64,000 bases of DNA from an uncultured Anaerolineae bacterium (lineage in GTDB: Bacteria; Chloroflexota; Anaerolineae; J036; Brachytrichaceae): the NCBI GenBank assembly GCA_938028725.1, contig CALIMH010000009.1, positions 181,012-245,011 of the forward strand, written 5' to 3'. The notes under the pieces are model-generated. The model was not told the DNA's origin and searched no databases. It saw only the letters and a list, made by a program, of their open reading frames with translations. Below are positions 1-64,000 of this stretch, piece after piece. Both the position numbers and the translations under genes were made by a program. Within the stretch, counting starts at the first letter, position 1. Every line of letters starts with the position of its first letter.

Positions 1-72
1 CAGCCACGGCAATTCACTGGACGCGTGGTGTATGTCTGGAGGCTATTACGAGCTCGTTGATTGGCCAAGAAC

Positions 73-1212
73 CTATAAGACAGCTTGCACAAGCACTTGT
101 TGAACCTTTTCACACATTCGCTGAGCAGAAAAGTGCATCTGCGCACGTCGGCGCCCAGCCTTCCCCATAGCAACTTGCTGGGAGGGACTCTGCAAGAGCG
201 CACAAATTGAATCCGCCATTGCTCCTTCGTTGAAAGGGGGTACTAATAGGCCTGTCTCGCCGTGAATCACAATCTCCGGTAAGGCGCCATGAGCAAAGGC
301 AACCACTGGTTTCCCGCTTGCCATCGCCTCGATGTTGACTAACCCAAAAGGCTCTGGATCTCCTGGATGGACAAAGACATCCATCGCGGCCAGTGCTGGG
401 CTTACATCCTCTAAATGGCCTGTAAATACCAAATGGTCTTTCAAGCCAAGGATAGCGCTCAGCTGCTTCAATTGCCGAGGATAATCCTCTCCCTCCATCA
501 GCGGTGTACCGCCCACTATTACCCCCCACGCTTCAGGCATACGCTCGCGCACCTGGGCTAAGACCCGAAGAAAGCGATCTTGACCCTTCCATGGGCGCAA
601 ACGTCCTACCATACCCACCAATGGAGCATGGGCTGGTATGCGATACCTCTGACGGAAAGTCAGCCCTTCCCCTTGCAGCTCGTACTTTTCAGGTTCAATA
701 CCGTTGTGAATGACAACAATCTTGTCGTGGCAACTGAGGTGAGCGGCTGTTGCCTGAGAGTTAGCAATTACACGCTTAGCAGAAACACCGAGCAAGAACT
801 TGGCAAGGCGATCAAGCCATAGGTGGCGCGGGCGAGACTCAGAAATCCAGAAATCGCGCGCATACCAGATGAAGGGCTTGTGAGCCAACCGAGATGCTGG
901 AGCAGCATATAACGCTGCACGGACAGTGTTGGCGACCAAGACATCTGCCCCGATTTGATGAGATAGGTGCACGATCGCGCGAACAGTGACCATCCAGTCA
1001 ACTACCCATCGAGAAGAGCCGCGCAGACGGGGCATCGGAAGATGATGTACGACAACACCGATTGCCTGCGCCTTTTCGGCTAAAAGCTGATTTTGGCAAG
1101 CAAGGTTAAGATGCCATCGGGAGCAATTCAGATACTTCAGCAAGAGTAACAGGCTTTGCTCTGCGCCTCCCAGGCCTGAAGCATGATCAAGAAATAGGAC
1201 GCATTTACGCAC
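73..1212 (-). CDS. GT4 family glycosyltransferase
   Basis: This is a retaining GT-B glycosyltransferase of about 379 residues, expected to add a sugar from a nucleotide-sugar donor to a surface glycan on the cytoplasmic side. The N-terminal domain opens with VLFLDHASGLGGAEQSL, the glycine-rich loop plus GAE motif usual in GT4 proteins. The C-terminal domain has the donor-binding signature EPFGLVNIE (E-x7-E) followed by MASGKPVVAF and GLLVPP. I chose the GTG at 1212 because it overlaps the asnB stop by a few bases and puts the beta-strand right at the N-terminus. The longer reading from 1269 would lie inside asnB and adds no family sequence. It is the last gene of the minus-strand polysaccharide cluster. 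The acceptor and sugar cannot be told from sequence. Confidence 0.88.
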   Translation of the reverse strand: MRKCVLFLDHASGLGGAEQSLLLLLKYLNCSRWHLNLACQNQLLAEKAQAIGVVVHHLPMPRLRGSSRWVVDWMVTVRAIVHLSHQIGADVLVANTVRAALYAAPASRLAHKPFIWYARDFWISESRPRHLWLDRLAKFLLGVSAKRVIANSQATAAHLSCHDKIVVIHNGIEPEKYELQGEGLTFRQRYRIPAHAPLVGMVGRLRPWKGQDRFLRVLAQVRERMPEAWGVIVGGTPLMEGEDYPRQLKQLSAILGLKDHLVFTGHLEDVSPALAAMDVFVHPGDPEPFGLVNIEAMASGKPVVAFAHGALPEIVIHGETGLLVPPFNEGAMADSICALLQSPSQQVAMGKAGRRRAQMHFSAQRMCEKVQQVLVQAVL

Positions 1213-3052
1213 GCCGCTCCCACCAAAAAGCCAAATTGAGCAATACCCAAAGTTCTCGCGAAAAGTCACGCTGACCGCTAAGATGTTGCTCGGTCATCTT
1301 TACAAACGGCTCAGGCCTCAATATCCGCCAGAGCTGAGAGCTTTCCGACAGGCTCTCCTCCAAGCAAGAGCGCAGAGGGCCTCGTAACCATGCCCCTACA
1401 GGCACATCAAAGGCATGTTTACTCCGCTCGGACACTTCTTGAGGGAGTAGATCGGCGAAAGCCCTTCTCAAAAGCCACTTGCTCAGCTTGCCCTGATGGT
1501 AACGGGTTGGGATGTTACTAGCCAATTCCACTAGTTCCCTATCTAGGAACGGCACTCGGGCCTCCAGCGAAGCTAGCATAGTCATGCGATCAACCTTCGT
1601 CAGTGGATCGCCCTCGAGCCAGATTTTGACATCCAACTCTTGCATGGCACTGCTTCTATGTCTGGAACTAGTCTCTCGCAACAAGTGTTCTATATCCACG
1701 CGCGGCGCTGCAGCACGCAGATGTGCCCACCAATCCGGCTGATACCAGGAGGCCCTTTGCTCAGCTTGCGATACGCTAGACAAAACACCATCCACGTAGA
1801 GAGCCCCAAAGCTGGGAGCAAGCAGTGCGATCAAGCGGTGGCGTCCCCGTCGACCTTGCCACCACCGCTGTATCAGCCGGCGCAAAGGCTCAGCGAAGTA
1901 ACTTGGCAGTAGAGGAGCTGGCCATCGGTACCATCCATATCCCTGAAAGAGCTCATCGGCGCCCTCACCTGTGAGAACAACAGTCACATGAGAGCGGGTC
2001 TGGCGCGCCATCAACCAAGTAGGCAGTGCAGCAGGATCAGCGAAAGGCTCATCCATGTAGTTTGCGAGAGCCCCCCACTCTTGCTCTACATCTGCCTCGA
2101 CAGCAATTTCAGCATGGACAGTGCCAAATCGCCGAGCTACTAGGCGAGCAAATCGTGATTCATCCAGATCCCCCCAGCTAGGAAAGGTCACAGTGAAAGT
2201 GCGTAACGGCTCTGCTGAAGCCCCCGCCATTAAACCTACGACAATGCTCGAGTCAATTCCGCCCGAGAGGAACGCGCCCAGCGGCACGTCAGCAATCATT
2301 TGGCGGCGCACCGCAGCAGTAAGGCTATGCCGCAAGCGTTCGGACCACTCCTGTTCATTGCCTTCCTGGTTGGGGATAAAAGCAACATCCCAGTAGCGCT
2401 CGATCCGCAGCGTCTCCCCAGCACCAACGATGAGACGGTGGGCTGGAGGGAGTTTACGGACCCCTAAGTAGATGGTGCGCGGAGAAGGGATGTAACGGGT
2501 CGCCAGAAACCAGTCCAAAGCCAAGGGGTCTATCTCCCGGCTCCAGCCATCTACCGGCAACAAGGCTTTCAATTCTGAGGCAAAGGCTAGGCCCCCATTG
2601 GGAAGCGGAGCATAGTAGAGGGGCTTGATGCCCAAATGGTCGCGGGCTAAGAGTAATCGCTTTCGGCGAGAGTCCCAGAGAGCGAAGGCAAACATCCCAT
2701 TCAGGCGCAGGGGAAGATCATCGCCCCATGCCTCGTATCCGTGGACCAGCACCTCGGTATCGGACTGAGTGACAAAGCGATGGCCAAGGCACTCCAGTTC
2801 GGCACGCAGTTCGCGGTAGTTGTAGATTTCCCCGTTGTAGACTACCGCTACTGAGCGGTCCTCACTGTAGATGGGCTGGTCGCCGGTTTGGAGGTCAATC
2901 ACTGCTAAGCGACGCATTGCCAGCCGCACTGGACCTTCGTTGAAATATCCTTCACCATCAGGACCACGGTGGATCAGCGCCCTGTTCATCTGTTGAAGCA
3001 AGGCTAGATCAGGGCTTGTGTTGGGAAAGTAGATGCCAGTGATGCCACACAT
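1205..3052 (-). CDS. asnB: Asparagine synthase (glutamine-hydrolysing)
   Basis: A full-length 615-residue AsnB-type enzyme. The N-terminal class II glutamine amidotransferase domain starts with MCGITGIY, so Cys2 is the nucleophile, and includes NGEIYNY. The synthetase domain has the pyrophosphate loop SGGIDSS near residue 263 and GEGADELFQGY further on. The family makes asparagine from aspartate, or amidates uronic acids and other sugars when encoded in polysaccharide clusters. Its position between a glycosyltransferase and FkbM methyltransferases makes a glycan-modifying role plausible, but that is inference. It starts immediately after the FkbM gene ends at 3053 and overlaps the downstream glycosyltransferase, so it is part of one operon. 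Confidence 0.95.
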   Translation of the reverse strand: MCGITGIYFPNTSPDLALLQQMNRALIHRGPDGEGYFNEGPVRLAMRRLAVIDLQTGDQPIYSEDRSVAVVYNGEIYNYRELRAELECLGHRFVTQSDTEVLVHGYEAWGDDLPLRLNGMFAFALWDSRRKRLLLARDHLGIKPLYYAPLPNGGLAFASELKALLPVDGWSREIDPLALDWFLATRYIPSPRTIYLGVRKLPPAHRLIVGAGETLRIERYWDVAFIPNQEGNEQEWSERLRHSLTAAVRRQMIADVPLGAFLSGGIDSSIVVGLMAGASAEPLRTFTVTFPSWGDLDESRFARLVARRFGTVHAEIAVEADVEQEWGALANYMDEPFADPAALPTWLMARQTRSHVTVVLTGEGADELFQGYGWYRWPAPLLPSYFAEPLRRLIQRWWQGRRGRHRLIALLAPSFGALYVDGVLSSVSQAEQRASWYQPDWWAHLRAAAPRVDIEHLLRETSSRHRSSAMQELDVKIWLEGDPLTKVDRMTMLASLEARVPFLDRELVELASNIPTRYHQGKLSKWLLRRAFADLLPQEVSERSKHAFDVPVGAWLRGPLRSCLEESLSESSQLWRILRPEPFVKMTEQHLSGQRDFSRELWVLLNLAFWWERRA

Positions 3053-3835
3053 TTACGCCGCCTTCGCTCGAGCCAAAATATACCTGGGGAAAGGAAGACC
3101 CATGGATGGGGAGCCTCGCAGGTCTTCTATCTGATACCTCAGCTCCATCAGAAACTGGGCGGCTAGTTGGCCTTCCTCCCCATGCAATTCGATCAGGCAA
3201 AGCGGGCGATCACGATAAAGCACAGTACGCCCTCCTTGAAGGGCGAGATATTCAGCGCCCTCTACATCCATCTTAATAAAATCTACCTTAGGTCTGTGGG
3301 CGAAATACTCGTCCAGACAGGTCGCCCGAATCTCAACGGAGCGACGGTCAGAGCTTGGCCTGACAATGCTCCACTCCGTCGTGTAGTGCGGAGGAGCGTG
3401 TAGGCGGATTGTTGACGTCTGCCCATCGGTGACTGCCATGTTCTCTACCGTCACACGCGCGGTGAAGCCGTTGATGGCCACATTCTCCCTCAGCCAGCGG
3501 GCATTTTCGGGCAAAGCCTCAAAGGCGAAGACGTGCCCTCCTTCTCCAACCAGATGGGCCAAGAGAAGGGTAAAATAACCAATGTGAGCGCCAATGTCAA
3601 CACATATCCATCCGGGCTGGATCAGGTTGACTAACGCACTGGACACCTCGGGTTCATAGGGGCGCTCGATATAAGTTCCGAATACGCCAGGGCCTTTCAT
3701 CCGCAATCCGGCAAGCGGGTGTGGCAACCTCCAAGGTGTGCTATCCATCCAAGTCATCAACCCCAAGCGTCGCAAAGCATATCTTGCTCGCCGAGGGAAA
3801 ATGTGCCGAACGAGACGAAAGGTCTTCTGAGTCAT
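3053..3835 (-). CDS. FkbM family methyltransferase
   Basis: A SAM-dependent O-methyltransferase of about 260 residues. The Rossmann motif I is visible as WICVDIGAHIGYFTLLLA, followed by FAFEALPENA at the end of strand 2, and the FkbM signature VDFIKMDVEGAEYLALQGG with the acidic DVEGAE core, then LIELHGEEG. I placed the start at 3835 (MTQKTFRLVR), whose ATG overlaps the TGA of the upstream FkbM gene as ATGA, a sign of translational coupling. The ORF extends to 3910 but the extra residues overlap the upstream gene. FkbM enzymes in such clusters usually methylate sugar hydroxyls. Confidence 0.88.
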   Translation of the reverse strand: MTQKTFRLVRHIFPRRARYALRRLGLMTWMDSTPWRLPHPLAGLRMKGPGVFGTYIERPYEPEVSSALVNLIQPGWICVDIGAHIGYFTLLLAHLVGEGGHVFAFEALPENARWLRENVAINGFTARVTVENMAVTDGQTSTIRLHAPPHYTTEWSIVRPSSDRRSVEIRATCLDEYFAHRPKVDFIKMDVEGAEYLALQGGRTVLYRDRPLCLIELHGEEGQLAAQFLMELRYQIEDLRGSPSMGLPFPRYILARAKAA

Positions 3836-4679
3836 TTTAAGCCCTCGCGCGGGATCGCAATGAAGTTTGCGTACCCAATCGAGTGGCGAAGAAGAGGTCT
3901 TATACGCCAACCTGCCCCAAAATGCAATGCATACCCCATCCGTTCTAGATAGGTCAGAATGGGTTCTGGGGAATCTCCCCAGACCTCTTTACGTGAACGA
4001 TCTAACTCTATGATCAAGAGGGGACGGAAGCGACTGAGCGTCCCCTCAGCGCCACGCAGAACTGTTCCCTCAGCACCCTCCACATCTATCTTCACGAGGT
4101 CTACCTTTTGCAACCCCAATTCATGGGTGACCTCATCCAGGGTAGTCATTTCTACCTCAATGGATGTCCCATCTGACCGTTGTAGCGTAATCTGGCTATC
4201 AGACATCTGATCAGAAAGGCATAGCAATACGCGCCCTGTTTGCTGTCCTACCGCCTTTTGAAGGGCAAGGACATTTTTTTCAAATGGTTGCGGGCCAGAT
4301 GGGCCGTCAGGCGAGTAAAGGATTCAGGGTGTGGCTCGAAGGCAATGACTTGTCCTTTAGGAGCATATTTGGCTGCTAAGAGGGTGTACTGCCCAATATA
4401 GGCCCCGACGTCCAGAACCACGCTGTCCGGCCGGAGCGAGCGAATGAAGAACCGAGCCAACGGCGCTTCGTAAAAGCCAAGGGTATAGATGTTGTAGTCC
4501 ACCCAGATCGGCAAACGCAGGGTGACCCAAAGGGTTCGGTCTAGCGCGGTCTCCACCTCTATATCAGGGATGCGTAGATGCTGATACAACCAAATGGCTA
4601 CCCGATAGGTACCACGTTGCCAGGGTGTGTGTAGAGCATACCAGCGCAGGAGCCGCATCCAGCGAGGGATTCCGCTCAT
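3832..4679 (-). pseudogene. FkbM methyltransferase split by a frameshift at an A7 tract
   Basis: Two adjacent reading frames together make one FkbM methyltransferase. The first starts at 4679 (MSGIPRWMRLL, ATGA overlap with the glycosyltransferase upstream) and contains motif I as VVLDVGAYIGQYTLLAAKY and IAFEPHPESF. It runs to HLARNHLKK and then leaves frame. The second frame resumes as NVLALQKAVGQQTGRV and contains LVKIDVEGAEGTVLRG and LLIIELDRSRKE. The switch falls exactly at a run of seven A residues (seven T on the plus strand, 4274-4280). One extra A restores a continuous protein. It may be a true mutation, a homopolymer sequencing error, or transcriptional slippage. It is followed by an intact FkbM paralogue. 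Confidence 0.8.
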
Positions 4680-5761
4680 ACGTTTTCCTCCATTACTTGC
4701 CGATAAACCGCCATCGTTTCCCTCGCTGTCCTCTCCCAAGCGAACACCTTTGCCCTTTCCAACCCGCGCTGGCGCAGTTCTTCGGCCAGGGCCGGATCTG
4801 AAAGCGTGCGAGCAATGGCATCGGCGATGGCTTTGGGATTGTGAGGATCGGCAAATAGCGCTGCATCCCCACACACCTCATGGAATAGTTCCCAATCCGA
4901 ACACACCACCGGTGTGCCGCAGGCCATGGCCTCTAGAACTGGGAAACCGAAGCCTTCATAAAGTGAAGGCAATACAAACACATCGGCTGCGTTGTACAAC
5001 CCAATCAATTCCTCCTCAGATACCCGGGTTATCTGGCGAACCTTTTTCCCCAAGCCCAGGCTTTCTATGAGGCATTGCTGCGCCTGGGAGAAACCCCCTC
5101 CCACCTGGATAAACAGGAAGTCTACTTTCCGATCAGCCAGCAAGGCCAAGGCCATGAGAAGCCCTTCCAGGTTCTTACGGGGCTGGCAATGACCTACATG
5201 GAGAATAAGGCTGCGATGCCCAACTTCCCCTCTTTCTCGCCATAAGGTCCTTTCATCTTTGGCCAGGGGATGAAAATGAGGTCCCACTCCAAGGTAGATT
5301 GTGGTAACCCTATTAGCTCCTTTCCTGGATCGTGTTGCCCATTCACGCTTGGCAAAATCTGAATCTGTTAACAGCCAAGTCGCCCGCTGGGTTCCCCTCC
5401 ATGCCAACTTCCAGGCCAAGCGACTCAGCCCCCAGCGGCGGCCGGGAAAGAGGAAAGGAGCAAGATCATGGACCGTCACTACTGTCCGGCTCCCATCCAG
5501 CGCAAACAGCAGATGACCATAGGAGTGGTCCAAGATGTGATATATATCCGCCGGATAATGACGGGCCCAGAGAGGATAAGCCAGCATTCGCCACATGATG
5601 AAAAGCCATCCACCTAAACCAAAGGGTGGATCCGGTGGCACCAGGAGGCGAAAATCCACCTCCGGGGCTATTCGCCTCAGAGCATCATAGAGGGAACGGG
5701 CATAACGATCCATACTGGGCCAGTTTTCTCGGGGGCTATCGGCGAAAAGATGCACCCGCAT
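4676..5761 (-). CDS. GT4 family glycosyltransferase
   Basis: A 361-residue GT-B glycosyltransferase resembling mannosyltransferases. The N-terminal half contains VVTVHDLAPFLFPG, typical for GT4 enzymes that act on undecaprenyl-linked glycans. The C-terminal half contains ILHVGHCQPRKNLEGLL, the donor motif YEGFGFPVLEAMACGTPVV and the helix DPALAEELRQRG. I took the start at 5761 (MRVHLFADSPRENW), which overlaps the end of the upstream glycosyltransferase by 26 bases. The ORF continues to 5908 in frame but that extension has no family-like sequence. The gene is coupled to the split FkbM gene downstream. Confidence 0.88.
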   Translation of the reverse strand: MRVHLFADSPRENWPSMDRYARSLYDALRRIAPEVDFRLLVPPDPPFGLGGWLFIMWRMLAYPLWARHYPADIYHILDHSYGHLLFALDGSRTVVTVHDLAPFLFPGRRWGLSRLAWKLAWRGTQRATWLLTDSDFAKREWATRSRKGANRVTTIYLGVGPHFHPLAKDERTLWRERGEVGHRSLILHVGHCQPRKNLEGLLMALALLADRKVDFLFIQVGGGFSQAQQCLIESLGLGKKVRQITRVSEEELIGLYNAADVFVLPSLYEGFGFPVLEAMACGTPVVCSDWELFHEVCGDAALFADPHNPKAIADAIARTLSDPALAEELRQRGLERAKVFAWERTARETMAVYRQVMEENV

Positions 5762-6866
5762 CCAGCACCTCCCGCCAGAAAAGGAAAGTTTGATGGCAGA
5801 TGCGTTCGTTGGTATAAAGAGCCAGCACACGCTCCCTGCCCTTCCGACCCAAAGTAGCTCTTTGGGATTCCGATGAGCGGAGGAGATCCATCGCACGGGC
5901 AAGGGCAAGAGGATCTCCCTCTGGCACGATCAGCCCGGCATCCCCGATCACTTCAGGGATGGCTCCTGAGTCGGAACCGATCACGGGAACCCCGCAGGCC
6001 ATAGCCTCAATCAGCACATGTCCAAATTGCTCTTTCCATCGTGGAGTGGCCAGTGAAGGGAGCATTACCACATCCATAGCGTTGATATATTCAGGCACTG
6101 CTATATGAGGAACCGTGGGCACCCAGAAAATTCTCCCCTTTAAGCCTCGTTTTTGTGCCTGATGCAGCCATTCCTCGCGTATTGGCCCCTCACCCACCAG
6201 AAGGCATTGCCAGTCTCCCTTCAAAGAAGACAACGCATCCAACAAAACCCAGAGGCCTTTCTCCGGAACAATCCGGCCGATATAGCCAATGGTGAAAGCG
6301 TGTAGGCCTAACTTCTGGCGAAGGGAATCGTTGCGAAAAGGGCGAAAGCGTTCCGGGTCAATTCCTAATTGAGGAATCACAGCCATCGGACCCGAAAAGC
6401 CAGCCTCATGCAACCGATGAGCGGCCTCCCGTGTGCCGGCTATAGCTCCATCGGCCCAGCGTAGGTTCAAACGACGAATGGTGGAAAAGGGCCAGCGATA
6501 CTGGACGGACAGGTTTTCCCATGAGAAAAAAACCACTGGACGCTTCAACCAAGGCTTAAGTAGCAACACCTCCAGCAAGGCCAGCGACGGAGGCTCCTCG
6601 TCCACTTGAATCAAATCCGGCTTCAGTCGTATGAGGAGAGACCACAACGTCCACGGATAAAACGCGAAACCGGAAAGCCGATCTGTGCCCCAAGCCTCTA
6701 AGAGAAAATGCGTCCATCGGGTGGAAAACTCGACCTGATAAACCTTTAAAAGATGGCGAATTTCCGATGGGGTCACAAGTGTCAAATCCACCCCTTTTGG
6801 AAGGTGATCCCACTTCGCCCGATTGATCTCCAGGGCATACGTACGCCCGATCACGACCACTCGCAT
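5736..6866 (-). CDS. GT4 family glycosyltransferase
   Basis: A 376-residue GT-B enzyme. It begins with MRVVVIGRTYALEINRAKW. The C-terminal donor-binding part reads IGYIGRIVPEKGLWVLLDAL, then LVGEGP and the acidic loop EQFGHVLIEAMACGVPVIGS with DSGAIPEVIGDAG and LIVPEGDP. The stop of the upstream methyltransferase is adjacent at 6867, so start and stop abut. It belongs to the same minus-strand operon as the neighbouring glycosyltransferases. Linkage specificity is not predictable from the sequence. Confidence 0.9.
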   Translation of the reverse strand: MRVVVIGRTYALEINRAKWDHLPKGVDLTLVTPSEIRHLLKVYQVEFSTRWTHFLLEAWGTDRLSGFAFYPWTLWSLLIRLKPDLIQVDEEPPSLALLEVLLLKPWLKRPVVFFSWENLSVQYRWPFSTIRRLNLRWADGAIAGTREAAHRLHEAGFSGPMAVIPQLGIDPERFRPFRNDSLRQKLGLHAFTIGYIGRIVPEKGLWVLLDALSSLKGDWQCLLVGEGPIREEWLHQAQKRGLKGRIFWVPTVPHIAVPEYINAMDVVMLPSLATPRWKEQFGHVLIEAMACGVPVIGSDSGAIPEVIGDAGLIVPEGDPLALARAMDLLRSSESQRATLGRKGRERVLALYTNERICHQTFLFWREVLDAGASFRR

Positions 6867-7436
6867 CTATTTGACAACCTCCAGTGTCACATAGAGATCG
6901 CGAGCCGGGAAGAGAAAAGCCAGATAGAGTTCATAGAAATCGATGAAACGGTTTGCCACCCATCTGATGCCCACCCAGCGGTAAGGGCGGGCGAAATAAA
7001 GGCGACGGCTTTTTATCCGGAAACGGACCGCGGTATAAAAGCCAAGGATAGGATGCTGGGTTTCCAGCAGCCTTTGCAGCGGATTCGGATTAGAGACGGC
7101 CCTTCCGCCAGCGAAATAATCAAAGGACCGCCACCCCAAATAGCGACGGTGGGTTGGGTCGGTGAAACCGTAACGGTTAGAGAAGTGAGGAGTAACGATT
7201 TCCACCAGGGCTCCTGGCCGGGCAACGCGGTGAATTTCCTCCATAAACTTCACTAGATCAACGACATGTTCCACAATGTGCCGACAAAGAATCCGATCAA
7301 AGGAGTTGCTGGCTAAGGGCCAGGGGTAGTGGTTCAAGTCGGCAATTACATCAGCGTCTGATGAAGGATTGATGTCCAGACCTATTGCTCCTCTCTCTTT
7401 AGCTCGTCCACATCCTACATCAAGGATCTGTTCCAT
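6867..7436 (-). CDS. Class I SAM-dependent methyltransferase
   Basis: A compact methyltransferase of 189 residues with a Methyltransf_11 type core. Motif I is at the very N-terminus as ILDVGCGRAKERGAIGLD, followed by DADVIADLNHYPWPL, the motif IV region FDRILCRHIVEHV and VARPGALVEIVTPHFS. Such short methyltransferases are common in polysaccharide clusters, where they cap or decorate sugar chains. It sits three bases after the GT2 gene and abuts the next glycosyltransferase, consistent with one transcript. Confidence 0.88.
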   Translation of the reverse strand: MEQILDVGCGRAKERGAIGLDINPSSDADVIADLNHYPWPLASNSFDRILCRHIVEHVVDLVKFMEEIHRVARPGALVEIVTPHFSNRYGFTDPTHRRYLGWRSFDYFAGGRAVSNPNPLQRLLETQHPILGFYTAVRFRIKSRRLYFARPYRWVGIRWVANRFIDFYELYLAFLFPARDLYVTLEVVK

Positions 7437-7439
7437 CGG

Positions 7440-8309
7440 TCAGCGCCTCCTTCGCGCCTCCTTCCACTGCCCTTGCCAATCAGCCAGCTCGGCCAGGAGT
7501 TTCACCGTGGCCAAAGTTAGGCCGAGCCGGAAAAGGTCCGGGAGCCAGCGGACCCAGCGGGCAGCCAGACGCAAAGCCAGCCGGGGCGGGGATGGCGGCC
7601 TTCCCCGGTATTTGCGCTCAAAATGGACAGCCCCTTGCCCGTGGCGGCGGTATTGACGCCAGAAGTGGAGGAAGTCATACGATTGCAGATGCACCACCTT
7701 CACCGGCACGTAAAGAAGCCGATAGCCCCGCCGGACCACCCGCCACTTCAAGTCGGCATCCTCACCGGCAGCGTAAGGGAAAGATTCATCAAAGCCGCCC
7801 ACTTCCAGAAGTACCCTTTTGCGGTACGACATGGAATTGGTGCCACCTGCTGGGCACTCAAAACCACCGCAGTATTCCTCTGGCCCAGCATGATAGACCC
7901 GATGGGTCACATAGGCCTCGTATTGAGCAAAGGGATTGGACTGCAGGAGTTCGTCCGGCGCTTCCATATAGCCGCCCACCCCGGCCACTTCGGGGTAATG
8001 CCGGTAGCCATCCGCCAGGCGAGAGAGGAAATCCGGTGGCAAGCGGCAATCGTCGTCGGTGAAGGCAATGATCTCCCCTGTGGCGACCTCAATCCCCCGA
8101 TTGCGGGCCGCCGCCGGGCCCCGATTGGGCTCCTGACGGATATAGTGCACCTGGGGGAACTCCCTCCGCACCATTTCGCCGGTCCCATCGGTGGAGCCAT
8201 CGTCCACCACGATGACCTCGTAGTCAGGATAGTCCTGTTTGGCGGCGGCCAGGCAGCAGCGAAGCAGGTCTTTGCGGTTGTGGGTGGGGATAACCAGGGA
8301 AATGCGCAT
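7440..8309 (-). CDS. GT2 family glycosyltransferase
   Basis: An inverting GT-A enzyme of 289 residues. The nucleotide-binding start is MRISLVIPTHNRKDLL, then YEVIVVDDGSTDGT with the conserved acidic pair, GPAAARNRGIEVATG, and the metal-binding acidic cluster AFTDDDCRLP. FDESFPYAAGEDADLKWRV near residue 190 is the acceptor-side ED motif of GT2 proteins. A short C-terminal amphipathic, basic stretch may sit at the membrane. It lies three bases upstream of the methyltransferase gene, within the same operon. Confidence 0.92.
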   Translation of the reverse strand: MRISLVIPTHNRKDLLRCCLAAAKQDYPDYEVIVVDDGSTDGTGEMVRREFPQVHYIRQEPNRGPAAARNRGIEVATGEIIAFTDDDCRLPPDFLSRLADGYRHYPEVAGVGGYMEAPDELLQSNPFAQYEAYVTHRVYHAGPEEYCGGFECPAGGTNSMSYRKRVLLEVGGFDESFPYAAGEDADLKWRVVRRGYRLLYVPVKVVHLQSYDFLHFWRQYRRHGQGAVHFERKYRGRPPSPPRLALRLAARWVRWLPDLFRLGLTLATVKLLAELADWQGQWKEARRRR

Positions 8310-8316
8310 GTGGTCG

Positions 8317-8804
8317 TTATTTAAAAGGTGTCATAACAAATCTAATCTCGTACGCTGAGAAGAGATAGGACAGAATGGTGGTTGTATAGATACACTTGTG
8401 ACGATTGAAGAATCTGTGCAAAATTGGATTCCCAAAACTGAGTTTGACTTCCTCTATACTCCACAGGCGATCGGTATATCGTTCGCCCGATTGAGGCGTA
8501 AACATCTGGAAAGAGTTATAATGAAATGCGTGGCGGTGTTCGGGATGTGTGAGTGCCTGAAAATGGGGCACATAGAGAATAAGCCGTCCCCCTGGTTTCA
8601 AGAGACGCCAGAGTTCATCCATAACCTTACGGATATCCTGAAGATGTTCTAGGACGTGCCGCATCAAAATTTCGTCCACGAGTTATCTGGCCAGGGGTAG
8701 GGGAACACATCAAGGTCGTAGACAATATCAGCGACCCCAGGCACGCGGTCTACGTTGACATAGCCTTGAAGATAATTGTTCCCGCATCCAAGGTTAAGTT
8801 TCAT
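8317..8804 (-). pseudogene. SAM-dependent methyltransferase with one frameshift
   Basis: The gene starts at 8804 behind a strong ribosome-binding site (GAGGAGG, six bases upstream) and reads MKLNLGCGNNYLQGYVNVD, a classic methyltransferase motif I, then DLDVFPYPWPDNS. At about 8679-8682 the frame breaks. The following frame continues the same protein as VDEILMRHVLEHLQDIRKVM and LLKPGGRLILYVPHF, ending at 8317. One missing base at the junction explains it. There is no homopolymer here, so slippage is an unlikely explanation. Either the gene is dead or the assembly has an error. The family is the same as the methyltransferase at 6867-7436. Confidence 0.78.
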
Positions 8805-8892
8805 TTTATTCCTCCTCAGTTGGCAAAAGATATCTGGTCACAAGCGGAGAAAGACCTTGCAGTTATGCGCAGACAGGAAGTTGGTATTTGGT

Positions 8893-9654
8893 CTATCCCT
8901 TCCGCCCGATCCCCAGAAGGTTGATAGCCCACTGCTCCCGTAATACCCTTGGCAAAGGTATCAGGCGGTCTAGGGCTGCCCCAACCAGATACAGACGATC
9001 CCACGGTGGGACTCGGAACCATGAGCGCCATGGATAAATACCATCTGTGTATACTTCTTGTAACCCAGATCGAGATAGTTCTGCTTCCAGTTGCTTGGCA
9101 CTGTAATGCGTCATTGGCGGGGCTGTGCGAAAACCAACTAACCGTTCTTCCCAAAAGCGTATTAATGGATGCGTACCATTGGGAACAATGATCGCCACAA
9201 CCCCACTCGGCCGAGTGACACGTATCATTTCCGCTATCACTTCCAACCGAGCGGTCTCTTCTAACCAGTGCTCAATCACTCCTTCATTCACAACCAGATC
9301 AAAGACTGAATCAGCATACGGCAGAGATTGCAGGCTTCCTTGACAGTAGCCCCAAAGTTGCCCAGGCCATTTCCCCGCCAAAGCTTGCTCTGCAGCCCGA
9401 ACCCCTTTCAAGACTTCGGCCACAAAGTCAAGAGCTACCACACGATGTCCCACGGAAGCGAATGCTAGGCTAAATTTGCCGCTTCCGCAACCCGCTTCCA
9501 AGATCAGGCCATTCTGCGGGAGTGAGGCATAGTTCAGGATAAGTTGAATATATGGTGAAGCCCGGAAACGGCGGAGAAAACGAACATCTCCAGCCCATCC
9601 ATATCCTTTTCCCTTCAAACTCGTTTCCCATGCAGACCCTACGACATCCTGCAT
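8893..9654 (-). CDS. Class I SAM-dependent methyltransferase
   Basis: A 253-residue methyltransferase. Motif I is LILEAGCGSGKFSLAFASVG near residue 50, strand 2 ends in VALDFVAEVL, and motif IV/post-I is SVFDLVVNEGVIEHWL. VTRPSGVVAIIVPNGTHPLIR follows, typical for Methyltransf_11/25 members. The C-terminal third probably recognises the substrate. Its start at 9654 overlaps the end of the upstream glycosyltransferase at 9639, so it is coupled to that gene. The 90-base gap to the next gene holds nothing visible except that gene's ribosome-binding site. Confidence 0.86.
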   Translation of the reverse strand: MQDVVGSAWETSLKGKGYGWAGDVRFLRRFRASPYIQLILNYASLPQNGLILEAGCGSGKFSLAFASVGHRVVALDFVAEVLKGVRAAEQALAGKWPGQLWGYCQGSLQSLPYADSVFDLVVNEGVIEHWLEETARLEVIAEMIRVTRPSGVVAIIVPNGTHPLIRFWEERLVGFRTAPPMTHYSAKQLEAELSRSGLQEVYTDGIYPWRSWFRVPPWDRLYLVGAALDRLIPLPRVLREQWAINLLGIGRKG

Positions 9655-10827
9655 TTCACTTTCTCCTTACAGATAGTAGCCATTCGGTTGCCGTATTCCT
9701 CCCACGTAAACTCTTCCGCCCTGGCCCGTGCGGCCTTTCCCATCTCCCGTCGCAGATGCTCGTTGGCTCGCAACTGCTCCATCCGCCCGGCCAGGGTTGC
9801 CACATCCCGGATCGGCACGATGAAGCCCTCTACGCCGTCCCGCACCACCGACCCGGCATTGGGCGTGGTCACCACCGGCAGGCCGCAGGCCAGCGCCTCG
9901 TAGGTGACCAGTGCGCTCCCCTCTTCCACACTGGGGAAGACAAAAATATCGGCCTGCTGATACAGGGCCACCGGATCGAGCGCATACCCTATCAGTCTGA
10001 CTTTGGCCAATCTCTCCCAGCGCCGCATAAGGGGCCGAAAAGCGACCTCAACCTGCCCCACCAGCCACAGTTCGGCGTCATACCACCCAAGGTGATGCCA
10101 GGCTTCCAGCAGATGGGGAACCCCCTTGCGGATGCCCACCTGCCCCACGAAGAGCACCCGGAACGGGTGGTTGCTGCGCCCTGAAACCGGTCGAAAGCGA
10201 TGGACGTCAACGCCAAAGGGAACCTGCAACAGCCGCTCCTCGGGAAATCCCTCGCCCACAAACGACGCTCGCACGAAATCCGAAGGGATCATCACGTAAT
10301 CGGCCAGGTCCAGTTCCCGGATCCCGCGCATCAGCATTGCCTGGGACGTGCGAAAACAAAGCCCCCAGCGGGCATACTCCTCCTGCAGCAGTCTGGCCTG
10401 ATAGAGCGGGTGTGAAGAGGTCCGCTCCACCACAGTCATCATCCCCATTTCCCCGGGCGCGCTGTAAAGAACGCAGGCCGTAATTGCCCCAGACGTGAAA
10501 TACATCGGCGGGTTCCAGGTGGCGGGCAGCCCAGGCATCAAAAAGCGTTGCCTGAACGTACCACAGCCATCCTGTGGGGTCCAGCCTGGCCAGTTTGCGC
10601 AGCGCTCGATCGAGCAGGCCCACGGCGCGGATCTTCTCGCGGGGGATCTCGGTGGGCCGGTAGGCACCGCAGAGGAGCCGCTTCAGCAGCCCATGCCGAT
10701 GAAGCCCCCGCGCGGCGTGGTAAGCTATAGTGCCGATACCCCCTCCGGCGAACTTGCTCCCGATGGAGTAGATAGCCCAGGTGCCAAAGAACACGGCTAC
10801 GAGTATACTACAGCCCTCTGATGGCAA
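9639..10827 (-). pseudogene. GT4 family glycosyltransferase with one frameshift
   Basis: Two frames combine into one GT4 glycosyltransferase of about 395 residues. The N-terminal frame (from 10827) reads GTWAIYSIGSKFAGGGIGTI and ends HVWGNYGLRSL. The C-terminal frame resumes as SAPGEMGMMTVVERTSSHP and carries FPEERLLQVPFGVDVHRFRP, RVLFVGQVGIRKGVPHLLEA and the donor motif EEGSALVTYEALACGLPVV. The break lies near 10466, at a short T run in the coding strand, where removal of one base restores the frame. It is the first gene of the minus-strand cluster. Upstream is transposase debris, which may explain weakened selection. A sequencing error cannot be excluded. Confidence 0.76.
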
Positions 10828-10863
10828 GCCTGGCCTGGCTAGACTGGCGAGAGGGTGCGTTTC

Positions 10864-11061
10864 TTAACAGTGGCAAGCGACCTTCCATAAGGCCTCGAAA
10901 CGACCACTCATCACAGCCATGCGAAATGGCATCGCGTTGCTCAGGCCAGCCCGAGACTAGCGCATCCCGCCCCGCCTGAAACGCGCCTTGACCTGTTTGG
11001 CGCCCGCCTCGATCGTCCCGCTGCCAATAGGCACACCCGCGCAAATAGCTGTGCTACCACG
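10864..11061 (-). pseudogene. Transposase C-terminal remnant (ISKra4-like)
   Basis: The minus strand encodes RGSTAICAGVPIGSGTIEAG, then AKQVKARFRRGGMR, an in-frame TAG, then SRAGLSNAMPFRMAVMSG and RFEALWKVACHC with a TAA at 10864. The GSGTIEAG...R...GMRW pattern is the conserved C-terminal signature of ISKra4-like transposases, and the TAG sits where the Trp of GMRW would be. Only about 66 residues remain and no terminal inverted repeats are visible. It is a dead IS fragment marking an insertion or deletion scar at the boundary of the polysaccharide cluster. From 11062 to 11333 I see no gene. Confidence 0.6.
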
Positions 11062-11333
11062 AGATATGGCCGCCAAGACTATACAGGCGGTGAATGGACA
11101 AGGCTTCAGACATATCAACCGCTTCTCTGCGGGTGGGTTACAATACAGAGACCATGCCTTTATTGCAGAGCCCCCCCCATCAGAGAACAAAACTACACTG
11201 GCGAACCAAGAGGAGAATCTAATCTGGAAGTCTATCGATTCGGGTCCCTGGCCGTATCCAGACTGGCCTGCCTGTGTCTATTGGTGGGACGTATATGGGC
11301 CTGGGCGCTAGTCTAGCAAAAAGGTAAGCAGCG

Positions 11334-12257
11334 ATGAAACACGTGTTGTCCTTTGTTTTGCTGGCTATACCGATCCTTTTCGGCTGTACGCTTGCACCTA
11401 CACCGCAAGACGCCTCAATAGCAACATCCTCAACCTCACTACCTACTGATACCCCATTACGGTTTGCCGTAAGCACTACTTCCGAGATGAATGCAGCTAC
11501 GCCAAAAGCATATTCGCCAATCGTTACCCTTCGCGAACGCCGCCCGTTACCACAACAAGCACGATGGCAGATTCAGTACACAGGAGAGATTTCAACAGGT
11601 CTGGAAGTAGATGTGTTTAATTTGGACCTATTTGACACATCTCCAGAGACGCTAGCAAGGCTTCATGAGCGCGGCGTCTTCGTGATGTGCTACTTCAGTG
11701 CAGGTTCTTATGAAGATTGGCGTCCCGATGCTTCTTTGTTTCCTGCTGAGGTCTTGGGAAAGGACATGGAAGGATGGCCTGGCGAGAAATGGCTAGACAT
11801 TCGGCGAATAGATTTGCTTGCGCCTATCATGCAGGCGCGGCTTGATCTTGCGGTTAGTAAGGGTTGCGATGGCGTTGATCCTGATAATGTCAACGGATAT
11901 ACCAACGATACAGGATTCTCCTTGAAAGCCGATGATCAGAAACGTTACAACATCTTTCTGGCGGAAGCAGCACGTCAGAGAGGGCTCTTCGTTGGCCTAA
12001 AGAATGATCTCGAGCAAATCCCTGAGTTGCTACCGTATTTTGACTGGGTCATTAATGAAGAGTGCTTCTCTTATGGAGAATGTGAACTGCTTTTACCCTT
12101 TATTCAGGCCGGTAAGCCTGTTTTTGTTATCGAATACGAGCTTGAGCCGTCAGCTTTCTGTCCTCAAGCATTGCAAATGAACTTTAATGCGCTACGTAAA
12201 AACTGGGAACTGGATGCTTATAGGGTTGATTGTTGGGAGTGGTCTGCACATCCCTAA
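11334..12257 (+). CDS. GH114-like (TM1410/spherulin-4 type) lipoprotein
   Basis: A secreted lipoprotein of 307 residues. The signal peptide is MKHVLSFVLLAIPILFGC, with lipobox Cys18, followed by a Thr/Ser/Pro-rich linker to about residue 75. The catalytic barrel reads WQIQYTGEISTGLEVDVFN, FVMCYFSAGSYEDWRPD, KWLDIRRIDLLAPIM, the acidic GCDGVDPDNVNGYTND and LFVGLKNDLEQIPELL, which is the signature order of endo-alpha-1,4-polygalactosaminidase relatives (GH114). Family members cleave galactosamine-containing exopolysaccharide. The gene is intact although flanked by debris on both sides, and lies next to the polysaccharide cluster, so a role in trimming the cell's own glycan is possible but inferred. 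Confidence 0.85.
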   Translation: MKHVLSFVLLAIPILFGCTLAPTPQDASIATSSTSLPTDTPLRFAVSTTSEMNAATPKAYSPIVTLRERRPLPQQARWQIQYTGEISTGLEVDVFNLDLFDTSPETLARLHERGVFVMCYFSAGSYEDWRPDASLFPAEVLGKDMEGWPGEKWLDIRRIDLLAPIMQARLDLAVSKGCDGVDPDNVNGYTNDTGFSLKADDQKRYNIFLAEAARQRGLFVGLKNDLEQIPELLPYFDWVINEECFSYGECELLLPFIQAGKPVFVIEYELEPSAFCPQALQMNFNALRKNWELDAYRVDCWEWSAHP

Positions 12258-12283
12258 CGGTTGCGGCCCAACGGCCGTTTGGC

Positions 12284-12879
12284 TGCAGCATTTTAGCGCA
12301 AAAGGACATGACGAGTTCTGTTACGCACGTAGCTTATTCTGATGAATCCTACGGGCCGACGGTCTTCACGTTGGACCCGAACACGGACTTCAATCCCGGC
12401 GAGACCTGCACGCTCACCGTGTATGCCGCGCAGGTCGCCGACCAAGACACCAACGACCCGCCGGACAACATGGCGGCGGACTTCGTCTCGTCGTTCACCA
12501 CCGTCTCATCCGGTCCGCCGGCCATTTGCGCAAGCGGGGTGTTCACGCCGATTTACACCATCCAAGGCGGCGGAGCCACTTCCCCCCTTGTCGGCAACGT
12601 GGTGACGGTGCGCGGCGTGGTCGTCGGCGACTTTGAAGGTGCCTTGCCAGCGCTGCGCGGCTTTTATCTGCAGGAGGAGGTCGGCGACGGCGACCCGGCC
12701 ACCTCCGACGGCGTGTTCGTCTTCAACGACAACAACAACGATGTCTCCATCGGGCAGCGCGTCGTGCTGACCGGCACGGTGGGCGAGGTCTCTGGTCAGA
12801 CGCAAATCACCCGCACCCTCTCGCAGCCCATCGTGGACTGCGGCAGCGCGTCACTGCCTGCGCCGGTGGACGTTACCCT
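12284..12879 (+). pseudogene. Fragment of an ExeM/NucH-like secreted endonuclease
   Basis: The reading frame contains a bacterial Ig-like segment (FTLDPNTDFNPGETCTLTVY, then DQDTNDPPDNMAADF) followed by the OB-fold part typical of ExeM/NucH nucleases: FTPIYTIQGGGATSPLVGN, VVTVRGVVVGDFEG, RGFYLQEEVGDGDPATSDG and GQRVVLTGTVGEVSGQTQI. It lacks a signal peptide and start at the 5' side, and the whole endonuclease/phosphatase catalytic domain is missing. The frame runs directly into the N-terminus of an unrelated membrane protein near 12880. This is a truncated internal fragment joined to another fragment by deletion. It is unlikely to be expressed. Confidence 0.7.
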
Positions 12880-15353
12880 ATGGTTCACGCTCGTCGTCTG
12901 CTGCTGGCCCTGGCGCTGACCTCGGCAGCGCTCCTTCCCCTCTTCTCCACCGAACTCCCGCGCAGCGCCGATGGTCGCCTGCATACCTCTCTCACATCGT
13001 GCTGTTTGCGCAGCACCTTCGTCAGGGCGAGTGGCTGCCGCGCTACTCGCCCGAACTCTCAACTACTACGCGCCGCTCGGTTACTATCTCGGCGCGGCGC
13101 TGCACCTGCTTGGCTTGAGCGCCATTCTTGCATTTCACGCGCTGCTGGGGCTGGCGCTGGTCGTCGGCGCATGGGGCGCGTGGACGTTCGCGGCGGAATG
13201 GTTCGCCGACGAACGCGCAGGCGCCGCTGGCCGCGGCGGTCTACGGCTATGCGCCATACACGCTGTTCAACATCTTCGCACGCGGCGCCGCGCCCGAACA
13301 ACTGGCTGTGGCCCTCTTGCCCTGGCTGTTGTGGAGCTTGAGTCGCGCCCTCCGTTTGCCCACGGCGCCGGCCCTCGTTCGCCTGGCCCTGCTCTACGCT
13401 GCGCTGCTGCTCACTCATAACCTCAACGCATTTGTCGGCACGGCAATGCTCGTCGTTTGGGCCATGGCCGAGGCGGTCGGGCGTTTGAGGTTTGAGGGCG
13501 GGCGCATGACCGGCCTCCAACCCGCTCACTTGAGCCTTTCGGCTTTAGCCCTGATCGTTGGCCTGTTGCTATCCGCCTTCTTCTGGCTACCCGTATTTGC
13601 CGAGGCCGGCGCCGTTCAACTCACGCAGCTCACCGCGCCCGCCACGCTTGACTTTCGCAACTACTTCCTCACGCCGGAACAACTGCTGACTACGACCTTC
13701 GCCTTTGATCCGCGCCTTGAGCCGCCGACCTTTCCGGTGGCCTTTGGTTTGCCGCCGTTGATCTTGGCGGCGCTTCGCTGGTTCTACTTTCCCAGCTGGC
13801 AGGCGGAGGTGGACGGACAGCCCGCGCCCATCCGCGCTGCCGAGCCTTTTGGCTTCATCACGGCTGCGGTTCCGGCAGGCGCGCACACCGTCCGCGTCTT
13901 CTTCGGCGATACGCCGCTGCGCCGGCTCGCCGCCGCGCTCTCGCTTCTCGGCTGCATCGGTCTGCCGGCGTTGGTGGTCTTCGCGCGTTCGGCCGGCGCC
14001 GCATCGCTGCGCCCTGCGCCCCGCGCCCTACCATCGGCTTTTTACGTTCTGTTTTTGACTCTCTTCCTCCTGCGCGTCTCGCTCGAACATTTCGACTCGC
14101 CTTGGCGGCGTTCGCGCTTCGATGGCCAGGCGGTCTCCGGCGCAGCGCAGACGCTCGACCTCAACTTCGGCGACCGGTTGCGCCTGATCGGCTTTGACCC
14201 GCCTGCGCCCACGCCTGCCGACCAACCCCTCACCTTCACGCTGTACTGGACTCTTTTCGGTCCGGCGGACGCGGATTACAGCATCGCCGCTCAGTTGTGG
14301 GATACGGAGGGCCACACCGTCAGCCAGCAGGATTCGCAGCACCCGAACGGTGCGCCCACCACGCGCTGGCTCGCAGGCAACTATGCCGCCGACGCGCACA
14401 TGCTCAGGCCATACCCCGGCACGCCGGCGGGCGAATATCGGCTGATGGTCGGCGTCTACGCGGCGGACAAGCCCAGCCTGGAGGTGCGCGATGCGTCCGG
14501 CCTGTTGCTGGGCCGCTTCTACGAGGCCGCGCGCGTCACCGTCCTTCCGCCCACGCGCCCGCCCAGCGAAGCGGAGCTGGCGCCGGCGCAACGCCTCCGC
14601 GCGCCGCTTGGCCCGCTTGAGCTAATCGGCGTGGATGGCTTGCGCCCGCAGGTGACGGCTGGTGACGAGCTGCCGTTGGTGTTGTACTGGCGCAACGCGG
14701 GAGCGGCGGGGGATTGGAGATTGGAGCTCGCCCTAGCGGGCGAGCGGAGGATTCCCTTAAACGGGTTGCCCGTTGCGGCCGGGAGGGTTGTGCGCTGGCC
14801 GCACACGCTGCGCATCCCGCCAGAGGCGAACGGCCCCGCCGACTTGCAGGTGAGCCTGTTGGATTCGGGCGGACGCCGCCTGGCCGGGCCGGTGACGCTG
14901 GGGCGGATGGAGGTCGGCGCGCCGCTGCGCTCGCTCGATCTGCCCGACATTCCTGCGCCGTTGAACGCGCGCTTTGGCGCCGGCATGGAGCTGCTCGGCT
15001 ATGGTTTGAGCGCCGCGACGCTGACGCCGGGCCGGGCGCTCGAAGTGACCTTGTTCTGGCGCGCGCAGGAGCGTATGGTGACGCGCTACGCCGTCTCGGT
15101 GCAGTTGCTGAATGCGCAGGGGCAGATCGTGGCGCAGGCGGATGGCGAGCCGGGACAGGGTGCGCGGCCTACCACCGGCTGGCTACCGCCGGAGATTATC
15201 ACTGACCCGCGTGTCCTGGCGCTCCCTGCCGATATGGCGCCTGGCGCGTATGTCCTTCAGGCCGTGGTCTATGATCCGCGCACCGGCGCGCGGCTGCCGA
15301 CGACCGGCCCATCCGATGCGTTGGCCTTGCGCACATTCGAGCTTCTGCCGTAG
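12880..15353 (+). pseudogene. Large membrane glycosyltransferase-like protein, degenerate
   Basis: The remains of a long polytopic membrane protein. The start MVHARRLLLALALTSAALLP is a plausible first transmembrane segment. The frame then changes to give NYYAPLGYYLGAALHLLGLS and GAWGAWTFAAEWF, and changes again to AAAVYGYAPYTLFNIFARG and a continuous frame to 15353. Within that frame FGLPPLILAA is joined directly to RWFYFPSWQAEVDG, so several hundred residues between them are probably deleted. The C-terminal part has two or more beta-rich modules, for example FTLYWTLFGPADADYS and EVTLFWRAQERMVTRYAVSV, like those at the ends of the intact proteins at 29779, 55362 and 61772. At least two frameshifts plus an internal deletion make it non-functional. 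Confidence 0.72.
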
Positions 15354-15425
15354 CGGTGGCGCATGAACGCATCACGTTGACACGTTGGCAGTTTGGCGGA
15401 TCGCCATCGACGGGCCACTCCTTTG

Positions 15426-16194
15426 ACTTCAATAGGGCTACGCCTTTTCAGACGTGGAGGCCCGTAACGCAAGATCCATCCTGCGACCTGCGCCCCGGCT
15501 TCAAATGGGATCACGCATTCTAGCGTGGAAATCGCCCGACCGAGGGGCAGGCGCAACATAGAGGGTAGGCGCAGGCAATGCCTGCGCCTACCCCCATGTC
15601 TTGCCCCTGTAGAGAAATGCGCCCGTCATTTCGAGCCTGCGGAGCAGGCGAGAAACCTCAATGGGGCCACGCTTTTTTAGCGTGGAAATCACCTCATCCA
15701 CGCGCCGCCAGCCGCTGTCGGCGTGGCTTCAATGGGGCCACGCCTTTTCAAACGTGGAGACGTACAGCACCAGCTTGCCGTTAAGCTTCAAATACTCGCT
15801 TCAATGGGGCCACGCCTTTTCAGACGTGGAGACTGGTCACCGGCACAGCAAACGCCGCGGCAATGCGACGGCTTCAATGGGGCCACGCCTTTTCAGACGT
15901 GGAGACGTGCCAATGCGTGCGCGCTACTTCCGGCATCATCACGCTTCAATGGGGCCACGCCTTTTCAGACGTGGAGACAAGGTATTACGCGCGCGTGTGT
16001 GAATCGCTTGGCCTGCTTCAATGGGGCCACGCCTTTTCAGACGTGGAGACGACCCATACCACCCCGAACGACATTCAGATCGCCCCGCTTCAATGGGGCC
16101 ACGCCTTTTCAGACGTGGAGACAACGCCGCCTGCGCGCACGACGTATGCGCGTCGCAAGCTTCAATGGGGCCACGCCTTTTCAGACGTGGAGAC
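15426..16194 (-). CRISPR. CRISPR array, type I-G, seven good repeats plus three degenerate
   Basis: Seven 36-nt repeats start at 15726, 15798, 15871, 15943, 16015, 16087 and 16159, separated by unique spacers of 36-37 nt. On the plus strand they start GCTTCAATGGGGCCACGCC and end CAGACGTGGAGAC. The first has one substitution (CAAACG). Three older copies are degenerate: 15426-15461, 15498-15533 and 15656-15689. The spacer between the last two is about 122 nt and contains a perfect palindrome and other inserted sequence. Read on the minus strand the repeat ends in ATTGAAGC, the usual crRNA 5' handle, and contains the stem CCACG/CGTGG. So transcription is on the minus strand, like the cas genes, with decay at the trailer end as expected. 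Confidence 0.97.
15563..15593. repeat. Perfect 15-bp palindrome inside the decayed array end
   Basis: GGGTAGGCGCAGGCA and TGCCTGCGCCTACCC form a perfect 15-bp inverted repeat around a single A. It lies in the expanded interval between two degenerate CRISPR repeats, so it was probably inserted there. Just after it, at about 15630-15655, is CATTTCGAGC...GCGAGAAA, which resembles a dispersed bacterial repeat. No T tract follows on either strand, so a REP-like or miniature mobile element fits better than a terminator. Confidence 0.6.
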
Positions 16195-16528
16195 CGAATG
16201 CCTCGAAGTGGTGAAGTTCCTGCTCATCTTACCAGAATGACCCTGAGATGTGGTGCGATCCGTCGCGCCACAAAGTCAATTTTTTAGCCATCAGCCAGCG
16301 CGTTCCCTGCTGGTCGAGTGACTCGCCATTGGTTGCGCTTGGGGACGCTCAACCGTGTGTTGCGCTCCTGCACACCCGCGCCCACTTTATAGAAAGCGCA
16401 GTGTGCGAGCGATCCCCCGCTGCTTGTACGTCACCCCGTCGCTCGCAACCGGTGCAGCGACGGGGTATGTTACCCTTGACGCTCGAGTGATGATGCTATT
16501 CGGTTGGTAAAGTGCAGTGACTGGGGAA
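16195..16528. other. Presumed array leader region, no gene
   Basis: This 334-base stretch between the array and the cas2 stop holds no credible gene. By position and orientation it should contain the leader and promoter of the array. The 36 bases directly after the last repeat do not look AT-rich and may be a further spacer whose distal repeat was lost. A minus-strand TATAAA occurs at 16387-16392 without a good -35. A perfect 10-bp hairpin (CCCCGTCGCT/AGCGACGGGG) lies at 16434-16465, downstream of cas2, with no T tract. Confidence 0.45.
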
Positions 16529-16819
16529 TCAGACGACCACCGCGCCTTGTCGCATCGGCGGATACGGCCGCCCTACCGCGTAGACGCGCTGTTCGTCCAC
16601 CCCACCCATCGGCCCAAGTGGTAGAAACAGCACCTGATCCTCGTTATGCTTGATCGCACTCGACAGTTTCTCGATTAGCGCGATGCGTTCGCGATCGGAC
16701 AAAGCACAGCGAAACACCGAATACTGCAAGCGATCGCCGTGTCCACACATCAGCTTGAAGACCTTGCGCCAGCGGCGGTCGTTGGCGATATCGTAAGTGA
16801 CAATGTAGAGTGTGCGCAT
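16529..16819 (-). CDS. cas2: CRISPR-associated endonuclease Cas2
   Basis: A normal-length Cas2 of 96 residues. It starts MRTLYIVTYDIANDRRWRKV, with the conserved Asp of the YDI motif in the ferredoxin-like fold, followed by GDRLQYSVFRCALSDRERIA and the beta-strand DQVLFLPLGP. Cas2 normally bridges two Cas1 dimers during spacer integration. Here its partner gene directly upstream is destroyed, so the protein probably has no integration complex unless Cas1 is supplied from elsewhere in the genome. It is the last cas gene before the array. Confidence 0.95.
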   Translation of the reverse strand: MRTLYIVTYDIANDRRWRKVFKLMCGHGDRLQYSVFRCALSDRERIALIEKLSSAIKHNEDQVLFLPLGPMGGVDEQRVYAVGRPYPPMRQGAVVV

Positions 16820-16840
16820 GTCCTTCCTCCTGACTCGGAA

Positions 16841-17256
16841 TCAACGCGTCGTGAATGCCGGGTATGCGGCGATCTCACCAGTGAGGGCGCGCCCAAGCAG
16901 GCGCAACTGTACTTCCAGCACCCGTCGGTAGCTGATGCGGTAGCCGAAGATCGGGTGCATGATCTCCGAATCGAGCCGGCTCTCGAAGGCCTGGATGAAC
17001 TTTTTGCGGCCGGCCGGCGCGAGTGCCACAGCCGGGCCGGCGGTGACAAAGTCATCGGGCGACACGATTCCTGTGTTCACTGCGGTCAGCACCACGGAGT
17101 CGGCGATATGGATGGCCTCGCCAGGGGCGTCAGCGGCTGAGGGGAGGGCGCCGCCGGGCTGATCCACAACGCGGTGGCGGAAGCGGCCTTCGGCGGTGTC
17201 GCGTTGTCGGCCCAGTCGCCCTGCACCCACTCCAGGTAGGCCAGGCGTCGGAGGTC
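16841..17256 (-). pseudogene. cas4-cas1 fusion gene, collapsed by deletions and a frameshift
   Basis: Type I-G loci usually encode a Cas4-Cas1 fusion of over 500 residues at this position. Here about 135 codons remain. One frame has [16 protein letters not shown], the Cas4 start just after its first Cys-containing motif. The frame then shifts to [17 protein letters not shown], still Cas4. After GEAIHI it jumps directly to [39 protein letters not shown] and [17 protein letters not shown], the Cas1 C-terminus, ending AAYPAFTTR. The central Cas4 nuclease and nearly all of Cas1, including the catalytic Glu and His, are gone. Only the Asp-containing ADS segment survives. New spacer acquisition by this locus alone should be impossible. 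Confidence 0.9.
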
Positions 17257-17257
17257 G

Positions 17258-18727
17258 TCATTCGTCTGCTGCGGCAAATAGGCCTAGCCCGATATGGCGC
17301 CCTACGCCGAGCGCGAGAGGCCCATGGAATGGTTGTTTGAACTTGATGAGCGCGTGCCAAGCGCTGTAATGCCGAACATACACGGGCATAAAGTAGGCCG
17401 TGGGGTGCGCTGAGCCGGGCCAGAAAGGCGCCTTCTGTAGCCTGACATCCTGCACGATGCTTTCGGGAATGCGCGCGGCCTCCAGCGCCCTGCGCAGCAG
17501 CTTCAGCGCCTTGTGATACTTGCCGTCGTCGTGTCCGGGCAGAACGACCGGCGTCACCGAGAGCCAGGTATTAGCTTCTTTGATGTAACAGCTTAGCAAG
17601 CGAGTGTCCGCTTGATTCAGCTCAGAAGACAGCTCCGCCAACGTAAGCTGGTCTGATTCTCTGACCAAAGGCTTTCCATTGAGCGCGCGTTGCGCCCAGC
17701 TTGCATGTCTGCCATCGCCGCCGACGGGTTCAACGATGAGCACTCTGCGTATCCCGCCATCGGCAAAGCGGTGATTGATCGAGGGCAAGGGCAGGTAGGA
17801 GAAGCGTTCCAGAGGCTGCTCATCGCCCTGAGAGGCGTGGCCGGCGACGAAGCGCTCGATGCCGCCGGGGAATTGGCGCTTGGAGCGCTGCGCAGACACC
17901 AACGCGGCATGACGCGCCATCGCAGCCACGCGCGCGGTCTGGGTGTGCCAGAAGGCGCGGCGTTTCTCGCTTCGCGCCGTCGCCTGGGGAGGAACTAGCG
18001 CGAATGCCGCGAAGGGTCGGCGTTGCCTTCCCTCGTTCCAGGCGTCCTCACGATAAACTATCTCGCGGCACACAAGAGTAGTTCGGTCGGGGATTTCGAA
18101 TCTCTCAGCAAAGCGGAGGCGCGCTTGGTAGAGGGCGAACAGGCTTACGAGGCTTCCCGCTTTGGGCACGCGCAGTCGCCGAGTCCCGGCTTGGTCTGGC
18201 GTGGGGTAGTATCTTTTCCCGCCCAGGCTGTCTAGCTCTGCTGGCGTAAGTAGGCGCGCCTCGCTGACGACCCCATCAACGCTGCGGCCGAGGACGGAGA
18301 GTCGCCTCGTCTCACGTTGTAGTGCCCGGAGGATGCTTTCCTCCAACGTCTCGTTTATTGGCCACAGGTAGTGGAATATCGCGTTCTCCCCCAACCAAAT
18401 AGGCTTTGACATTTTAAGGACAAGCCGCTTTGCACGCTCAGGATATTTGTCTGCGTCGTTGTTCGGCACGTAAATGCCGAGCGGGTTAAGTTCCTGGTGC
18501 GATGGCGCAATGATGAGGGGTGGCTCTTGCCGTTCAAGCCATTCCAGGGCTTTGCGCTTCTGTTCTGGCTGGTCGCCGGCGTAGGCGCCTGTGTAAGCGC
18601 CGGCGACCAACGCTTGGAACAAGCGAAACGGGGAGGGAGGATACTCAACGCCGCCATCTTCGCTGCGCCCGTGCCAAAACTCGCTGAGCGGCCGGATGGT
18701 GATGCAGAGGTACTGTTCGAGCATCAT
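17258..18727 (-). CDS. csb2: Type I-G Cascade subunit Csb2 (Cas5-Cas6 type)
   Basis: A 489-residue protein of the GSU0054/Csb2 family. The N-terminus YLCITIRPLSEFWHGR and VEYPPSPFRLFQALVAGA is the Cas5-like part that begins all members. The C-terminal part ends with the glycine-rich loop GPLALGVGRHIGLGLF, typical for Cas6-like RAMP domains. In type I-G this fused protein is believed to process pre-crRNA and cap the crRNA 5' end in the surveillance complex. Its ATG overlaps the csb1 stop as ATGA. The reading frame is intact, in contrast to the wrecked cas4-cas1 directly after its stop. Confidence 0.93.
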   Translation of the reverse strand: MMLEQYLCITIRPLSEFWHGRSEDGGVEYPPSPFRLFQALVAGAYTGAYAGDQPEQKRKALEWLERQEPPLIIAPSHQELNPLGIYVPNNDADKYPERAKRLVLKMSKPIWLGENAIFHYLWPINETLEESILRALQRETRRLSVLGRSVDGVVSEARLLTPAELDSLGGKRYYPTPDQAGTRRLRVPKAGSLVSLFALYQARLRFAERFEIPDRTTLVCREIVYREDAWNEGRQRRPFAAFALVPPQATARSEKRRAFWHTQTARVAAMARHAALVSAQRSKRQFPGGIERFVAGHASQGDEQPLERFSYLPLPSINHRFADGGIRRVLIVEPVGGDGRHASWAQRALNGKPLVRESDQLTLAELSSELNQADTRLLSCYIKEANTWLSVTPVVLPGHDDGKYHKALKLLRRALEAARIPESIVQDVRLQKAPFWPGSAHPTAYFMPVYVRHYSAWHALIKFKQPFHGPLALGVGRHIGLGLFAAADE

Positions 18728-19836
18728 TCAGATACCTTCCTTTTGCCCCGCGCCTTCGTGCGTTCTTTCTCTGGCTTAGCAAGCTGCTCCCTTGCTCGCT
18801 TGGCATCAAAGACTAACTCGCGGGATTCGCCCACGCCGAAATCGGAGGCGCACTGACGCGCAAAATCAAGCGCCTCTTGATGAGAAATCTCAAAAAGCGC
18901 GCGCCGCCCGTCGGTGTAGACGCATTCCAGCTTCGGCGGTCGCTGCGCGTCCCTGACCAACAGGCAACCCTCGCGCAGATTGCCATCCTGCGGCATCGTC
19001 AAGGCCACCAGCCCAAGCCCAAGGATGTATCTTCGTAGCTTTCTAGTGTTCTCTTCATTGTCGGCCGACAGCGCTCGAATTGCCACGAGGTTTAAGCGTG
19101 CATCGCGGCGAATTTCGCCGTTCTCGCGCAAGACGACGCCGCCGGGCGACCAGGATGAAGGCACGTCGAGAAATCCTTGCTCGGAGTAGGCTTTCTTATT
19201 TTCGGAGTCCGGCTCGTCCAGCAGGCCTTCATCAATATAGCGCACGGGCGGGCGATATTGCGCCGAGCGGTGCAACGGCGCAATGTCAAAAGCGCGGATC
19301 TCCGAGCCGAATACGCGCTGGATTTTGATCTGCGTGCCGCGCGAGTCCCAGCACCCGAAGAGGATGGATGTCGGCGCGATCTTCGCCAGAGGCACATAGT
19401 CTGCGCGTTCTGAGATGGCTAGAAAGGCTTCTTTCAGCTCTCCATTCGCGTCTGAGAAGCGAACCAGAGCGTCTGCCGCGCGATGGCCGACGTCGAGCAA
19501 ATTCACGCTTGCGTCGTCACCTTCTCTGAGCTTGATGCGAACTTGAGGCACGAGGTCGCAATACGGTTTGTACTTGAATTTCGGTTCGAGACGATTCGCC
19601 TGCGAACCAATCGTGTCAACCAAGCAGACTTTTCTGCCGTCCGGCAAAACATCAATGTTGTAACCAAGCCACTCGCCGCTGAATCCATCTTGAGGTCTGG
19701 GAAAGGTCGGTGGGAAGAACACTGCGTCTCGGCCTTGATCGGGCAACAGCCACTCTCGCAGGACGATAGCAGCAATGCCATCGCTCTCGTCGAGCAGATC
19801 ATCGAAACGTGAAACGAGGTTGTTCTGGTCGCTCAT
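18724..19836 (-). CDS. csb1: Type I-G Cascade backbone subunit Csb1 (Cas7)
   Basis: A 370-residue protein of the GSU0053/Csb1 family, the Cas7-like backbone that coats the crRNA in type I-G. The N-terminal half contains AVFFPPTFPRPQDGF and the family signature CLVDTIGSQANRLEPKF. Later segments are ILFGCWDSRGTQIKIQR and VFGSEIRAFDIAPLHRSAQY. The C-terminus is lysine/arginine-rich (EKERTKARGKRK). The frame is intact and has normal length. The stop overlaps the csb2 start; 25 bases separate its start from the csb3 stop. Confidence 0.94.
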   Translation of the reverse strand: MSDQNNLVSRFDDLLDESDGIAAIVLREWLLPDQGRDAVFFPPTFPRPQDGFSGEWLGYNIDVLPDGRKVCLVDTIGSQANRLEPKFKYKPYCDLVPQVRIKLREGDDASVNLLDVGHRAADALVRFSDANGELKEAFLAISERADYVPLAKIAPTSILFGCWDSRGTQIKIQRVFGSEIRAFDIAPLHRSAQYRPPVRYIDEGLLDEPDSENKKAYSEQGFLDVPSSWSPGGVVLRENGEIRRDARLNLVAIRALSADNEENTRKLRRYILGLGLVALTMPQDGNLREGCLLVRDAQRPPKLECVYTDGRRALFEISHQEALDFARQCASDFGVGESRELVFDAKRAREQLAKPEKERTKARGKRKVSE

Positions 19837-19861
19837 AAGTCAAACTCCTTTTCTTGCTAAG

Positions 19862-20623
19862 TCATTCGACAACCTGAGATTGCCCCAGGGCTTTGTAACG
19901 CTCGCCTTCATCGCGAAATTTAATGGGGAAGGCATACATACGGCGCTTAACGAACCAGAGCCTTTCGTCGGTGAGGGACGCAATCAGAATCGGCAAGGGC
20001 TCGGACCACGTGAAACAGACCCATTGTTTGAGCGTCTCGTCCCAGCTGGGCCTGAATCGTTGTATGCCGACGAGCGCAAAGAACTCAACGGCCGGATAAA
20101 CCACCGGCTTCAGGCCCTGGTCGTTCATCGAGAAACCGATATCTATGCTCGTCAACCTGCTCAATCGGGTGTTGAATGCAGTTGCCGCGACTGCTTCTCC
20201 CTTGTCATCGCGCAGCCTCACGCCCCAGTCAAATATCTCGGCAGGTGAGCGGTCGTCCTGATAATCGCCTAACGCCCTTTTCAGCAGCGGAACTATCTTG
20301 CCGATCTGCTGCTGTCCGGCCCAGGTCTTCAGAGAATTGTCCGCCACCCACCAATTGAGAACCAGCGGATCGCTGCGCCCTGGTAACTGAAGCGAGATTG
20401 CCTCTGTTTGCTCATCTACAGGTAGCTCAGCCTTGCGCAGCGCCTCTAAAACGCCCGGCAGGTCATGCCCAGACCCGGTGATGACGAACTCGGTATCTTC
20501 CCGGCAAAAGTGGGCCATCACGCTGCCATCAGGCTTGAGCTGATGGGCGATCTCAAACACGCCATAGCAGGCGAGCAGATGCCCCGTGTTTTTGGGATTC
20601 AGCTTCAAGCGAATCTCGGCCAC
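19862..20623 (-). CDS. csb3: Type I-G CRISPR-associated protein Csb3
   Basis: A 253-residue Csb3-like protein, found between cas3 and csb1 in this subtype and thought to take the large-subunit (Cas8-like) place in the complex. Visible segments are RLKLNPKNTGHLLACYGVFE at the N-terminus, LVLNWWVADNSLKTWAGQQ in the middle and AVEFFALVGIQRFRPSWDE towards the end. I assign it from these segments and its position; the family is divergent and I cannot point to catalytic residues. The frame is intact and lies three bases after the HD nuclease gene. Confidence 0.85.
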   Translation of the reverse strand: MAEIRLKLNPKNTGHLLACYGVFEIAHQLKPDGSVMAHFCREDTEFVITGSGHDLPGVLEALRKAELPVDEQTEAISLQLPGRSDPLVLNWWVADNSLKTWAGQQQIGKIVPLLKRALGDYQDDRSPAEIFDWGVRLRDDKGEAVAATAFNTRLSRLTSIDIGFSMNDQGLKPVVYPAVEFFALVGIQRFRPSWDETLKQWVCFTWSEPLPILIASLTDERLWFVKRRMYAFPIKFRDEGERYKALGQSQVVE

Positions 20624-20626
20624 CGA

Positions 20627-22144
20627 TCAACCCTCCATGTTGGGATCGCGCTCGTTCGAGGCAAGCACATCCGCGATGTGGATCAGCCCTTCCAACCAGG
20701 CTAACGCCCACCAACCGTATTGGCGTTGCAGCCGCTCGAACCGCAACGCGGCTTCTAGGATGTATTGGCGATTGACTTCTTCGTCATATTCGTCGTCTAA
20801 AGCGGATTCGCGAAAAAGGGGCCTCGACCAGCCATGGTGCGCGGCGATGAGATGCAGCGCAAGATCATCGCTAACCTCCCCCTTCTCTTGCGCTTCTATC
20901 AGCGAGCCAAGCTCATGCCGATACCCCCTCAGACGCCTGGCGTCCATGCCGCGCCGTCCCGCCTTGGCCCAGGCGGGCTGCTGTGGGAAGCCTGTGTTGA
21001 AAACGGCGCGCTGCCAGATGCGGCGCGCTTTGCCCGGATCATGGTGTTTCGCGCCAACTTTCAGCGCCCTGGCTACCTCATCGGGCAAACCGAGTTTGCG
21101 CGCGAGGACCTCCGCCCACTGCTCGGCCAACGCGCAGTGGTCATCCACCGTCGGCGGTTGGTCGTAGGCAAGCGTTTCGACCTGCTGCGACCTGCCAAAA
21201 TCGCTCACGGCCAAAACGAGCGCTTCGTGGCAAACCCAATCCTCTCCTTGCTGGGAAGCCTCGTAGCGCGTCGGCAAGAGCAAAGCGAGCCTGAGGTTGT
21301 TGCCTGATGCTTCTGAGAGCTTGCGCAGCGCGCGCTCTGCGGCCTCGTCCACCTCCCAGCTTGTTTCGTCTGTCTGGTCAGGCAAGTCCTCGCATATCCA
21401 CTCGGCTTTCTCGTTCGCGTTGTTCCACCGTCCCACTTGCCAAACTTCGCGCTCGGCATCCCAGCGCACTAAGCACCGCACAGGAGCGCTCCCTGCTTTT
21501 ACCTTTTCAAGCACATCAGGGACGGGCGTTGTGCTCTCCGGCTTGAGCAATCCCTGGGTGTCTAGCCCCCCGCAGGAAGGCGGTAACACAACGGTCGCGT
21601 AGTAAAGCTCGCTTTCATTCGAGATGTCGGCGAGCCGCTTCGCCTCAACCTTGCCGTTTGCAAAGATGAATATGGCATGCCGGTTCTTGTCCCGCTTGGC
21701 GATTTCCTGCAGCGCGTGATACACGTTTGATGCGCTTTCGCGCAGGCGCTCGTGGCTGCGGATCGGCGCGATCTCAAACCACTGCTCTAGCGCTTCGGCC
21801 TTATCCGCTTCGTTGCTCATCTTGGACACCGCCTCGGCCAGCTCCACTTCGGCTCGCCACGCTACGAATGCCTCAGGCGGCTCCCCGGTTAGGCCGTGAA
21901 GGTAGGCGGAAATGTTCTCCCTGCGCGCGATTGTCGTCGCAGACCAGCGGTCAATGGTGAGAGCGTCCAACTGAAGCGCAGCGGGAGATGCGTCAAATGC
22001 CTGCGGAGGAAACTGTATGGACGACAGAGCGAGTGGACTCACATCGATTAAGCCGTCTGTGGCCTTGTACTTCTCGAGCGTCTTCAGGACTAGAGTTGTG
22101 GAGCTTCCCTCTGCCTCTTTCTTCTTTCGCTGCTTCTTATACAT
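20627..22144 (-). CDS. Cas3'' HD nuclease part of a split type I-G Cas3
   Basis: This 505-residue ORF carries the C-terminal half of a type I-G Cas3. The HD nuclease motifs are near the C-terminus: KHHDPGKARR with the His-Asp pair at about residues 367-369, GYRHELGS near 409, IAAHHGWSRP near 436 and a terminal HIADVLAS with Asp near 492. The preceding 350 residues match no motif I can name but belong to the linker region of these long Cas3 proteins. It starts at 22144, only three bases after the stop of the helicase ORF. Its start RKKKEAEGSSTTL is a near copy, in another frame, of the helicase C-terminus. Degradation of unwound target DNA is the expected role. Confidence 0.88.
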   Translation of the reverse strand: MYKKQRKKKEAEGSSTTLVLKTLEKYKATDGLIDVSPLALSSIQFPPQAFDASPAALQLDALTIDRWSATTIARRENISAYLHGLTGEPPEAFVAWRAEVELAEAVSKMSNEADKAEALEQWFEIAPIRSHERLRESASNVYHALQEIAKRDKNRHAIFIFANGKVEAKRLADISNESELYYATVVLPPSCGGLDTQGLLKPESTTPVPDVLEKVKAGSAPVRCLVRWDAEREVWQVGRWNNANEKAEWICEDLPDQTDETSWEVDEAAERALRKLSEASGNNLRLALLLPTRYEASQQGEDWVCHEALVLAVSDFGRSQQVETLAYDQPPTVDDHCALAEQWAEVLARKLGLPDEVARALKVGAKHHDPGKARRIWQRAVFNTGFPQQPAWAKAGRRGMDARRLRGYRHELGSLIEAQEKGEVSDDLALHLIAAHHGWSRPLFRESALDDEYDEEVNRQYILEAALRFERLQRQYGWWALAWLEGLIHIADVLASNERDPNMEG

Positions 22145-22147
22145 GTC

Positions 22148-23494
22148 TTAATTATAACCCATCTCGCCGAAAAGTTGTGGGGCTTCCCTCTGCCTCTTTC
22201 TTTTTCCCTGCTTCTTCTTGCCTTGCTCTGAGTTGTCGGTAGTTTCCTCTCCGTCTTGGGTATCATCGCTTCCCGGCTTGGCCTCTTTGAGCTGCTTCGG
22301 CTTGTAAACCACGTGCACATCAGCGGCGTCGTGCTTGCCGCGGCGATTGACGCGCCCCAGACGTTGGATGAACCGATCGGCAGGCTGCAGATCGCAGATC
22401 AGGTGATCGGCGTCGAGGTCGAGTCCCACTTCTCCCGCCGCATTTGCGACGAGATAGACGCTCTGCGTGACAGCTTCTGAGTTAAGGAAGGCGCGATAGA
22501 TTGGGGAGTTACGCAACATTTGATCGCGCTCGAACCCGCGCACGGTGCCGGTGAGCGCAGTCACTCGCTTTTCGTCGCCGATGCCTTTCGCTATCTGCTC
22601 GGCAATCTTCCGAACGGACTGGGGCGAGTGAACGTAAATCAGCACCCTTGCCTTTTTGTCCTTGTACTCTAGGGCGATCTGGGCAATCTCCTCCTCTACA
22701 GAGCTGGTGTCTTTCACAGGCACGAGCCTGCAGCGCTTCTTGGCCTCAAGGCGAAGCTTGACAAATTCATCTTCTTTGTCCTCCTCCTCAAGCTTGAAGA
22801 TGTCCTCGTCAGCTTTCTCAGTGAGCGTGGCCGACAACTGCAATACTTTGAAAGGCTTGAATCCCTTACCTTTCTGCTGCTGCTCGACCGCGCGCAGCAG
22901 ATTGCTGAATGCGGGCGCAAGATGCGCCTCGTCGTGCACGATCAGCGCATCGTGGCCGACCAAGCCTGCGTGAAAGGGGCGCATTTTGTAGCTATCTCCA
23001 TACCCTGAGAAAGTCAGCTTGCTGCCGATCATGTCTATCGTTCCCACCACGATGGCAGGGCGGCAGGGGTCTAGCTTCCATTCCTCGTTATCGGCCAGTT
23101 CGCCGCGCAGGGTGCTGATCCCGACGACGGGCAGGCCAGGCACAGCGGCCAAAGCAGCAAGGGCGTTCTTGACAGCAGAGCTATCGCTCGATTCCAGCTT
23201 CTGGAGAATTTGGACGCAAACTTCTGTCGCCTGATCAACCACCGTGCGGCGATTCACTATGTAGACAAGTCGCCGGGGCAATGCTGGCGCGCCTGACCTA
23301 GCCTGGTAGGCAAGGGCGATGAGCCAAATTGGGATCACCGTTGTCTTGCCCAGGCCCGTCGGCAGGATACAGGCGTCCGGGATGCGGTTTGTGACGAAGC
23401 GAAGAAAGAGCCGCTTTTGCCACCGCAGCGGTGGGAAGCCCATAAGTGTCTCGAACGCTTCTACGAAGAAATTCTCAGCATCTTGTAGGTTCAT
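22148..23494 (-). CDS. cas3: Cas3' helicase part of a split type I-G Cas3
   Basis: A 448-residue SF2 helicase. Motif I is CILPTGLGKTTV (residues 43-53), motif II is LIVHDEAHLAP with DEAH at 188-191, motif III is LQLSATLTE, and motif VI is DRFIQRLGRVNRRGK, all intact. It lacks the HD domain, which follows in the next ORF. It ends in a basic tail (KKKQGKRKRQREAPQLF) that comes from a local duplication. In type I-G the two activities are usually one polypeptide. It is the first gene of the operon; its start is 28 bases from a repeat-like element and about 160 bases from the -10 box. Confidence 0.92.
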   Translation of the reverse strand: MNLQDAENFFVEAFETLMGFPPLRWQKRLFLRFVTNRIPDACILPTGLGKTTVIPIWLIALAYQARSGAPALPRRLVYIVNRRTVVDQATEVCVQILQKLESSDSSAVKNALAALAAVPGLPVVGISTLRGELADNEEWKLDPCRPAIVVGTIDMIGSKLTFSGYGDSYKMRPFHAGLVGHDALIVHDEAHLAPAFSNLLRAVEQQQKGKGFKPFKVLQLSATLTEKADEDIFKLEEEDKEDEFVKLRLEAKKRCRLVPVKDTSSVEEEIAQIALEYKDKKARVLIYVHSPQSVRKIAEQIAKGIGDEKRVTALTGTVRGFERDQMLRNSPIYRAFLNSEAVTQSVYLVANAAGEVGLDLDADHLICDLQPADRFIQRLGRVNRRGKHDAADVHVVYKPKQLKEAKPGSDDTQDGEETTDNSEQGKKKQGKRKRQREAPQLFGEMGYN

Positions 23495-23522
23495 ACCGAC
23501 ACCTCAGCATTAAGAGTGCAAT

Positions 23523-23615
23523 CACTCAATGGGGCCGCGCACAGAAGAATGCGCGGAGGTTCGAGTGCTTCTTCACAGATGGACAGTAGCACCCTGATCT
23601 TCAATGGGGCCGCCG
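23523..23615 (-). ncRNA. Vestigial two-repeat mini-CRISPR, CreR-like cas-repressing guide RNA
   Basis: Upstream of cas3 lie two degenerate copies of the locus's own CRISPR repeat in the same orientation as the array. The copy at 23523-23560 keeps CTCAATGGGGCC and a changed but perfect stem (CCGCGCA/TGCGCGG). The copy at 23598-23615 keeps GCCCCATTGAAG on the minus strand, which is the crRNA 5' handle. Between them are exactly 37 nt, a normal spacer length. Read on the minus strand this spacer begins TCAGGGTGCTACTGT and matches the cas promoter. Known CreR/CreA RNAs of other type I systems have this structure and guide Cascade to a promoter without cleavage. There is no toxin ORF in the interval, so a CreR role fits better than a CreTA addiction module. 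Confidence 0.8.
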
Positions 23616-23656
23616 GGGCATAGCTGATTGGGCGCATAGCTTCCGCCTTGCCCCTG

Positions 23657-23688
23657 ATTATAGCGCATTATCAGGCTGCTATTGTAAA
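23657..23688 (-). promoter_or_regulatory. cas operon promoter overlapping a Cascade target site
   Basis: On the minus strand a perfect -10 TATAAT lies at 23657-23662 and a -35-like TTTACA at 23683-23688, with a long 20-bp spacing. The plus strand in between, 23671-23685, reads TCAGGCTGCTATTGT and is flanked on its 5' side by TTA (23668-23670). It matches the first 15 nt of the nearby guide at 13 positions; the two mismatches are at guide positions 6 and 12. Cascade bound here would cover the promoter of the guide and of all cas genes. Confidence 0.75.
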
Positions 23689-23811
23689 ACTTAGCAGGAT
23701 GCAGTGCGTGTCACACATACATCACTGGTCCAAGCTTGCCTGGCTGGTAGGCAGCGGTCGAGAGCTTCCCTCGTTTGCTCAGTGCTTCGTAGAGAAAACG
23801 CACCGCCTGCG

Positions 23812-25065
23812 CTAGCGCCGCACCAGGGGCGCGAAGCGGCGATGGGGCAGGCTGTCCACCACCCGCAGCGAGACGCTCACGGTGGCGTTAGTGTTGGCGT
23901 TGGTGGCGCTGAATTGCACTGTGCCGACGTAAGTGCCGGTCGCGTTGGGCAGATGGGCGGGGTTCAGCGCCAGTTGCACGTTGGGGTTCGGCGTGTTGCC
24001 CGTCGCCGGCGTCACGCTCAGCCAGGCCGGTGAGGCGCCGGCCTGCCAATTCAGCGTTTGGCTGTTGCCGCCGTTGGTGACGTTGAGCAGGGCAACCTGC
24101 GGGAAGCGCTCGCCGGTTGACCGCACGTAGAGGAAGTTGACCTGCGCCGGCTGAACGGATAGGCTCGGCGGCGGCTCGCTGGTGGTCAGCTCGATGGTGT
24201 CGCAGGTGGTCACCGTTTGGCTGCCGGATTGCAATTCGGCGCACACCTGTCGCACACCTTGAACCCAGTTGAGTTGCCAACTCAAGGAGTTGGCGAAGGG
24301 CCGCCAAGCGCCCCAGGGGTCGTTGTCGTTGCGCAGGCGCATCTGTTGCCAGTTGCCGTAGATGTAAATCTCCACCTGCGGCGTCGCCGTGCGGGAGTAT
24401 TCGCGCTGGATGACCAGCGGGTACACACCAAAACGGCGGCCGAAGTTCTGCGTCCAGTAGTGCCACCAGCTTCCGCCGCCACAGTAACCGACGCCGATCT
24501 CCCAGAACCAGTGATGTTCAATATTCCCGCGGTGGCCTGGCGAGTTGAGCCAGCCCTGCATCACACTGGCAGGCGTGGCATAGCCGGCGGCGATGTTCTC
24601 GCCCAGCGTCGCCCGGTTTGTGTAATGGCCGCCGACGCGCTGGCTGAAGTCACAGACTTGCATAAGCTGCCCGTTCACGCGGTCGTAGGTATCGTGGTTG
24701 AAGTAGTCATCGTCGCGCATGTCGCAACTGTGGTAGCGCGCGGTTTGATCGAGCAACGGCACGCGCTTGAGCGGCGGCTTGCCGATGGAGGCGCGGTGAT
24801 CGTTGACCAGCTCAACCACCTGCTGCTCGAAATCGTTGTTGGTGGGCGGCAAAACGACCACCGAGCAGCCCATGAACGAAGGCTGCGCGGGCTGCAACTC
24901 TGGCCTCGCCAGCGCGTCGCGCTGGACGTTGATTGCCTCCCCCAATGCGCCGATGCCCTCTTGCGCCCGCGCGATGCTCAGTGTTGACGCCGCCAGCAGA
25001 AGACTGGCCCATGCTGCGCATACGACCCCTCTTGCTCCTCTCGCCTGTGATTTCCCCGTTCGCAT
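23812..25065 (-). CDS. Secreted CAP (SCP-like) domain protein
   Basis: A 417-residue exported protein. The signal peptide is about MRTGKSQARGARGVVCAAWA to the cleavage region IARAQE. The CAP domain spans roughly residues 75-210, with VVELVNDHRASIGKPPL, LDQTARYHSCDM, TLGENIAAGYATPASVMQGW and LNSPGHRGNI, which are the conserved His/Glu-containing CAP motifs. A beta-sandwich-like C-terminal domain follows (LSVQPAQVNFLYVRSTGERF, then LNVTNGGNSQTLNW). The protein ends RRFAPLVRR, a tail recurring in secreted proteins of this group. The intact gene lies between the cas promoter region and gene debris. CAP proteins are extracellular; the exact activity is unknown. Confidence 0.88.
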   Translation of the reverse strand: MRTGKSQARGARGVVCAAWASLLLAASTLSIARAQEGIGALGEAINVQRDALARPELQPAQPSFMGCSVVVLPPTNNDFEQQVVELVNDHRASIGKPPLKRVPLLDQTARYHSCDMRDDDYFNHDTYDRVNGQLMQVCDFSQRVGGHYTNRATLGENIAAGYATPASVMQGWLNSPGHRGNIEHHWFWEIGVGYCGGGSWWHYWTQNFGRRFGVYPLVIQREYSRTATPQVEIYIYGNWQQMRLRNDNDPWGAWRPFANSLSWQLNWVQGVRQVCAELQSGSQTVTTCDTIELTTSEPPPSLSVQPAQVNFLYVRSTGERFPQVALLNVTNGGNSQTLNWQAGASPAWLSVTPATGNTPNPNVQLALNPAHLPNATGTYVGTVQFSATNANTNATVSVSLRVVDSLPHRRFAPLVRR

Positions 25066-25240
25066 TGCACGCCTCCACTATAGACTACAGACAAATGATA
25101 GTTGCGGTGCGCAAAAAGAGCAAGCGCAAGTGAGTTTGAGAGCCGCGCGCTGCAAGCCGCTATTGCAGGCGATGGTAGCCGATAGTAGTGGCTGATGAGC
25201 GTTTTTGCAGGAGCGCCGGCCCTGGCCGGGCAAGCGGATG

Positions 25241-25640
25241 TCATGGCGCGAGCGGCGGCCCCGCCAGCGAGAAGGTGTAGGTGCGGATCGACCCGCGCGA
25301 ATCGGCGTCGGTGACGCGCAGTTTGTCGCCGATGCGTGCGAAGGTGAGCCGGCGTGTCACGCCGTTGCCGAAAGCAAAGGTGATGCTGAACGGCTCGCCG
25401 ATGAATGAATGACTGCCTGCGCGCGCCCCAGTCACACTCGCGCGACTGGCAACGGGCGAACGCCTGCACGGTGATGGTGGGGCCGATGTTGCTGATGACC
25501 AGGTGGGTGATCCCCGTCGGTCGTCGGGTCGTCGTTCGTCCAGACGCCGCCGTACTGGCTGTAGCGCGCCTCCATCGCTTGCGCCGTCGCCTGCGTGAGC
25601 GCAGTAGCCGTCGCTGCCTGTTGCGCGTCCGCCATCGCCT
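25241..25640 (-). pseudogene. Fragment of a secreted beta-domain protein with frameshifts
   Basis: Three frames on the minus strand together give a continuous domain: QQAATATALTQATAQAMEAR with YSQYGGVWTNDDPTTDG, then ITHLVISNIGPTITVQAFAR with CQSRECDWG, then SHSFIGEPFSITFAFGNGV, RIGDKLRVTDADS and SIRTYTFSLAGPP. The I..V...C..CDWG layout is a domain I associate with secreted Chloroflexota proteins, but I cannot name it. Two frame changes in about 400 bases and the absence of an N-terminus mark it as a dead fragment. The other side of the fragment abuts a DUF11 fragment on the opposite strand. Confidence 0.55.
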
Positions 25641-26047
25641 GGGCGGCAACCTCACCACCGTCACCAACACGCTGGGCGTCGTGCGCAAAGGTGACATCAT
25701 CACCTACACGGTGGTGATCACCAACAACGGCAGCAGCGCGGTGAACAACATCCTGTTGTATGCGCCGATCCCGTCCGGCACGACCTACGTGGCGGGCAGC
25801 GCCACCGGCGGCAGCTACTTCGGCAGCCTCGCCCTCGGCCCATTGGCGACGCTGGCCGGCGTAGTGTGGAGCGGCAGCCTCGCGCCGGGCGAATCACACA
25901 CGCTGATCTACGCTGTGCGGGCGCAGATTTCAGATCACCAACGAGCCGAAGGTGTTCGTGGACAACGTGGACACAGGCATCGTGTTGAGCAGCATTGTGG
26001 AAGTAGAGGCGCTGCGCATTTACCTGCCGATTGTGGCGAAGCCATAA
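25637..26047 (+). pseudogene. DUF11-domain surface protein fragment
   Basis: The plus strand encodes one DUF11 repeat: GVVRKGDIITYTVVITNNGS, VNNILLYAPIPSGTTYVAGS and VVWSGSLAPGESHTLIYAVR. The frame is then lost near 25925 and resumes as ITNEPKVFVDNVDTGIVLSS and EVEALRIYLPIVAKP, ending with TAA at 26047. DUF11 repeats belong to cell-surface proteins; the LRIYLPIVAKP tail is a typical end for this group. The N-terminus is missing and the internal frameshift makes expression unlikely. Confidence 0.6.
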
Positions 26048-26059
26048 TAGGCTGCCCAA

Positions 26060-26093
26060 GCGCGGGGCAGGGCGGACCCGTCCTGCCCCGCGC
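26060..26093. terminator. Perfect 12-bp hairpin after the DUF11 remnant
   Basis: GCGCGGGGCAGG and CCTGCCCCGCGC form a perfect stem with a 10-base loop, twelve bases after the stop of the DUF11 fragment. There is no U tract, so it may be a REP-like repeat or a factor-dependent termination hairpin rather than a classical intrinsic terminator. Confidence 0.45.
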
Positions 26094-26140
26094 CTATCGC
26101 GCATTTCTCTGATAGCCCCTGACTCGCCAAAGCAGCAAAG

Positions 26141-26170
26141 GAGCGGCGCAGACGTCGCTCTTTAATTATT
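26141..26170 (+). terminator. Intrinsic terminator-like hairpin
   Basis: GAGCGGCG, a CAGA loop and CGTCGCTC form an 8-bp stem (one G-T pair), directly followed by TTTAATTATT. This fits a plus-strand rho-independent terminator of the original DUF11-protein gene. Confidence 0.5.
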
Positions 26171-26189
26171 ATCTCAAGGAGGAACTAGG

Positions 26190-26225
26190 ATGGACAATCA
26201 GGGTGACCAGGGTACGCCATGCTAG
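26190..26225 (+). other. Eleven-codon mini-ORF behind a strong ribosome-binding site
   Basis: AAGGAGGA at 26176-26183 stands six bases before an ATG that opens MDNQGDQGTPC followed by TAG. The ribosome-binding site is far better than those of most neighbours, suggesting that a real gene once began here and was truncated by a deletion. A short leader peptide is the alternative. Downstream there is only an aminotransferase fragment. Confidence 0.35.
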
Positions 26226-26250
26226 GGCACATTGCCTGCTCTGGCTTTGA

Positions 26251-26466
26251 CCCCGGATGGGCACGATCCAGGCTGCCATCCTCCGCGCCAAGCTGTGGCA
26301 CTTGCCAGAACGGACGGCGCGCCGGCAGGCTCTCGCTCAAGCATACTTGCATTTGCTCGACGGGCCACCAGTCGTCTTACCGCACATACCACCTGACCGG
26401 CAATCAGTGTGGCACCGGTTCATGCTATGTGTCCCAGCCCATGCAGCTATTGTCCTGCAAGCACTC
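26251..26466 (+). pseudogene. DegT/DnrJ/EryC1 aminotransferase fragment
   Basis: The plus strand encodes PRMGTIQAAILRAKLWHL, then RQALAQAYLHLLDGPPV and PHIPPDRQSVWHRFML. RMxTIQAAILRxKL followed by PPDRxxVWHxF is the C-terminal pattern of DegT/DnrJ/EryC1 sugar aminotransferases. About 70 of roughly 370 residues remain, with a stop directly upstream and no start. The fragment ends next to the pyk stop, so a rearrangement joined the two. It may derive from a sugar-nucleotide pathway once near the polysaccharide cluster. Confidence 0.6.
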
Positions 26467-27885
26467 TCATGCTATCTGCAGCAGGCGGATCATGTTTGTG
26501 TGGCCGGCGCCACTACCCAGCGGCAAGCCAGCCGTCACCACCACCCAGTCACCGCTGCAGGCGTAGCCAAACTGACACACCGCCCGCGCCGCGTAAGCGA
26601 GCAGCGCCTCGGTATCTACGTGGCGCGTCTCGGTGATCACCGCCTGCACACCCCACATCAAGCCACAGTAACGCTGGGTGCGCCGGTGGGGCGTAAGACA
26701 AACCACCGGCACAGATGGGCGATGCCGCGCCACCATCCGCGCTGTAAATCCGGACGAGGAGACGCACACGATCGCTTTTGCGCCGACCTGCTCCGCGATC
26801 TCCACCGCTGCAGAGGTGATTGCGTCGGTGCGCCGGTCCGTGTCGGTGATGTCCATAGCACTGGGGATGTGCGAAATGCGTGACGCTGCTTGTGCTTCAG
26901 CGCGCGCAGCCAAGCGCGCCATTACGCGCGTCGCCTCGATCGGGTATCGGCCGATGGCCGTCTCACCACTCAGCATCACCGCGTCACTGCCATCGAGCAC
27001 AGCATTGGCCACGTCACTCGCCTCAGCACGGGTTGGCTGAGGTGAGTTCATCATGCTTTGCAGCATCTGCGTCGCAGTGATCACCGGCTTGCCAGCACGC
27101 AAACAAGTTTGGATAATCTGCTTCTGGAAAAACGGGACATCCTCAGGCGTGCCTTCCACACCTAGGTCGCCGCGGGCCACCATCAACGCATCACTAGCCA
27201 TTACAATGGCCTCCAACTGCTCCACTGCTTCCGGCTTCTCAATTTTGGCAATGATCAGGGGGTCACTGCCCATCTCACGCGCCAAGCCGCGCAAGGCCAG
27301 CACATCCTCAGCGCATCGCACAAACGACATGGCCAGCGCATCTAGACCTTGCGCTACCGCAAAAGCGAGATCAGCGCGATCTTTCTCGGTGATCGCCGCA
27401 ATTTCGACTGGCGCATGGGGCACGCTCACCCCTTTGTTGGAGCACAGCAGACCACCAACCAACACCTCGCAGGATGCACTGCGCTCGTTGAGCTGTCGGC
27501 GCACGCGCAAGACCATCATGCCGTCGTCAATCAGCAGGCGCTGCCCCTCTCGCAACACCGGAAAAACTTCTGGGTGTGGAAAGTGCACCACCCCATCCAG
27601 CGAGTCGGCGCTGAGCACAACCTCAGCGCCGACCGAAAGTGCCAGCGGTTCTTGAGCAAGCCGACCGATGCGGAACTTCGGGCCTTGTAAATCACCCATC
27701 AGGGTGATTGGCACTCCCTCCAGCTCTTCCACTTGACGGAGGAGCGCAATGCGGCGAGCGTGCTCCTCATGCGTGCCATGCGCGAAATTCAAACGAGCGA
27801 CTCGCATACCAGCGCGCACCATCTCGCGCAGGGTGTGCTCGTCATCACAGGCGGGGCCAAGAGTGCAAACAATCTTGGTGCGCAT
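26467..27885 (-). CDS. pyk: Pyruvate kinase
   Basis: A 472-residue pyruvate kinase, which converts phosphoenolpyruvate and ADP to pyruvate and ATP in the last step of glycolysis. It starts MRTKIVCTLGPACDDE and has RVARLNFAHGTHEEH, GDLQGPKFRIG, the active-site region PLIIAKIEKPEAVEQLE, MVARGDLGVEGTPEDVP and the signature TATQMLQSMMNSPQPTRAEA followed by DVANAVLDGSDAVMLSGETA. The C-terminal regulatory domain ends at GAGHTNMIRLLQIA. Length is normal and it lacks the extra PEP-utilising domain found in some clostridial and bacillar enzymes. It lies 15 bases downstream of a degV gene, likely co-transcribed. Confidence 0.96.
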   Translation of the reverse strand: MRTKIVCTLGPACDDEHTLREMVRAGMRVARLNFAHGTHEEHARRIALLRQVEELEGVPITLMGDLQGPKFRIGRLAQEPLALSVGAEVVLSADSLDGVVHFPHPEVFPVLREGQRLLIDDGMMVLRVRRQLNERSASCEVLVGGLLCSNKGVSVPHAPVEIAAITEKDRADLAFAVAQGLDALAMSFVRCAEDVLALRGLAREMGSDPLIIAKIEKPEAVEQLEAIVMASDALMVARGDLGVEGTPEDVPFFQKQIIQTCLRAGKPVITATQMLQSMMNSPQPTRAEASDVANAVLDGSDAVMLSGETAIGRYPIEATRVMARLAARAEAQAASRISHIPSAMDITDTDRRTDAITSAAVEIAEQVGAKAIVCVSSSGFTARMVARHRPSVPVVCLTPHRRTQRYCGLMWGVQAVITETRHVDTEALLAYAARAVCQFGYACSGDWVVVTAGLPLGSGAGHTNMIRLLQIA

Positions 27886-27900
27886 CTGAGACAGAGCCGG

Positions 27901-28743
27901 TCACGCAATGTAGCTGATTCCCACCGCGCCTGGGCCAGAATGCACGCAGATGGCCGGCCCCGCTTCGATCACCCGGGGCGGATGGATGCCTAGCCGCTCG
28001 GCAAGCTCCTTAGCAAGGTCCTGGGCGAGCTGCTGAGCTGCGGCATGCATCACACAGACCCGAGGGTTCACTACGCCGCTCAGCTCTTTCAAGGCCACCT
28101 CCTTAAGTCGGGCGACTGCTTTGTTAAACGTGCGCACACGCTCTAGCGGCTCAATCCGACCATCGCAGATGGTGAGCAGCGGTTTCATCTGCAACATGTT
28201 GCCGAGCAGCGCACGCACACTGCCAATGCGCCCACCCCGGCGCAGGTTCTCCAACGTCTCCAGCACAAAGTGCATGCGTGTGCGGGGGATGAGAGACTGG
28301 ATGTGCGCGGCGATCTCAGCTGCGCTGTTTACTCCGCGCTTGACCATCTCCACAGCCTCCATTACTAGCAGCGCTGCGCCGGCGCTCACCTGGCGCGTGT
28401 CAATCAGCGTGATGGAAGGCCCTCCTCCCGCTAGGAATCTTGACGCAGCTTCGGCGCTCGAGTATGTGCCGCTCAGCTCGCGCGAGATATGGATGGATAG
28501 CACCTCATCTTCCTTGAAGCGCTCGTAGACTTCGATACAGTCTCCAATTGAAGGCTGTGAGGTTTTAGGAAAGATTGGACTTTCCCGCATCATGCGATGA
28601 AACTCGGACGGCGTAAGCTCCAAGCTGGGGATAGCTTTATCCCCAAACACGACATAAGCCGAGATTACGGCATCTACACCTAGCTCACGAGCCAGTTCAT
28701 GAGTGATGTCCGTGCTCGAATCAGTCACGATTCGGATCGCCAT
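27901..28743 (-). CDS. DegV family protein
   Basis: A 280-residue DegV/FakB-type protein. I chose the start at 28743 (MAIRIVTDSSTDITHELA) because the earlier in-frame codons overlap the preceding gene. Motifs are FPKTSQPSIGDCIEVYERF, LSIHISRELSGTYSSAEAA, TLIDTRQVSAGAALLV and FVLETLENLRRGGRIG. Members bind a fatty acid in a deep pocket and, with FakA, present it for phosphorylation. No fakA lies in this window. The protein is very similar to its neighbour at 28760, so the pair arose by tandem duplication. Confidence 0.93.
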   Translation of the reverse strand: MAIRIVTDSSTDITHELARELGVDAVISAYVVFGDKAIPSLELTPSEFHRMMRESPIFPKTSQPSIGDCIEVYERFKEDEVLSIHISRELSGTYSSAEAASRFLAGGGPSITLIDTRQVSAGAALLVMEAVEMVKRGVNSAAEIAAHIQSLIPRTRMHFVLETLENLRRGGRIGSVRALLGNMLQMKPLLTICDGRIEPLERVRTFNKAVARLKEVALKELSGVVNPRVCVMHAAAQQLAQDLAKELAERLGIHPPRVIEAGPAICVHSGPGAVGISYIA

Positions 28744-28759
28744 ACAAGCCTCCTCTCGT

Positions 28760-29596
28760 TCAGACAATATAGCCCACGCCGACAGCGCCTGGCCCAACAT
28801 GAGTGGCGATGGTAGGGCCGATCTCTAGCATCATCGGCTTCGGCACACCGAGCGCAGCTGCAATGCCGCTTGCCAATGCCTCGCCTAATTGCGGGGCAGC
28901 AGCGTGCAACACAAAAATGCGTAGCTCTGAGACATTGCGCAGGTCGCTCACCACAATCTCTTTTAATCGCTCGACAGCCTTGTTAAACGTGCGCACGCGC
29001 TCCAGCGGCTCAACACGGCCATCCTTGATGGTGAGGATCGGCTTCATCTGCAGCATCGTGCCCAGCAAAGCTTGTGCGCCTCCGATACGCCCGCCACGCC
29101 GCAAGTTTTCCAGCGTCTCTAACACAAAATGCACGCGCGTGCGGGGGATAAGCGATTCAATGCACGACTTGATCTCCTCCACCCTTGCACCCTGTTTGGC
29201 CATCTTCACGGCTTCGAGCACCAGCAGTGCCTGTCCAGCGCTCACTTGGCGGGTGTCGATAATGGTGATGCGCGGATCGCCGTTCATCATTGCTGCTGCT
29301 GCTTCAGCGCTGGCGATCGTGCCGCTCAGTTCACGTGAAATGTGGATCGAGAGTACTTCTTCACCTTTAAATCGCTCATAAACCGCAGCACAATCCCCAA
29401 TGGAAGGTTGAGAGGTTTTAGGGAAGTTTGGGTCGCTCTTCAGCATGGCGTAAAACTCCGCTGGCGTCAGATCGATGCTGCGGAAGGTCTTCTCGCCGAA
29501 GATCACGTAAGTGGACATTATCGCGTCCACACCGAGTTGCTCGGCTAAACGTCGGTCAATGTCGGCGTTTGTGTCAGTGATGATGCGCACAGTCAT
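28760..29596 (-). CDS. DegV family protein
   Basis: A 278-residue paralogue of the downstream gene. It starts MTVRIITDTNADIDRRLA and keeps FPKTSQPSIGDCAAVYERF, LSIHISRELSGTIASAEAA, TIIDTRQVSAGQALLVLEAV and FVLETLENLRRGGRIG. Upstream is a clear AAGGAGG ribosome-binding site 10 bases before the ATG. It is the first gene of a degV-degV-pyk operon and is divergent from the membrane protein gene on the plus strand. The small pocket differences between the two paralogues may reflect different fatty-acid preferences, an inference only. Confidence 0.93.
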   Translation of the reverse strand: MTVRIITDTNADIDRRLAEQLGVDAIMSTYVIFGEKTFRSIDLTPAEFYAMLKSDPNFPKTSQPSIGDCAAVYERFKGEEVLSIHISRELSGTIASAEAAAAMMNGDPRITIIDTRQVSAGQALLVLEAVKMAKQGARVEEIKSCIESLIPRTRVHFVLETLENLRRGGRIGGAQALLGTMLQMKPILTIKDGRVEPLERVRTFNKAVERLKEIVVSDLRNVSELRIFVLHAAAPQLGEALASGIAAALGVPKPMMLEIGPTIATHVGPGAVGVGYIV

Positions 29597-29778
29597 AAAT
29601 GTGCCCTCCTTCGCCCAGGTTGGAAACAGACACGGTCATTGATAGTAACACCGTTCAGCGGACACCGATGCGAAACACTCCACGGGATACTGCCACACAA
29701 CAAACATCCTTGGCGGACAGGTCGTATGAGCAAGTGGCAGGGCTGGATCGCGACGCGATATTATCGTCATTAAACGTG

Positions 29779-32151
29779 ATGATCTGCCGTAGAACCCACA
29801 CTCTCGCCGGCGCCATTACAGCAGGTTATCTGATCATCGCCACGATGTACGCGCTGCGCGTCCCATTGCTGGAGGTATCGGATGAGGTGCGCCATTATGC
29901 GCTGGTGGAACACTTGGCGCGTGGCGGCGGGCTACCGATTCAAGACCCCCAGCAACACGCGCGCATCACTGCCGAAGAGCGCCGCGCCGAGCGCCCGCTC
30001 ACTTACTACGCGCAGGAGGGCAGTCAGCCGCCACTGTATTATGCCCTGATGGCGCTCCTTTTGGCGCCACTCGACCGCAGCGACTATGCCCAACGTGTGC
30101 AGCCCAATCCGCACGCACGGCTGGGACGCGCCGACGCTACGAACAACTGGAACCAACTGCTGCACACCCCAGACGAACATCCGCTGCGTCCAGGGGTGTC
30201 CCTTGCAGTGACGTGGTTGCGGCTAGTTAGCATGGGCTTCGGCGCAGTCACAGTGGTGAGCACATTTGGCTTTGCGCACGAGCTGCGCACGCTGCTGCGC
30301 TTGAGACGCCCATTCCTCGGCAACGCCTTGGCGCCACTGGCTGCCGTGCTGGTGGCCTTCAACCCCATGTTCATTCACATCATGGCCTCGGTGAACAACG
30401 ACACGCTGGCGACAGCACTTGCGTCGCTCGCGCTATGGCTGGGTGCCCGAGCAATTCGACGAGGGCTAACACCATGGGGAGCAGCACAGCTCGGCATTGT
30501 ATTGGGTTGTGCTGCGCTCAGTAAGGCGTCTGGGCTTGCGTTGGCGGTCACAGTGCCAGCAGCGGTGGGAGTGGGCTGCACACTGCACCCTGCTCGCGTC
30601 GGGTGGCGAGCGTCTGCGCGACAAGGGATCGCTTTCGCCATCGTGATATGGCTCGTCGCTGCAACGATCTCCGGCTGGTGGTATCTGCGCAACGCTTGGC
30701 TCTACGGCGAGCCAACTGGCACATTGATGATGGCTCGCATCGCCGGCGCACGCGAGACGCTGCCTTCCATCCTTGAGCTGCTCGGCGAGTGGGACGGCTT
30801 CTTCAAGGCCTACTGGGGGCTTTTTGGCGCGGTCAACATCCCCATGGCGTTGCCGATCTACGACGCCTTGGAGGCGCTGATGGCGCTCGCCGGCTTTGGC
30901 TTGATCGTACTAACCTCGAGTTGGCTTCGCGCCTTTGCACGACACCTCCGTCGCCCGTCGCCAGCAGCTCAACCCCGCACACGCAGCGCGCTGCTCGCCG
31001 CTAGCATGGGTGCAGCCGCCTTCATACTGGCACTCGCCGCGTTGGCGCGCTGGACCTCACTGACGCTCGCCAGCCAAGGGCGACTACTCTTTCCTGTGAT
31101 CACGGCCATATCCACATTCACAGCACTTGGCCTGTTAGGCTTAGCTCAGCACTTCGCCCCCCGCCTCGCGTTGCCCGCCAGCATTACGCTGGGCAGTGGT
31201 TTAGCGACGCTCGCCTTGCTGGCATTGCCAGCCTACATCTTGCCAGCCTATCGCCCGCCCGAATTGCTACCCCATGAACACGCGCTGCCCAGCGACATCA
31301 CGCGCACAGAGCTCTTCTTCGAGGACGCCATCCGCTGGATCGGCTTCCGCGTTAACACACCCGCGCAGCGCATCCACCCCGGCGAGGAATTAGATGTGAC
31401 TCTCTACTGGCAGGCACTGCGACCTATGGAGCGCAACTACAGCGCCTTCGTGCGCCTATTTGCACGCCAAAACACCGAAGTGTTCGTGCTAGACACCTAC
31501 CCTGGCGGAGGCATGTTCCCCACCACGCTCTGGCAGCCAGGCGCGATCATTGCTGACCGTTACCGCTTGCGCGTGGAAAACGCGGTCACCCCTACCCAGC
31601 ACGCCCCCAGCGTGCTTCGCCTCGACGTGGGGTTTTGGGATTTCACCACTCAGCGCTTTCTAGAGACGCGCGATGGCGCAGGCAAACCCACCGGCCGCCA
31701 GCGTTACGAAGCTGCTTCACTTGGCACACTCTCCCAGGTTCCAGCACCACCTGCTGTGCTGCGCTTCGCCGAAGCAGACATCACCCGCGCAGTCGTAGAG
31801 CGCCCAAGTTCGCACCACCTCACACTCGTGCTGGACTGGCACGCTCGCGCCGATTTTCAGGAGGACTACACCACTTTCGTGCAACTTTTCGACGCCAGTG
31901 GCAACAAACTTGAACCCCAAGCTGATGGTAGGGCGCTCGGCGGCGACTTTGCCCCGCGCTGGTGGCGCGCCGGCGACATCATCAGCGGCGACCGCTACAC
32001 CCTCACATTGCCAAACACGCTGCCTTCTGGCCGCTACTGGGTCAAGTTCGGCTTGTACCGGTCCAGCGATGGCGCGCGCATGGCTGCGTTCGATACACGC
32101 GGCGAACTTATCCCAGATGCTGCCCACGCCATGGAGGTGGCACTGCCATGA
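29779..32151 (+). CDS. Polytopic glycosyltransferase (GT39/ArnT-like) with C-terminal beta module
   Basis: A large membrane protein of about 790 residues. The first loop has VSDEVRHYALVEHLARGGG, with the acidic DE pair expected after the first membrane helix of GT-C enzymes. About ten hydrophobic segments follow, including ALWLGARAIRRGL, LVAATISGWWYLRNAWLYGE and ILALAALARWTSL. The last 270 residues are soluble and contain two beta-rich modules (VTLYWQALRPMERNYSAFVR, LVLDWHARADFQEDYTTFVQ). The ORF opens at 29599, but that ATG overlaps the ribosome-binding site of the divergent degV gene. I prefer 29779 (MICRRTHTLAGA), just before the first helix; 29668 is possible. Its stop overlaps the TrmH-family gene as ATGA. 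Confidence 0.8.
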   Translation: MICRRTHTLAGAITAGYLIIATMYALRVPLLEVSDEVRHYALVEHLARGGGLPIQDPQQHARITAEERRAERPLTYYAQEGSQPPLYYALMALLLAPLDRSDYAQRVQPNPHARLGRADATNNWNQLLHTPDEHPLRPGVSLAVTWLRLVSMGFGAVTVVSTFGFAHELRTLLRLRRPFLGNALAPLAAVLVAFNPMFIHIMASVNNDTLATALASLALWLGARAIRRGLTPWGAAQLGIVLGCAALSKASGLALAVTVPAAVGVGCTLHPARVGWRASARQGIAFAIVIWLVAATISGWWYLRNAWLYGEPTGTLMMARIAGARETLPSILELLGEWDGFFKAYWGLFGAVNIPMALPIYDALEALMALAGFGLIVLTSSWLRAFARHLRRPSPAAQPRTRSALLAASMGAAAFILALAALARWTSLTLASQGRLLFPVITAISTFTALGLLGLAQHFAPRLALPASITLGSGLATLALLALPAYILPAYRPPELLPHEHALPSDITRTELFFEDAIRWIGFRVNTPAQRIHPGEELDVTLYWQALRPMERNYSAFVRLFARQNTEVFVLDTYPGGGMFPTTLWQPGAIIADRYRLRVENAVTPTQHAPSVLRLDVGFWDFTTQRFLETRDGAGKPTGRQRYEAASLGTLSQVPAPPAVLRFAEADITRAVVERPSSHHLTLVLDWHARADFQEDYTTFVQLFDASGNKLEPQADGRALGGDFAPRWWRAGDIISGDRYTLTLPNTLPSGRYWVKFGLYRSSDGARMAAFDTRGELIPDAAHAMEVALP

Positions 32152-32882
32152 GTGAGTGGCTATACACTCGCCAAACCGTGCGTGAGTGTCTACGCGCGCA
32201 GCGTCGCAATGTCAAGCAGCTCCTAATTGCCCCTGGCCTTCCGGCTACTCCCATCTTGCGCGAGATCGCCGAGTTGGCGCGTGCTCAGCGCGTGCCGATC
32301 CGCGAAGTTCCCCGTGAGCGATTGCACACCATCTCCCCAGATGCACAAGGGCTTGCATTAGAGGTAGATCCCTATCCCTTCGTGGATGTGGAGGACATCC
32401 TTGCGCAACCTGGGGACGGGCCGATCCTCGTCCTCGATGCGCTGCAAGACCCGCACAACGTCGGCAGCTTGCTGCGCACAGCCAACGCAGTGGGTGCACG
32501 TGGCGCGATCCTTCCCACCAGGCGCAGCGCTACGATCACCCCCGCTGTCGTCCACGCCTCCGCCGGCGCTGCGGAGCACATGCTTGTGGCACAGGTGGTG
32601 AACTTGGCCCGAACAGTGGAGATGCTCAAAGCGTGCGGCGTGTGGGTTGCCGCACTAGACGCCGGAGGCGAACAAACCATCTACCAAGCTGACCTGCGCG
32701 GCCCCTTTGCCTTGATCGTGGGCAGCGAGCACGAAGGTGTGCATCGGCTGCTGCGCCAAAAGGCCGACTTTGTGCTACGCATACCGATGCGTGGGCGTGT
32801 GGCATCATTGAATGCCGCTGTCGCCGGCGCGGTCGCGCTCTATGAGCTTTGGCGACAGCACACGCATCAGCCTAGCAGATGA
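32148..32882 (+). CDS. TrmH/SpoU family RNA 2'-O-methyltransferase
   Basis: A SPOUT methyltransferase of about 244 residues, likely acting on 23S rRNA (RlmB-like) or tRNA. The N-terminal substrate-binding domain reads RQTVRECLRAQRRNVKQLLI with VPIREVPRERLHTIS and QGLALEVDP. The three SpoU motifs follow: LDALQDPHNVGSLLRTANAV, FALIVGSEHEGV and RIPMRGRVASLNAAVAGAV, which form the knotted SAM site. Start at 32148 overlaps the upstream stop as ATGA, and its own stop overlaps the next start the same way, so three genes are coupled. The longer ORF from 31962 is an artefact of the upstream gene. Confidence 0.93.
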   Translation: MSEWLYTRQTVRECLRAQRRNVKQLLIAPGLPATPILREIAELARAQRVPIREVPRERLHTISPDAQGLALEVDPYPFVDVEDILAQPGDGPILVLDALQDPHNVGSLLRTANAVGARGAILPTRRSATITPAVVHASAGAAEHMLVAQVVNLARTVEMLKACGVWVAALDAGGEQTIYQADLRGPFALIVGSEHEGVHRLLRQKADFVLRIPMRGRVASLNAAVAGAVALYELWRQHTHQPSR

Positions 32883-34042
32883 AACGCATCACTATCATCA
32901 CCGGCGAGTATCCACCCATGCAGGGTGGCGTGGGTGATTACACCCGCCAGCTCGCTCAAGCCGTGGTGGCGCAAGGAGACTACGAGGTGCATGTGGTGAC
33001 CAAGTATTTGCCGCAACGGCCGAATCTTGAGCGCGCAGGCAACATCACCGTGCATCGCCTGATCTCACATTGGGGCTGGCGGACGCGCAGCAACGTGGAG
33101 AGCATCCATCGAGTGTATCCGCCGGACGTGGTCAACATTCAATATCAGGCAGCGGCCTATCAAATGCATCCGGCCATCAACCTGCTGCCGGCAATGCTCG
33201 CGCGGCGCGTGCCCACCTGGGTGACCTTTCACGATCTCAAAGTGCCTTACCTGTTTCCGAAAGCCGGACCGCTGCGATGGAAGGCCATCGTCAACATGGC
33301 CAAATCAGCAACCGGCTGCATCGTCACCAACACAGAGGACTTCGACGCACTGCGCCAGGAGGGCGTGACGAGACTGCACCTCATCCCTATTGGCAGCAAC
33401 ATCGCGCCAGCAGCGATTCCGGACTTTGACCGCCAGGCCTGGCTGGCAAGCCACAACATCCCGCCGGACAAGCTGCTGGTCGGCTATTTCGGCTTTTGGA
33501 ACGAGAGTAAAGGCGGTGAATCCCTGCTGCGCGCCATCGCCGAGTTGCGCGCGCAAGGTCGGAACGTGGGCCTGCTCCACATCGGGGGACAAACCGGTGA
33601 TAGCGATCCCACCAACCAGACTTACGCAGCGCGACTCAGCGCGTTGGCGCAGGAGTTGGGCATTCAAGTTCACATTCATGCCACGGGCTTCCTAGAGGAC
33701 ACAGCAGTGAGCATGGCCTTCGCCGCGTGTAGTTGCGTCGCCCTGCCCTACCGCGACGGCGCCTCCTTCCGGCGCGGCACGTTGATGGCAGCGTTGGCGC
33801 ATGGCTGCGCCGTCATCACTACCCGCCCGCGCGTAAGCACGCCGGAGATGATCCATGAAGAAAACCTGCTGCTCGTCCCCCCAGACAGCCCGTCTTCACT
33901 AGCGGAAGCTATCGCGCGCACGCTGGACAACCCCACGCTGCGGCGCAAGCTGCAAGCTGGGGCGCGCGCGCTAAGCAGCCAGTTCCAGTGGGGTCACATT
34001 GCAGCGCAGATGCTGCACGCCATGAAGCTTGCAGCAGACTAA
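32879..34042 (+). CDS. GT4 family glycosyltransferase
   Basis: A 387-residue GT-B enzyme. It begins MKRITIITGEYPPMQGGVGD, the usual GT4 start with a glycine-rich loop, followed by VNIQYQAAAYQMHP and WVTFHDLKVPYLFP. The C-terminal half has LLVGYFGFWNESKGGESLL, the acceptor loop ALPYRDGASFRRGTLMAALA and EMIHEENLLLVPPDSP. The E-x7-E motif is replaced by a FRRGTLMAAL type loop, seen in a subset of GT4 enzymes. The ATG overlaps the stop of the TrmH-family gene. Confidence 0.88.
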   Translation: MKRITIITGEYPPMQGGVGDYTRQLAQAVVAQGDYEVHVVTKYLPQRPNLERAGNITVHRLISHWGWRTRSNVESIHRVYPPDVVNIQYQAAAYQMHPAINLLPAMLARRVPTWVTFHDLKVPYLFPKAGPLRWKAIVNMAKSATGCIVTNTEDFDALRQEGVTRLHLIPIGSNIAPAAIPDFDRQAWLASHNIPPDKLLVGYFGFWNESKGGESLLRAIAELRAQGRNVGLLHIGGQTGDSDPTNQTYAARLSALAQELGIQVHIHATGFLEDTAVSMAFAACSCVALPYRDGASFRRGTLMAALAHGCAVITTRPRVSTPEMIHEENLLLVPPDSPSSLAEAIARTLDNPTLRRKLQAGARALSSQFQWGHIAAQMLHAMKLAAD

Positions 34043-34060
34043 GCGCGCCGACAGCACCGA

Positions 34061-37000
34061 TCACGGTGCACCAGTAAGCCGCGCCAATGCACCAGCAGTG
34101 AGCATGAAAGCGAAGGAAAGGTCCACCAGGAAAAGCGCATGATCTACCAACCCATGGCTTAGCATAGCTGCCAGAAACCCAACAGCGCCAAGTGCCAATC
34201 CGCGATCGCGCGGCCAGGCCTGGCGCATCCACACGACAAACCCACCGATCAGCCCTGCGCCAGCCAGCAGGCCCAGCAAGCCCAGCCGCGCAGCGAAATC
34301 CAGCAGCAGATTGTGGGGATGCGAGAGGTTTGGCTCTTGCCACGCTGCCGGCAAGATGTAAAAGCTGCGGTAAGCGTAGAGAAAGTTATCCGGCCCGACG
34401 CCCAGCAGCGGATAGTCACGCCACATTCGCAGAGCGCTCTCCCACAAGCTTAGCCGAAAGAAGCCAGTGCCACCGCGCAGGTCGAACGGGTCGGCCAAGC
34501 GTGCGAAGCGCGTGCCCTCCAACCATGGCTGCGCCAACCCAACAGCCAAAACAGCGCACACCAGCGCCGTCGCCGCTGCCAGAGCCAAAGCGCCATATCG
34601 CCAGCGCCCCCCTGCCACGAAGCCTGTTGCAACCAACATCATCGGCACGCCCAACAGCAGCGCTCCACGCGATTGGCTCAGCACCAGCGCCACAATCATC
34701 GCTGCGCAGCTTGCCAGCCACACCCCTCGCTCCCGGCGATGTGCAGCGCCGGCCGCGAGTCCCAAAGCCAGCGCCAGCCCCCGCTCCAAGTACAGCGCAT
34801 CGTTGTTTGGCGACCCAAACACGCTGCGGATGCGTGGCAGGCCAAACTCGGCCGCGAAGACCACACCCTGAGCATAGTTTGCTAAGCCGATCAGCGCCAC
34901 CGCCACTGCGCCAGCGACCAAACCACCGACGATCCAGCGCGCCTCTTCCACAGCGCGCGAGCGGTCCGGCAACGTGCGCAGGATGAGATAGGCCAGCGCT
35001 GGCTCGATGATCACCAGCCGCAGCTCGCGCAGCGCCTCTACCCGAAAGCGCGCTTGCACAGCAGATAGCGTAGCCACCAACACTAGCAGCGCCAGCGCTG
35101 CGTCGAACAGCGTCACACGGCGCAAGAGCGATTGCCAAGTGAACTGCAGCCGGGTGCGCTGCCAAGCAAGCAGCACCTGCACGCCCCACCCCACCGCGCA
35201 CATCAACGTAAGCAACTCCGGCATCGCCACAGCGCGCTCGAACAGCCGCTGCGGGAGCAGATAAAACGGAGCGCTGAACGCCAGCAGTGTCAACCCGACC
35301 GTCGGCCTTATCAAGATCAGCAGCATCAGGGTGCCTACAGCCAGCGTGCTGGCCAGCATCGCCGGCATCCAAATAAACACTGCCGAGACCAGCCCTGAAA
35401 CCACCACTTGTGGCGCGAGCGGCAAGCTGCGCCAGGCCAGCGCTGCATTTTGAGCCCAAGCCAGCGCCGCACCCAGCCAGGCGATCAGCGCTAAGCCTGC
35501 TGCGCTCGCGGCAGCGGCAGCACTCATCGCCTGTCGGGAATGCTCGACCTGCTCGCGCAGCCAGTTTATCCAACCTGCGCAACGGCCTACGTGCAAAGCG
35601 CCGATCAGCGCAGCCAAGGCCAAGGACCCAAACAGCGCTTGGAGCAAATCGTAGGGCGGCAAATCAGGCGCCACCATCGTGCTCCAGCCGATCAGCGACC
35701 ACTGGTTCCAGCCTCGGTCCACATGCAGCTCTGCGACGTGTTGGCCAGGGCCGAGGCCATCGGCAACCGGAACGCGCTCGATCACGGGATACAAGCCCGC
35801 GGATGTCATCACCAAATATGCACCGCGCGGCTCTTGAGGCAAGCGGTTGGCCGGTTGGCCGTCCACCGACGCAAAGACATAGGCGCGATAGTTGCCGCGC
35901 CGCACGATCAACGCCAGTGCGTCACCGTAAAACGTGAAGCGCACACGTGCGCTGGGATCGTCCGGCACATCAGCGCCGAGCTGATCGAAGCGCCAACCGT
36001 CGGTGAACACAGCGCGAGGATTCGGCGCGCGGCAATCCGGCTTGGCTGCGAGCACCTCCGGCATGGCGGTTATCGCGTTGTCCAGGTGCAATGCGCGATA
36101 CACGCTTTGGGGCGAGTCACAGCGGGCGAAGAGCTGGGGGCGCACTGCGTGAGCGGCCTCAGCCACAGCGCGCGGCAACACTTCAAACACAGAGCGTGGA
36201 CGCCCATCGGCATCTAGCAACGCAAAGCCCCAGCGCGCATCGCGCTCCGGCGCGTTGGGGCGCGGGCGCGGCTGGAGCACATCCAGGAACATCGCGCCAA
36301 GCCAGTGCCACTCGCGAGCGGCGCGCTGCACCGCAGCGACAGTGAAGCTGGCTTGCTGCGCTTCGCTGACCTGCCCCCAAATCGAGGGCTCACCTTGCCA
36401 ACCAGGCGGCAAAGCATTCCATCCGAACTGCGTAGCCCAGATCGCCTTATGGCCTTCGTTGTGAGCCACCATCACCTCGCGCATCAGGAGCACGTGTGAG
36501 AAGTTCAGCACGCTTGCGCTCACTCGGCGGTCATCAGGTGCAAAGTCGAAGCCATATGGCTTAGCCGCCACAATGTCAAACGCCTGGTGACCACCCAGTT
36601 GGTATAGCTTCAGCAAGTAAAGCTGCGGCGCCATGTTGACGTTGCTCTGTTCAACGGTCGGCGCAAGCGCAGCTAGCACGATGCGCGCGCGCGAATTGAC
36701 GGCGTGAATGGCAGCACGCGCAGCGCGCAGCAGCTGCAAGTAGTAGGTGGGGTTAATCAGGCCGTTGCCCCATGCGGCGCTCAAGTTTGGCTCGTCCCAG
36801 ATTTGGTAGGCGAGGATCGGCGACTGGTCAGGATCGGCGGGCTGGTCGTAGCGCGCAGCAAAGGCAGCGACAAAGCGCGCGAAGTCGTCCACATCCTGTG
36901 GCGGCGCAGTGAGCGTGGGCGGGAAGGCAGCTGAGGCGGAGGGCGCGCGCGCCCATGCTGGCGTGGTCCACAGCACGGGCAACACGCGCAGGCGATGTTT

Positions 37001-37360
37001 GCGCAGTGCGGCGAAGATGTGGTCGCTGATATGCCACTCAAAGACCCCTCGGCGCGGCTCCAAATCGGCCCAGCGAAACTCCTGGCGCACCAGCCGCACA
37101 CCTTGCGCGGCCAACGCGGCCAGGCGCGCATCCAGCGTGTCGGGGTCGTACTGCTCCAACGCAACGTTCACGCCAAACAGCAGCTCCTCCGCGCCGAAGA
37201 CCGGCATGGGGAAATCCAGCTCACGCCCGCGCACCTCCACGGCCTTCACCTCGCCCAAACCCCAAGCCACAAGCGAAGCTGCCAGCGAGGTGATCACCAA
37301 CAGCAGTGACACGGCGCGCCGAGCTGACGGCGAGGTGGAGGAGGCTGATGGGCGAACCAT
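34061..37360 (-). CDS. Glycoside-hydrolase-like domain fused to O-antigen ligase
   Basis: A 1,099-residue two-part protein. After one N-terminal membrane segment, residues of about 60-420 form a clan-A-type barrel: LFGVNVALEQYDPDTLDARL, VRLVRQEFRWADLEPRRGVF, LRVLPVLWTTPAWARAP, YQIWDEPNLSAAWG with the acid/base Glu in DEPN, and ATQFGWNALPPGWQ. A beta region follows. From about residue 590 there are many hydrophobic segments, with VALVLSQSRGALLLGVP and YPLLGVGPDNFLYAYRSFY, then SHPHNLLLDFAARLGLLGLL, the Wzy_C/O-antigen ligase signature. I chose the start at 37360 (MVRPSASSTSPSARRAVS). The order suggests an exoplasmic glycosidase tethered to a ligase that moves glycan from undecaprenyl carrier. 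Confidence 0.85.
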   Translation of the reverse strand: MVRPSASSTSPSARRAVSLLLVITSLAASLVAWGLGEVKAVEVRGRELDFPMPVFGAEELLFGVNVALEQYDPDTLDARLAALAAQGVRLVRQEFRWADLEPRRGVFEWHISDHIFAALRKHRLRVLPVLWTTPAWARAPSASAAFPPTLTAPPQDVDDFARFVAAFAARYDQPADPDQSPILAYQIWDEPNLSAAWGNGLINPTYYLQLLRAARAAIHAVNSRARIVLAALAPTVEQSNVNMAPQLYLLKLYQLGGHQAFDIVAAKPYGFDFAPDDRRVSASVLNFSHVLLMREVMVAHNEGHKAIWATQFGWNALPPGWQGEPSIWGQVSEAQQASFTVAAVQRAAREWHWLGAMFLDVLQPRPRPNAPERDARWGFALLDADGRPRSVFEVLPRAVAEAAHAVRPQLFARCDSPQSVYRALHLDNAITAMPEVLAAKPDCRAPNPRAVFTDGWRFDQLGADVPDDPSARVRFTFYGDALALIVRRGNYRAYVFASVDGQPANRLPQEPRGAYLVMTSAGLYPVIERVPVADGLGPGQHVAELHVDRGWNQWSLIGWSTMVAPDLPPYDLLQALFGSLALAALIGALHVGRCAGWINWLREQVEHSRQAMSAAAAASAAGLALIAWLGAALAWAQNAALAWRSLPLAPQVVVSGLVSAVFIWMPAMLASTLAVGTLMLLILIRPTVGLTLLAFSAPFYLLPQRLFERAVAMPELLTLMCAVGWGVQVLLAWQRTRLQFTWQSLLRRVTLFDAALALLVLVATLSAVQARFRVEALRELRLVIIEPALAYLILRTLPDRSRAVEEARWIVGGLVAGAVAVALIGLANYAQGVVFAAEFGLPRIRSVFGSPNNDALYLERGLALALGLAAGAAHRRERGVWLASCAAMIVALVLSQSRGALLLGVPMMLVATGFVAGGRWRYGALALAAATALVCAVLAVGLAQPWLEGTRFARLADPFDLRGGTGFFRLSLWESALRMWRDYPLLGVGPDNFLYAYRSFYILPAAWQEPNLSHPHNLLLDFAARLGLLGLLAGAGLIGGFVVWMRQAWPRDRGLALGAVGFLAAMLSHGLVDHALFLVDLSFAFMLTAGALARLTGAP

Positions 37361-37379
37361 AGGTTCAAGTGCGCAGGTG

Positions 37380-38327
37380 TTAGCCGATTTGCTGTCGCAC
37401 AGCTTGATAGAGCGCGTCTGCGTGCAGCTCGCGCAATGAGAGACAAGCCGCACCCATCTGCTCGGCCAACTTGCGCGCCAACCCTTGGTCAAAGGCAACG
37501 TGCTCCATGTTGATCACCACCGCGCGAATGTGCTCATCGCGGATAAGGCTTGCGACCTGATACGCCTCCACTTGCGGCGGCAGGTTGCCCATGCTGACGT
37601 TGCCCGCGCCGTCGGTGAGGACGATCAGGAACGGCATGACCTCTGGGTGTAAGCGCATTTCGCGCTTGATCACATGCAGCGCTAACGTGAGGCCGGCGCT
37701 GAGCGGCGTCTTGCCGCCAACGGGGATATCGCGCAAGACGCGCTGCGCCAGCTCCACTGAGCTGGTGGGCGGCAAGCATAGGGTTGCGCCGTTCTTCTGG
37801 AACACAACCAGCCCCACGCGGTCGCGGCGCTGGTAAGCGTCTGTGAGCAGCGAGAGGATCGCGCCTTTGGTAGCTGCCATACGCTCAGCGACAGCCATGC
37901 TCCATGAGGCATCCACGACAAACAAAATGAGGTTTGCCGCTTTGCGCACGCGCACTTTGCGATGATAGTCAGCGCGGCGCACGTGGAACGCCACCGGCGG
38001 CGCATCCAACGCCACAGCGAAAGCAGCTTGGCGGCGCGCGAGCTGGTGTACTGCTGCTGCGCGCAACGTGGCATCAAAAGCCAGATCGTCCACGCAACCC
38101 TTCAGCGGCAGTGCCTTGATGTAGCGACCGCGCTTGCGCTTGGTGCGGGTGACGCTGCGCTTGCCGGCCAAGTTGCGCGTCAACCGATCCAGTGGGGTGT
38201 TGAGCTTGCGCGCTTGGAAGACCTCCCCATGGCGCACCTGTTGCCCGCCGGGCCAGTCGGCTGCGCTTTGGGGCGTGTTGGGGACAGTTTGAGCGGCTGG
38301 TTCTGGGGGGCTGTCCGACTCGCTCAA
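37380..38327 (-). CDS. VWA-domain protein (ChlD/BchD-like)
   Basis: A 315-residue protein with a basic N-terminal linker (LTRNLAGKRSVTRTKRKRGR) and a von Willebrand A domain. The metal-adhesion motif is VVDASWSMAVAERMAATKG, followed by GLVVFQKNGATLCLPPTSSV, DIPVGGKTPLSAGL and FLIVLTDGAGNVSMG. It corresponds to the C-terminal half of chelatase D subunits; the AAA half is missing and is supplied by the neighbour 8 bases upstream. The pair probably drives metal insertion by a large ChlH/CobN-type subunit, which is not in this window. Confidence 0.85.
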   Translation of the reverse strand: MSESDSPPEPAAQTVPNTPQSAADWPGGQQVRHGEVFQARKLNTPLDRLTRNLAGKRSVTRTKRKRGRYIKALPLKGCVDDLAFDATLRAAAVHQLARRQAAFAVALDAPPVAFHVRRADYHRKVRVRKAANLILFVVDASWSMAVAERMAATKGAILSLLTDAYQRRDRVGLVVFQKNGATLCLPPTSSVELAQRVLRDIPVGGKTPLSAGLTLALHVIKREMRLHPEVMPFLIVLTDGAGNVSMGNLPPQVEAYQVASLIRDEHIRAVVINMEHVAFDQGLARKLAEQMGAACLSLRELHADALYQAVRQQIG

Positions 38328-38335
38328 GCTGTCGT

Positions 38336-39445
38336 TCAGCCCCGATTCGCTTTTTTTGCCTGCTCATGAGCAGCCGGCGGCTGCTGATTATCCTGTGCGG
38401 GACGCTGCTGCGCAGCCTGCTGCTCGATCTGCTGCAATTTCTCGCTCAGCAGCGCCATAGCTTGCTCGGTGTCTTGGAAGGGTTGGCGCTTCAAGCGATG
38501 CGGCAGCGCCAATTCTGCTGCGAGCAAGATGTCCCGCTCGGTGACGTGATCGCGGCCCATCAATGCGGCATGGGCACAAGCCGTCTTCAAGATCACCAAA
38601 TCCGCACGATGGCCATCGACGCCGAGCGAGATAACCAAGTTGGCAATAGTGGCGAGGTCGTGCTGGGTGTAGCGAACTTTCGGCAGCAGCTCACGCGCTG
38701 CTGCAATCTCTTCGGTAAGCGCGCGCTCGTAAGGCTCCCACTGCTTAACGAAGCCTTCTGGGTCGGCCTCAAAGGCAATATGGCGCTCCAGGATCGTCAT
38801 GCGCGCTTTGGGGTCTCGGATGCCCACCACATCCACACACAGCGCGAAGCGATCGAGCAGTTGAGGGCGCAAGTCGCCTTCCTCTGGGTTCATGGAGCCG
38901 ATCAGCACAAAGCGGGCTGGGTGCGAGAAGCTGATGCCCTCGCGCTCGACCACGTTGACACCCATCGCCGCCACGTCCAGCAACAAGTCCACAAGGTGAT
39001 CGTCGAGCAGATTCACCTCGTCCACGTAAAGTACGCCGCGGTTGGCTGCTGCGAGCACGCCTGGCTCAAAGTGCTTTTCACCCTTCTGGATGGCCTTCTC
39101 AATGTCGAGCGTGCCCACCACACGGTCCTCAGTAGCACTGACCGGCAAGTTGACGAAACGGGTTTTGCGGCGGATGATGCGGAACTGCTCGCCCGCAGCG
39201 GCGCGACGCTTCAAGTCCTCGGTGAAGGTGGCCGGCGCGCGGGGGTCGCAGGAAAATGGGTCATCTTCAATCACCTCGATCTCGGGCAACACAGCAGCCA
39301 ACGCGCGCGCAGCGGTGCTCTTCGCTGTGCCCCGCTCACCACGGATCAACACGCCGCCGATGGATGGAGAGATCGCGTTCAGGATCAGCGCGCGCTTCAT
39401 GCGTTCTTGGCCGACAATCGCGCTGAAGGGGTAAATGAGAGCCAT
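38336..39445 (-). CDS. AAA+ chelatase ATPase (ChlI/BchI-like)
   Basis: A 369-residue AAA+ ATPase of the magnesium/cobalt chelatase I family. Walker A is IRGERGTAKSTAARALA near residue 36, Walker B is ANRGVLYVDEVNLLDDHLVD, the sensor region is RFVLIGSMNPEEGDLRPQLL, and the arginine-finger region is LDRFALCVDVVGI. The C-terminal helical domain includes GVDGHRADLVILKTACAHAA. The GERGTAKST form is common in ChlI proteins that work with cobaltochelatase CobN, so cobalamin synthesis is as likely as chlorophyll. The C-terminal tail is Gln-rich. It pairs with the VWA gene. Confidence 0.9.
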   Translation of the reverse strand: MALIYPFSAIVGQERMKRALILNAISPSIGGVLIRGERGTAKSTAARALAAVLPEIEVIEDDPFSCDPRAPATFTEDLKRRAAAGEQFRIIRRKTRFVNLPVSATEDRVVGTLDIEKAIQKGEKHFEPGVLAAANRGVLYVDEVNLLDDHLVDLLLDVAAMGVNVVEREGISFSHPARFVLIGSMNPEEGDLRPQLLDRFALCVDVVGIRDPKARMTILERHIAFEADPEGFVKQWEPYERALTEEIAAARELLPKVRYTQHDLATIANLVISLGVDGHRADLVILKTACAHAALMGRDHVTERDILLAAELALPHRLKRQPFQDTEQAMALLSEKLQQIEQQAAQQRPAQDNQQPPAAHEQAKKANRG

Positions 39446-39587
39446 TGGTCAAAATGCTAACACAAGGCAACTTGCTCAGCCAGAGGCCGCTCAGCGCGTT
39501 GTGTTGAAGCTCAGCCCATCTGCCCTACTCGCTTTGCATGCACTCAGACATCAGCAGCGACCGCTCTGCTAGGATTACTGTCGAGCT

Positions 39588-40313
39588 ATGCGAGTTGCTT
39601 ACTTTGTCACCTGCATCGTGGATGTGGTCTTTCCCGAGATCGGTGAAGCTGCGCTGGAAGTGCTAGAACGAGCCGGCGTGCGACCGGCGTTCCCGATGGC
39701 TCAGACATGTTGCGGGCAGCCAGCCTTCAACAGCGGCTTCCAAGGCGAAGCGCGCCAAGTGGCGGCGCACTTTGTGCGCGTCTTTCAAGGCTACGATGCA
39801 GTGGTGACACCCTCCGGCTCGTGCGCTGCGATGGTGAAGCACTACTACGGCGAGCTGCTGCGTGGCCACCCTCTTGAAGAGGCGGCGCGCGAAGTAGCCA
39901 CGCGAACCTATGAGCTGACCCAATTCCTCGTGGACGTGCTCGGCGTGCAAGACCTGGGTGCGCGCACCAGCCGCCCCATGCGCGCCGCGATCCACGACGC
40001 CTGCCATGGCTTGCGCGGGTTAGGCATCAACGAGCAGCCGCGTGCGCTCCTACGTCACGTCCGCAACCTAACGCTGGAGGAGATGAACGGCCACGACCAA
40101 TGCTGCGGTTTCGGCGGGCTGTTCGCTATTAAGATGAGCGAGATCAGCAGCGCCATGCTCCAGGATAAGCTGGCTACCATCCTAGCTAGCAACTGCGACG
40201 TGGTGATCACCGGGGATGCTAGCTGCATGATGCACATCAACGGCGGGCTTTCGCGCAGGGGGGTGAATAAGCGGGTGGTTCACATCGCCGAGGTGTTGGC
40301 GAACCGCGTGTGA
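39588..40313 (+). CDS. (Fe-S)-binding protein, LutA/YkgE-like
   Basis: A 241-residue protein with two CCG-type cysteine-rich domains, as in LutA of L-lactate oxidation and in GlcF/heterodisulfide reductase subunits. The first has FVTCIVDVVFPEIGEAALEV and FPMAQTCCGQPAFNSGF. The second has AIHDACHGLRGLG and HDQCCGFGGLFAIKM, with VVITGDASCMMHINGG near the end. Those motifs bind an Fe-S cluster used for electron transfer. The usual partners LutB and LutC are not adjacent here, so the substrate is uncertain. It starts at 39588 after a 142-base gap with no recognisable gene. Confidence 0.9.
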   Translation: MRVAYFVTCIVDVVFPEIGEAALEVLERAGVRPAFPMAQTCCGQPAFNSGFQGEARQVAAHFVRVFQGYDAVVTPSGSCAAMVKHYYGELLRGHPLEEAAREVATRTYELTQFLVDVLGVQDLGARTSRPMRAAIHDACHGLRGLGINEQPRALLRHVRNLTLEEMNGHDQCCGFGGLFAIKMSEISSAMLQDKLATILASNCDVVITGDASCMMHINGGLSRRGVNKRVVHIAEVLANRV

Positions 40314-40331
40314 GTTGCTACAATCACTGCT

Positions 40332-40478
40332 ATGCGACCACCACTCGGCGAGGGAGGACGTGGAAGCTTGATTGACTTTGCGCTGATCTTGATCTTGTTC
40401 TCCATCGTGCTCGTGGCAATGGTGGTGTTGGCTGGCCCAGCAGTAGTGGACTTTCTCGGCCGCTTGGTGAACCGCTAA
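40332..40478 (+). CDS. Small single-pass membrane protein, Flp-pilin-like
   Basis: A 48-residue ORF, MRPPLGEGGRGSLIDFALIL followed by ILFSIVLVAMVVLAGPAV and VDFLGRLVNR. The start is short and polar, then a single hydrophobic helix of about 25 residues begins at a LIDFALIL pattern. This resembles the LVEYALIL start of Flp/type IVb pilin helices, but the Gly-Glu processing site is not clear (GEGGRGS). It lies between lutA-like and comF, 18 bases after the former. Codon use is coding-like. Function unknown. Confidence 0.55.
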   Translation: MRPPLGEGGRGSLIDFALILILFSIVLVAMVVLAGPAVVDFLGRLVNR

Positions 40479-40491
40479 GCACGCTGTTGCC

Positions 40492-41175
40492 GTGTTGCGC
40501 ACGATCCTCGCCCTGCCCATCCGCACGCTCCTAGACCTGCTTTACCCGCCGCGCTGCGCTGGCTGCGGCGACTTCGCAGGCGTGTGGTGGTGCACTTCCT
40601 GCGAGGCTCGCGTTCATTGGTTCAACTCAACCGACACCGTGCGGACAGCCGAGCTGCCCGATTATCCTTCGCTAACAGTGGTATCGGCAGCCCACTTCGA
40701 GTCACCGTTGCGGGAAGCTATCCACGCGCTGAAATATGAGGGCGTGCCGCATGTGGCCAGTTTGTTCGGCGCTCGCATGGCACATGCCTGGCAAGCCAGC
40801 AGTGTGTCCTTCGCGCCAACCATGCTCGTGCCCGTGCCGCTGCACCCCCGGCGCGAGCGCGAGCGCGGCTACAATCAGAGCATGTTGTTGGCTCGCGTGG
40901 TAGCAGGGGTGCTTGGCCTGCCGGTGGAACGGCGTGCGGTGCGCCGCACACGCCGCACCGAAAAGCAAGCACAACTAGAGAGCCACCTTGAGGTGCGACT
41001 GGCAAATGTGAAAGGCGCTTTCACCGCAGCGCCACCGATCGTCAGAGGTCAGCGCATCTTGCTGGTGGACGACGTATTCACCACCGGCGCAACACTGCTG
41101 ACATGCGCGGCCGCGCTGCACGCTGCCGGAGCGGCTGATGTGGCCGCGCTCACGCTTGCCAGGACAAGAAAATGA
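40492..41175 (+). CDS. comF: ComF family phosphoribosyltransferase-like protein
   Basis: A 227-residue ComF protein with GTG start. The N-terminal zinc ribbon is PPRCAGCGDFAGVWWCTSCE. The PRTase fold follows, with ALKYEGVPHVASLFG, the motif MLVPVPLHPRRERERGYNQS and the PRPP loop ILLVDDVFTTGATLLTCAAA. ComF is required for DNA uptake in naturally competent bacteria, where it supports processing of incoming single-stranded DNA. No other competence gene is nearby. The end of the gene is 86 bases from hpf. Confidence 0.93.
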   Translation: MLRTILALPIRTLLDLLYPPRCAGCGDFAGVWWCTSCEARVHWFNSTDTVRTAELPDYPSLTVVSAAHFESPLREAIHALKYEGVPHVASLFGARMAHAWQASSVSFAPTMLVPVPLHPRRERERGYNQSMLLARVVAGVLGLPVERRAVRRTRRTEKQAQLESHLEVRLANVKGAFTAAPPIVRGQRILLVDDVFTTGATLLTCAAALHAAGAADVAALTLARTRK

Positions 41176-41261
41176 GCACAAAATGAAAAGCAAACCGCAG
41201 CAGCCGGCGCGTCCTTCTGCGCGCGCAGTGCTAGTTTCAATGAGGTGACGGAGGATAAAAC

Positions 41262-41825
41262 ATGCAAGTCTCCATTCAGGGTCACAGCATGAATATCAGT
41301 CAGCGGCTGGATAAGCACGTGCGAAGCAGACTTGGCAAACTGGACCGATACCTGCCCGGCATTGAAGAGGTGCGCGTCGAGTTCACGCGCCACAGCGCAA
41401 AGAGTGACACACCCCGCTCAGTCGAGCTTACAGTGAAGCGTGGGAGCACGCTCCTGCGCGTCGAAGAGCGCAACGTTGACCCCATTGCCGCCTTCGACAG
41501 CGCGATGGACAAAATGTATCACCGCATCTCCCACTACAAGGGCAAGCGGATTGCTCGCAAGCGCAACGGTGCTATCGCACCCGAAGACATGGCGCTGTTG
41601 GAAGCCGAAGAACCGCCGATCGAAGCGCCCCAGCCTGCGCCGGAGCCTCGGCTGATTCGAGTGAAATCGTTCAAGCTGACCCCTATGAGTGTGGAAGACG
41701 CCATCGAGCAAATGGAACTGCTTGGGCACGACTTCTTCTTCTTCCTGCACAAAGACGACGGCACGCTTAAAGTGGCATATCGCCGCAAGCAGGGAGGCTA
41801 CGGCCTTCTCCAACCAGAGCGGTGA
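41262..41825 (+). CDS. hpf: Ribosome hibernation promoting factor, long form
   Basis: A 187-residue HPF. The N-terminal RaiA/HPF domain reads MQVSIQGHSMNISQRLDKHV with KLDRYLPGIEEVRVEF and AFDSAMDKMYHRISHYKGKR. A proline-rich linker and the C-terminal dimerisation domain follow (RVKSFKLTPMSVEDAIEQM, LLGHDFFFFLHKDDG, VAYRRKQGGYGLL). Long HPF forms 100S ribosome dimers in stationary phase. A GGAGG ribosome-binding site precedes the ATG. A strong hairpin follows the stop. The window also encodes a second candidate hibernation factor at 60453. Confidence 0.95.
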   Translation: MQVSIQGHSMNISQRLDKHVRSRLGKLDRYLPGIEEVRVEFTRHSAKSDTPRSVELTVKRGSTLLRVEERNVDPIAAFDSAMDKMYHRISHYKGKRIARKRNGAIAPEDMALLEAEEPPIEAPQPAPEPRLIRVKSFKLTPMSVEDAIEQMELLGHDFFFFLHKDDGTLKVAYRRKQGGYGLLQPER

Positions 41826-41831
41826 TCAACC

Positions 41832-41873
41832 AGCAAAGCACTTGCGGCGCATCAGGTCTGCAAGTGCTTTGCT
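41832..41873. terminator. Bidirectional terminator between convergent genes
   Basis: AGCAAAGCACTTGC and GCAAGTGCTTTGCT form a perfect 14-bp inverted repeat with a 14-base loop, exactly between the convergent ends of hpf and the nitroreductase gene. Position and symmetry point to transcription termination in both directions, although there is no long T tract. Confidence 0.75.
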
Positions 41874-41886
41874 GCCGAGCCTCAAC

Positions 41887-42702
41887 TTACTCCAGCTCGA
41901 AGCCTTGCTCACGCAACACTTGGCGCAGCTCAATGCGCATTGGCTGCGCCACACGGCGGGCAGAATGCTCCAGCCAGCCATAATCAGGCATGTCAGTGGG
42001 TTTGCCGGGAAAGGCAACTTGTCTGCCGTCGTAGATGCCTGTCTCAGCCATGGTGCGATCGTAGGCCAATAGGTGCTCGTCCTCACCTGTGCGGTCGTAG
42101 CACTCCCAATGCAACACAGCGCGCAGTGGCAAGCGCGGATGGCGCTTCGGCGCCGCATCAGGGAAACCCAGCGTCATGCCAGCAATGGGAAAGACTAGCC
42201 TGGGAAGCCGCAGCAGCCTGATCACCTCACGCGGGTTGTTGCGAATAGCGCCGATGTAGCAAGTCCCCAATCCAAACGACTCTGCTGCAAGCGTTGCGTT
42301 TTGCATGGCTAGCGACACATCCACCACGGCGACGAGGAAATTCTCCACATAGCGCGTGACTTGCTTGTAGCCGCGCAGCTCGCAGGCGCGCTCAAGCCGG
42401 GCCAGGTCCGCACACCAAGCCAAGAAGACCGGCGCCTGAGCGATATGCGCTTGCTCGCCACATAGGTGAGCAAGCGTTGTGCGCGTCTGTGCATCGGTGA
42501 CGGCGACCACCGAGTAGGCTTGCAAGTTGGATGAAGTGGCAGCGCGTTGGCCGGCAGCCACGATCGCCTCCACCCACTCGCGCGGGATTGGGTCAGGTTT
42601 GTAGCGCCGAATGGAGACATGTTGATGGATTTGCTCGATGACACAGCTTTGCGGCTTAGCCGTCGCCTCTCGGGATAAAGCTGCTTCTGAAAGCTGGCTC
42701 AT
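41887..42702 (-). CDS. Nitroreductase family protein (NfsA/FRP-like)
   Basis: A 271-residue FMN-dependent oxidoreductase. Family motifs are [20 protein letters not shown] with the FMN-binding [43 protein letters not shown] and [20 protein letters not shown]. The latter, with its KRHPRLP segment, is characteristic of NfsA/flavin reductase P types that use NAD(P)H. The physiological substrate is unknown. Its ATG overlaps the stop of the upstream DnaJ-domain gene as ATGA. Confidence 0.92.
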
Positions 42703-43193
42703 AAAGAGTCTTGTATTTCTCGGATTTGCTCCAGCGCGCGCGCTTGAATTTCCTGAATTTGCCGCGCGGCGCGCTCCTGAATTTCGCGGACTTGCTGATT
42801 GCTGCGCTCTTGGATTTCGCGCACTTGCTGACTGGTGCGTTCCTGAATCTGACGCACCTGCTCCAGCGCGCGATCTTGGATTTCGCGGATGCGGCGGAGT
42901 GCGCGGTCAATCTTATCCTGCACGTGCATGGTAGAAGCGACGGCGCCGTTTTGTGCACCAGCACCGGAGAAGTGCGCATGCAGCCGCCGCTTGCGATCGT
43001 AGGAGTCGCGTTTGTGCGCATCGCTGAGCACTGCGTAGGCTTCGTTCAGCTCCTGCATCCGCAACGTGGCATCCGGCGACTTGTTGCGGTCAGGATGGTA
43101 ACGTGCTGCAAGCGCGCGATATGCGGCTGCGATCACTGCTGCATCTGCATCTGGCGACACTTGCATGATGGCATAGTAATCTTTCAGCTCCAT
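42699..43193 (-). CDS. DnaJ-domain protein with hendecad coiled-coil tail
   Basis: A 164-residue protein. Residues 1-68 are a J domain ([57 protein letters not shown]) with the HPD tripeptide needed to stimulate Hsp70 ATPase. After a short linker, residues of about 98-163 consist of six consecutive 11-residue units such as [22 protein letters not shown] and [11 protein letters not shown]. Eleven-residue periodicity predicts a right-handed or straight coiled coil that would oligomerise the protein or scaffold a client. There is no zinc finger or C-terminal client-binding domain. It is coupled to the nitroreductase gene. Confidence 0.9.
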
Positions 43194-43255
43194 CGCAGAG
43201 CCTCAACGCATCGCTATTCTACTTCATACTCGTAGACGGATTACACTCCACGAGT

Positions 43256-44425
43256 ATGTGGTTCTTTCGCTCACCCACTATTATTCACGGTGAGGGCGCG
43301 CTCGACTATCTGTGCGAGCTGGAGATCGCGCGCGCGTTCGTAGTCACCGATCACGTGATCGCATCGATCGGGCTGCTTGATCGCGCCCTGCAACCACTGC
43401 GAGATTCCGGCGCAGCGCTCACCATCTTCGACGCTGTTGAGCCGGAGCCATCTCTGGAGACCATTCAGCGCGGCGCACAGGCGATGACCACCCACCAGCC
43501 AGAGTGGATTATCGCTGTTGGCGGCGGCAGCGTGATGGATGCAGCCAAAGCGATGTGGGTGCTCTATGAGAACCCTGGTGTGGAGGTGGAGGCGCTTGCG
43601 CCCATGCAGCTAATTCAACTGCGGCGCAAAGCCCGTCTCGTCGCCATCCCCACCACCGCCGGCACCGGCAGCGAGGCAACCTGGGCCTTTGTCATCACCG
43701 TGCCCGGCGACCCGCCCCGCAAACTAGGCAGCGGCCATCCGCTGGCTATGCCCGATTTCGCTATCGTGGACCCAGCCATGTCCGCCGATGCGCCACCTCA
43801 AGTCACGGCCGATAGCGGCATGGATGCGCTCACGCAAGCCATAGAGGGATTTCTGGCAAATTGGGCCAACGACTACACCGATGGCATTTGCCTAGCGGCA
43901 GCCCGATTGGCATTGGAATATCTCCCCCATGCGTATCATCACCCTGATGACCTTTTCGCGCGGGAACGCATGGCCAACAGCGCCACGCTCAGCGGATTAG
44001 GCTACATCAACAGCATGGTCGGCCTTGCGCACTCGATGGGCCATGCGTTGGGGGCAATTTTCCGCGTGCCGCATGGGCGCGCAGTCGGCTTATGTCTTCC
44101 GTATGTGCTGCGCTTCTATGGCGAGCCGGGCTGCCCTCCAGAAACTGCTGCTCGACTGATCGCCCTGGCGCGCGCGCTCGAGTTGCCACACGACAGCGCA
44201 CATTCATCAGCTCAGGCACTGGCGGCGCGAGTGGCGCAACTTGCCGGCGAGCTGGGCCAGCCGCTCACCATCGCTGCGCTGGGCATCACCGCCGAGCAAT
44301 TCGAGGCTGCTCTGCCGGCTTTGGTGGAAAGCGCCCTGAGCGACACGGTGATCTTCAACGCCCCGCGCCAACCCAGCGAGGATGAGCTGCGCGAGCTATT
44401 CCGCCGCGCCTTTCACGGCCACTGA
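43256..44425 (+). CDS. Iron-containing alcohol dehydrogenase
   Basis: A 389-residue group III metal-dependent alcohol dehydrogenase. The NAD(P)-binding part has WIIAVGGGSVMDAAKAMWV with the GGGSxxD motif and VAIPTTAGTGSEATWAFV. The metal-binding domain has DSGMDALTQAIEGFLA and VGLAHSMGHALGAIFRVPHG, giving the expected Asp and His ligands. It reduces or oxidises short-chain alcohols or aldehydes; substrate cannot be predicted. It is monocistronic and divergent from the DnaJ gene. The following 195 bases to the topA stop hold no gene. Confidence 0.94.
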   Translation: MWFFRSPTIIHGEGALDYLCELEIARAFVVTDHVIASIGLLDRALQPLRDSGAALTIFDAVEPEPSLETIQRGAQAMTTHQPEWIIAVGGGSVMDAAKAMWVLYENPGVEVEALAPMQLIQLRRKARLVAIPTTAGTGSEATWAFVITVPGDPPRKLGSGHPLAMPDFAIVDPAMSADAPPQVTADSGMDALTQAIEGFLANWANDYTDGICLAAARLALEYLPHAYHHPDDLFARERMANSATLSGLGYINSMVGLAHSMGHALGAIFRVPHGRAVGLCLPYVLRFYGEPGCPPETAARLIALARALELPHDSAHSSAQALAARVAQLAGELGQPLTIAALGITAEQFEAALPALVESALSDTVIFNAPRQPSEDELRELFRRAFHGH

Positions 44426-44620
44426 GCAAACCGCGCCACACTAGCTAGCAGCGGGGCCGCCGCTCACAACTGACGTCCCGCTAGGGAGCAGCGTCCCTCC
44501 GCGCAGCACTACGACACCACCGAGAGAGTCTTCGAGTGAGTTGCTTGCAGGTTCAAGGGGCAATACTAAGGCGAAGTCAGATGCACAGGACACAGAGCAG
44601 CGTTGTAGCCAACCCAAGCT

Positions 44621-47032
44621 TCATCCTTGTGACAAATCCTCTGGGATGTCGAACACCACGTCGCTGCCGAGGCACTTGGCCTTGCCCTTACCCACCTCCA
44701 CGACAAGCCCTTCGCAACCGTCCGGCGGCAGGATGGGAAGTGGCTTGTTCCACGTGACGAAATCGCAGTTGGGGTAATTAGCGCATCCATAAAACACTCG
44801 GCGGCTTTTGCTGCGCGAGCGCCGCTCCACCAAATTGCCGCCACACTTGGGGCACTTCACACCTGGCAGCGGGATCGGCGAGACAAAGCGACAGGTAGGG
44901 AAGTTGGTGCAGCCGATGAACTTGCCGTAACGCCCTTGCTTATAGGCTAGCGGCGCACCACATTGAGGGCACAGCTCGCCGGTCAGCTCTATCTTGCGCT
45001 CTTGCTTTTCGATAACCTGCGCTGCTCTCTCCACCGCGCGATGGAACGGCTCGTAGAAGGCGTGCAACACAGGCTGCCATGCTCGCGCGCCGGTCTCGAT
45101 CTCATCCAGCTCCTCCTCAACACGCGCGGTGAAGTTGACGTCAATGTATTCGGGGAAGTGCTGCACCAGCAAGTCGTTGGTGATGAAGCCAAGCTCAGTG
45201 GGGACGAGCTGCTTGCCCTCACGTCGCACGTAGTTGCGTGCCTGAATAGTGCTGAGGATCGTGGCGTATGTGCTGGGCCGGCCGATGCCATATTCCTCCA
45301 GCGCTTTGACAAGGCTTGCTTCAGTGTAGCGCGGGGGTGGCTGCGTGAAGTGCTGCTCTGGGATCAGCCGGCGCAGGTCGAGCGGATCGCCGGCTGCTAG
45401 CTTCGGCAGTTGGCGCTCATCGTCCTCGTCGGTGCGCGCGTCTCCTTCATCAAGGCTCTCGACATACACTTTCAAGAAGCCTGGGAACTTCACCACCGAG
45501 CCAGTGGCGCGGAACCAATAGCCGTTGAAAGGGGTTTGGCCCAGCGGGATCGGCGCCACTTGATCGGTGATGGCGGCGATGTCCACCGTAGTCACATCAA
45601 AAATGGCGTTAGCCATTTGCGAAGCGATGAAGCGCTTCCAGATTAGCTCATACAAGCGGAATTGATCGCGCTCTAAATATTCCTTCACCGACTCCGGCGT
45701 GCGATAAACAGAGGTGGGCCGAATGGCTTCGTGCGCCTCTTGGGCGTTCTTGGCTCGCGTGGTGTAGCGCGGGGGCTGCGGCGGCAAATAGGCATCGCCA
45801 AAGTGCTGCTGGATGAACTCGCGCGCCTCCTGCTGCGCGCTGGCTGCCACATTCACGCTATCAGTGCGCATGTAAGTGATCAGGCCCACACTGCCCTCAC
45901 CCACATCCACGCCCTCATAAAGCTGTTGCGCCACTGCCATGGTTCGGCGCGCGTTGAAGCCAAGTTTGCGGTTCGCCTCCTGCTGGAGGGTGCTAGTGGT
46001 GAACGGCGCTGCTGGCCGGCGGTTGCGCTCCTTGGATTCCACTTTCACCACCGACCAGGCGGCCTGCTCCAGCGCATCTACTATCCGTTGGGCGTCAGCT
46101 TGGCTACTCAGGTCAGGCTCCTGGCCGTCTATCTTGAAGAGGCGTGCGAGGAAAGTGCGCAAGCCAGACTCGCCGTTGTGCAATTGTGGGGCCAGCTCTG
46201 CCTCGATCGTCCAGTACTCTTTCGGCACAAACGCTTGAATCTCCCGCTCGCGTTCCACCACCAAGCGCAGTGCCACCGACTGCACGCGACCAGCGCTCAA
46301 GCCGCGCTGGCTGAGTTTATTGCGCAGCAGCGGGCTTAGCTCATAGCCCACAAGCCGATCCAGGATACGGCGCGCCTGCTGAGCGTTCACCGCGCGCTCA
46401 TCAATTTGCCGTGGGTGCGAAAAGGCGTGTGCAATTGCGTCGCGGGTGATCTCGTGAAATTCGGCGCGGTAAAACGGGCGATCACCCACTTCAGGCTTTA
46501 GCACATGCTGTAGGTGCCATGAAATCGCCTCTCCTTCGCGGTCAGGGTCAGTGGCGAGCCAAATTTCGCTGGCGCGGCGGGCAAGCTGCTTCAGTTCCTG
46601 CACGGTCTTGCGCTTATCCACAGGTATGACATAGGTGGGTGCGAAGTCATGGGCCACGTCCACGCCCAATCGGTTCTTCGGCAGGTCTCGAATGTGGCCG
46701 ATGGATGCCGCGACGCGATAGTTGCTGCCGAGAAACCGGCCTATCGTGCGCGCCTTGGTGGGCGACTCCACAATCACTAGCGGGCGGCCATCAGCTTCCG
46801 GCGCCTCCCTGCTGCTTTTCTGGATAGCTGCTGGGCGGCGCGTTGTTGCTTTGCGCTCCACCGCCGGCGGGTTCAAGCCCTCATGAGCAGGTGTGCGCCC
46901 CATTTTGATGACCTTCGGGTTGCCGCAGTTCGAGCAAGTGCCCTGCGTCGCTGGAGCGCCGTTCGACAAGAAGATCGGCTGCGGGTTTAGCAGCGCGTGC
47001 TTGCCACGACACTTAAAGCAATACGCTTCCAT
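44621..47032 (-). CDS. topA: DNA topoisomerase I with N-terminal DUF5679 domain
   Basis: A type IA topoisomerase of about 803 residues. The first 45 residues form a zinc ribbon (MEAYCFKCRGKHALLNPQP, TCSNCGNPKVIKMG), matching DUF5679, fused ahead of the enzyme. The Toprim domain begins LVIVESPTKARTIGRFLGS and has LATDPDREGEAISWHL. The active-site tyrosine is in GLITYMRTDSVN. Two C-terminal zinc ribbons are CPQCGAPLAYKQGRYGKFIG and CPKCGGNLVERRSRSKSRR. It relaxes negative supercoils. I start at 47032 because the domain begins there; the ORF extends upstream to 47107, overlapping the preceding gene's end. Confidence 0.95.
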   Translation of the reverse strand: MEAYCFKCRGKHALLNPQPIFLSNGAPATQGTCSNCGNPKVIKMGRTPAHEGLNPPAVERKATTRRPAAIQKSSREAPEADGRPLVIVESPTKARTIGRFLGSNYRVAASIGHIRDLPKNRLGVDVAHDFAPTYVIPVDKRKTVQELKQLARRASEIWLATDPDREGEAISWHLQHVLKPEVGDRPFYRAEFHEITRDAIAHAFSHPRQIDERAVNAQQARRILDRLVGYELSPLLRNKLSQRGLSAGRVQSVALRLVVEREREIQAFVPKEYWTIEAELAPQLHNGESGLRTFLARLFKIDGQEPDLSSQADAQRIVDALEQAAWSVVKVESKERNRRPAAPFTTSTLQQEANRKLGFNARRTMAVAQQLYEGVDVGEGSVGLITYMRTDSVNVAASAQQEAREFIQQHFGDAYLPPQPPRYTTRAKNAQEAHEAIRPTSVYRTPESVKEYLERDQFRLYELIWKRFIASQMANAIFDVTTVDIAAITDQVAPIPLGQTPFNGYWFRATGSVVKFPGFLKVYVESLDEGDARTDEDDERQLPKLAAGDPLDLRRLIPEQHFTQPPPRYTEASLVKALEEYGIGRPSTYATILSTIQARNYVRREGKQLVPTELGFITNDLLVQHFPEYIDVNFTARVEEELDEIETGARAWQPVLHAFYEPFHRAVERAAQVIEKQERKIELTGELCPQCGAPLAYKQGRYGKFIGCTNFPTCRFVSPIPLPGVKCPKCGGNLVERRSRSKSRRVFYGCANYPNCDFVTWNKPLPILPPDGCEGLVVEVGKGKAKCLGSDVVFDIPEDLSQG

Positions 47033-47087
47033 ACTCAAGATTTCGTCGAGCACTCGCGCCCTGCGCGCTCGCATCGCAGCGCTTAAT

Positions 47088-48185
47088 TCACACGCAGCGC
47101 ATGACAAACTCCGTGATCTGCTCTGCGAACCGATGCTCGCTAAATTGCTCAGCGTGGGCGCGAATTACCGAGGGTGCAAATGTTACCCTATTGTGGCGCT
47201 GCACCGCGTCCACGAGCGCGTCAACCGTTTGCGAAGTGAAGAGCGTGCCACTCACCCCCTCTTTCACCGTGTCGAGTGCGCCGCCGGCAGCGAACGCGAT
47301 GACCGGCTTGCCATAGCCCATCGCGCGCACCGGCGCAATGCCAAAATCCTCATGGCCGGGGAACACAAAAGCCCGGCAACGTCGTAGCAGATCGTGTAAC
47401 GTGCCTTCGTCCACGCGGCCAAGCAGCCGAACATTATGCGCGTTACGTGCCTCCACCAGCCGCTCTAGATGGGGACGATCGCGCCCATCGCCAGCGATCA
47501 GCAACGGCAGCTTGAGGCGCGCAAAAGCCTCGATCGCCAAGTCCACGCGCTTGTAGGGCAACAATCTTGAGACAATCAAGTAGAAGCCGTCGTCCTGCGG
47601 TGTGGGCATCTGTGGCGGCAGTGCCACCGGTGGGAAAATAATCGGCGCCTCGCGGCCGTACCAGCGCCGAATGCGAGCTTGGACTTCCCGCGAAATGGCG
47701 ATGATGTGAGTCACACGCTGGGCAGCGCGCGTCTCCCAGCGCCGCAGATACACATTCATCCCGCGCAGTATCGCTTTTGCTGACGGGGGGATGCGCTCGC
47801 GCTGGGCGTACGCTTCAAAGTCGTAGGTGAACCGCGTTGGCGTCAGGCAGTAGCAGATGTGGATAGCATTGGGATGCACAAGCTGCGCGCCGATGCAGAA
47901 CGCGCTCTTGTTGCTCAACACCACATCATGCTGGGCTGGAATGCGATAGTGCGCCCACGTCCATGCAAACAGCGGCATATAAGGCTGATGATAGCGATGC
48001 ACACCAGGCAAACGGTCCATCCAGCTTGAGTGAATCGCCCAAGCGCGCCAGGTGGCCGGCATAAGCTGCCGCGCGTAGATGCTGGTGAAGATCGGCGCAT
48101 CAGGGAACAACCGCTTGAGCGTCACCAGCACATCCTCTGCACCGCCGAGCTGGTTGAGCCAGTCGTGCACCAGAGCAATGTTCAT
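47088..48185 (-). CDS. GT4 family glycosyltransferase
   Basis: A 365-residue GT-B enzyme resembling mannosyltransferases. It starts MNIALVHDWLNQLGGAEDVL, followed by PIFTSIYARQLMPATWRAW and RIPAQHDVVLSNKSAFCIG. The donor domain has YLIVSRLLPYKRVDLAIEA, LLIAGDGRDRPHLERLV and the acceptor loop RCRAFVFPGHEDFGIAPVRA with E and the following MGYGKPVIAFAAGG. An ATG one codon upstream (48188) is an equal alternative. It stands apart from the main polysaccharide cluster, upstream of topA. Confidence 0.9.
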   Translation of the reverse strand: MNIALVHDWLNQLGGAEDVLVTLKRLFPDAPIFTSIYARQLMPATWRAWAIHSSWMDRLPGVHRYHQPYMPLFAWTWAHYRIPAQHDVVLSNKSAFCIGAQLVHPNAIHICYCLTPTRFTYDFEAYAQRERIPPSAKAILRGMNVYLRRWETRAAQRVTHIIAISREVQARIRRWYGREAPIIFPPVALPPQMPTPQDDGFYLIVSRLLPYKRVDLAIEAFARLKLPLLIAGDGRDRPHLERLVEARNAHNVRLLGRVDEGTLHDLLRRCRAFVFPGHEDFGIAPVRAMGYGKPVIAFAAGGALDTVKEGVSGTLFTSQTVDALVDAVQRHNRVTFAPSVIRAHAEQFSEHRFAEQITEFVMRCV

Positions 48186-48303
48186 CAACTAACGGAGCGC
48201 GATTGTACGGAGCAAACGCCCACGCAATCAGCGGTAAAATGAGGCACCGTCCATAGCCAATCACTGACTGCGTGATCGCGTTCCCGTCAATAGTGCGCTC
48301 CTC

Positions 48304-50474
<2,171 letters not shown>

Positions 50475-50549
50475 CGAGCCTTCAGTCGGTCTCTAACACA
50501 TCGCGCAGAAAGTGATGGTAGAACTACAACATAGGAGGAGGTGGCAAGT

Positions 50550-51005
50550 ATGGCCAATCTGGTTCGTCGGATGTGGAATCCAGCAAGTGAGATGCTCGCG
50601 CTGAGCGAGGCAATGGATCAGTTGCTGCGCAATGCCTTCGTCGCACCGATGCGGGTGCTGGAGGGCGGGTTTGAGGAGCCAGCAGTGGACGTGATGGAGA
50701 CGAAGGATGCTTACATCGTGAAGGCGGCGCTGCCCGGTTGGAAGGCGGAAAACGTGGATGTCACCTTTGAGAACGGGCGGCTGGTGCTGAGCGGTGAGTG
50801 GAAGGAGGAGAATGTGCAGCAAGATGAGCATACTCGCTGGCACTGCAAGGAGATTAACTACAAGTCCTTCCAGCGCACAATCACGCTGCCGCTAGAGGTG
50901 GAGCCTGAAAAGGCGAAGGCAGAGTTTGAGAACGGCGTGCTGACACTCACGGTGCCGAAAGCGGAAGTAGTGAAGCCGAAGCAGATCAAGATCGCGGTAA
51001 AGTGA
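50550..51005 (+). CDS. Small heat-shock protein (Hsp20/alpha-crystallin)
   Basis: A 151-residue Hsp20. The alpha-crystallin domain spans about residues 45-140: PAVDVMETKDAYIVKAALPG, FENGRLVLSGEWKEE, YKSFQRTITLPLEVEPEKA and EFENGVLTLTVPKAE. The C-terminal tail has IKIAVK, close to the I-x-I oligomerisation motif. I chose the ATG at 50550 because AGGAGGAGG lies 8-16 bases upstream; the in-frame GTG at 50541 overlaps that site. It holds unfolding proteins for refolding by other chaperones. A strong terminator hairpin follows. Confidence 0.94.
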   Translation: MANLVRRMWNPASEMLALSEAMDQLLRNAFVAPMRVLEGGFEEPAVDVMETKDAYIVKAALPGWKAENVDVTFENGRLVLSGEWKEENVQQDEHTRWHCKEINYKSFQRTITLPLEVEPEKAKAEFENGVLTLTVPKAEVVKPKQIKIAVK

Positions 51006-51049
51006 GCGCCCAGCGTGAGCGCAGAAGCTGCCGCGTGAGGCAGCAGGAG

Positions 51050-51083
51050 GCGTGGGGCAATCAAGAGAGCGGTTGCCCCACGC
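51050..51083. terminator. Terminator hairpin between convergent hsp20 and Rieske genes
   Basis: GCGTGGGGCAA and TTGCCCCACGC form a perfect 11-bp stem with a 12-base loop, 45 bases after the hsp20 stop and just before the convergent oxygenase stop at 51091. It probably ends transcripts from both sides. Confidence 0.7.
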
Positions 51084-51090
51084 CGCGTTC

Positions 51091-52206
51091 TTAACCCTCG
51101 GCAAGCTCAATGCGCAGCCAATCCCGCAACAGCTCGTGAAAGTGATACACACCCTCCTCCCGCTCGACCGAATAGCGGCCTGTGCGATATGCCCCACTGC
51201 GTAATCCCCGCTGCACCCACTCGCAAATCTCGCCGTCCTCTCGTTGCACAGTGTCGCTGTAGGTGATATCAGCAGCGATCTGCGCTTGCGCTGCTTCGGA
51301 ACATACATCCTCGTAGCAGTAGTCAAAAATCACCTCGCAACGCTCCGCTGCCAACGGCTGCACCAAGTTCACCTGCAAGCGGCTACCAACGATATTCAGC
51401 ATCATATTGGGGAAAATAAAGTAGTAGAAAGCTTCGTGCGCGTTTTGGCCGTACGTGCTGGTATCGCTATCTGCCCGAAAGGGACTGTACTGCAGCGAGT
51501 AGTAGCGATACGTCTCAGTGACGTAGCGGGTGTAATCAAGCACTTTGTTCAACTCAGGATGCACGATGGGAACGTGGTAGCCCTCCAGGTAATTGTCCAC
51601 GTAAGCTTTCCAATTGCAGGCGATGGGATACACCACGCGGGTATGGAAATGCAAGCGGCGCAGGTCAGTGGGCGCAATGCGCTCCCGAATTCCTGCGAGC
51701 AGCTCCGAGAGCGACACAAGGGGCTGCTCCAAGCTGACAAAGATCAGGCCCTCCCACTCCTCAACAAAAAGCGGCAACAAGCCATAGTCGCGGCGGTCAA
51801 ACAAGTCCACGCGATCCCAGTGGGGTATGCCACGCAAGTGGCCCTCAAGGGTGTAAGTCCAGCCGTGATATTGGCACTGCAACACGCGCGCGCCACAGCC
51901 GTTGCGAGTGGCGAGCGGCCCAGCGCGATGGCGACAGACGTTGTGGAAGGCACGCAAGGCGCCGCCCTGATCGCGCACCACCACGACCGACCGGCCGGCC
52001 ACGTCTGCCACCAGGTAGCACCCCGGCGAGGGCAACTGGCTGCAATGGCCGACATACTGCCAGCAGCGCGGGAAGAGGTGAGACAGCTCGAAGGCGTAAA
52101 AGTCTGACGCAACGTACCACTGCGCCGGCAGCGTGTGCGCACGGGCTAGAGGATGGCGCTCCAAATCATGTGGTTCAATCAAAGCGCGTACGGTGGCGAT
52201 AGTCAT
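51091..52206 (-). CDS. Rieske non-haem iron oxygenase, alpha subunit type
   Basis: A 371-residue ring-hydroxylating-oxygenase alpha subunit. The N-terminal Rieske domain has HNVCRHRAGPLATRNGCG and VLQCQYHGWTYTLEGHL, giving the CxH...CxxH ligands of the 2Fe-2S centre. The catalytic domain has CNWKAYVDNYLEGYHVPIVH, in which the DNYLEGYH...H segment supplies the bridging Asp and mononuclear-iron histidines. Family members hydroxylate aromatics, or demethylate choline, betaine and carnitine. No reductase or ferredoxin gene is adjacent. I start at 52206 (MTIATVRALIEPH), divergent from aspS. Confidence 0.92.
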   Translation of the reverse strand: MTIATVRALIEPHDLERHPLARAHTLPAQWYVASDFYAFELSHLFPRCWQYVGHCSQLPSPGCYLVADVAGRSVVVVRDQGGALRAFHNVCRHRAGPLATRNGCGARVLQCQYHGWTYTLEGHLRGIPHWDRVDLFDRRDYGLLPLFVEEWEGLIFVSLEQPLVSLSELLAGIRERIAPTDLRRLHFHTRVVYPIACNWKAYVDNYLEGYHVPIVHPELNKVLDYTRYVTETYRYYSLQYSPFRADSDTSTYGQNAHEAFYYFIFPNMMLNIVGSRLQVNLVQPLAAERCEVIFDYCYEDVCSEAAQAQIAADITYSDTVQREDGEICEWVQRGLRSGAYRTGRYSVEREEGVYHFHELLRDWLRIELAEG

Positions 52207-52322
52207 TGCCGGTAAAGAATAGCATAGCTGCTTGGCGCGTGGTATCATCGCGTGCTAGCTGGCTCATCGTGAACGCACCGTTCCACTACAGCCGCTCCGC
52301 ACGCGAAACACGTAAGACCGCT

Positions 52323-54110
52323 ATGCAAAAGACACACACCTGCGGCGAGCTACGCAAAGAGCACGTCGGCCAAATTGTCACGCTAGCCGGCTGGGTGCAC
52401 CGTCGCCGCGATCACGGCGGCGTCATTTTTGTTGACCTGCGCGACCGCTTCGGCATCACCCAAGTTGTGATCAACCCCGCCCGTGTCACGCCAGAGACGT
52501 TCCGCTTGGGTGAATCGCTGCGCAACGAATACGTCGTTCAAGCTATCGGTGAAGTATGCGAACGGCCAGCCGGCATGAGCAATCCGAAGCTCGCCACCGG
52601 CGACATCGAGGTGATGGTGCAAACGCTGCGCGTGTTAAATCCCTCGCGCACACCACCCATCACCATCAACGATGACAGCATCGAACAGGATGAGTCGCTG
52701 CGCCTGAAGTATCGCTACCTTGACTTACGTCGAGAGCGCATGACATACAACCTGACCGTTCGACATCGGCTGGTGAAGTTCATCCGCGATTATCTCGACG
52801 CACGTGGCTTCCTGGAGATCGAGACCCCGATCCTGTTCAAGAGCACGCCGGAGGGCGCTCGCGAATATCTCGTCCCCAGCCGCTTGTACTCAGGTCACTT
52901 CTACGCGCTCCCTCAAAGCCCGCAGCAGCTTAAGCAGCTATTGATGGTGGCCGGCATCGAGCGCTACTTCCAGATCGCGCGCTGCTTCCGCGACGAAGAT
53001 CAACGCGCCGACCGACAGCCGGAGTTCACGCAGCTCGACATGGAGATGAGCTTTGTGGACCACGATGACGTGCTCAACGTCGTGGAGGGGTTGCTCACTG
53101 CTTTCACCGAGGAATATCATCATCTACACGGCAAGCGACTGCTGTATAAGCCGTTTCCACGGTTTTCCTTCCACGACGTGATGGAACGCTTCGGGCGCGA
53201 CAAGCCCGACATCCGCTTCGGCATGGAATTATTCGACATCAGCGAGGCGATGCGCGGCACATCGTTTTTGCCCTTCCAAGCTGCACACGTGAAGGGCTTC
53301 GTCGCGCCGGGATGCGCCCACTACACGCGCAAGCAAACCGATGAGCTAACCGAGTTCATTCGTCAAAAAGGGGCGCGCGGCCTGATCGTGCTCTGGCACG
53401 ACGCCGACGGCTATCGCCCAAGCGGTGCAGGTGCCAAACTCAGCGACGCTGAGAAACAAGCCATCATGCGCATCAGCAACAGCCAGCCCGGCGACCTCGT
53501 GTTGCTCGCTGCCGACGACAACCGCATGAAGCTCAACGAAGCACTTGGCGAGCTGCGCCACGAACTTGGCAATCGCCTCAAGCTTGGCGACCCCAATGTG
53601 ATGGCTTTCCTCTGGGTGATGGACTTTCCGATGTTCAGCTTCAACGCTGAGGAGCAGCGCTGGGTGGCCAATCATCATTTGTTCACCGCGCCCGCCGAAG
53701 AGGACCTACCCTACTTGGAGACTGACCCTGGCCGTGTGCGCGGCAACCAGTACGACCTGGTGTGCAACGGCTACGAGGTAGCCGGCGGCTCTATCCGAAT
53801 CCATCGCCGTGACGTCCAGGAGCGGGTGATGCGTGTGCTAGGCCTGAGCATGGAGGAGGCCTACCAGAAGTTTGGCCACATGCTCGATGCCTTTGAGTAC
53901 GGAGCACCTCCACACGGTGGCATCGCCGCTGGTATTGACCGCTTGGCAATGCTATATGCCGGCGCCTCCAACCTGCGCGAAGTGATCGCCTTCCCCAAGA
54001 ATCAGCAAGCGGCCGATGTGATGCTGGGCGTGCCGTCGCGCGTCAGCCCACAACAACTGGAAGAGCTGCACATCCGCATCGCTGTTGAGGAAGAGGAGTT
54101 GACAGCGTGA
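52323..54110 (+). CDS. aspS: Aspartyl-tRNA synthetase, bacterial type
   Basis: A 595-residue class IIb synthetase. The OB-fold anticodon domain begins MQKTHTCGELRKEHVGQIVT, with GWVHRRRDHGGVIFVDLRDR. Class II motif 1 is RHRLVKFIRDYLDARGFLEI, motif 2 is ARCFRDEDQRADRQPEFTQL, and motif 3 is PHGGIAAGIDRLAMLYAG. The inserted GAD domain of bacterial AspRS is present (residues of about 290-420). The ORF opens at 52206 but the conserved start is 52323. No gatCAB is in view, so whether it is discriminating cannot be decided. Confidence 0.96.
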   Translation: MQKTHTCGELRKEHVGQIVTLAGWVHRRRDHGGVIFVDLRDRFGITQVVINPARVTPETFRLGESLRNEYVVQAIGEVCERPAGMSNPKLATGDIEVMVQTLRVLNPSRTPPITINDDSIEQDESLRLKYRYLDLRRERMTYNLTVRHRLVKFIRDYLDARGFLEIETPILFKSTPEGAREYLVPSRLYSGHFYALPQSPQQLKQLLMVAGIERYFQIARCFRDEDQRADRQPEFTQLDMEMSFVDHDDVLNVVEGLLTAFTEEYHHLHGKRLLYKPFPRFSFHDVMERFGRDKPDIRFGMELFDISEAMRGTSFLPFQAAHVKGFVAPGCAHYTRKQTDELTEFIRQKGARGLIVLWHDADGYRPSGAGAKLSDAEKQAIMRISNSQPGDLVLLAADDNRMKLNEALGELRHELGNRLKLGDPNVMAFLWVMDFPMFSFNAEEQRWVANHHLFTAPAEEDLPYLETDPGRVRGNQYDLVCNGYEVAGGSIRIHRRDVQERVMRVLGLSMEEAYQKFGHMLDAFEYGAPPHGGIAAGIDRLAMLYAGASNLREVIAFPKNQQAADVMLGVPSRVSPQQLEELHIRIAVEEEELTA

Positions 54111-54138
54111 GCGCGGCTAAGACTGCTCGCTCGCTCGC

Positions 54139-55365
54139 TTAGCCCATCGCCTCAGCGATCAGCGCAGGCAGCAGCGCGTAGACGCCGGTCGCTTGCACCA
54201 CATCATCCAGGCGCACTTGGTCGAGCACCGAGTGAGCATGGCGCTCATCACCAGGCGCAAAGCCGATGCAAGGAATGCCGGCCTTCCCTGCCCAGTACGT
54301 GCCATTGGTGGAGAAGTCCCATTTGCCGGTGATGGCGCGCTGTCCCAGCACAAGCTCCGTCGCCTGTAAGCCGGCCTGCACCAACGGATGCGATTCCTCC
54401 AGCGCCCAAGCGGGGTAGTACTTTTCCACCTCCAGCACGAAGCCGTTCCAACTTGGCTCGGCGTAGGTGAGCATCTCCAAGCTGACATCCTGCGCGGGCA
54501 AGCCGCTGCGTGCGATGACCTCTTGCACTTCAGCGAGCGCGCTTTCCACCGTATCACCGAACGTCAAGCGGCGATCAACGAAGATAGTGGCCCGATCTGG
54601 AACAGCATTGATGCTCGCCGTGCTCACGCGCACATCACTCACCGTGATTGTGCCTTTACCCAAAAACTCATGCGCGCGCAGGTGAGGGTCAAGATCGCGG
54701 ATGCCAGCGATGATCGGCAGCGCCTTATACACAGCGTTATCACCCAGCCAATTGCTGGCTGCGTGTGCGCTGCGTCCTCTCACTGTAATTTGCAGCTCCA
54801 CGCGACCTTTATGGCCGCGATAGATGTTCATGCGCGTTGGCTCGCCGATGATGACGCAGTCGGGTCGAATTTTCGGGTCGTGTTCTACAAACACGTTGGG
54901 CGCAATGCCGTCGCACCACTCCTCGATGTTACCGAAGTACCAAGCTGTCCAGCCGCGCAACAAGCCTAGGTCGCGCGCTAACGCGATGCCATAAACCATG
55001 CCAGGCGTGCTACCCTTCTCGTCACACGCGCCGCGCGCATACAGCACGCCGTCTTCCACCTTGCCTTCAAATGGGTCCCACTCCCATTGTGAGCGGTCAC
55101 CGACGCCGACTGTGTCCAGGTGCGAATCAAACACGATGTGCCGCGCGCCATCTCCGACGCGCCCCAAGATGTTGCCTTGCACATCCCAGCGCACTTCGTC
55201 GAAGCCGAGGGCGCGCATTTCAGCAGCGACGCGCTCACCTACGTCTTTGATCTGCGAGTCCATGCTGGGGATGGCACAAATTTCGCGCATGAAGCGGATG
55301 ATGTCGTTGCGGTGCTGCTCGACGCGATGATGAAGCTGCGGTAAACACTCTCGCGGCGTTGTCAT
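54139..55365 (-). CDS. M20 family metallopeptidase (YgeY/DapE-like)
   Basis: A 408-residue di-zinc hydrolase. Metal and catalytic motifs are HIVFDSHLDTVGVGDRSQW, YARGACDEKGSTPGMVYG and YFGNIEEWCDGIAPN with the Glu pair, and CVIIGEPTRMNIYRGHKGR. The dimerisation domain holds TVRGRSAHAASNWLGDNAVY, and a final His lies in GDERHAHSVLDQVRLDD. The arrangement matches the YgeY-type hydrolases and DapE/ArgE relatives. The substrate is unknown. The ATG at 55365 overlaps the stop of the upstream membrane protein gene as ATGA, so the two are coupled. Confidence 0.9.
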   Translation of the reverse strand: MTTPRECLPQLHHRVEQHRNDIIRFMREICAIPSMDSQIKDVGERVAAEMRALGFDEVRWDVQGNILGRVGDGARHIVFDSHLDTVGVGDRSQWEWDPFEGKVEDGVLYARGACDEKGSTPGMVYGIALARDLGLLRGWTAWYFGNIEEWCDGIAPNVFVEHDPKIRPDCVIIGEPTRMNIYRGHKGRVELQITVRGRSAHAASNWLGDNAVYKALPIIAGIRDLDPHLRAHEFLGKGTITVSDVRVSTASINAVPDRATIFVDRRLTFGDTVESALAEVQEVIARSGLPAQDVSLEMLTYAEPSWNGFVLEVEKYYPAWALEESHPLVQAGLQATELVLGQRAITGKWDFSTNGTYWAGKAGIPCIGFAPGDERHAHSVLDQVRLDDVVQATGVYALLPALIAEAMG

Positions 55366-57704
55366 GGGGCTGATTGTAGAGCGTCGCAAGCGCGCAAGTG
55401 CAACGTCCCCACTCGCACGTTGCCATCGGCAGTGCGGGCCGGCGATGGGTCAGCAAAGGGTTGAGGACCGCCGAACGGGTGCACCAAGCCTGCTACCATC
55501 ACATACATACCTGGTGGCGCGCTCACCTCGAGCGGGTGCACATCGGGTATCACCTCGCCGGGCGACCACACGGTGGCTGGGTAAGTGCCATTGCGCGGCT
55601 GAGACTCGTGCGCGGCTAGGATGGCGCCTTGAGTGTCACGCACTTCAAGGCGCAGGCTATAGTCGGTGCTAGCAATGCCTCCGCGCCAATGCAACGTGAC
55701 TGTGACCGGCCGGCCCGCGCACGCCTCCAGCGGCTCAGGCAAGCGCGTCACCGCCATACCCTCTACAAGCGGCAACCACACCACACCATCAGGCGGGTCA
55801 GCCTTTAGCGGCACTTTCACGCGGCCTGCAATCACCTCCGGTTGGTCTCGGTCCAACCAACGGATGCTGATGTCGTAGGCAGTTTGAGGCGCATCGGCGG
55901 GTGGAAGCAACACAAAGTCGTACCAGGCCTCCTCGCCCGGCAAGAAGCGATCCGTGCGGACTAGGCGCGAGCGCACCGGCAGTCCATCGCCGCGCCGCAC
56001 CGTGATCGGCTGCAGGCGCAACTCTCGATAGCCCATCGGAGTGCCAGCGCGCAAGCGCACGCTGATCACCCATGGCCTTGTGCTCAACACCTCGCGGCTG
56101 CTCGCTCGCACTGCGGTCACTTGCCAGCCATCACCAAGATCATGCACACCTGCATCCAGCGTGACCAACGGCAACGCAGCCGGCTGAGTGCGCTGCCAAA
56201 CTGTCATGGGGGCGCCCCAGAAGCGTGGGTCATCGAAAGTAGCCACCGGTTTGTAAAGCGCCCGAAACCAGTCCTCCTGTTGTGGATTGGCGTCGTAGAT
56301 AGCGTTCAGAGCCGTGAGCGCAAGATAATCCGGCTGCGACTGGAGCAAGCCGCCGATGAAATCGCCGCGCCGAATAGCGGATAGCAGCTCCGGCTGTGTC
56401 AGGCCGAGGAAATCCACCATCGGGCGACGGCTATAGTAGCCCAGCACACCCAGCTCAGTCACCCCCAGCGTAGCGGTGGGAGGAGTGTGTTGCGCGATCC
56501 AGCGCCCTACCTGCTCGTAGATCGCCACTTTTGCCTCTGGCAACACTTTGGAGGACAGCTCACTGGGTGGAGGAGGAACTGCGCCTCGCAGCACATGCGC
56601 AATAGCAAAATTGGCGTGCACAAACGGTGACAGTCCCAACGCTAGCCCACCGACAGCGAGCGCTGTCCCAATACGCGGCACGCGGCGCAATGCTTCGGCG
56701 CCGTAGGCCATCAGCACAATCAGGGCTAGGGAAGGCACTGCGTAGTACCACACGTAGGGCGCCACATTGAGCACAGCATAGCCGGTCCACTGCAACAGTG
56801 GCCATGCGATCAGCGGCAGCAGCGGCGTGCCAAAGCCTTTGCACCACACCCGCCACGCCACGCTCAAAAGCCCCACTACTATCAGCGCAAGCGCAAAGAC
56901 AAACAACGGGGTCTGCTGCCAGTATGCGAACGCCAGCAATGCCCCACCCTCCAGATAGCTCGTGCCGGGATAGAAGCCGGTCAAGCCAGCGAGCGCCTGT
57001 GCCGTTTTGGTCTGCAATGTGGTTGGGATCGGAGAGCCAAATTGCGCGGTGAGAAAGACCGCCAGCGGCGCGTAAGTCAACACTATGCCGGCGATTAGCT
57101 CACGCGCGCTGCGAAACGCAGCGCGCCACCCACCGTCCAAGCTGTTGCGGGCTCTGCTCAGCGCGGCAACAATCAGCACAGCCGACAAGACAAAACCATC
57201 GCCACGCAGGCCAATCGCCAAGCCGGCACACCCACCCGCCGGCCACCAGCGCTGGCTGTCCACGAACCACCAAGCGAGCAGCGCTAGCACGATCAATGGC
57301 AGCACCTCAAAACCAGCAGTAAGCCAGAGCAAGGGAGAGAGCAGAAACAACCAGCCAGCAGTGAAGCCGAGCCATCGCGCATGGTGACGGACGCTTAGGT
57401 GATACAGCAAGCCAGCACCACCCACCAGCGCTAACACCCCTATCCCATAGCTGACAGCGGGCACATCGAGGCCTACCGCAGCGAACACCGCCAGAAAGAG
57501 CGCGTACAGCGGCGCAGTCGTGATCAGAGCAGTGCTGTTAGGGTTGTAATTAAACCCCTCACCACTTGCCAAGCGCATAGCAAAGCGATACGTGATGAAA
57601 GGGTCATCGAGGCGCAAGTCACGCAGCAGGCCGCCCATCACAGCGCCCACCAGCACATACGCCAGCCAGATCAGCACAGTTATGCGCGCGGGGGATGTGT
57701 TCAC
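55362..57704 (-). CDS. Polytopic glycosyltransferase (GT39/ArnT-like) with C-terminal beta module
   Basis: A 780-residue membrane protein. After the first helix comes LRLDDPFITYRFAMRLASG, with the DDP acid pair on the exoplasmic loop typical of GT-C transferases that use lipid-linked sugars. About ten further hydrophobic segments follow to residue 380. Later parts have YYSRRPMVDFLGLTQPELL, seen in many Chloroflexota members. The soluble C-terminus contains the beta module VTLHWRGGIASTDYSLRLEV, VWSPGEVIPDVHPLEVS and PPGMYVMVAGLVHPFGG. Its stop overlaps the M20 peptidase start. Sugar and acceptor are unknown. Confidence 0.82.
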   Translation of the reverse strand: MNTSPARITVLIWLAYVLVGAVMGGLLRDLRLDDPFITYRFAMRLASGEGFNYNPNSTALITTAPLYALFLAVFAAVGLDVPAVSYGIGVLALVGGAGLLYHLSVRHHARWLGFTAGWLFLLSPLLWLTAGFEVLPLIVLALLAWWFVDSQRWWPAGGCAGLAIGLRGDGFVLSAVLIVAALSRARNSLDGGWRAAFRSARELIAGIVLTYAPLAVFLTAQFGSPIPTTLQTKTAQALAGLTGFYPGTSYLEGGALLAFAYWQQTPLFVFALALIVVGLLSVAWRVWCKGFGTPLLPLIAWPLLQWTGYAVLNVAPYVWYYAVPSLALIVLMAYGAEALRRVPRIGTALAVGGLALGLSPFVHANFAIAHVLRGAVPPPPSELSSKVLPEAKVAIYEQVGRWIAQHTPPTATLGVTELGVLGYYSRRPMVDFLGLTQPELLSAIRRGDFIGGLLQSQPDYLALTALNAIYDANPQQEDWFRALYKPVATFDDPRFWGAPMTVWQRTQPAALPLVTLDAGVHDLGDGWQVTAVRASSREVLSTRPWVISVRLRAGTPMGYRELRLQPITVRRGDGLPVRSRLVRTDRFLPGEEAWYDFVLLPPADAPQTAYDISIRWLDRDQPEVIAGRVKVPLKADPPDGVVWLPLVEGMAVTRLPEPLEACAGRPVTVTLHWRGGIASTDYSLRLEVRDTQGAILAAHESQPRNGTYPATVWSPGEVIPDVHPLEVSAPPGMYVMVAGLVHPFGGPQPFADPSPARTADGNVRVGTLHLRACDALQSAP

Positions 57705-57742
57705 AGGGCCACTGTTCTAACACACTCGCACCACCAAGAGGT

Positions 57743-57770
57743 TTGACAAATTACGGCTTTGCACTACAAT
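57743..57770 (+). promoter_or_regulatory. Sigma-70-type promoter
   Basis: TTGACA at 57743-57748 and TACAAT at 57765-57770 are separated by 16 bp, a near-consensus housekeeping promoter. Transcription should start near 57777 and run through a hairpin before the SWIM-like gene. Confidence 0.75.
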
Positions 57771-57833
57771 CAAGCGTAGTGAAGCAAAGTGCACTGGAGC
57801 GACGGACACCTGCTCTTCATATCGAGATTCCGA

Positions 57834-57872
57834 AGAGGCACTCTTGGCAAGAGGGTGCCTCTTGCTGTTTTT
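57834..57872 (+). terminator. Terminator-like hairpin in a 5' leader (possible attenuator)
   Basis: AGAGGCACTCTT, a GGC loop and AAGAGGGTGCCTCT form a 12-bp stem with a 2-base bulge, followed by TGCTGTTTTT. It lies about 60 bases after the predicted transcription start and about 30 bases before the gene at 57904. It may attenuate the gene or end a short RNA of roughly 95 nt. Confidence 0.6.
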
Positions 57873-57903
57873 AGAACCGAACAACTTAAGGAGGATGGAC
57901 CAG

Positions 57904-58152
57904 ATGTTGGACTCAAGCGTGATCGGCAAAGTGGAGAAAGCGCATCGCTATTCACAAGAACGTGATCGCTTCACTTTTCTCACGTTCCAAGTGATCGTGC
58001 GTGGTGACAACGGCGAATACCTTGTTACGTTTGATCATGGCCAATGGCATTGCAACTCCGAGTATTTCAAGACCCACGGCTTCGATAGCCACACAATGGC
58101 TGTCGAGCGGCTGCTAGAGGGGATGCTCTACCAGCCGCAAAAGGTGTCTTAG
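57904..58152 (+). CDS. Small SWIM-like protein with altered zinc ligands
   Basis: An 82-residue protein starting MLDSSVIGKVEKAHRYSQER behind AAGGAGG (57888-57894). The core FQVIVRGDNGEYLVTFDHGQ, WHCNSEYFKTHGFDSHTMAV and ERLLEG follows the layout of small SWIM zinc-finger proteins, which would read WxCxC...CxHTMAxERIL. Here only the first Cys and the His remain: the second and third Cys positions are Ser and Asp. It may therefore no longer bind zinc. The gene has its own promoter, a terminator-like leader and a terminator, so it is a separate regulated unit. Confidence 0.75.
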   Translation: MLDSSVIGKVEKAHRYSQERDRFTFLTFQVIVRGDNGEYLVTFDHGQWHCNSEYFKTHGFDSHTMAVERLLEGMLYQPQKVS

Positions 58153-58181
58153 GCAGCGGGTGCAGCGTGCATCTCTCGCCT

Positions 58182-58237
58182 AGGCCCTGTGAAGTGCGTC
58201 GGCTAGCACGAGCGAACTTCACAGGGCCTTTGCTTTT
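58182..58237 (+). terminator. Intrinsic terminator
   Basis: AGGCCCTGTGAAGT and ACTTCACAGGGCCT form a perfect 14-bp stem with a 20-base loop, followed by TTGCTTTT. It ends the SWIM-like gene transcript. Confidence 0.85.
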
Positions 58238-58282
58238 CAGCTGTTCAGGGCTGTTGCATCGCTCGGTGTTACCATTCACAGT

Positions 58283-59464
58283 GTGAGGCTGCATGATAGC
58301 CGCTTTGGGCGGCGCAGTCAAAGTAGCGCAAACTGGCTTGGCTGGACGTTCGCCTTCCTGCTGGCCATGCTGATCGGTGGCGGCTACCTGCTAGTGCAAG
58401 TCCGATTGGGCAATCTCGGTCTGCGGCGCAGCAACACTCTCACTGCCACCGCCTTACCATCGGCCACGCCGACTCGCTCACTGGAGGACTTCGCACGGCA
58501 AGCGGAGGAGGCAATCGCGAGAGGGGATTACCGCGCTGCCATCCGCCATTATGAGAGCCTCGGCCGGCGGCGGCCCAACGATCCTGACCCATACTGGCGC
58601 GCAGCGCGCTTGATGGTGTTTATCGGCAACGCTCCGAAAGCAGAACAGCACGTCCGTCGGGCTCTATCTGCATCGCCCGGCCACATCCCATCCCGTGCGG
58701 TGCAATGCATGGCAGTGGAGTGGCAGGGGCGCGTGGAAGAGGCCATCGAGCTATGCCAATCTGTGGTGGACGATGCGCCGGACTACGCGCCGGCTCACGC
58801 CTACCTAGCTGAGGCTTACGCCAGCGCAGGCAACTTTCAAGCGGCGCGCATCCACGCCCAGCGCGCGATGGAGCTTGACTCAAACCACCCCGATGTGGTG
58901 CGCAACATGGGCTACGTCTTTGAGATGATGGGGCGCAACGAGACCGCCATCAGCTACTACCGCCAAGTGTTGGAGCGCTGGCCCAACATGCCCCACGTGA
59001 TGTTGGCGCTGGGGCGGCTGTACTTCGCCACCGGCCAAAGCGCCCAAGCTGTGCGCACGCTTCAGCAGCTAACTGAAACCGACCCGGAAAACGCTGATGC
59101 TTATCACCAGCTCGGCGTGATATTCCAGACGCTCGGAGAGTTTGGCCAGGCGCGCATGGCGCTCGATCGAGCCATTGAGATCAACGGGCAGCATGTGCGC
59201 GCCCTCGCCCAGCGTGGCTCCCTCAACTTCCAGACGCGCAACTACTTTGGCTCTGTGGAGGACTACACGCGCGCGATCAGCGCCAGCCAGGTCACTGGCG
59301 TGGCAGTGAAGCCGATTGACTACGTCAACCTGGGCTTTGCTTATCGCTGGATTCAGGACTGCACACGCGCACAAGAGGCTTGGAATATCGCGCTTGCACT
59401 AGCCCCGACGGATGAGATGGTGCAGCGCTATGTGCGCATCGGCTACAACCAGTGCGCCCAATAA
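58283..59464 (+). CDS. Membrane-anchored TPR protein
   Basis: A 393-residue protein with GTG start. One N-terminal membrane helix (WLGWTFAFLLAMLIGGGYLL, residues 18-37) anchors it, with the rest probably outside. After a Thr/Ser/Pro linker come about eight tetratricopeptide repeats: for example EEAIARGDYRAAIRHYESLG, LAEAYASAGNFQAARIHAQR, GYVFEMMGRNETAISYYRQ and HQLGVIFQTLGEFGQARMAL. TPR arrays bind other proteins. Partners are unknown; the neighbour on the opposite strand is a convergent DnaJ protein. Confidence 0.9.
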   Translation: MRLHDSRFGRRSQSSANWLGWTFAFLLAMLIGGGYLLVQVRLGNLGLRRSNTLTATALPSATPTRSLEDFARQAEEAIARGDYRAAIRHYESLGRRRPNDPDPYWRAARLMVFIGNAPKAEQHVRRALSASPGHIPSRAVQCMAVEWQGRVEEAIELCQSVVDDAPDYAPAHAYLAEAYASAGNFQAARIHAQRAMELDSNHPDVVRNMGYVFEMMGRNETAISYYRQVLERWPNMPHVMLALGRLYFATGQSAQAVRTLQQLTETDPENADAYHQLGVIFQTLGEFGQARMALDRAIEINGQHVRALAQRGSLNFQTRNYFGSVEDYTRAISASQVTGVAVKPIDYVNLGFAYRWIQDCTRAQEAWNIALALAPTDEMVQRYVRIGYNQCAQ

Positions 59465-59465
59465 C

Positions 59466-60332
59466 TCAGCGCAGCCGCCGGCGTCTAGCCATTTGCTCAA
59501 TTTGTTGCTTCTCCTCTTGCGAAAGATCGCTGGGCACATTGATTGCAACGCGCAGGTATAAGTCGCCAAATTCGTTGGGGGCGTTCAACTTAGGCATACC
59601 CCTGCCCTTCAACCGGATCAGCTTGCCGGAGGAAGTGCCGGCAGGAATTTTGACCACGATCGGCCCACTCAGCGTATCCACCATCACCTCCCCGCCCAGC
59701 ATGGCAATGAAAGCATGCACCGCGAGGTCGCGGTAAAGATCGCTGTCTTTGCGCTCGAAGATGGGATGCGGCTTAACCTGCACGACGAGATACACATCGC
59801 CACCGCCTGGCCCTTGACCACGCACGCGGATGCGCGTGCCGGTGTTGACGCCAGGAGGGATTTTCACCTCCACATCGGATTGGCCGCGGCGTTGCAACAG
59901 TCGCGTCGTGCCCTGGTATGCCTCCTCCAGTGTGATTTCTATCGGTTGCTCGTAGGTGTTGGCAGCCTGCCACCCGGTGGCACCGAACTCGAATATCTGG
60001 CGGATGAAGTCAGCCAAGTCCCCCTCTTCCCAACGCACTCTGCCCGAAGCAGGGCCTGCCCACTGAGACCAGTCGTAATAGCGCGGGTCGCCGCCTGCAC
60101 GCTGATACTGCTGATAGCTTTTGCCCATACGATCGTACAGGCGGCGCTTTTCTGGGTCGCTGAGCACTTCGTAGGCTTCATTGATCTCTTTGAATTTCTC
60201 CTCCGCGCGCTTGTCGTTTTTGTTTGCATCGGGGTGATATTGGCGCGCCAATTTGCGATAGGCCTTCTTGATTGTTTCCGCATCCGCGTCCCGGCTCACG
60301 CCCAAAATTTGGTAGTAGTCCTTGTATTCCAT
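59466..60332 (-). CDS. DnaJ-type co-chaperone without zinc domain (CbpA-like)
   Basis: A 288-residue type II J protein. The J domain has [36 protein letters not shown] with HPD, and [19 protein letters not shown]. The linker is short, and the cysteine-rich zinc domain is absent. The C-terminal domains read [60 protein letters not shown] and [18 protein letters not shown]. It delivers clients to DnaK. It convergently abuts the TPR gene, with only one base between stops. Confidence 0.93.
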
Positions 60333-60452
60333 GTGCCAAGCTGCCTCCGAGCTGCGTTTTAATTTAAGCCAGAACGCATAAGAAATGCATCAGAAGGCGC
60401 GCGGCGCCGGCACTGGTGCACCGGCGCCGCACGTCACCACGACAAGGCTCGG

Positions 60453-61535
60453 TCAGTAGCGCAGGATAGCAGCAATGTGGCTGTGCTGCGCCAGAGCTCC
60501 GTCGGCGACAAACACCACTCGCCCCCCTTTGAGCAGCGTCTCCTCCACCACAAAGTCAGTCGCATCATCCATCACGGTGAGATCCTCAGGCCGATCGGCA
60601 AGCTGGATGTTCATGCCATCATCGCTCAAACGAGCCGGCACGTGGAAGTTCTCCTCAACCAACAAGGTTGCCACGCGCCCCTCACGGGCGAAGCGCCAAA
60701 CCTCACCGATGGTTGAGGCATAGGAGCGCGCGCCAACTGCTGCGTCCAGCGCAAGCAGCGCTTGCTCGCTGCGCTTCTGGAAGCCGGGTTCGGCATGTTG
60801 CCACACCAACTCGCCCAATTGATGCGTGTTGAGTTTGTCGTAGTTGCCACGTATCTCAGCTAGCAAGTCGTTCTTGGTAGCCACCTTGTTGAAAGTGCTC
60901 AAGTAATATGTCACTCCCACCAGCACCAGCGGAGCTGGGTCGTGCTTAGTGACGCGGTCGAACTCCCGATCCACCTCGCGAAAGAACGCCTCATGGTAGC
61001 GGTCGAGCTTGATAGTCGGCTCGATGCCGAAGCCACCCGGCAGCGGCAACTCAGCACCAGGGCCGCTGTATTTCATGGGGAATGCGCCTTCGGTCACCTC
61101 GTCCAGATCGCTGCGCACTGCCTCATACAAGCGAGTGGGCTTCTCACTCAGCACCAGCACCCAGTAGCGTGGCGAGCGGTTCATCGCAAAAACCAAGTCG
61201 CGGGTGTGGAACTGATCATCCACCACTACGCGCTCCTTGAGCTTGAACGGCAAGCGATACACGCGACTGAAGTCTCGGTTGACGAAGATAGCCAGCCCGT
61301 CTAGGTTGTACTCGTGATCCAAGGCATCGGCCGTGGCGCTGAGCCGGCTCAGCAGCAACTCAACGTCGCGCTTCGAGAAATCCTTCAACAGCCGATTGGT
61401 GGCTTCCGTGATCAGATTCTTGAGTCGGATCGGGTCCTGCTTGTTGTCTGGAGATGTGCGATGCGTCGGCATCGTAATTGTGACGCTCGGCAACGACCGC
61501 ATCTGTTGCAACAGTCTTATCTCGTAGCGGTTCAT
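60453..61535 (-). CDS. baeRF3/Balon-like ribosome-associated protein
   Basis: A 360-residue protein of the bacterial archaeo-eukaryotic release-factor-1-like group. Segments are LPSVTITMPTHRTSPDNKQD with IRLKNLITEATNRLL at the N-terminus, GLAIFVNRDFSRVYRLPFKL, RYWVLVLSEKPTRLYEAVRS and PLVLVGVTYYLSTFNKVA, and a C-terminal eL8-like part VEETLLKGGRVVFVADGAL ending AAILRY. This is the layout of the baeRF family 3 proteins, of which Balon was shown to be a ribosome hibernation factor that binds the A site. No GGQ motif is visible, as expected. The assignment is by recognition of these segments. Confidence 0.8.
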   Translation of the reverse strand: MNRYEIRLLQQMRSLPSVTITMPTHRTSPDNKQDPIRLKNLITEATNRLLKDFSKRDVELLLSRLSATADALDHEYNLDGLAIFVNRDFSRVYRLPFKLKERVVVDDQFHTRDLVFAMNRSPRYWVLVLSEKPTRLYEAVRSDLDEVTEGAFPMKYSGPGAELPLPGGFGIEPTIKLDRYHEAFFREVDREFDRVTKHDPAPLVLVGVTYYLSTFNKVATKNDLLAEIRGNYDKLNTHQLGELVWQHAEPGFQKRSEQALLALDAAVGARSYASTIGEVWRFAREGRVATLLVEENFHVPARLSDDGMNIQLADRPEDLTVMDDATDFVVEETLLKGGRVVFVADGALAQHSHIAAILRY

Positions 61536-61615
61536 AGCGCAGCCTTAATTATCACAAAATCCTTGCTGCAAGTCACAGCCTGTCACTGCTTGTGACGCTT
61601 TACAATGCCAGTGCT

Positions 61616-61768
61616 ATGCCTCCTGTGGTCGCCTTGGACGCTTCAGCGCTGCTCGCCGTGCGCACGTCAACCAGGCTAAGGCGCAATCCATTATCGGCCT
61701 CTGGCCGGCTCATGCATAGCAGAAGCGGCCGGCCTGCTTGCGCCATTGCTGTTGCGCACCTCTACTAG
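61616..61768 (+). pseudogene. Possible PIN-domain (VapC-like) remnant
   Basis: A 50-codon ORF opens MPPVVALDASALLAV, like the first strand of a PIN-domain ribonuclease with its first Asp. It then loses similarity; the other frame reads HVNQAKAQSIIGLW, reminiscent of the next conserved PIN helix. The later acidic residues are absent. No antitoxin-like ORF precedes it. This is a weak call. The rest of the 236-base gap contains nothing recognisable. Confidence 0.28.
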
Positions 61769-61771
61769 GCA

Positions 61772-63715
61772 GTGGACGCCCCACGTATCTCGCACCCATC
61801 CGCTGCCGCAACACTGCACTGGCCGTTGCTTGTGCTTGTGCTGCTGGTCGGCGCGGCCCTGCGGTTCTATGCCATTGGCGAGCTTCCGCCCGGGCTCTAC
61901 CGCGATGAGGCCTTCTACGGGCTGGACGCGCTGAACGTGCTGAGGGGCGAGCTAGCGGTGTACTTCGTCGCCAACAACGGCAGAGAGGGCATGTTTATCT
62001 ACTTGCTGGCGGCCAGCGTCGGGGTGTTGGGCAACATCCCTTTGGCGTTACGGTTCGTCTCTGCGTTTGTTGGCGTTCTCACGCTCGCAGCGATTTATAG
62101 CATGGGGCGCGCCATGTTTTCGCCGCGCGTCGGGCTGTTAGCTGCAGCAATCTTGGCGAGCACGTTTTGGCACGTCGCACTCAGCCGAGTGGCGTTTCGG
62201 GCGATCTTGCTGCCGCTTTGGTTGGCGCTAGCTGCCGCTTTGCTGTTCGCTACGTTGCGTTCACCTGGTCGCGTCGCATTCGCAGTGGGCGCCGGAACAG
62301 CTGTCGGCTTGACTGCTCACACCTATGCCTCGGCCCAAGCGCTGCCGCTGCTCCTCATAGCATGGGGCGCAACTACATGGCGCACTTGGCGCTCTCCGTT
62401 GCACTGCAGAGCGCTGCGCTGGATGCTCGGCATGATTATCGTGACAACCGCACCGCTAGCACTCTGGATTGCCTTGCACGGCGCACTGTATTTCAACCGC
62501 GCCGGCCAAGTCTCCATCTTCAACCCAGCTATCGGCGGCAGCGATCCGCTCAGCGCGCTGTGGCGCAACGCCCTCAAGGTAGCCGGCATGTTCTTCGTTG
62601 AAGGCGACCGCATCTGGCGCCACAATTTAGCGCTGAGGCCTGTCTTCGATCCCCTTATTGCTGCGAGTTTTGTCGTTGGCCTGACGACTTCGCTTGGCCA
62701 GTGGCGGCACAGCCCAGCAGCGCGCTTTGCACTGTTAGGGCTAGGCATCTTCGCCATCCCCACGTTACTGGCCGAGGACGCACCTCACTTCTTGCGCGCC
62801 ATCGGCATGCTGCCCTTCGCGTGCCTGTTAGCCGCGCGGGGCTTAGACGTGCTGCTGACACACGCCGAGCAACGACTAGCACGCCATCGCAGCGCAGTTG
62901 GCGCAGCCGCTTTCATGATGCTGGCAACTTCTGCGGGGCTGACAACGCAGCAATACTTCCACACCTACGTCCGCGCGACGGATACTGCTCATTGGTTTGA
63001 GTCGCACAACGTGGCGCTGGCCCAGATGACGCGCCAAGCGCTGAGCGCAGGCATGCATGTCGTGCTTGATAAGCGGCTCAGCAACGATAACCCGACACTG
63101 CGCTTCATGACACAAGCGCTAGATAGCGCAGCCGATTACCGCGACCACTTGCGCTTGGGCGACCCAAACAGTCCCCGCCAGCGCCTCATCGCCGACCCCA
63201 ACCACGCTTGGAGTGACTTACTGCATCTCCCCTCTTCTGCTGCTCAGCTCCATCTCCAGCTTGGTCCAACTGCTCAGGGTGACCGCGACTCGCAGCCACG
63301 GCGTGCCTTCATTGCGCTCGACATCACCCCAACCAATCCTGTGAAACTCTCACCGCTAGCCACTTTCGACCAGCGCATTGCATTGCTACAAGCTGTCCTG
63401 CGACCAATGGCTAAAGGCCACGTAGCCGCCCAACTGCTCTGGACGGCGCGCGAGCCTATCCGCGAGGATTTTGCTGTCTTCGTCCACTGGATGCGTGATG
63501 GGCAGCTCATCGCTCAGGCAGATAGTAGCCCCGGCCACGGCTTCCTGCCAATGCCCAGGTGGCGGCCTGGCGATTACATCGTGGATGAGCACGTTGTTCA
63601 GCTACCCGGTGGCATAAAGCCAGGTGATCACGTGCGCATCGGCGTGTATCGGCGCGAGAGTAACCAACGCCTTACGCGCGAAGACGGTTCAGATTTCGTC
63701 ATCCTTCAACCTTAA
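61772..63715 (+). CDS. Polytopic glycosyltransferase (GT39/ArnT-like)
   Basis: A 647-residue membrane protein with GTG start. The first helix PLLVLVLLVGAALRFYAIGE is followed by LPPGLYRDEAFYGLDALNVL, the exoplasmic loop with the catalytic-type DE pair, and NNGREGMFIYLLAASVGVLG, which together are hallmarks of GT39/ArnT-like GT-C enzymes. About nine further hydrophobic segments reach residue 390. The soluble C-terminus ends with one beta module (VAAQLLWTAREPIREDFAVF, WRPGDYIVDEHVVQLPGGI). It probably transfers sugar from a polyprenyl carrier. Confidence 0.85.
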   Translation: MDAPRISHPSAAATLHWPLLVLVLLVGAALRFYAIGELPPGLYRDEAFYGLDALNVLRGELAVYFVANNGREGMFIYLLAASVGVLGNIPLALRFVSAFVGVLTLAAIYSMGRAMFSPRVGLLAAAILASTFWHVALSRVAFRAILLPLWLALAAALLFATLRSPGRVAFAVGAGTAVGLTAHTYASAQALPLLLIAWGATTWRTWRSPLHCRALRWMLGMIIVTTAPLALWIALHGALYFNRAGQVSIFNPAIGGSDPLSALWRNALKVAGMFFVEGDRIWRHNLALRPVFDPLIAASFVVGLTTSLGQWRHSPAARFALLGLGIFAIPTLLAEDAPHFLRAIGMLPFACLLAARGLDVLLTHAEQRLARHRSAVGAAAFMMLATSAGLTTQQYFHTYVRATDTAHWFESHNVALAQMTRQALSAGMHVVLDKRLSNDNPTLRFMTQALDSAADYRDHLRLGDPNSPRQRLIADPNHAWSDLLHLPSSAAQLHLQLGPTAQGDRDSQPRRAFIALDITPTNPVKLSPLATFDQRIALLQAVLRPMAKGHVAAQLLWTAREPIREDFAVFVHWMRDGQLIAQADSSPGHGFLPMPRWRPGDYIVDEHVVQLPGGIKPGDHVRIGVYRRESNQRLTREDGSDFVILQP

Positions 63716-63749
63716 ATATCCCAAACGCCGCACATTTCGTGATTTCCTC

Positions 63750-63777
63750 TTGACGTAGAACACTTGTTCTAGATAAT
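63750..63777 (+). promoter_or_regulatory. Promoter with embedded LexA-like SOS operator
   Basis: TTGACG at 63750-63755 and GATAAT at 63772-63777 are 16 bp apart. The spacer is exactly filled by TAGAACACTTGTTCTA (63756-63771), a palindrome with 7-bp arms that contains GAAC-N4-GTTC, the core of SOS boxes in Gram-positive bacteria. A repressor bound here would block RNA polymerase. The gene begins at 63810. Confidence 0.65.
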
Positions 63778-63809
63778 TTCTCGCACATCATCCAATCGCC
63801 ATCCAGCCA

Positions 63810-64000
63810 TGTTCCGCAAACTCAACCACACCGCCGACCGCATCGAGGCGCTGTTGGTCCGCCGTCGCGCCCCCGCCCGCGTGGTGGGTGGGCGGGTGCT
63901 GCCCGCCTTCGTCGAGCTGCTGCTCGAGCCACACCCCCACACGCGCGTCGGCCAAATCCGCGCCCTGCAGGCCGACCTGGCGCTGGCCCTCGGCGTGGCC
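63810..64000 (+). CDS. FtsK/SpoIIIE-like DNA translocase, N-terminal part (runs off the window)
   Basis: An open frame from ATG 63810 to the window end. It reads MFRKLNHTADRIEALLVRRR, then PARVVGGRVLPAFVELLLEP and TRVGQIRALQADLALALGVA. The last part resembles the start of the FtsK/SpoIIIE motor region, in which a GGxVxPxxVxFxLxP strand is followed by RVxxIxALxDDLALALG. Only 63 residues are visible, so the assignment is tentative; there are no membrane helices ahead of it. The LexA-like operator upstream suggests DNA-damage control. Confidence 0.5.

Follow-up and report, generated by a model that had tools for sequence, protein, structure and literature searches.

In the window, by which we mean the whole 64,000-nucleotide stretch of DNA analysed (part of contig C9 of genome G000), a mini-CRISPR at positions 23523-23633 lies upstream of the cas3 gene of a type I-G cas operon and is built of two degenerate repeats (psiR1 and psiR2) with a 37-nt spacer between them. 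Judged from its sequence, this element probably (we put it at roughly 0.86) encodes a CreR-type autorepressor guide, which would steer the type I-G Cascade onto its own likely cas promoter. It has three traits of CreR elements that can be read from sequence: two degenerate repeats and one spacer adjoin the cas genes, the 5′ part of the spacer matches the cas promoter region beside the PAM of the subtype (the promoter being assigned from its TATAAT box only), and guide and target co-vary between related loci.

The operon is encoded on the minus strand in the order cas3 (as two ORFs), csb3, csb1, csb2, a cas4/1 fragment and cas2; no gap between these genes exceeds 27 nt (Table 1), and the presence of the signature proteins Cas3g, Csb1/Cas7g and Csb2 (TIGR02621, TIGR02570, and TIGR02165) assigns it to type I-G. 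The cas3 gene is divided into its two ORFs by an in-frame TAA at 22150-22148, and TIGR02621 is over its cut-off when both parts are read together; what we take to be helicase and HD motifs are found on the two parts. A 33-nt direct repeat at 79-nt spacing (22060-22230) adjoins the split. An intact Cas4/1 adaptation gene, which is usual in type I-G and not needed for the subtype assignment, is missing, the C-terminus of Cas1 being what is left of it. Because cas4/1 is cut down to this fragment, new spacers can probably not be added unless Cas1 is supplied elsewhere. With its split cas3 and truncated cas4/1, the system of the window may be partly decayed, and both interference and adaptation may be impaired. 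The spacers of the array are about 36-37 nt long, and its degenerate repeats sit at the cas2-distal end (15426-15690), a position that fits transcription from the minus strand. Contig C1 of the related genome G024 (L066) starts with a syntenic array end carrying similar degenerate repeats. Elsewhere in the window, two adjacent paralogous minus-strand genes (27901-29596), which share about 73% identity over two stretches of DNA, encode what we presume to be DegV-type proteins.

Table 1. Features of the type I-G locus and of its mini-CRISPR, with coordinates in the window
Feature	Position	Strand	Remarks
CRISPR array	15426-16194	-	seven 36-nt repeats, nearly identical to one another; degenerate copies at the cas2-distal end
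cas2	16529-16819	-	TIGR01573 over cut-off
cas4/cas1 fragment	16841-17230	-	only the last 88 of 546 positions of the Cas4g/Cas1g model match
csb2 (Cas5/Cas6 fusion, predicted crRNA-processing enzyme)	17258-18727	-	TIGR02165 positions 1-491 of 492, over cut-off
csb1 (Cas7g)	18724-19836	-	TIGR02570 over cut-off
csb3 (Cas8g2)	19862-20623	-	TIGR04106, 68.7 bits, under its cut-off of 125
cas3g C-terminal part with HD domain	20627-22144	-	TIGR02621 positions 405-853; Cas3_HD
cas3g N-terminal (helicase) part	22148-23494	-	TIGR02621 positions 2-392
psiR2, degenerate downstream repeat	23560-23523	-	8-bp hairpin, CCCC, ATTGAGTG; 35/40 in G024
spacer (guide), 37 nt	23597-23561	-	begins TCAGGGTGCTACTGT; 37/37 identical in G024
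psiR1, degenerate upstream repeat	23633-23598	-	keeps GGCCCC and the handle ATTGAAGA; ends GGCCCC-ATTGAAGA
putative -10 box TATAAT of the cas operon	23657-23662	-	6/6 consensus, identical in G024
PAM TTA (TTN)	23668-23670	+	read from sequence; TTC in G024
promoter target of the spacer seed, TCAGGCTGCTATTGT	23671-23685	+	13/15 match to spacer positions 1-15

Read along the minus strand, TATAAT (23662-23657) is followed by psiR1, the 37-nt spacer, psiR2 and the cas3 ATG at 23494. The array repeat is GTCTCCACGTCTGAAAAGGCGTGGCCCCATTGAAGC, with the spacing of hairpin, CCCC and 8 nt, from which it follows that the spacer begins directly after the equivalent of an 8-nt handle. psiR1 retains GGCCCC and ATTGAAG; its stem is weak at best in the window and 5 bp long in G024. 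As psiR1 in the window has no good hairpin, the way in which the 5′ end of the guide would form is a weak point. The hairpin of psiR2 differs from that of the array with paired changes (by eye), and the psiR2 handle has drifted; its fold, computed on 23523-23562, has a z of -3.61, with 0 of 200 shuffles as good. The whole 128-nt leader folds no better than its shuffles (z -0.70), and an Rfam scan of the window returned no family at gathering scores. A DNA search across genomes of the class gave no second match in G000 or G024, and no exact copy of a 26-nt handle-guide stretch was found in viral contigs.

A close examination of the pairing between spacer positions 1-15 and the target revealed mismatches at positions 6 and 12 only, the next ones being at 16, 17, and 19, and the TATAAT box is 5 nt away from the PAM. 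Promoter scans of the window and of the G024 stretch found no sigma-70-type promoter and no -35 hexamer. The sequence-only reading from which this analysis started had placed repeat-like copies on both sides of a 37-nt spacer upstream of cas3, had read the guide from the minus strand, and had described a 13/15 match in the likely promoter with a TTA PAM that does not continue past position 15. The copies are confirmed at their coordinates by direct reading, the orientation and register of the guide are borne out by the 8-nt handle equivalent that precedes the spacer, and the location, PAM, mismatch positions and end of the match all check out.

Such a match is rare by chance. Among dinucleotide-preserving shuffles of 23616-23811 (n = 20000), a TTN-flanked best match of at least 13/15 was obtained once, and 13/13 outside positions 6 and 12 was never reached in these shuffles. 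Random 15-mers of the window reached 13/15 with TTN in 2 of 39742 cases, and the seven array spacers scored at most 8/15 with TTN and 9/15 without it. TTNTCAGGNTGCTANTGT is matched exactly at one place in the 64-kb window, and TTNTCAGGNTGCTA at one place in each of G000 and G024, in both at the cas promoter; when one mismatch is allowed, TTNTCAGGNTGCTA gives 3 matches in G000 and 3 in G024, compared with 6 and 4 for the reversed control pattern.

The element recurs in G024, a genome labelled as the same family and a different genus, whose contig stops inside cas3 with the upstream region present. Its spacer is identical to that of the window at 37 of 37 positions, including positions 16-37, for the full conservation of which we found no reason. 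The target is identical at 13 of 15 positions, with both differences at positions 6 and 12, and matches the guide at 14/15, while the PAM (TTC vs TTA) differs at N only. Independent drift of guide and promoter, which had been named beforehand as evidence against a self-targeting guide, was looked for and not seen: over the 18 nt of PAM and target, changes occur only at the PAM N and at positions 6 and 12, and three changes placed at random would fall on exactly those three of 18 positions in 1 of 816 cases. Identity elsewhere amounts to 22 of 74 aligned columns upstream of the target, 1/5 between the PAM and the -10 box, 6/6 in TATAAT, 28/41 in the leader, and 96/100 at the beginning of cas3. 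In G023, also of this family, a Cas3 stretch is 88% identical, yet the region upstream is a different one; 11.5 kb of this genome were read and yielded no guide core and no guide-target pair. Searches with csb2 and with the C-terminal part of cas3 were empty in G024 and G023, where the cas3 matches run to the contig ends. The DNA search of the class matched 5 of 396 genomes, namely G000, G024 and three weak ones (E of 4e-4 to 4e-3) that were taken as chance.

Searches with the Cas3g model retrieved 25 of 400 genomes of the phylum (E up to 1e-60), 17 of 396 of the class (1e-90), and 8 of 46 of the G202 family (1e-60). Eight more type I-G loci have mini-CRISPRs with different guides, each of which matches its own cas upstream region with TTN: six in one genus, g129 (G348, G307, G202, G314, G299, and G742), one in the family of g129 (G064), and one in another family of the phylum (G629). 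Downstream of the target, the first long ORF encodes Cas3g in two loci (G348 and G307) and Csb1/Cas7g in six, over the NCBIfam cut-offs in each case; in G742 the distance from the target to csb1 is 495 nt. All six g129 loci have TTGACA upstream of the target (by eye). In these eight loci mini-CRISPR and cas genes occupy opposite strands; in the window and G024 they share one. Of the two type I-G loci of G064, the one on C25 (L097 11700-13250) has a CreR-like pair upstream of csb1, and none was found at the one on C77 (L098).

The genes that follow the target bear on a different role for the guide, that of a CreA antitoxin acting on the promoter of a small RNA toxin (CreTA) instead of on that of the cas genes. 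CreTA modules do use the same repeat-spacer-repeat design beside cas genes, according to the available text of PMC9458426 and PMC10097628. We nevertheless regard this role as very improbable, since the window leaves only 23 nt from the -10 box to psiR1, the genes further down belong to the cas operon, and the target precedes csb1 or cas3 in the eight further loci; by sequence, no separate toxin transcript from the targeted promoter could be placed in the window, where the 23 nt and then cas3 follow.

The first, strict survey of guide-target pairs accepted a handle core within 1 of 6 bases and 13/13 core matches (or at least 12 in one run), and it found matches in the window, G024 and G348. As most pairs have one extra mismatch, this survey was too strict and its low count is no measure of prevalence; it was replaced by a repeat-pair search and a relaxed survey. 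Once hits with a guide or target 13-mer recurring in the locus had been dropped (raw: 6 in L042, 788 in L044, and 260 in L075), the relaxed survey gave hits in 13 of 36 locus sequences, 15 in total; ten hits were accepted and five were not. One of the five is the first pair of L073, described below. The L055 pair lies inside an array, with guide and target overlapping as an inverted repeat, and no repeat context was seen for the L057 pair and the second pairs of L073 and L095. Repeat pairs in L046 and L096 were rejected, their best matches being 8/15 and 10/15, and those in L042, L098, and L099 were judged to be array or duplicate sequence (by eye). The share of 10/36 locus sequences with an accepted pair is a rough lower bound, with upstream sequence absent in L052 and short in L045, L047, and L040, and with L089, L090, and L100 being short contig-end pieces. 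Since 26 of the 36 are without an accepted pair, the mini-CRISPR design is not general in type I-G.

On Thermus thermophilus plasmids (L073 8620-8900; L104-L108), a possible CreR-like pair is located upstream of a type I-U/I-G cas7-csb2-cas3 operon, with TTTTTGTTGCTCAAA facing a TTC-flanked TTTTTCTTGCTTAAA beside TTGACA and mismatches at positions 6 and 12. Both stretches are unchanged in the 6 records aligned and of low complexity, with the handle GTTGCAGG, and the pair is kept as a candidate only.

As a matrix control, every guide was compared with all ten upstream regions. Guides score 12-13 of 13 with their own targets in 10/10 cases; among the 88 other pairs, which leave out the two window/G024 cross pairs because the guide is common to both, one reaches 12 and four reach 11, all inside g129, and the maximum between families is 10/13. 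Own pairs at 12-13 against at most 10 between families indicate that guide and target change together, and the co-variation predicted by the sequence-only reading for related I-G loci is thus seen in eight further loci with different guides.

The selection of the survey ignored positions 6 and 12, and the match was therefore repeated unweighted and PAM-free within 400 nt. For 9 of the 10 guides, no other 15-nt stretch matches as well as the TTN-flanked site; the G314 guide matches a CCT-flanked site and the TTN site equally well, at 12/15, and enters the mismatch count with whichever of the two lacks a mismatch at 6 or 12. Mismatches of the top matches fall at 6 or 12 in 13 of 22 cases (as many in 0 of 200000 random placements), in 12 of 21 without G024 (equalled in 0 of 200000), and in 9 of 16 for the seven guides found by repeats alone (1 of 200000), although the g129 genomes are related and these figures are not independent draws. 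The claim that mismatches are confined to positions 6 and 12 is exact for the window; in related loci an excess there is retained as a preference and exclusivity is lost, the TTN-flanked targets of relatives being mismatched also at 3, 8, 9, and 13.

All 10 guide-target pairs are inverted repeats at the DNA level, which is also what the two 15-nt stretches would look like if they were paired operator half-sites of a DNA-binding regulator, with the repeat-like flanks as relics. A common protein operator would be one sequence, yet the loci differ from one another while guide and target agree at each locus, and half-sites would account neither for the handle register nor for the TTN flank or the surplus of mismatches at 6 and 12, so that we give this possibility slightly less credence than a toxin-antitoxin role. 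The same low credence goes to a decayed array remnant with an accidental self-derived spacer, functionless now: the truncated adaptation module and the degenerate copies in the array fit a partly decayed locus, but a self-acquired spacer would match over its full length whereas the match stops at 15 in both genomes, an identical spacer (37/37) stands beside a leader at 28/41, and other loci have different guides matching their own upstream regions.

If the element encodes a CreR-type autorepressor guide, as we prefer, its transcript would be cut by Csb2 at psiR2 and perhaps psiR1, and the guide would load the type I-G Cascade (Csb1, Csb2, and Csb3). The 13 matched bases and the TTA PAM would steer Cascade to the site beside the -10 box, likely blocking transcription, and binding at this partly matched site would presumably proceed without attack by Cas3. 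Repression could be lifted by array crRNAs or anti-CRISPRs that draw Cascade away; for CreR, the available text of PMC12737573, PMC13131331, and PMC12948488 describes competition by crRNAs and relief of repression by anti-CRISPRs. In the type I-G system studied in PMC9638904, as far as its available text goes, cleavage falls 4 nt 3′ of the repeat hairpin and gives an 8-nt handle, every sixth base flips out, and the PAM is TTN. The spacing of hairpin, CCCC and 8-nt handle, the TTN PAM and the flipped sixth base agree with that text, which supports the guide reading.

With the guide in the predicted leader of the cas mRNA in the window, guide and Cas proteins would come from one promoter in a self-limiting loop. 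The initial proposal of a guide transcribed from its own target promoter fits the layout of the window and of G024, and does not carry over to the other eight loci with their opposite strand. We lean slightly toward a broader picture in which type I-G runs on CreR guides (three families, with guides that vary independently) and in which, for the leader guide of the window lineage, a cut by Csb2 would free both the guide and a translatable cas mRNA. Were a leader guide released in this way, the immune operon would be a self-metering transcript.

The survey of Shmakov et al. (2023) reportedly covers crRNA-like elements and mini-arrays as well as standalone repeats in cas loci that partly match cas promoters, and the present element resembles these in its standalone repeats in a cas locus and its partial match to the cas promoter. 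A literature search for CreR, CreTA and mini-arrays gave no type I-G case among the matches listed, and in one complete listing of 11 papers a Cre term co-occurs with "type I-G" in a single paper, there in a reference title; an earlier listing in Liu 2023 or Shmakov 2023 is possible. The present case would extend RNA-guided cas autorepression to type I-G, the Cascade structure of which has no Cas5 on the crRNA handle (available text of PMC9638904). With ten guide-target pairs available, the rules that govern seed pairing, base flipping and PAM choice in type I-G can be tested directly, and tools for type I-G gene control could be modelled on the natural repressing guides. If it behaves like CreR, the circuit would respond to anti-CRISPRs and to the supply of crRNA as well.

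Among known systems, CreTA has repeats of which psiR1 keeps the handle and psiR2 the hairpin (PMC9458426), and in the I-F CreTA of Acinetobacter pairing skips positions 6, 11, and 18 (PMC9458426, PMC10097628), according to the available text of these sources. The element of the window is like CreTA, as described there, in its psiR1 with handle and psiR2 with hairpin, its psiR1-spacer-psiR2 layout and its PAM-flanked partial match, and unlike it in that the target precedes cas genes and, in the window, the target promoter and psiR1 leave no room between them for a toxin transcript. CreR has been named for types I-B, I-E, and V-A (Liu et al. 2023, as quoted in the available text of PMC13131331, PMC12737573, and PMC12948488). 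In line with CreR as portrayed in these texts, the element is a mini-CRISPR near cas genes with a spacer partly complementary to the cas promoter and a predicted autorepression by the cognate effector; it differs from the cases given there in its type I-G effector (Csb1, Csb2, and Csb3) and in that the guide of the window is on the cas strand, inside the predicted cas leader. The type I-G case would accordingly appear distinct from known CreR by its effector subtype and, in the window lineage, by a guide placed within the predicted cas leader.
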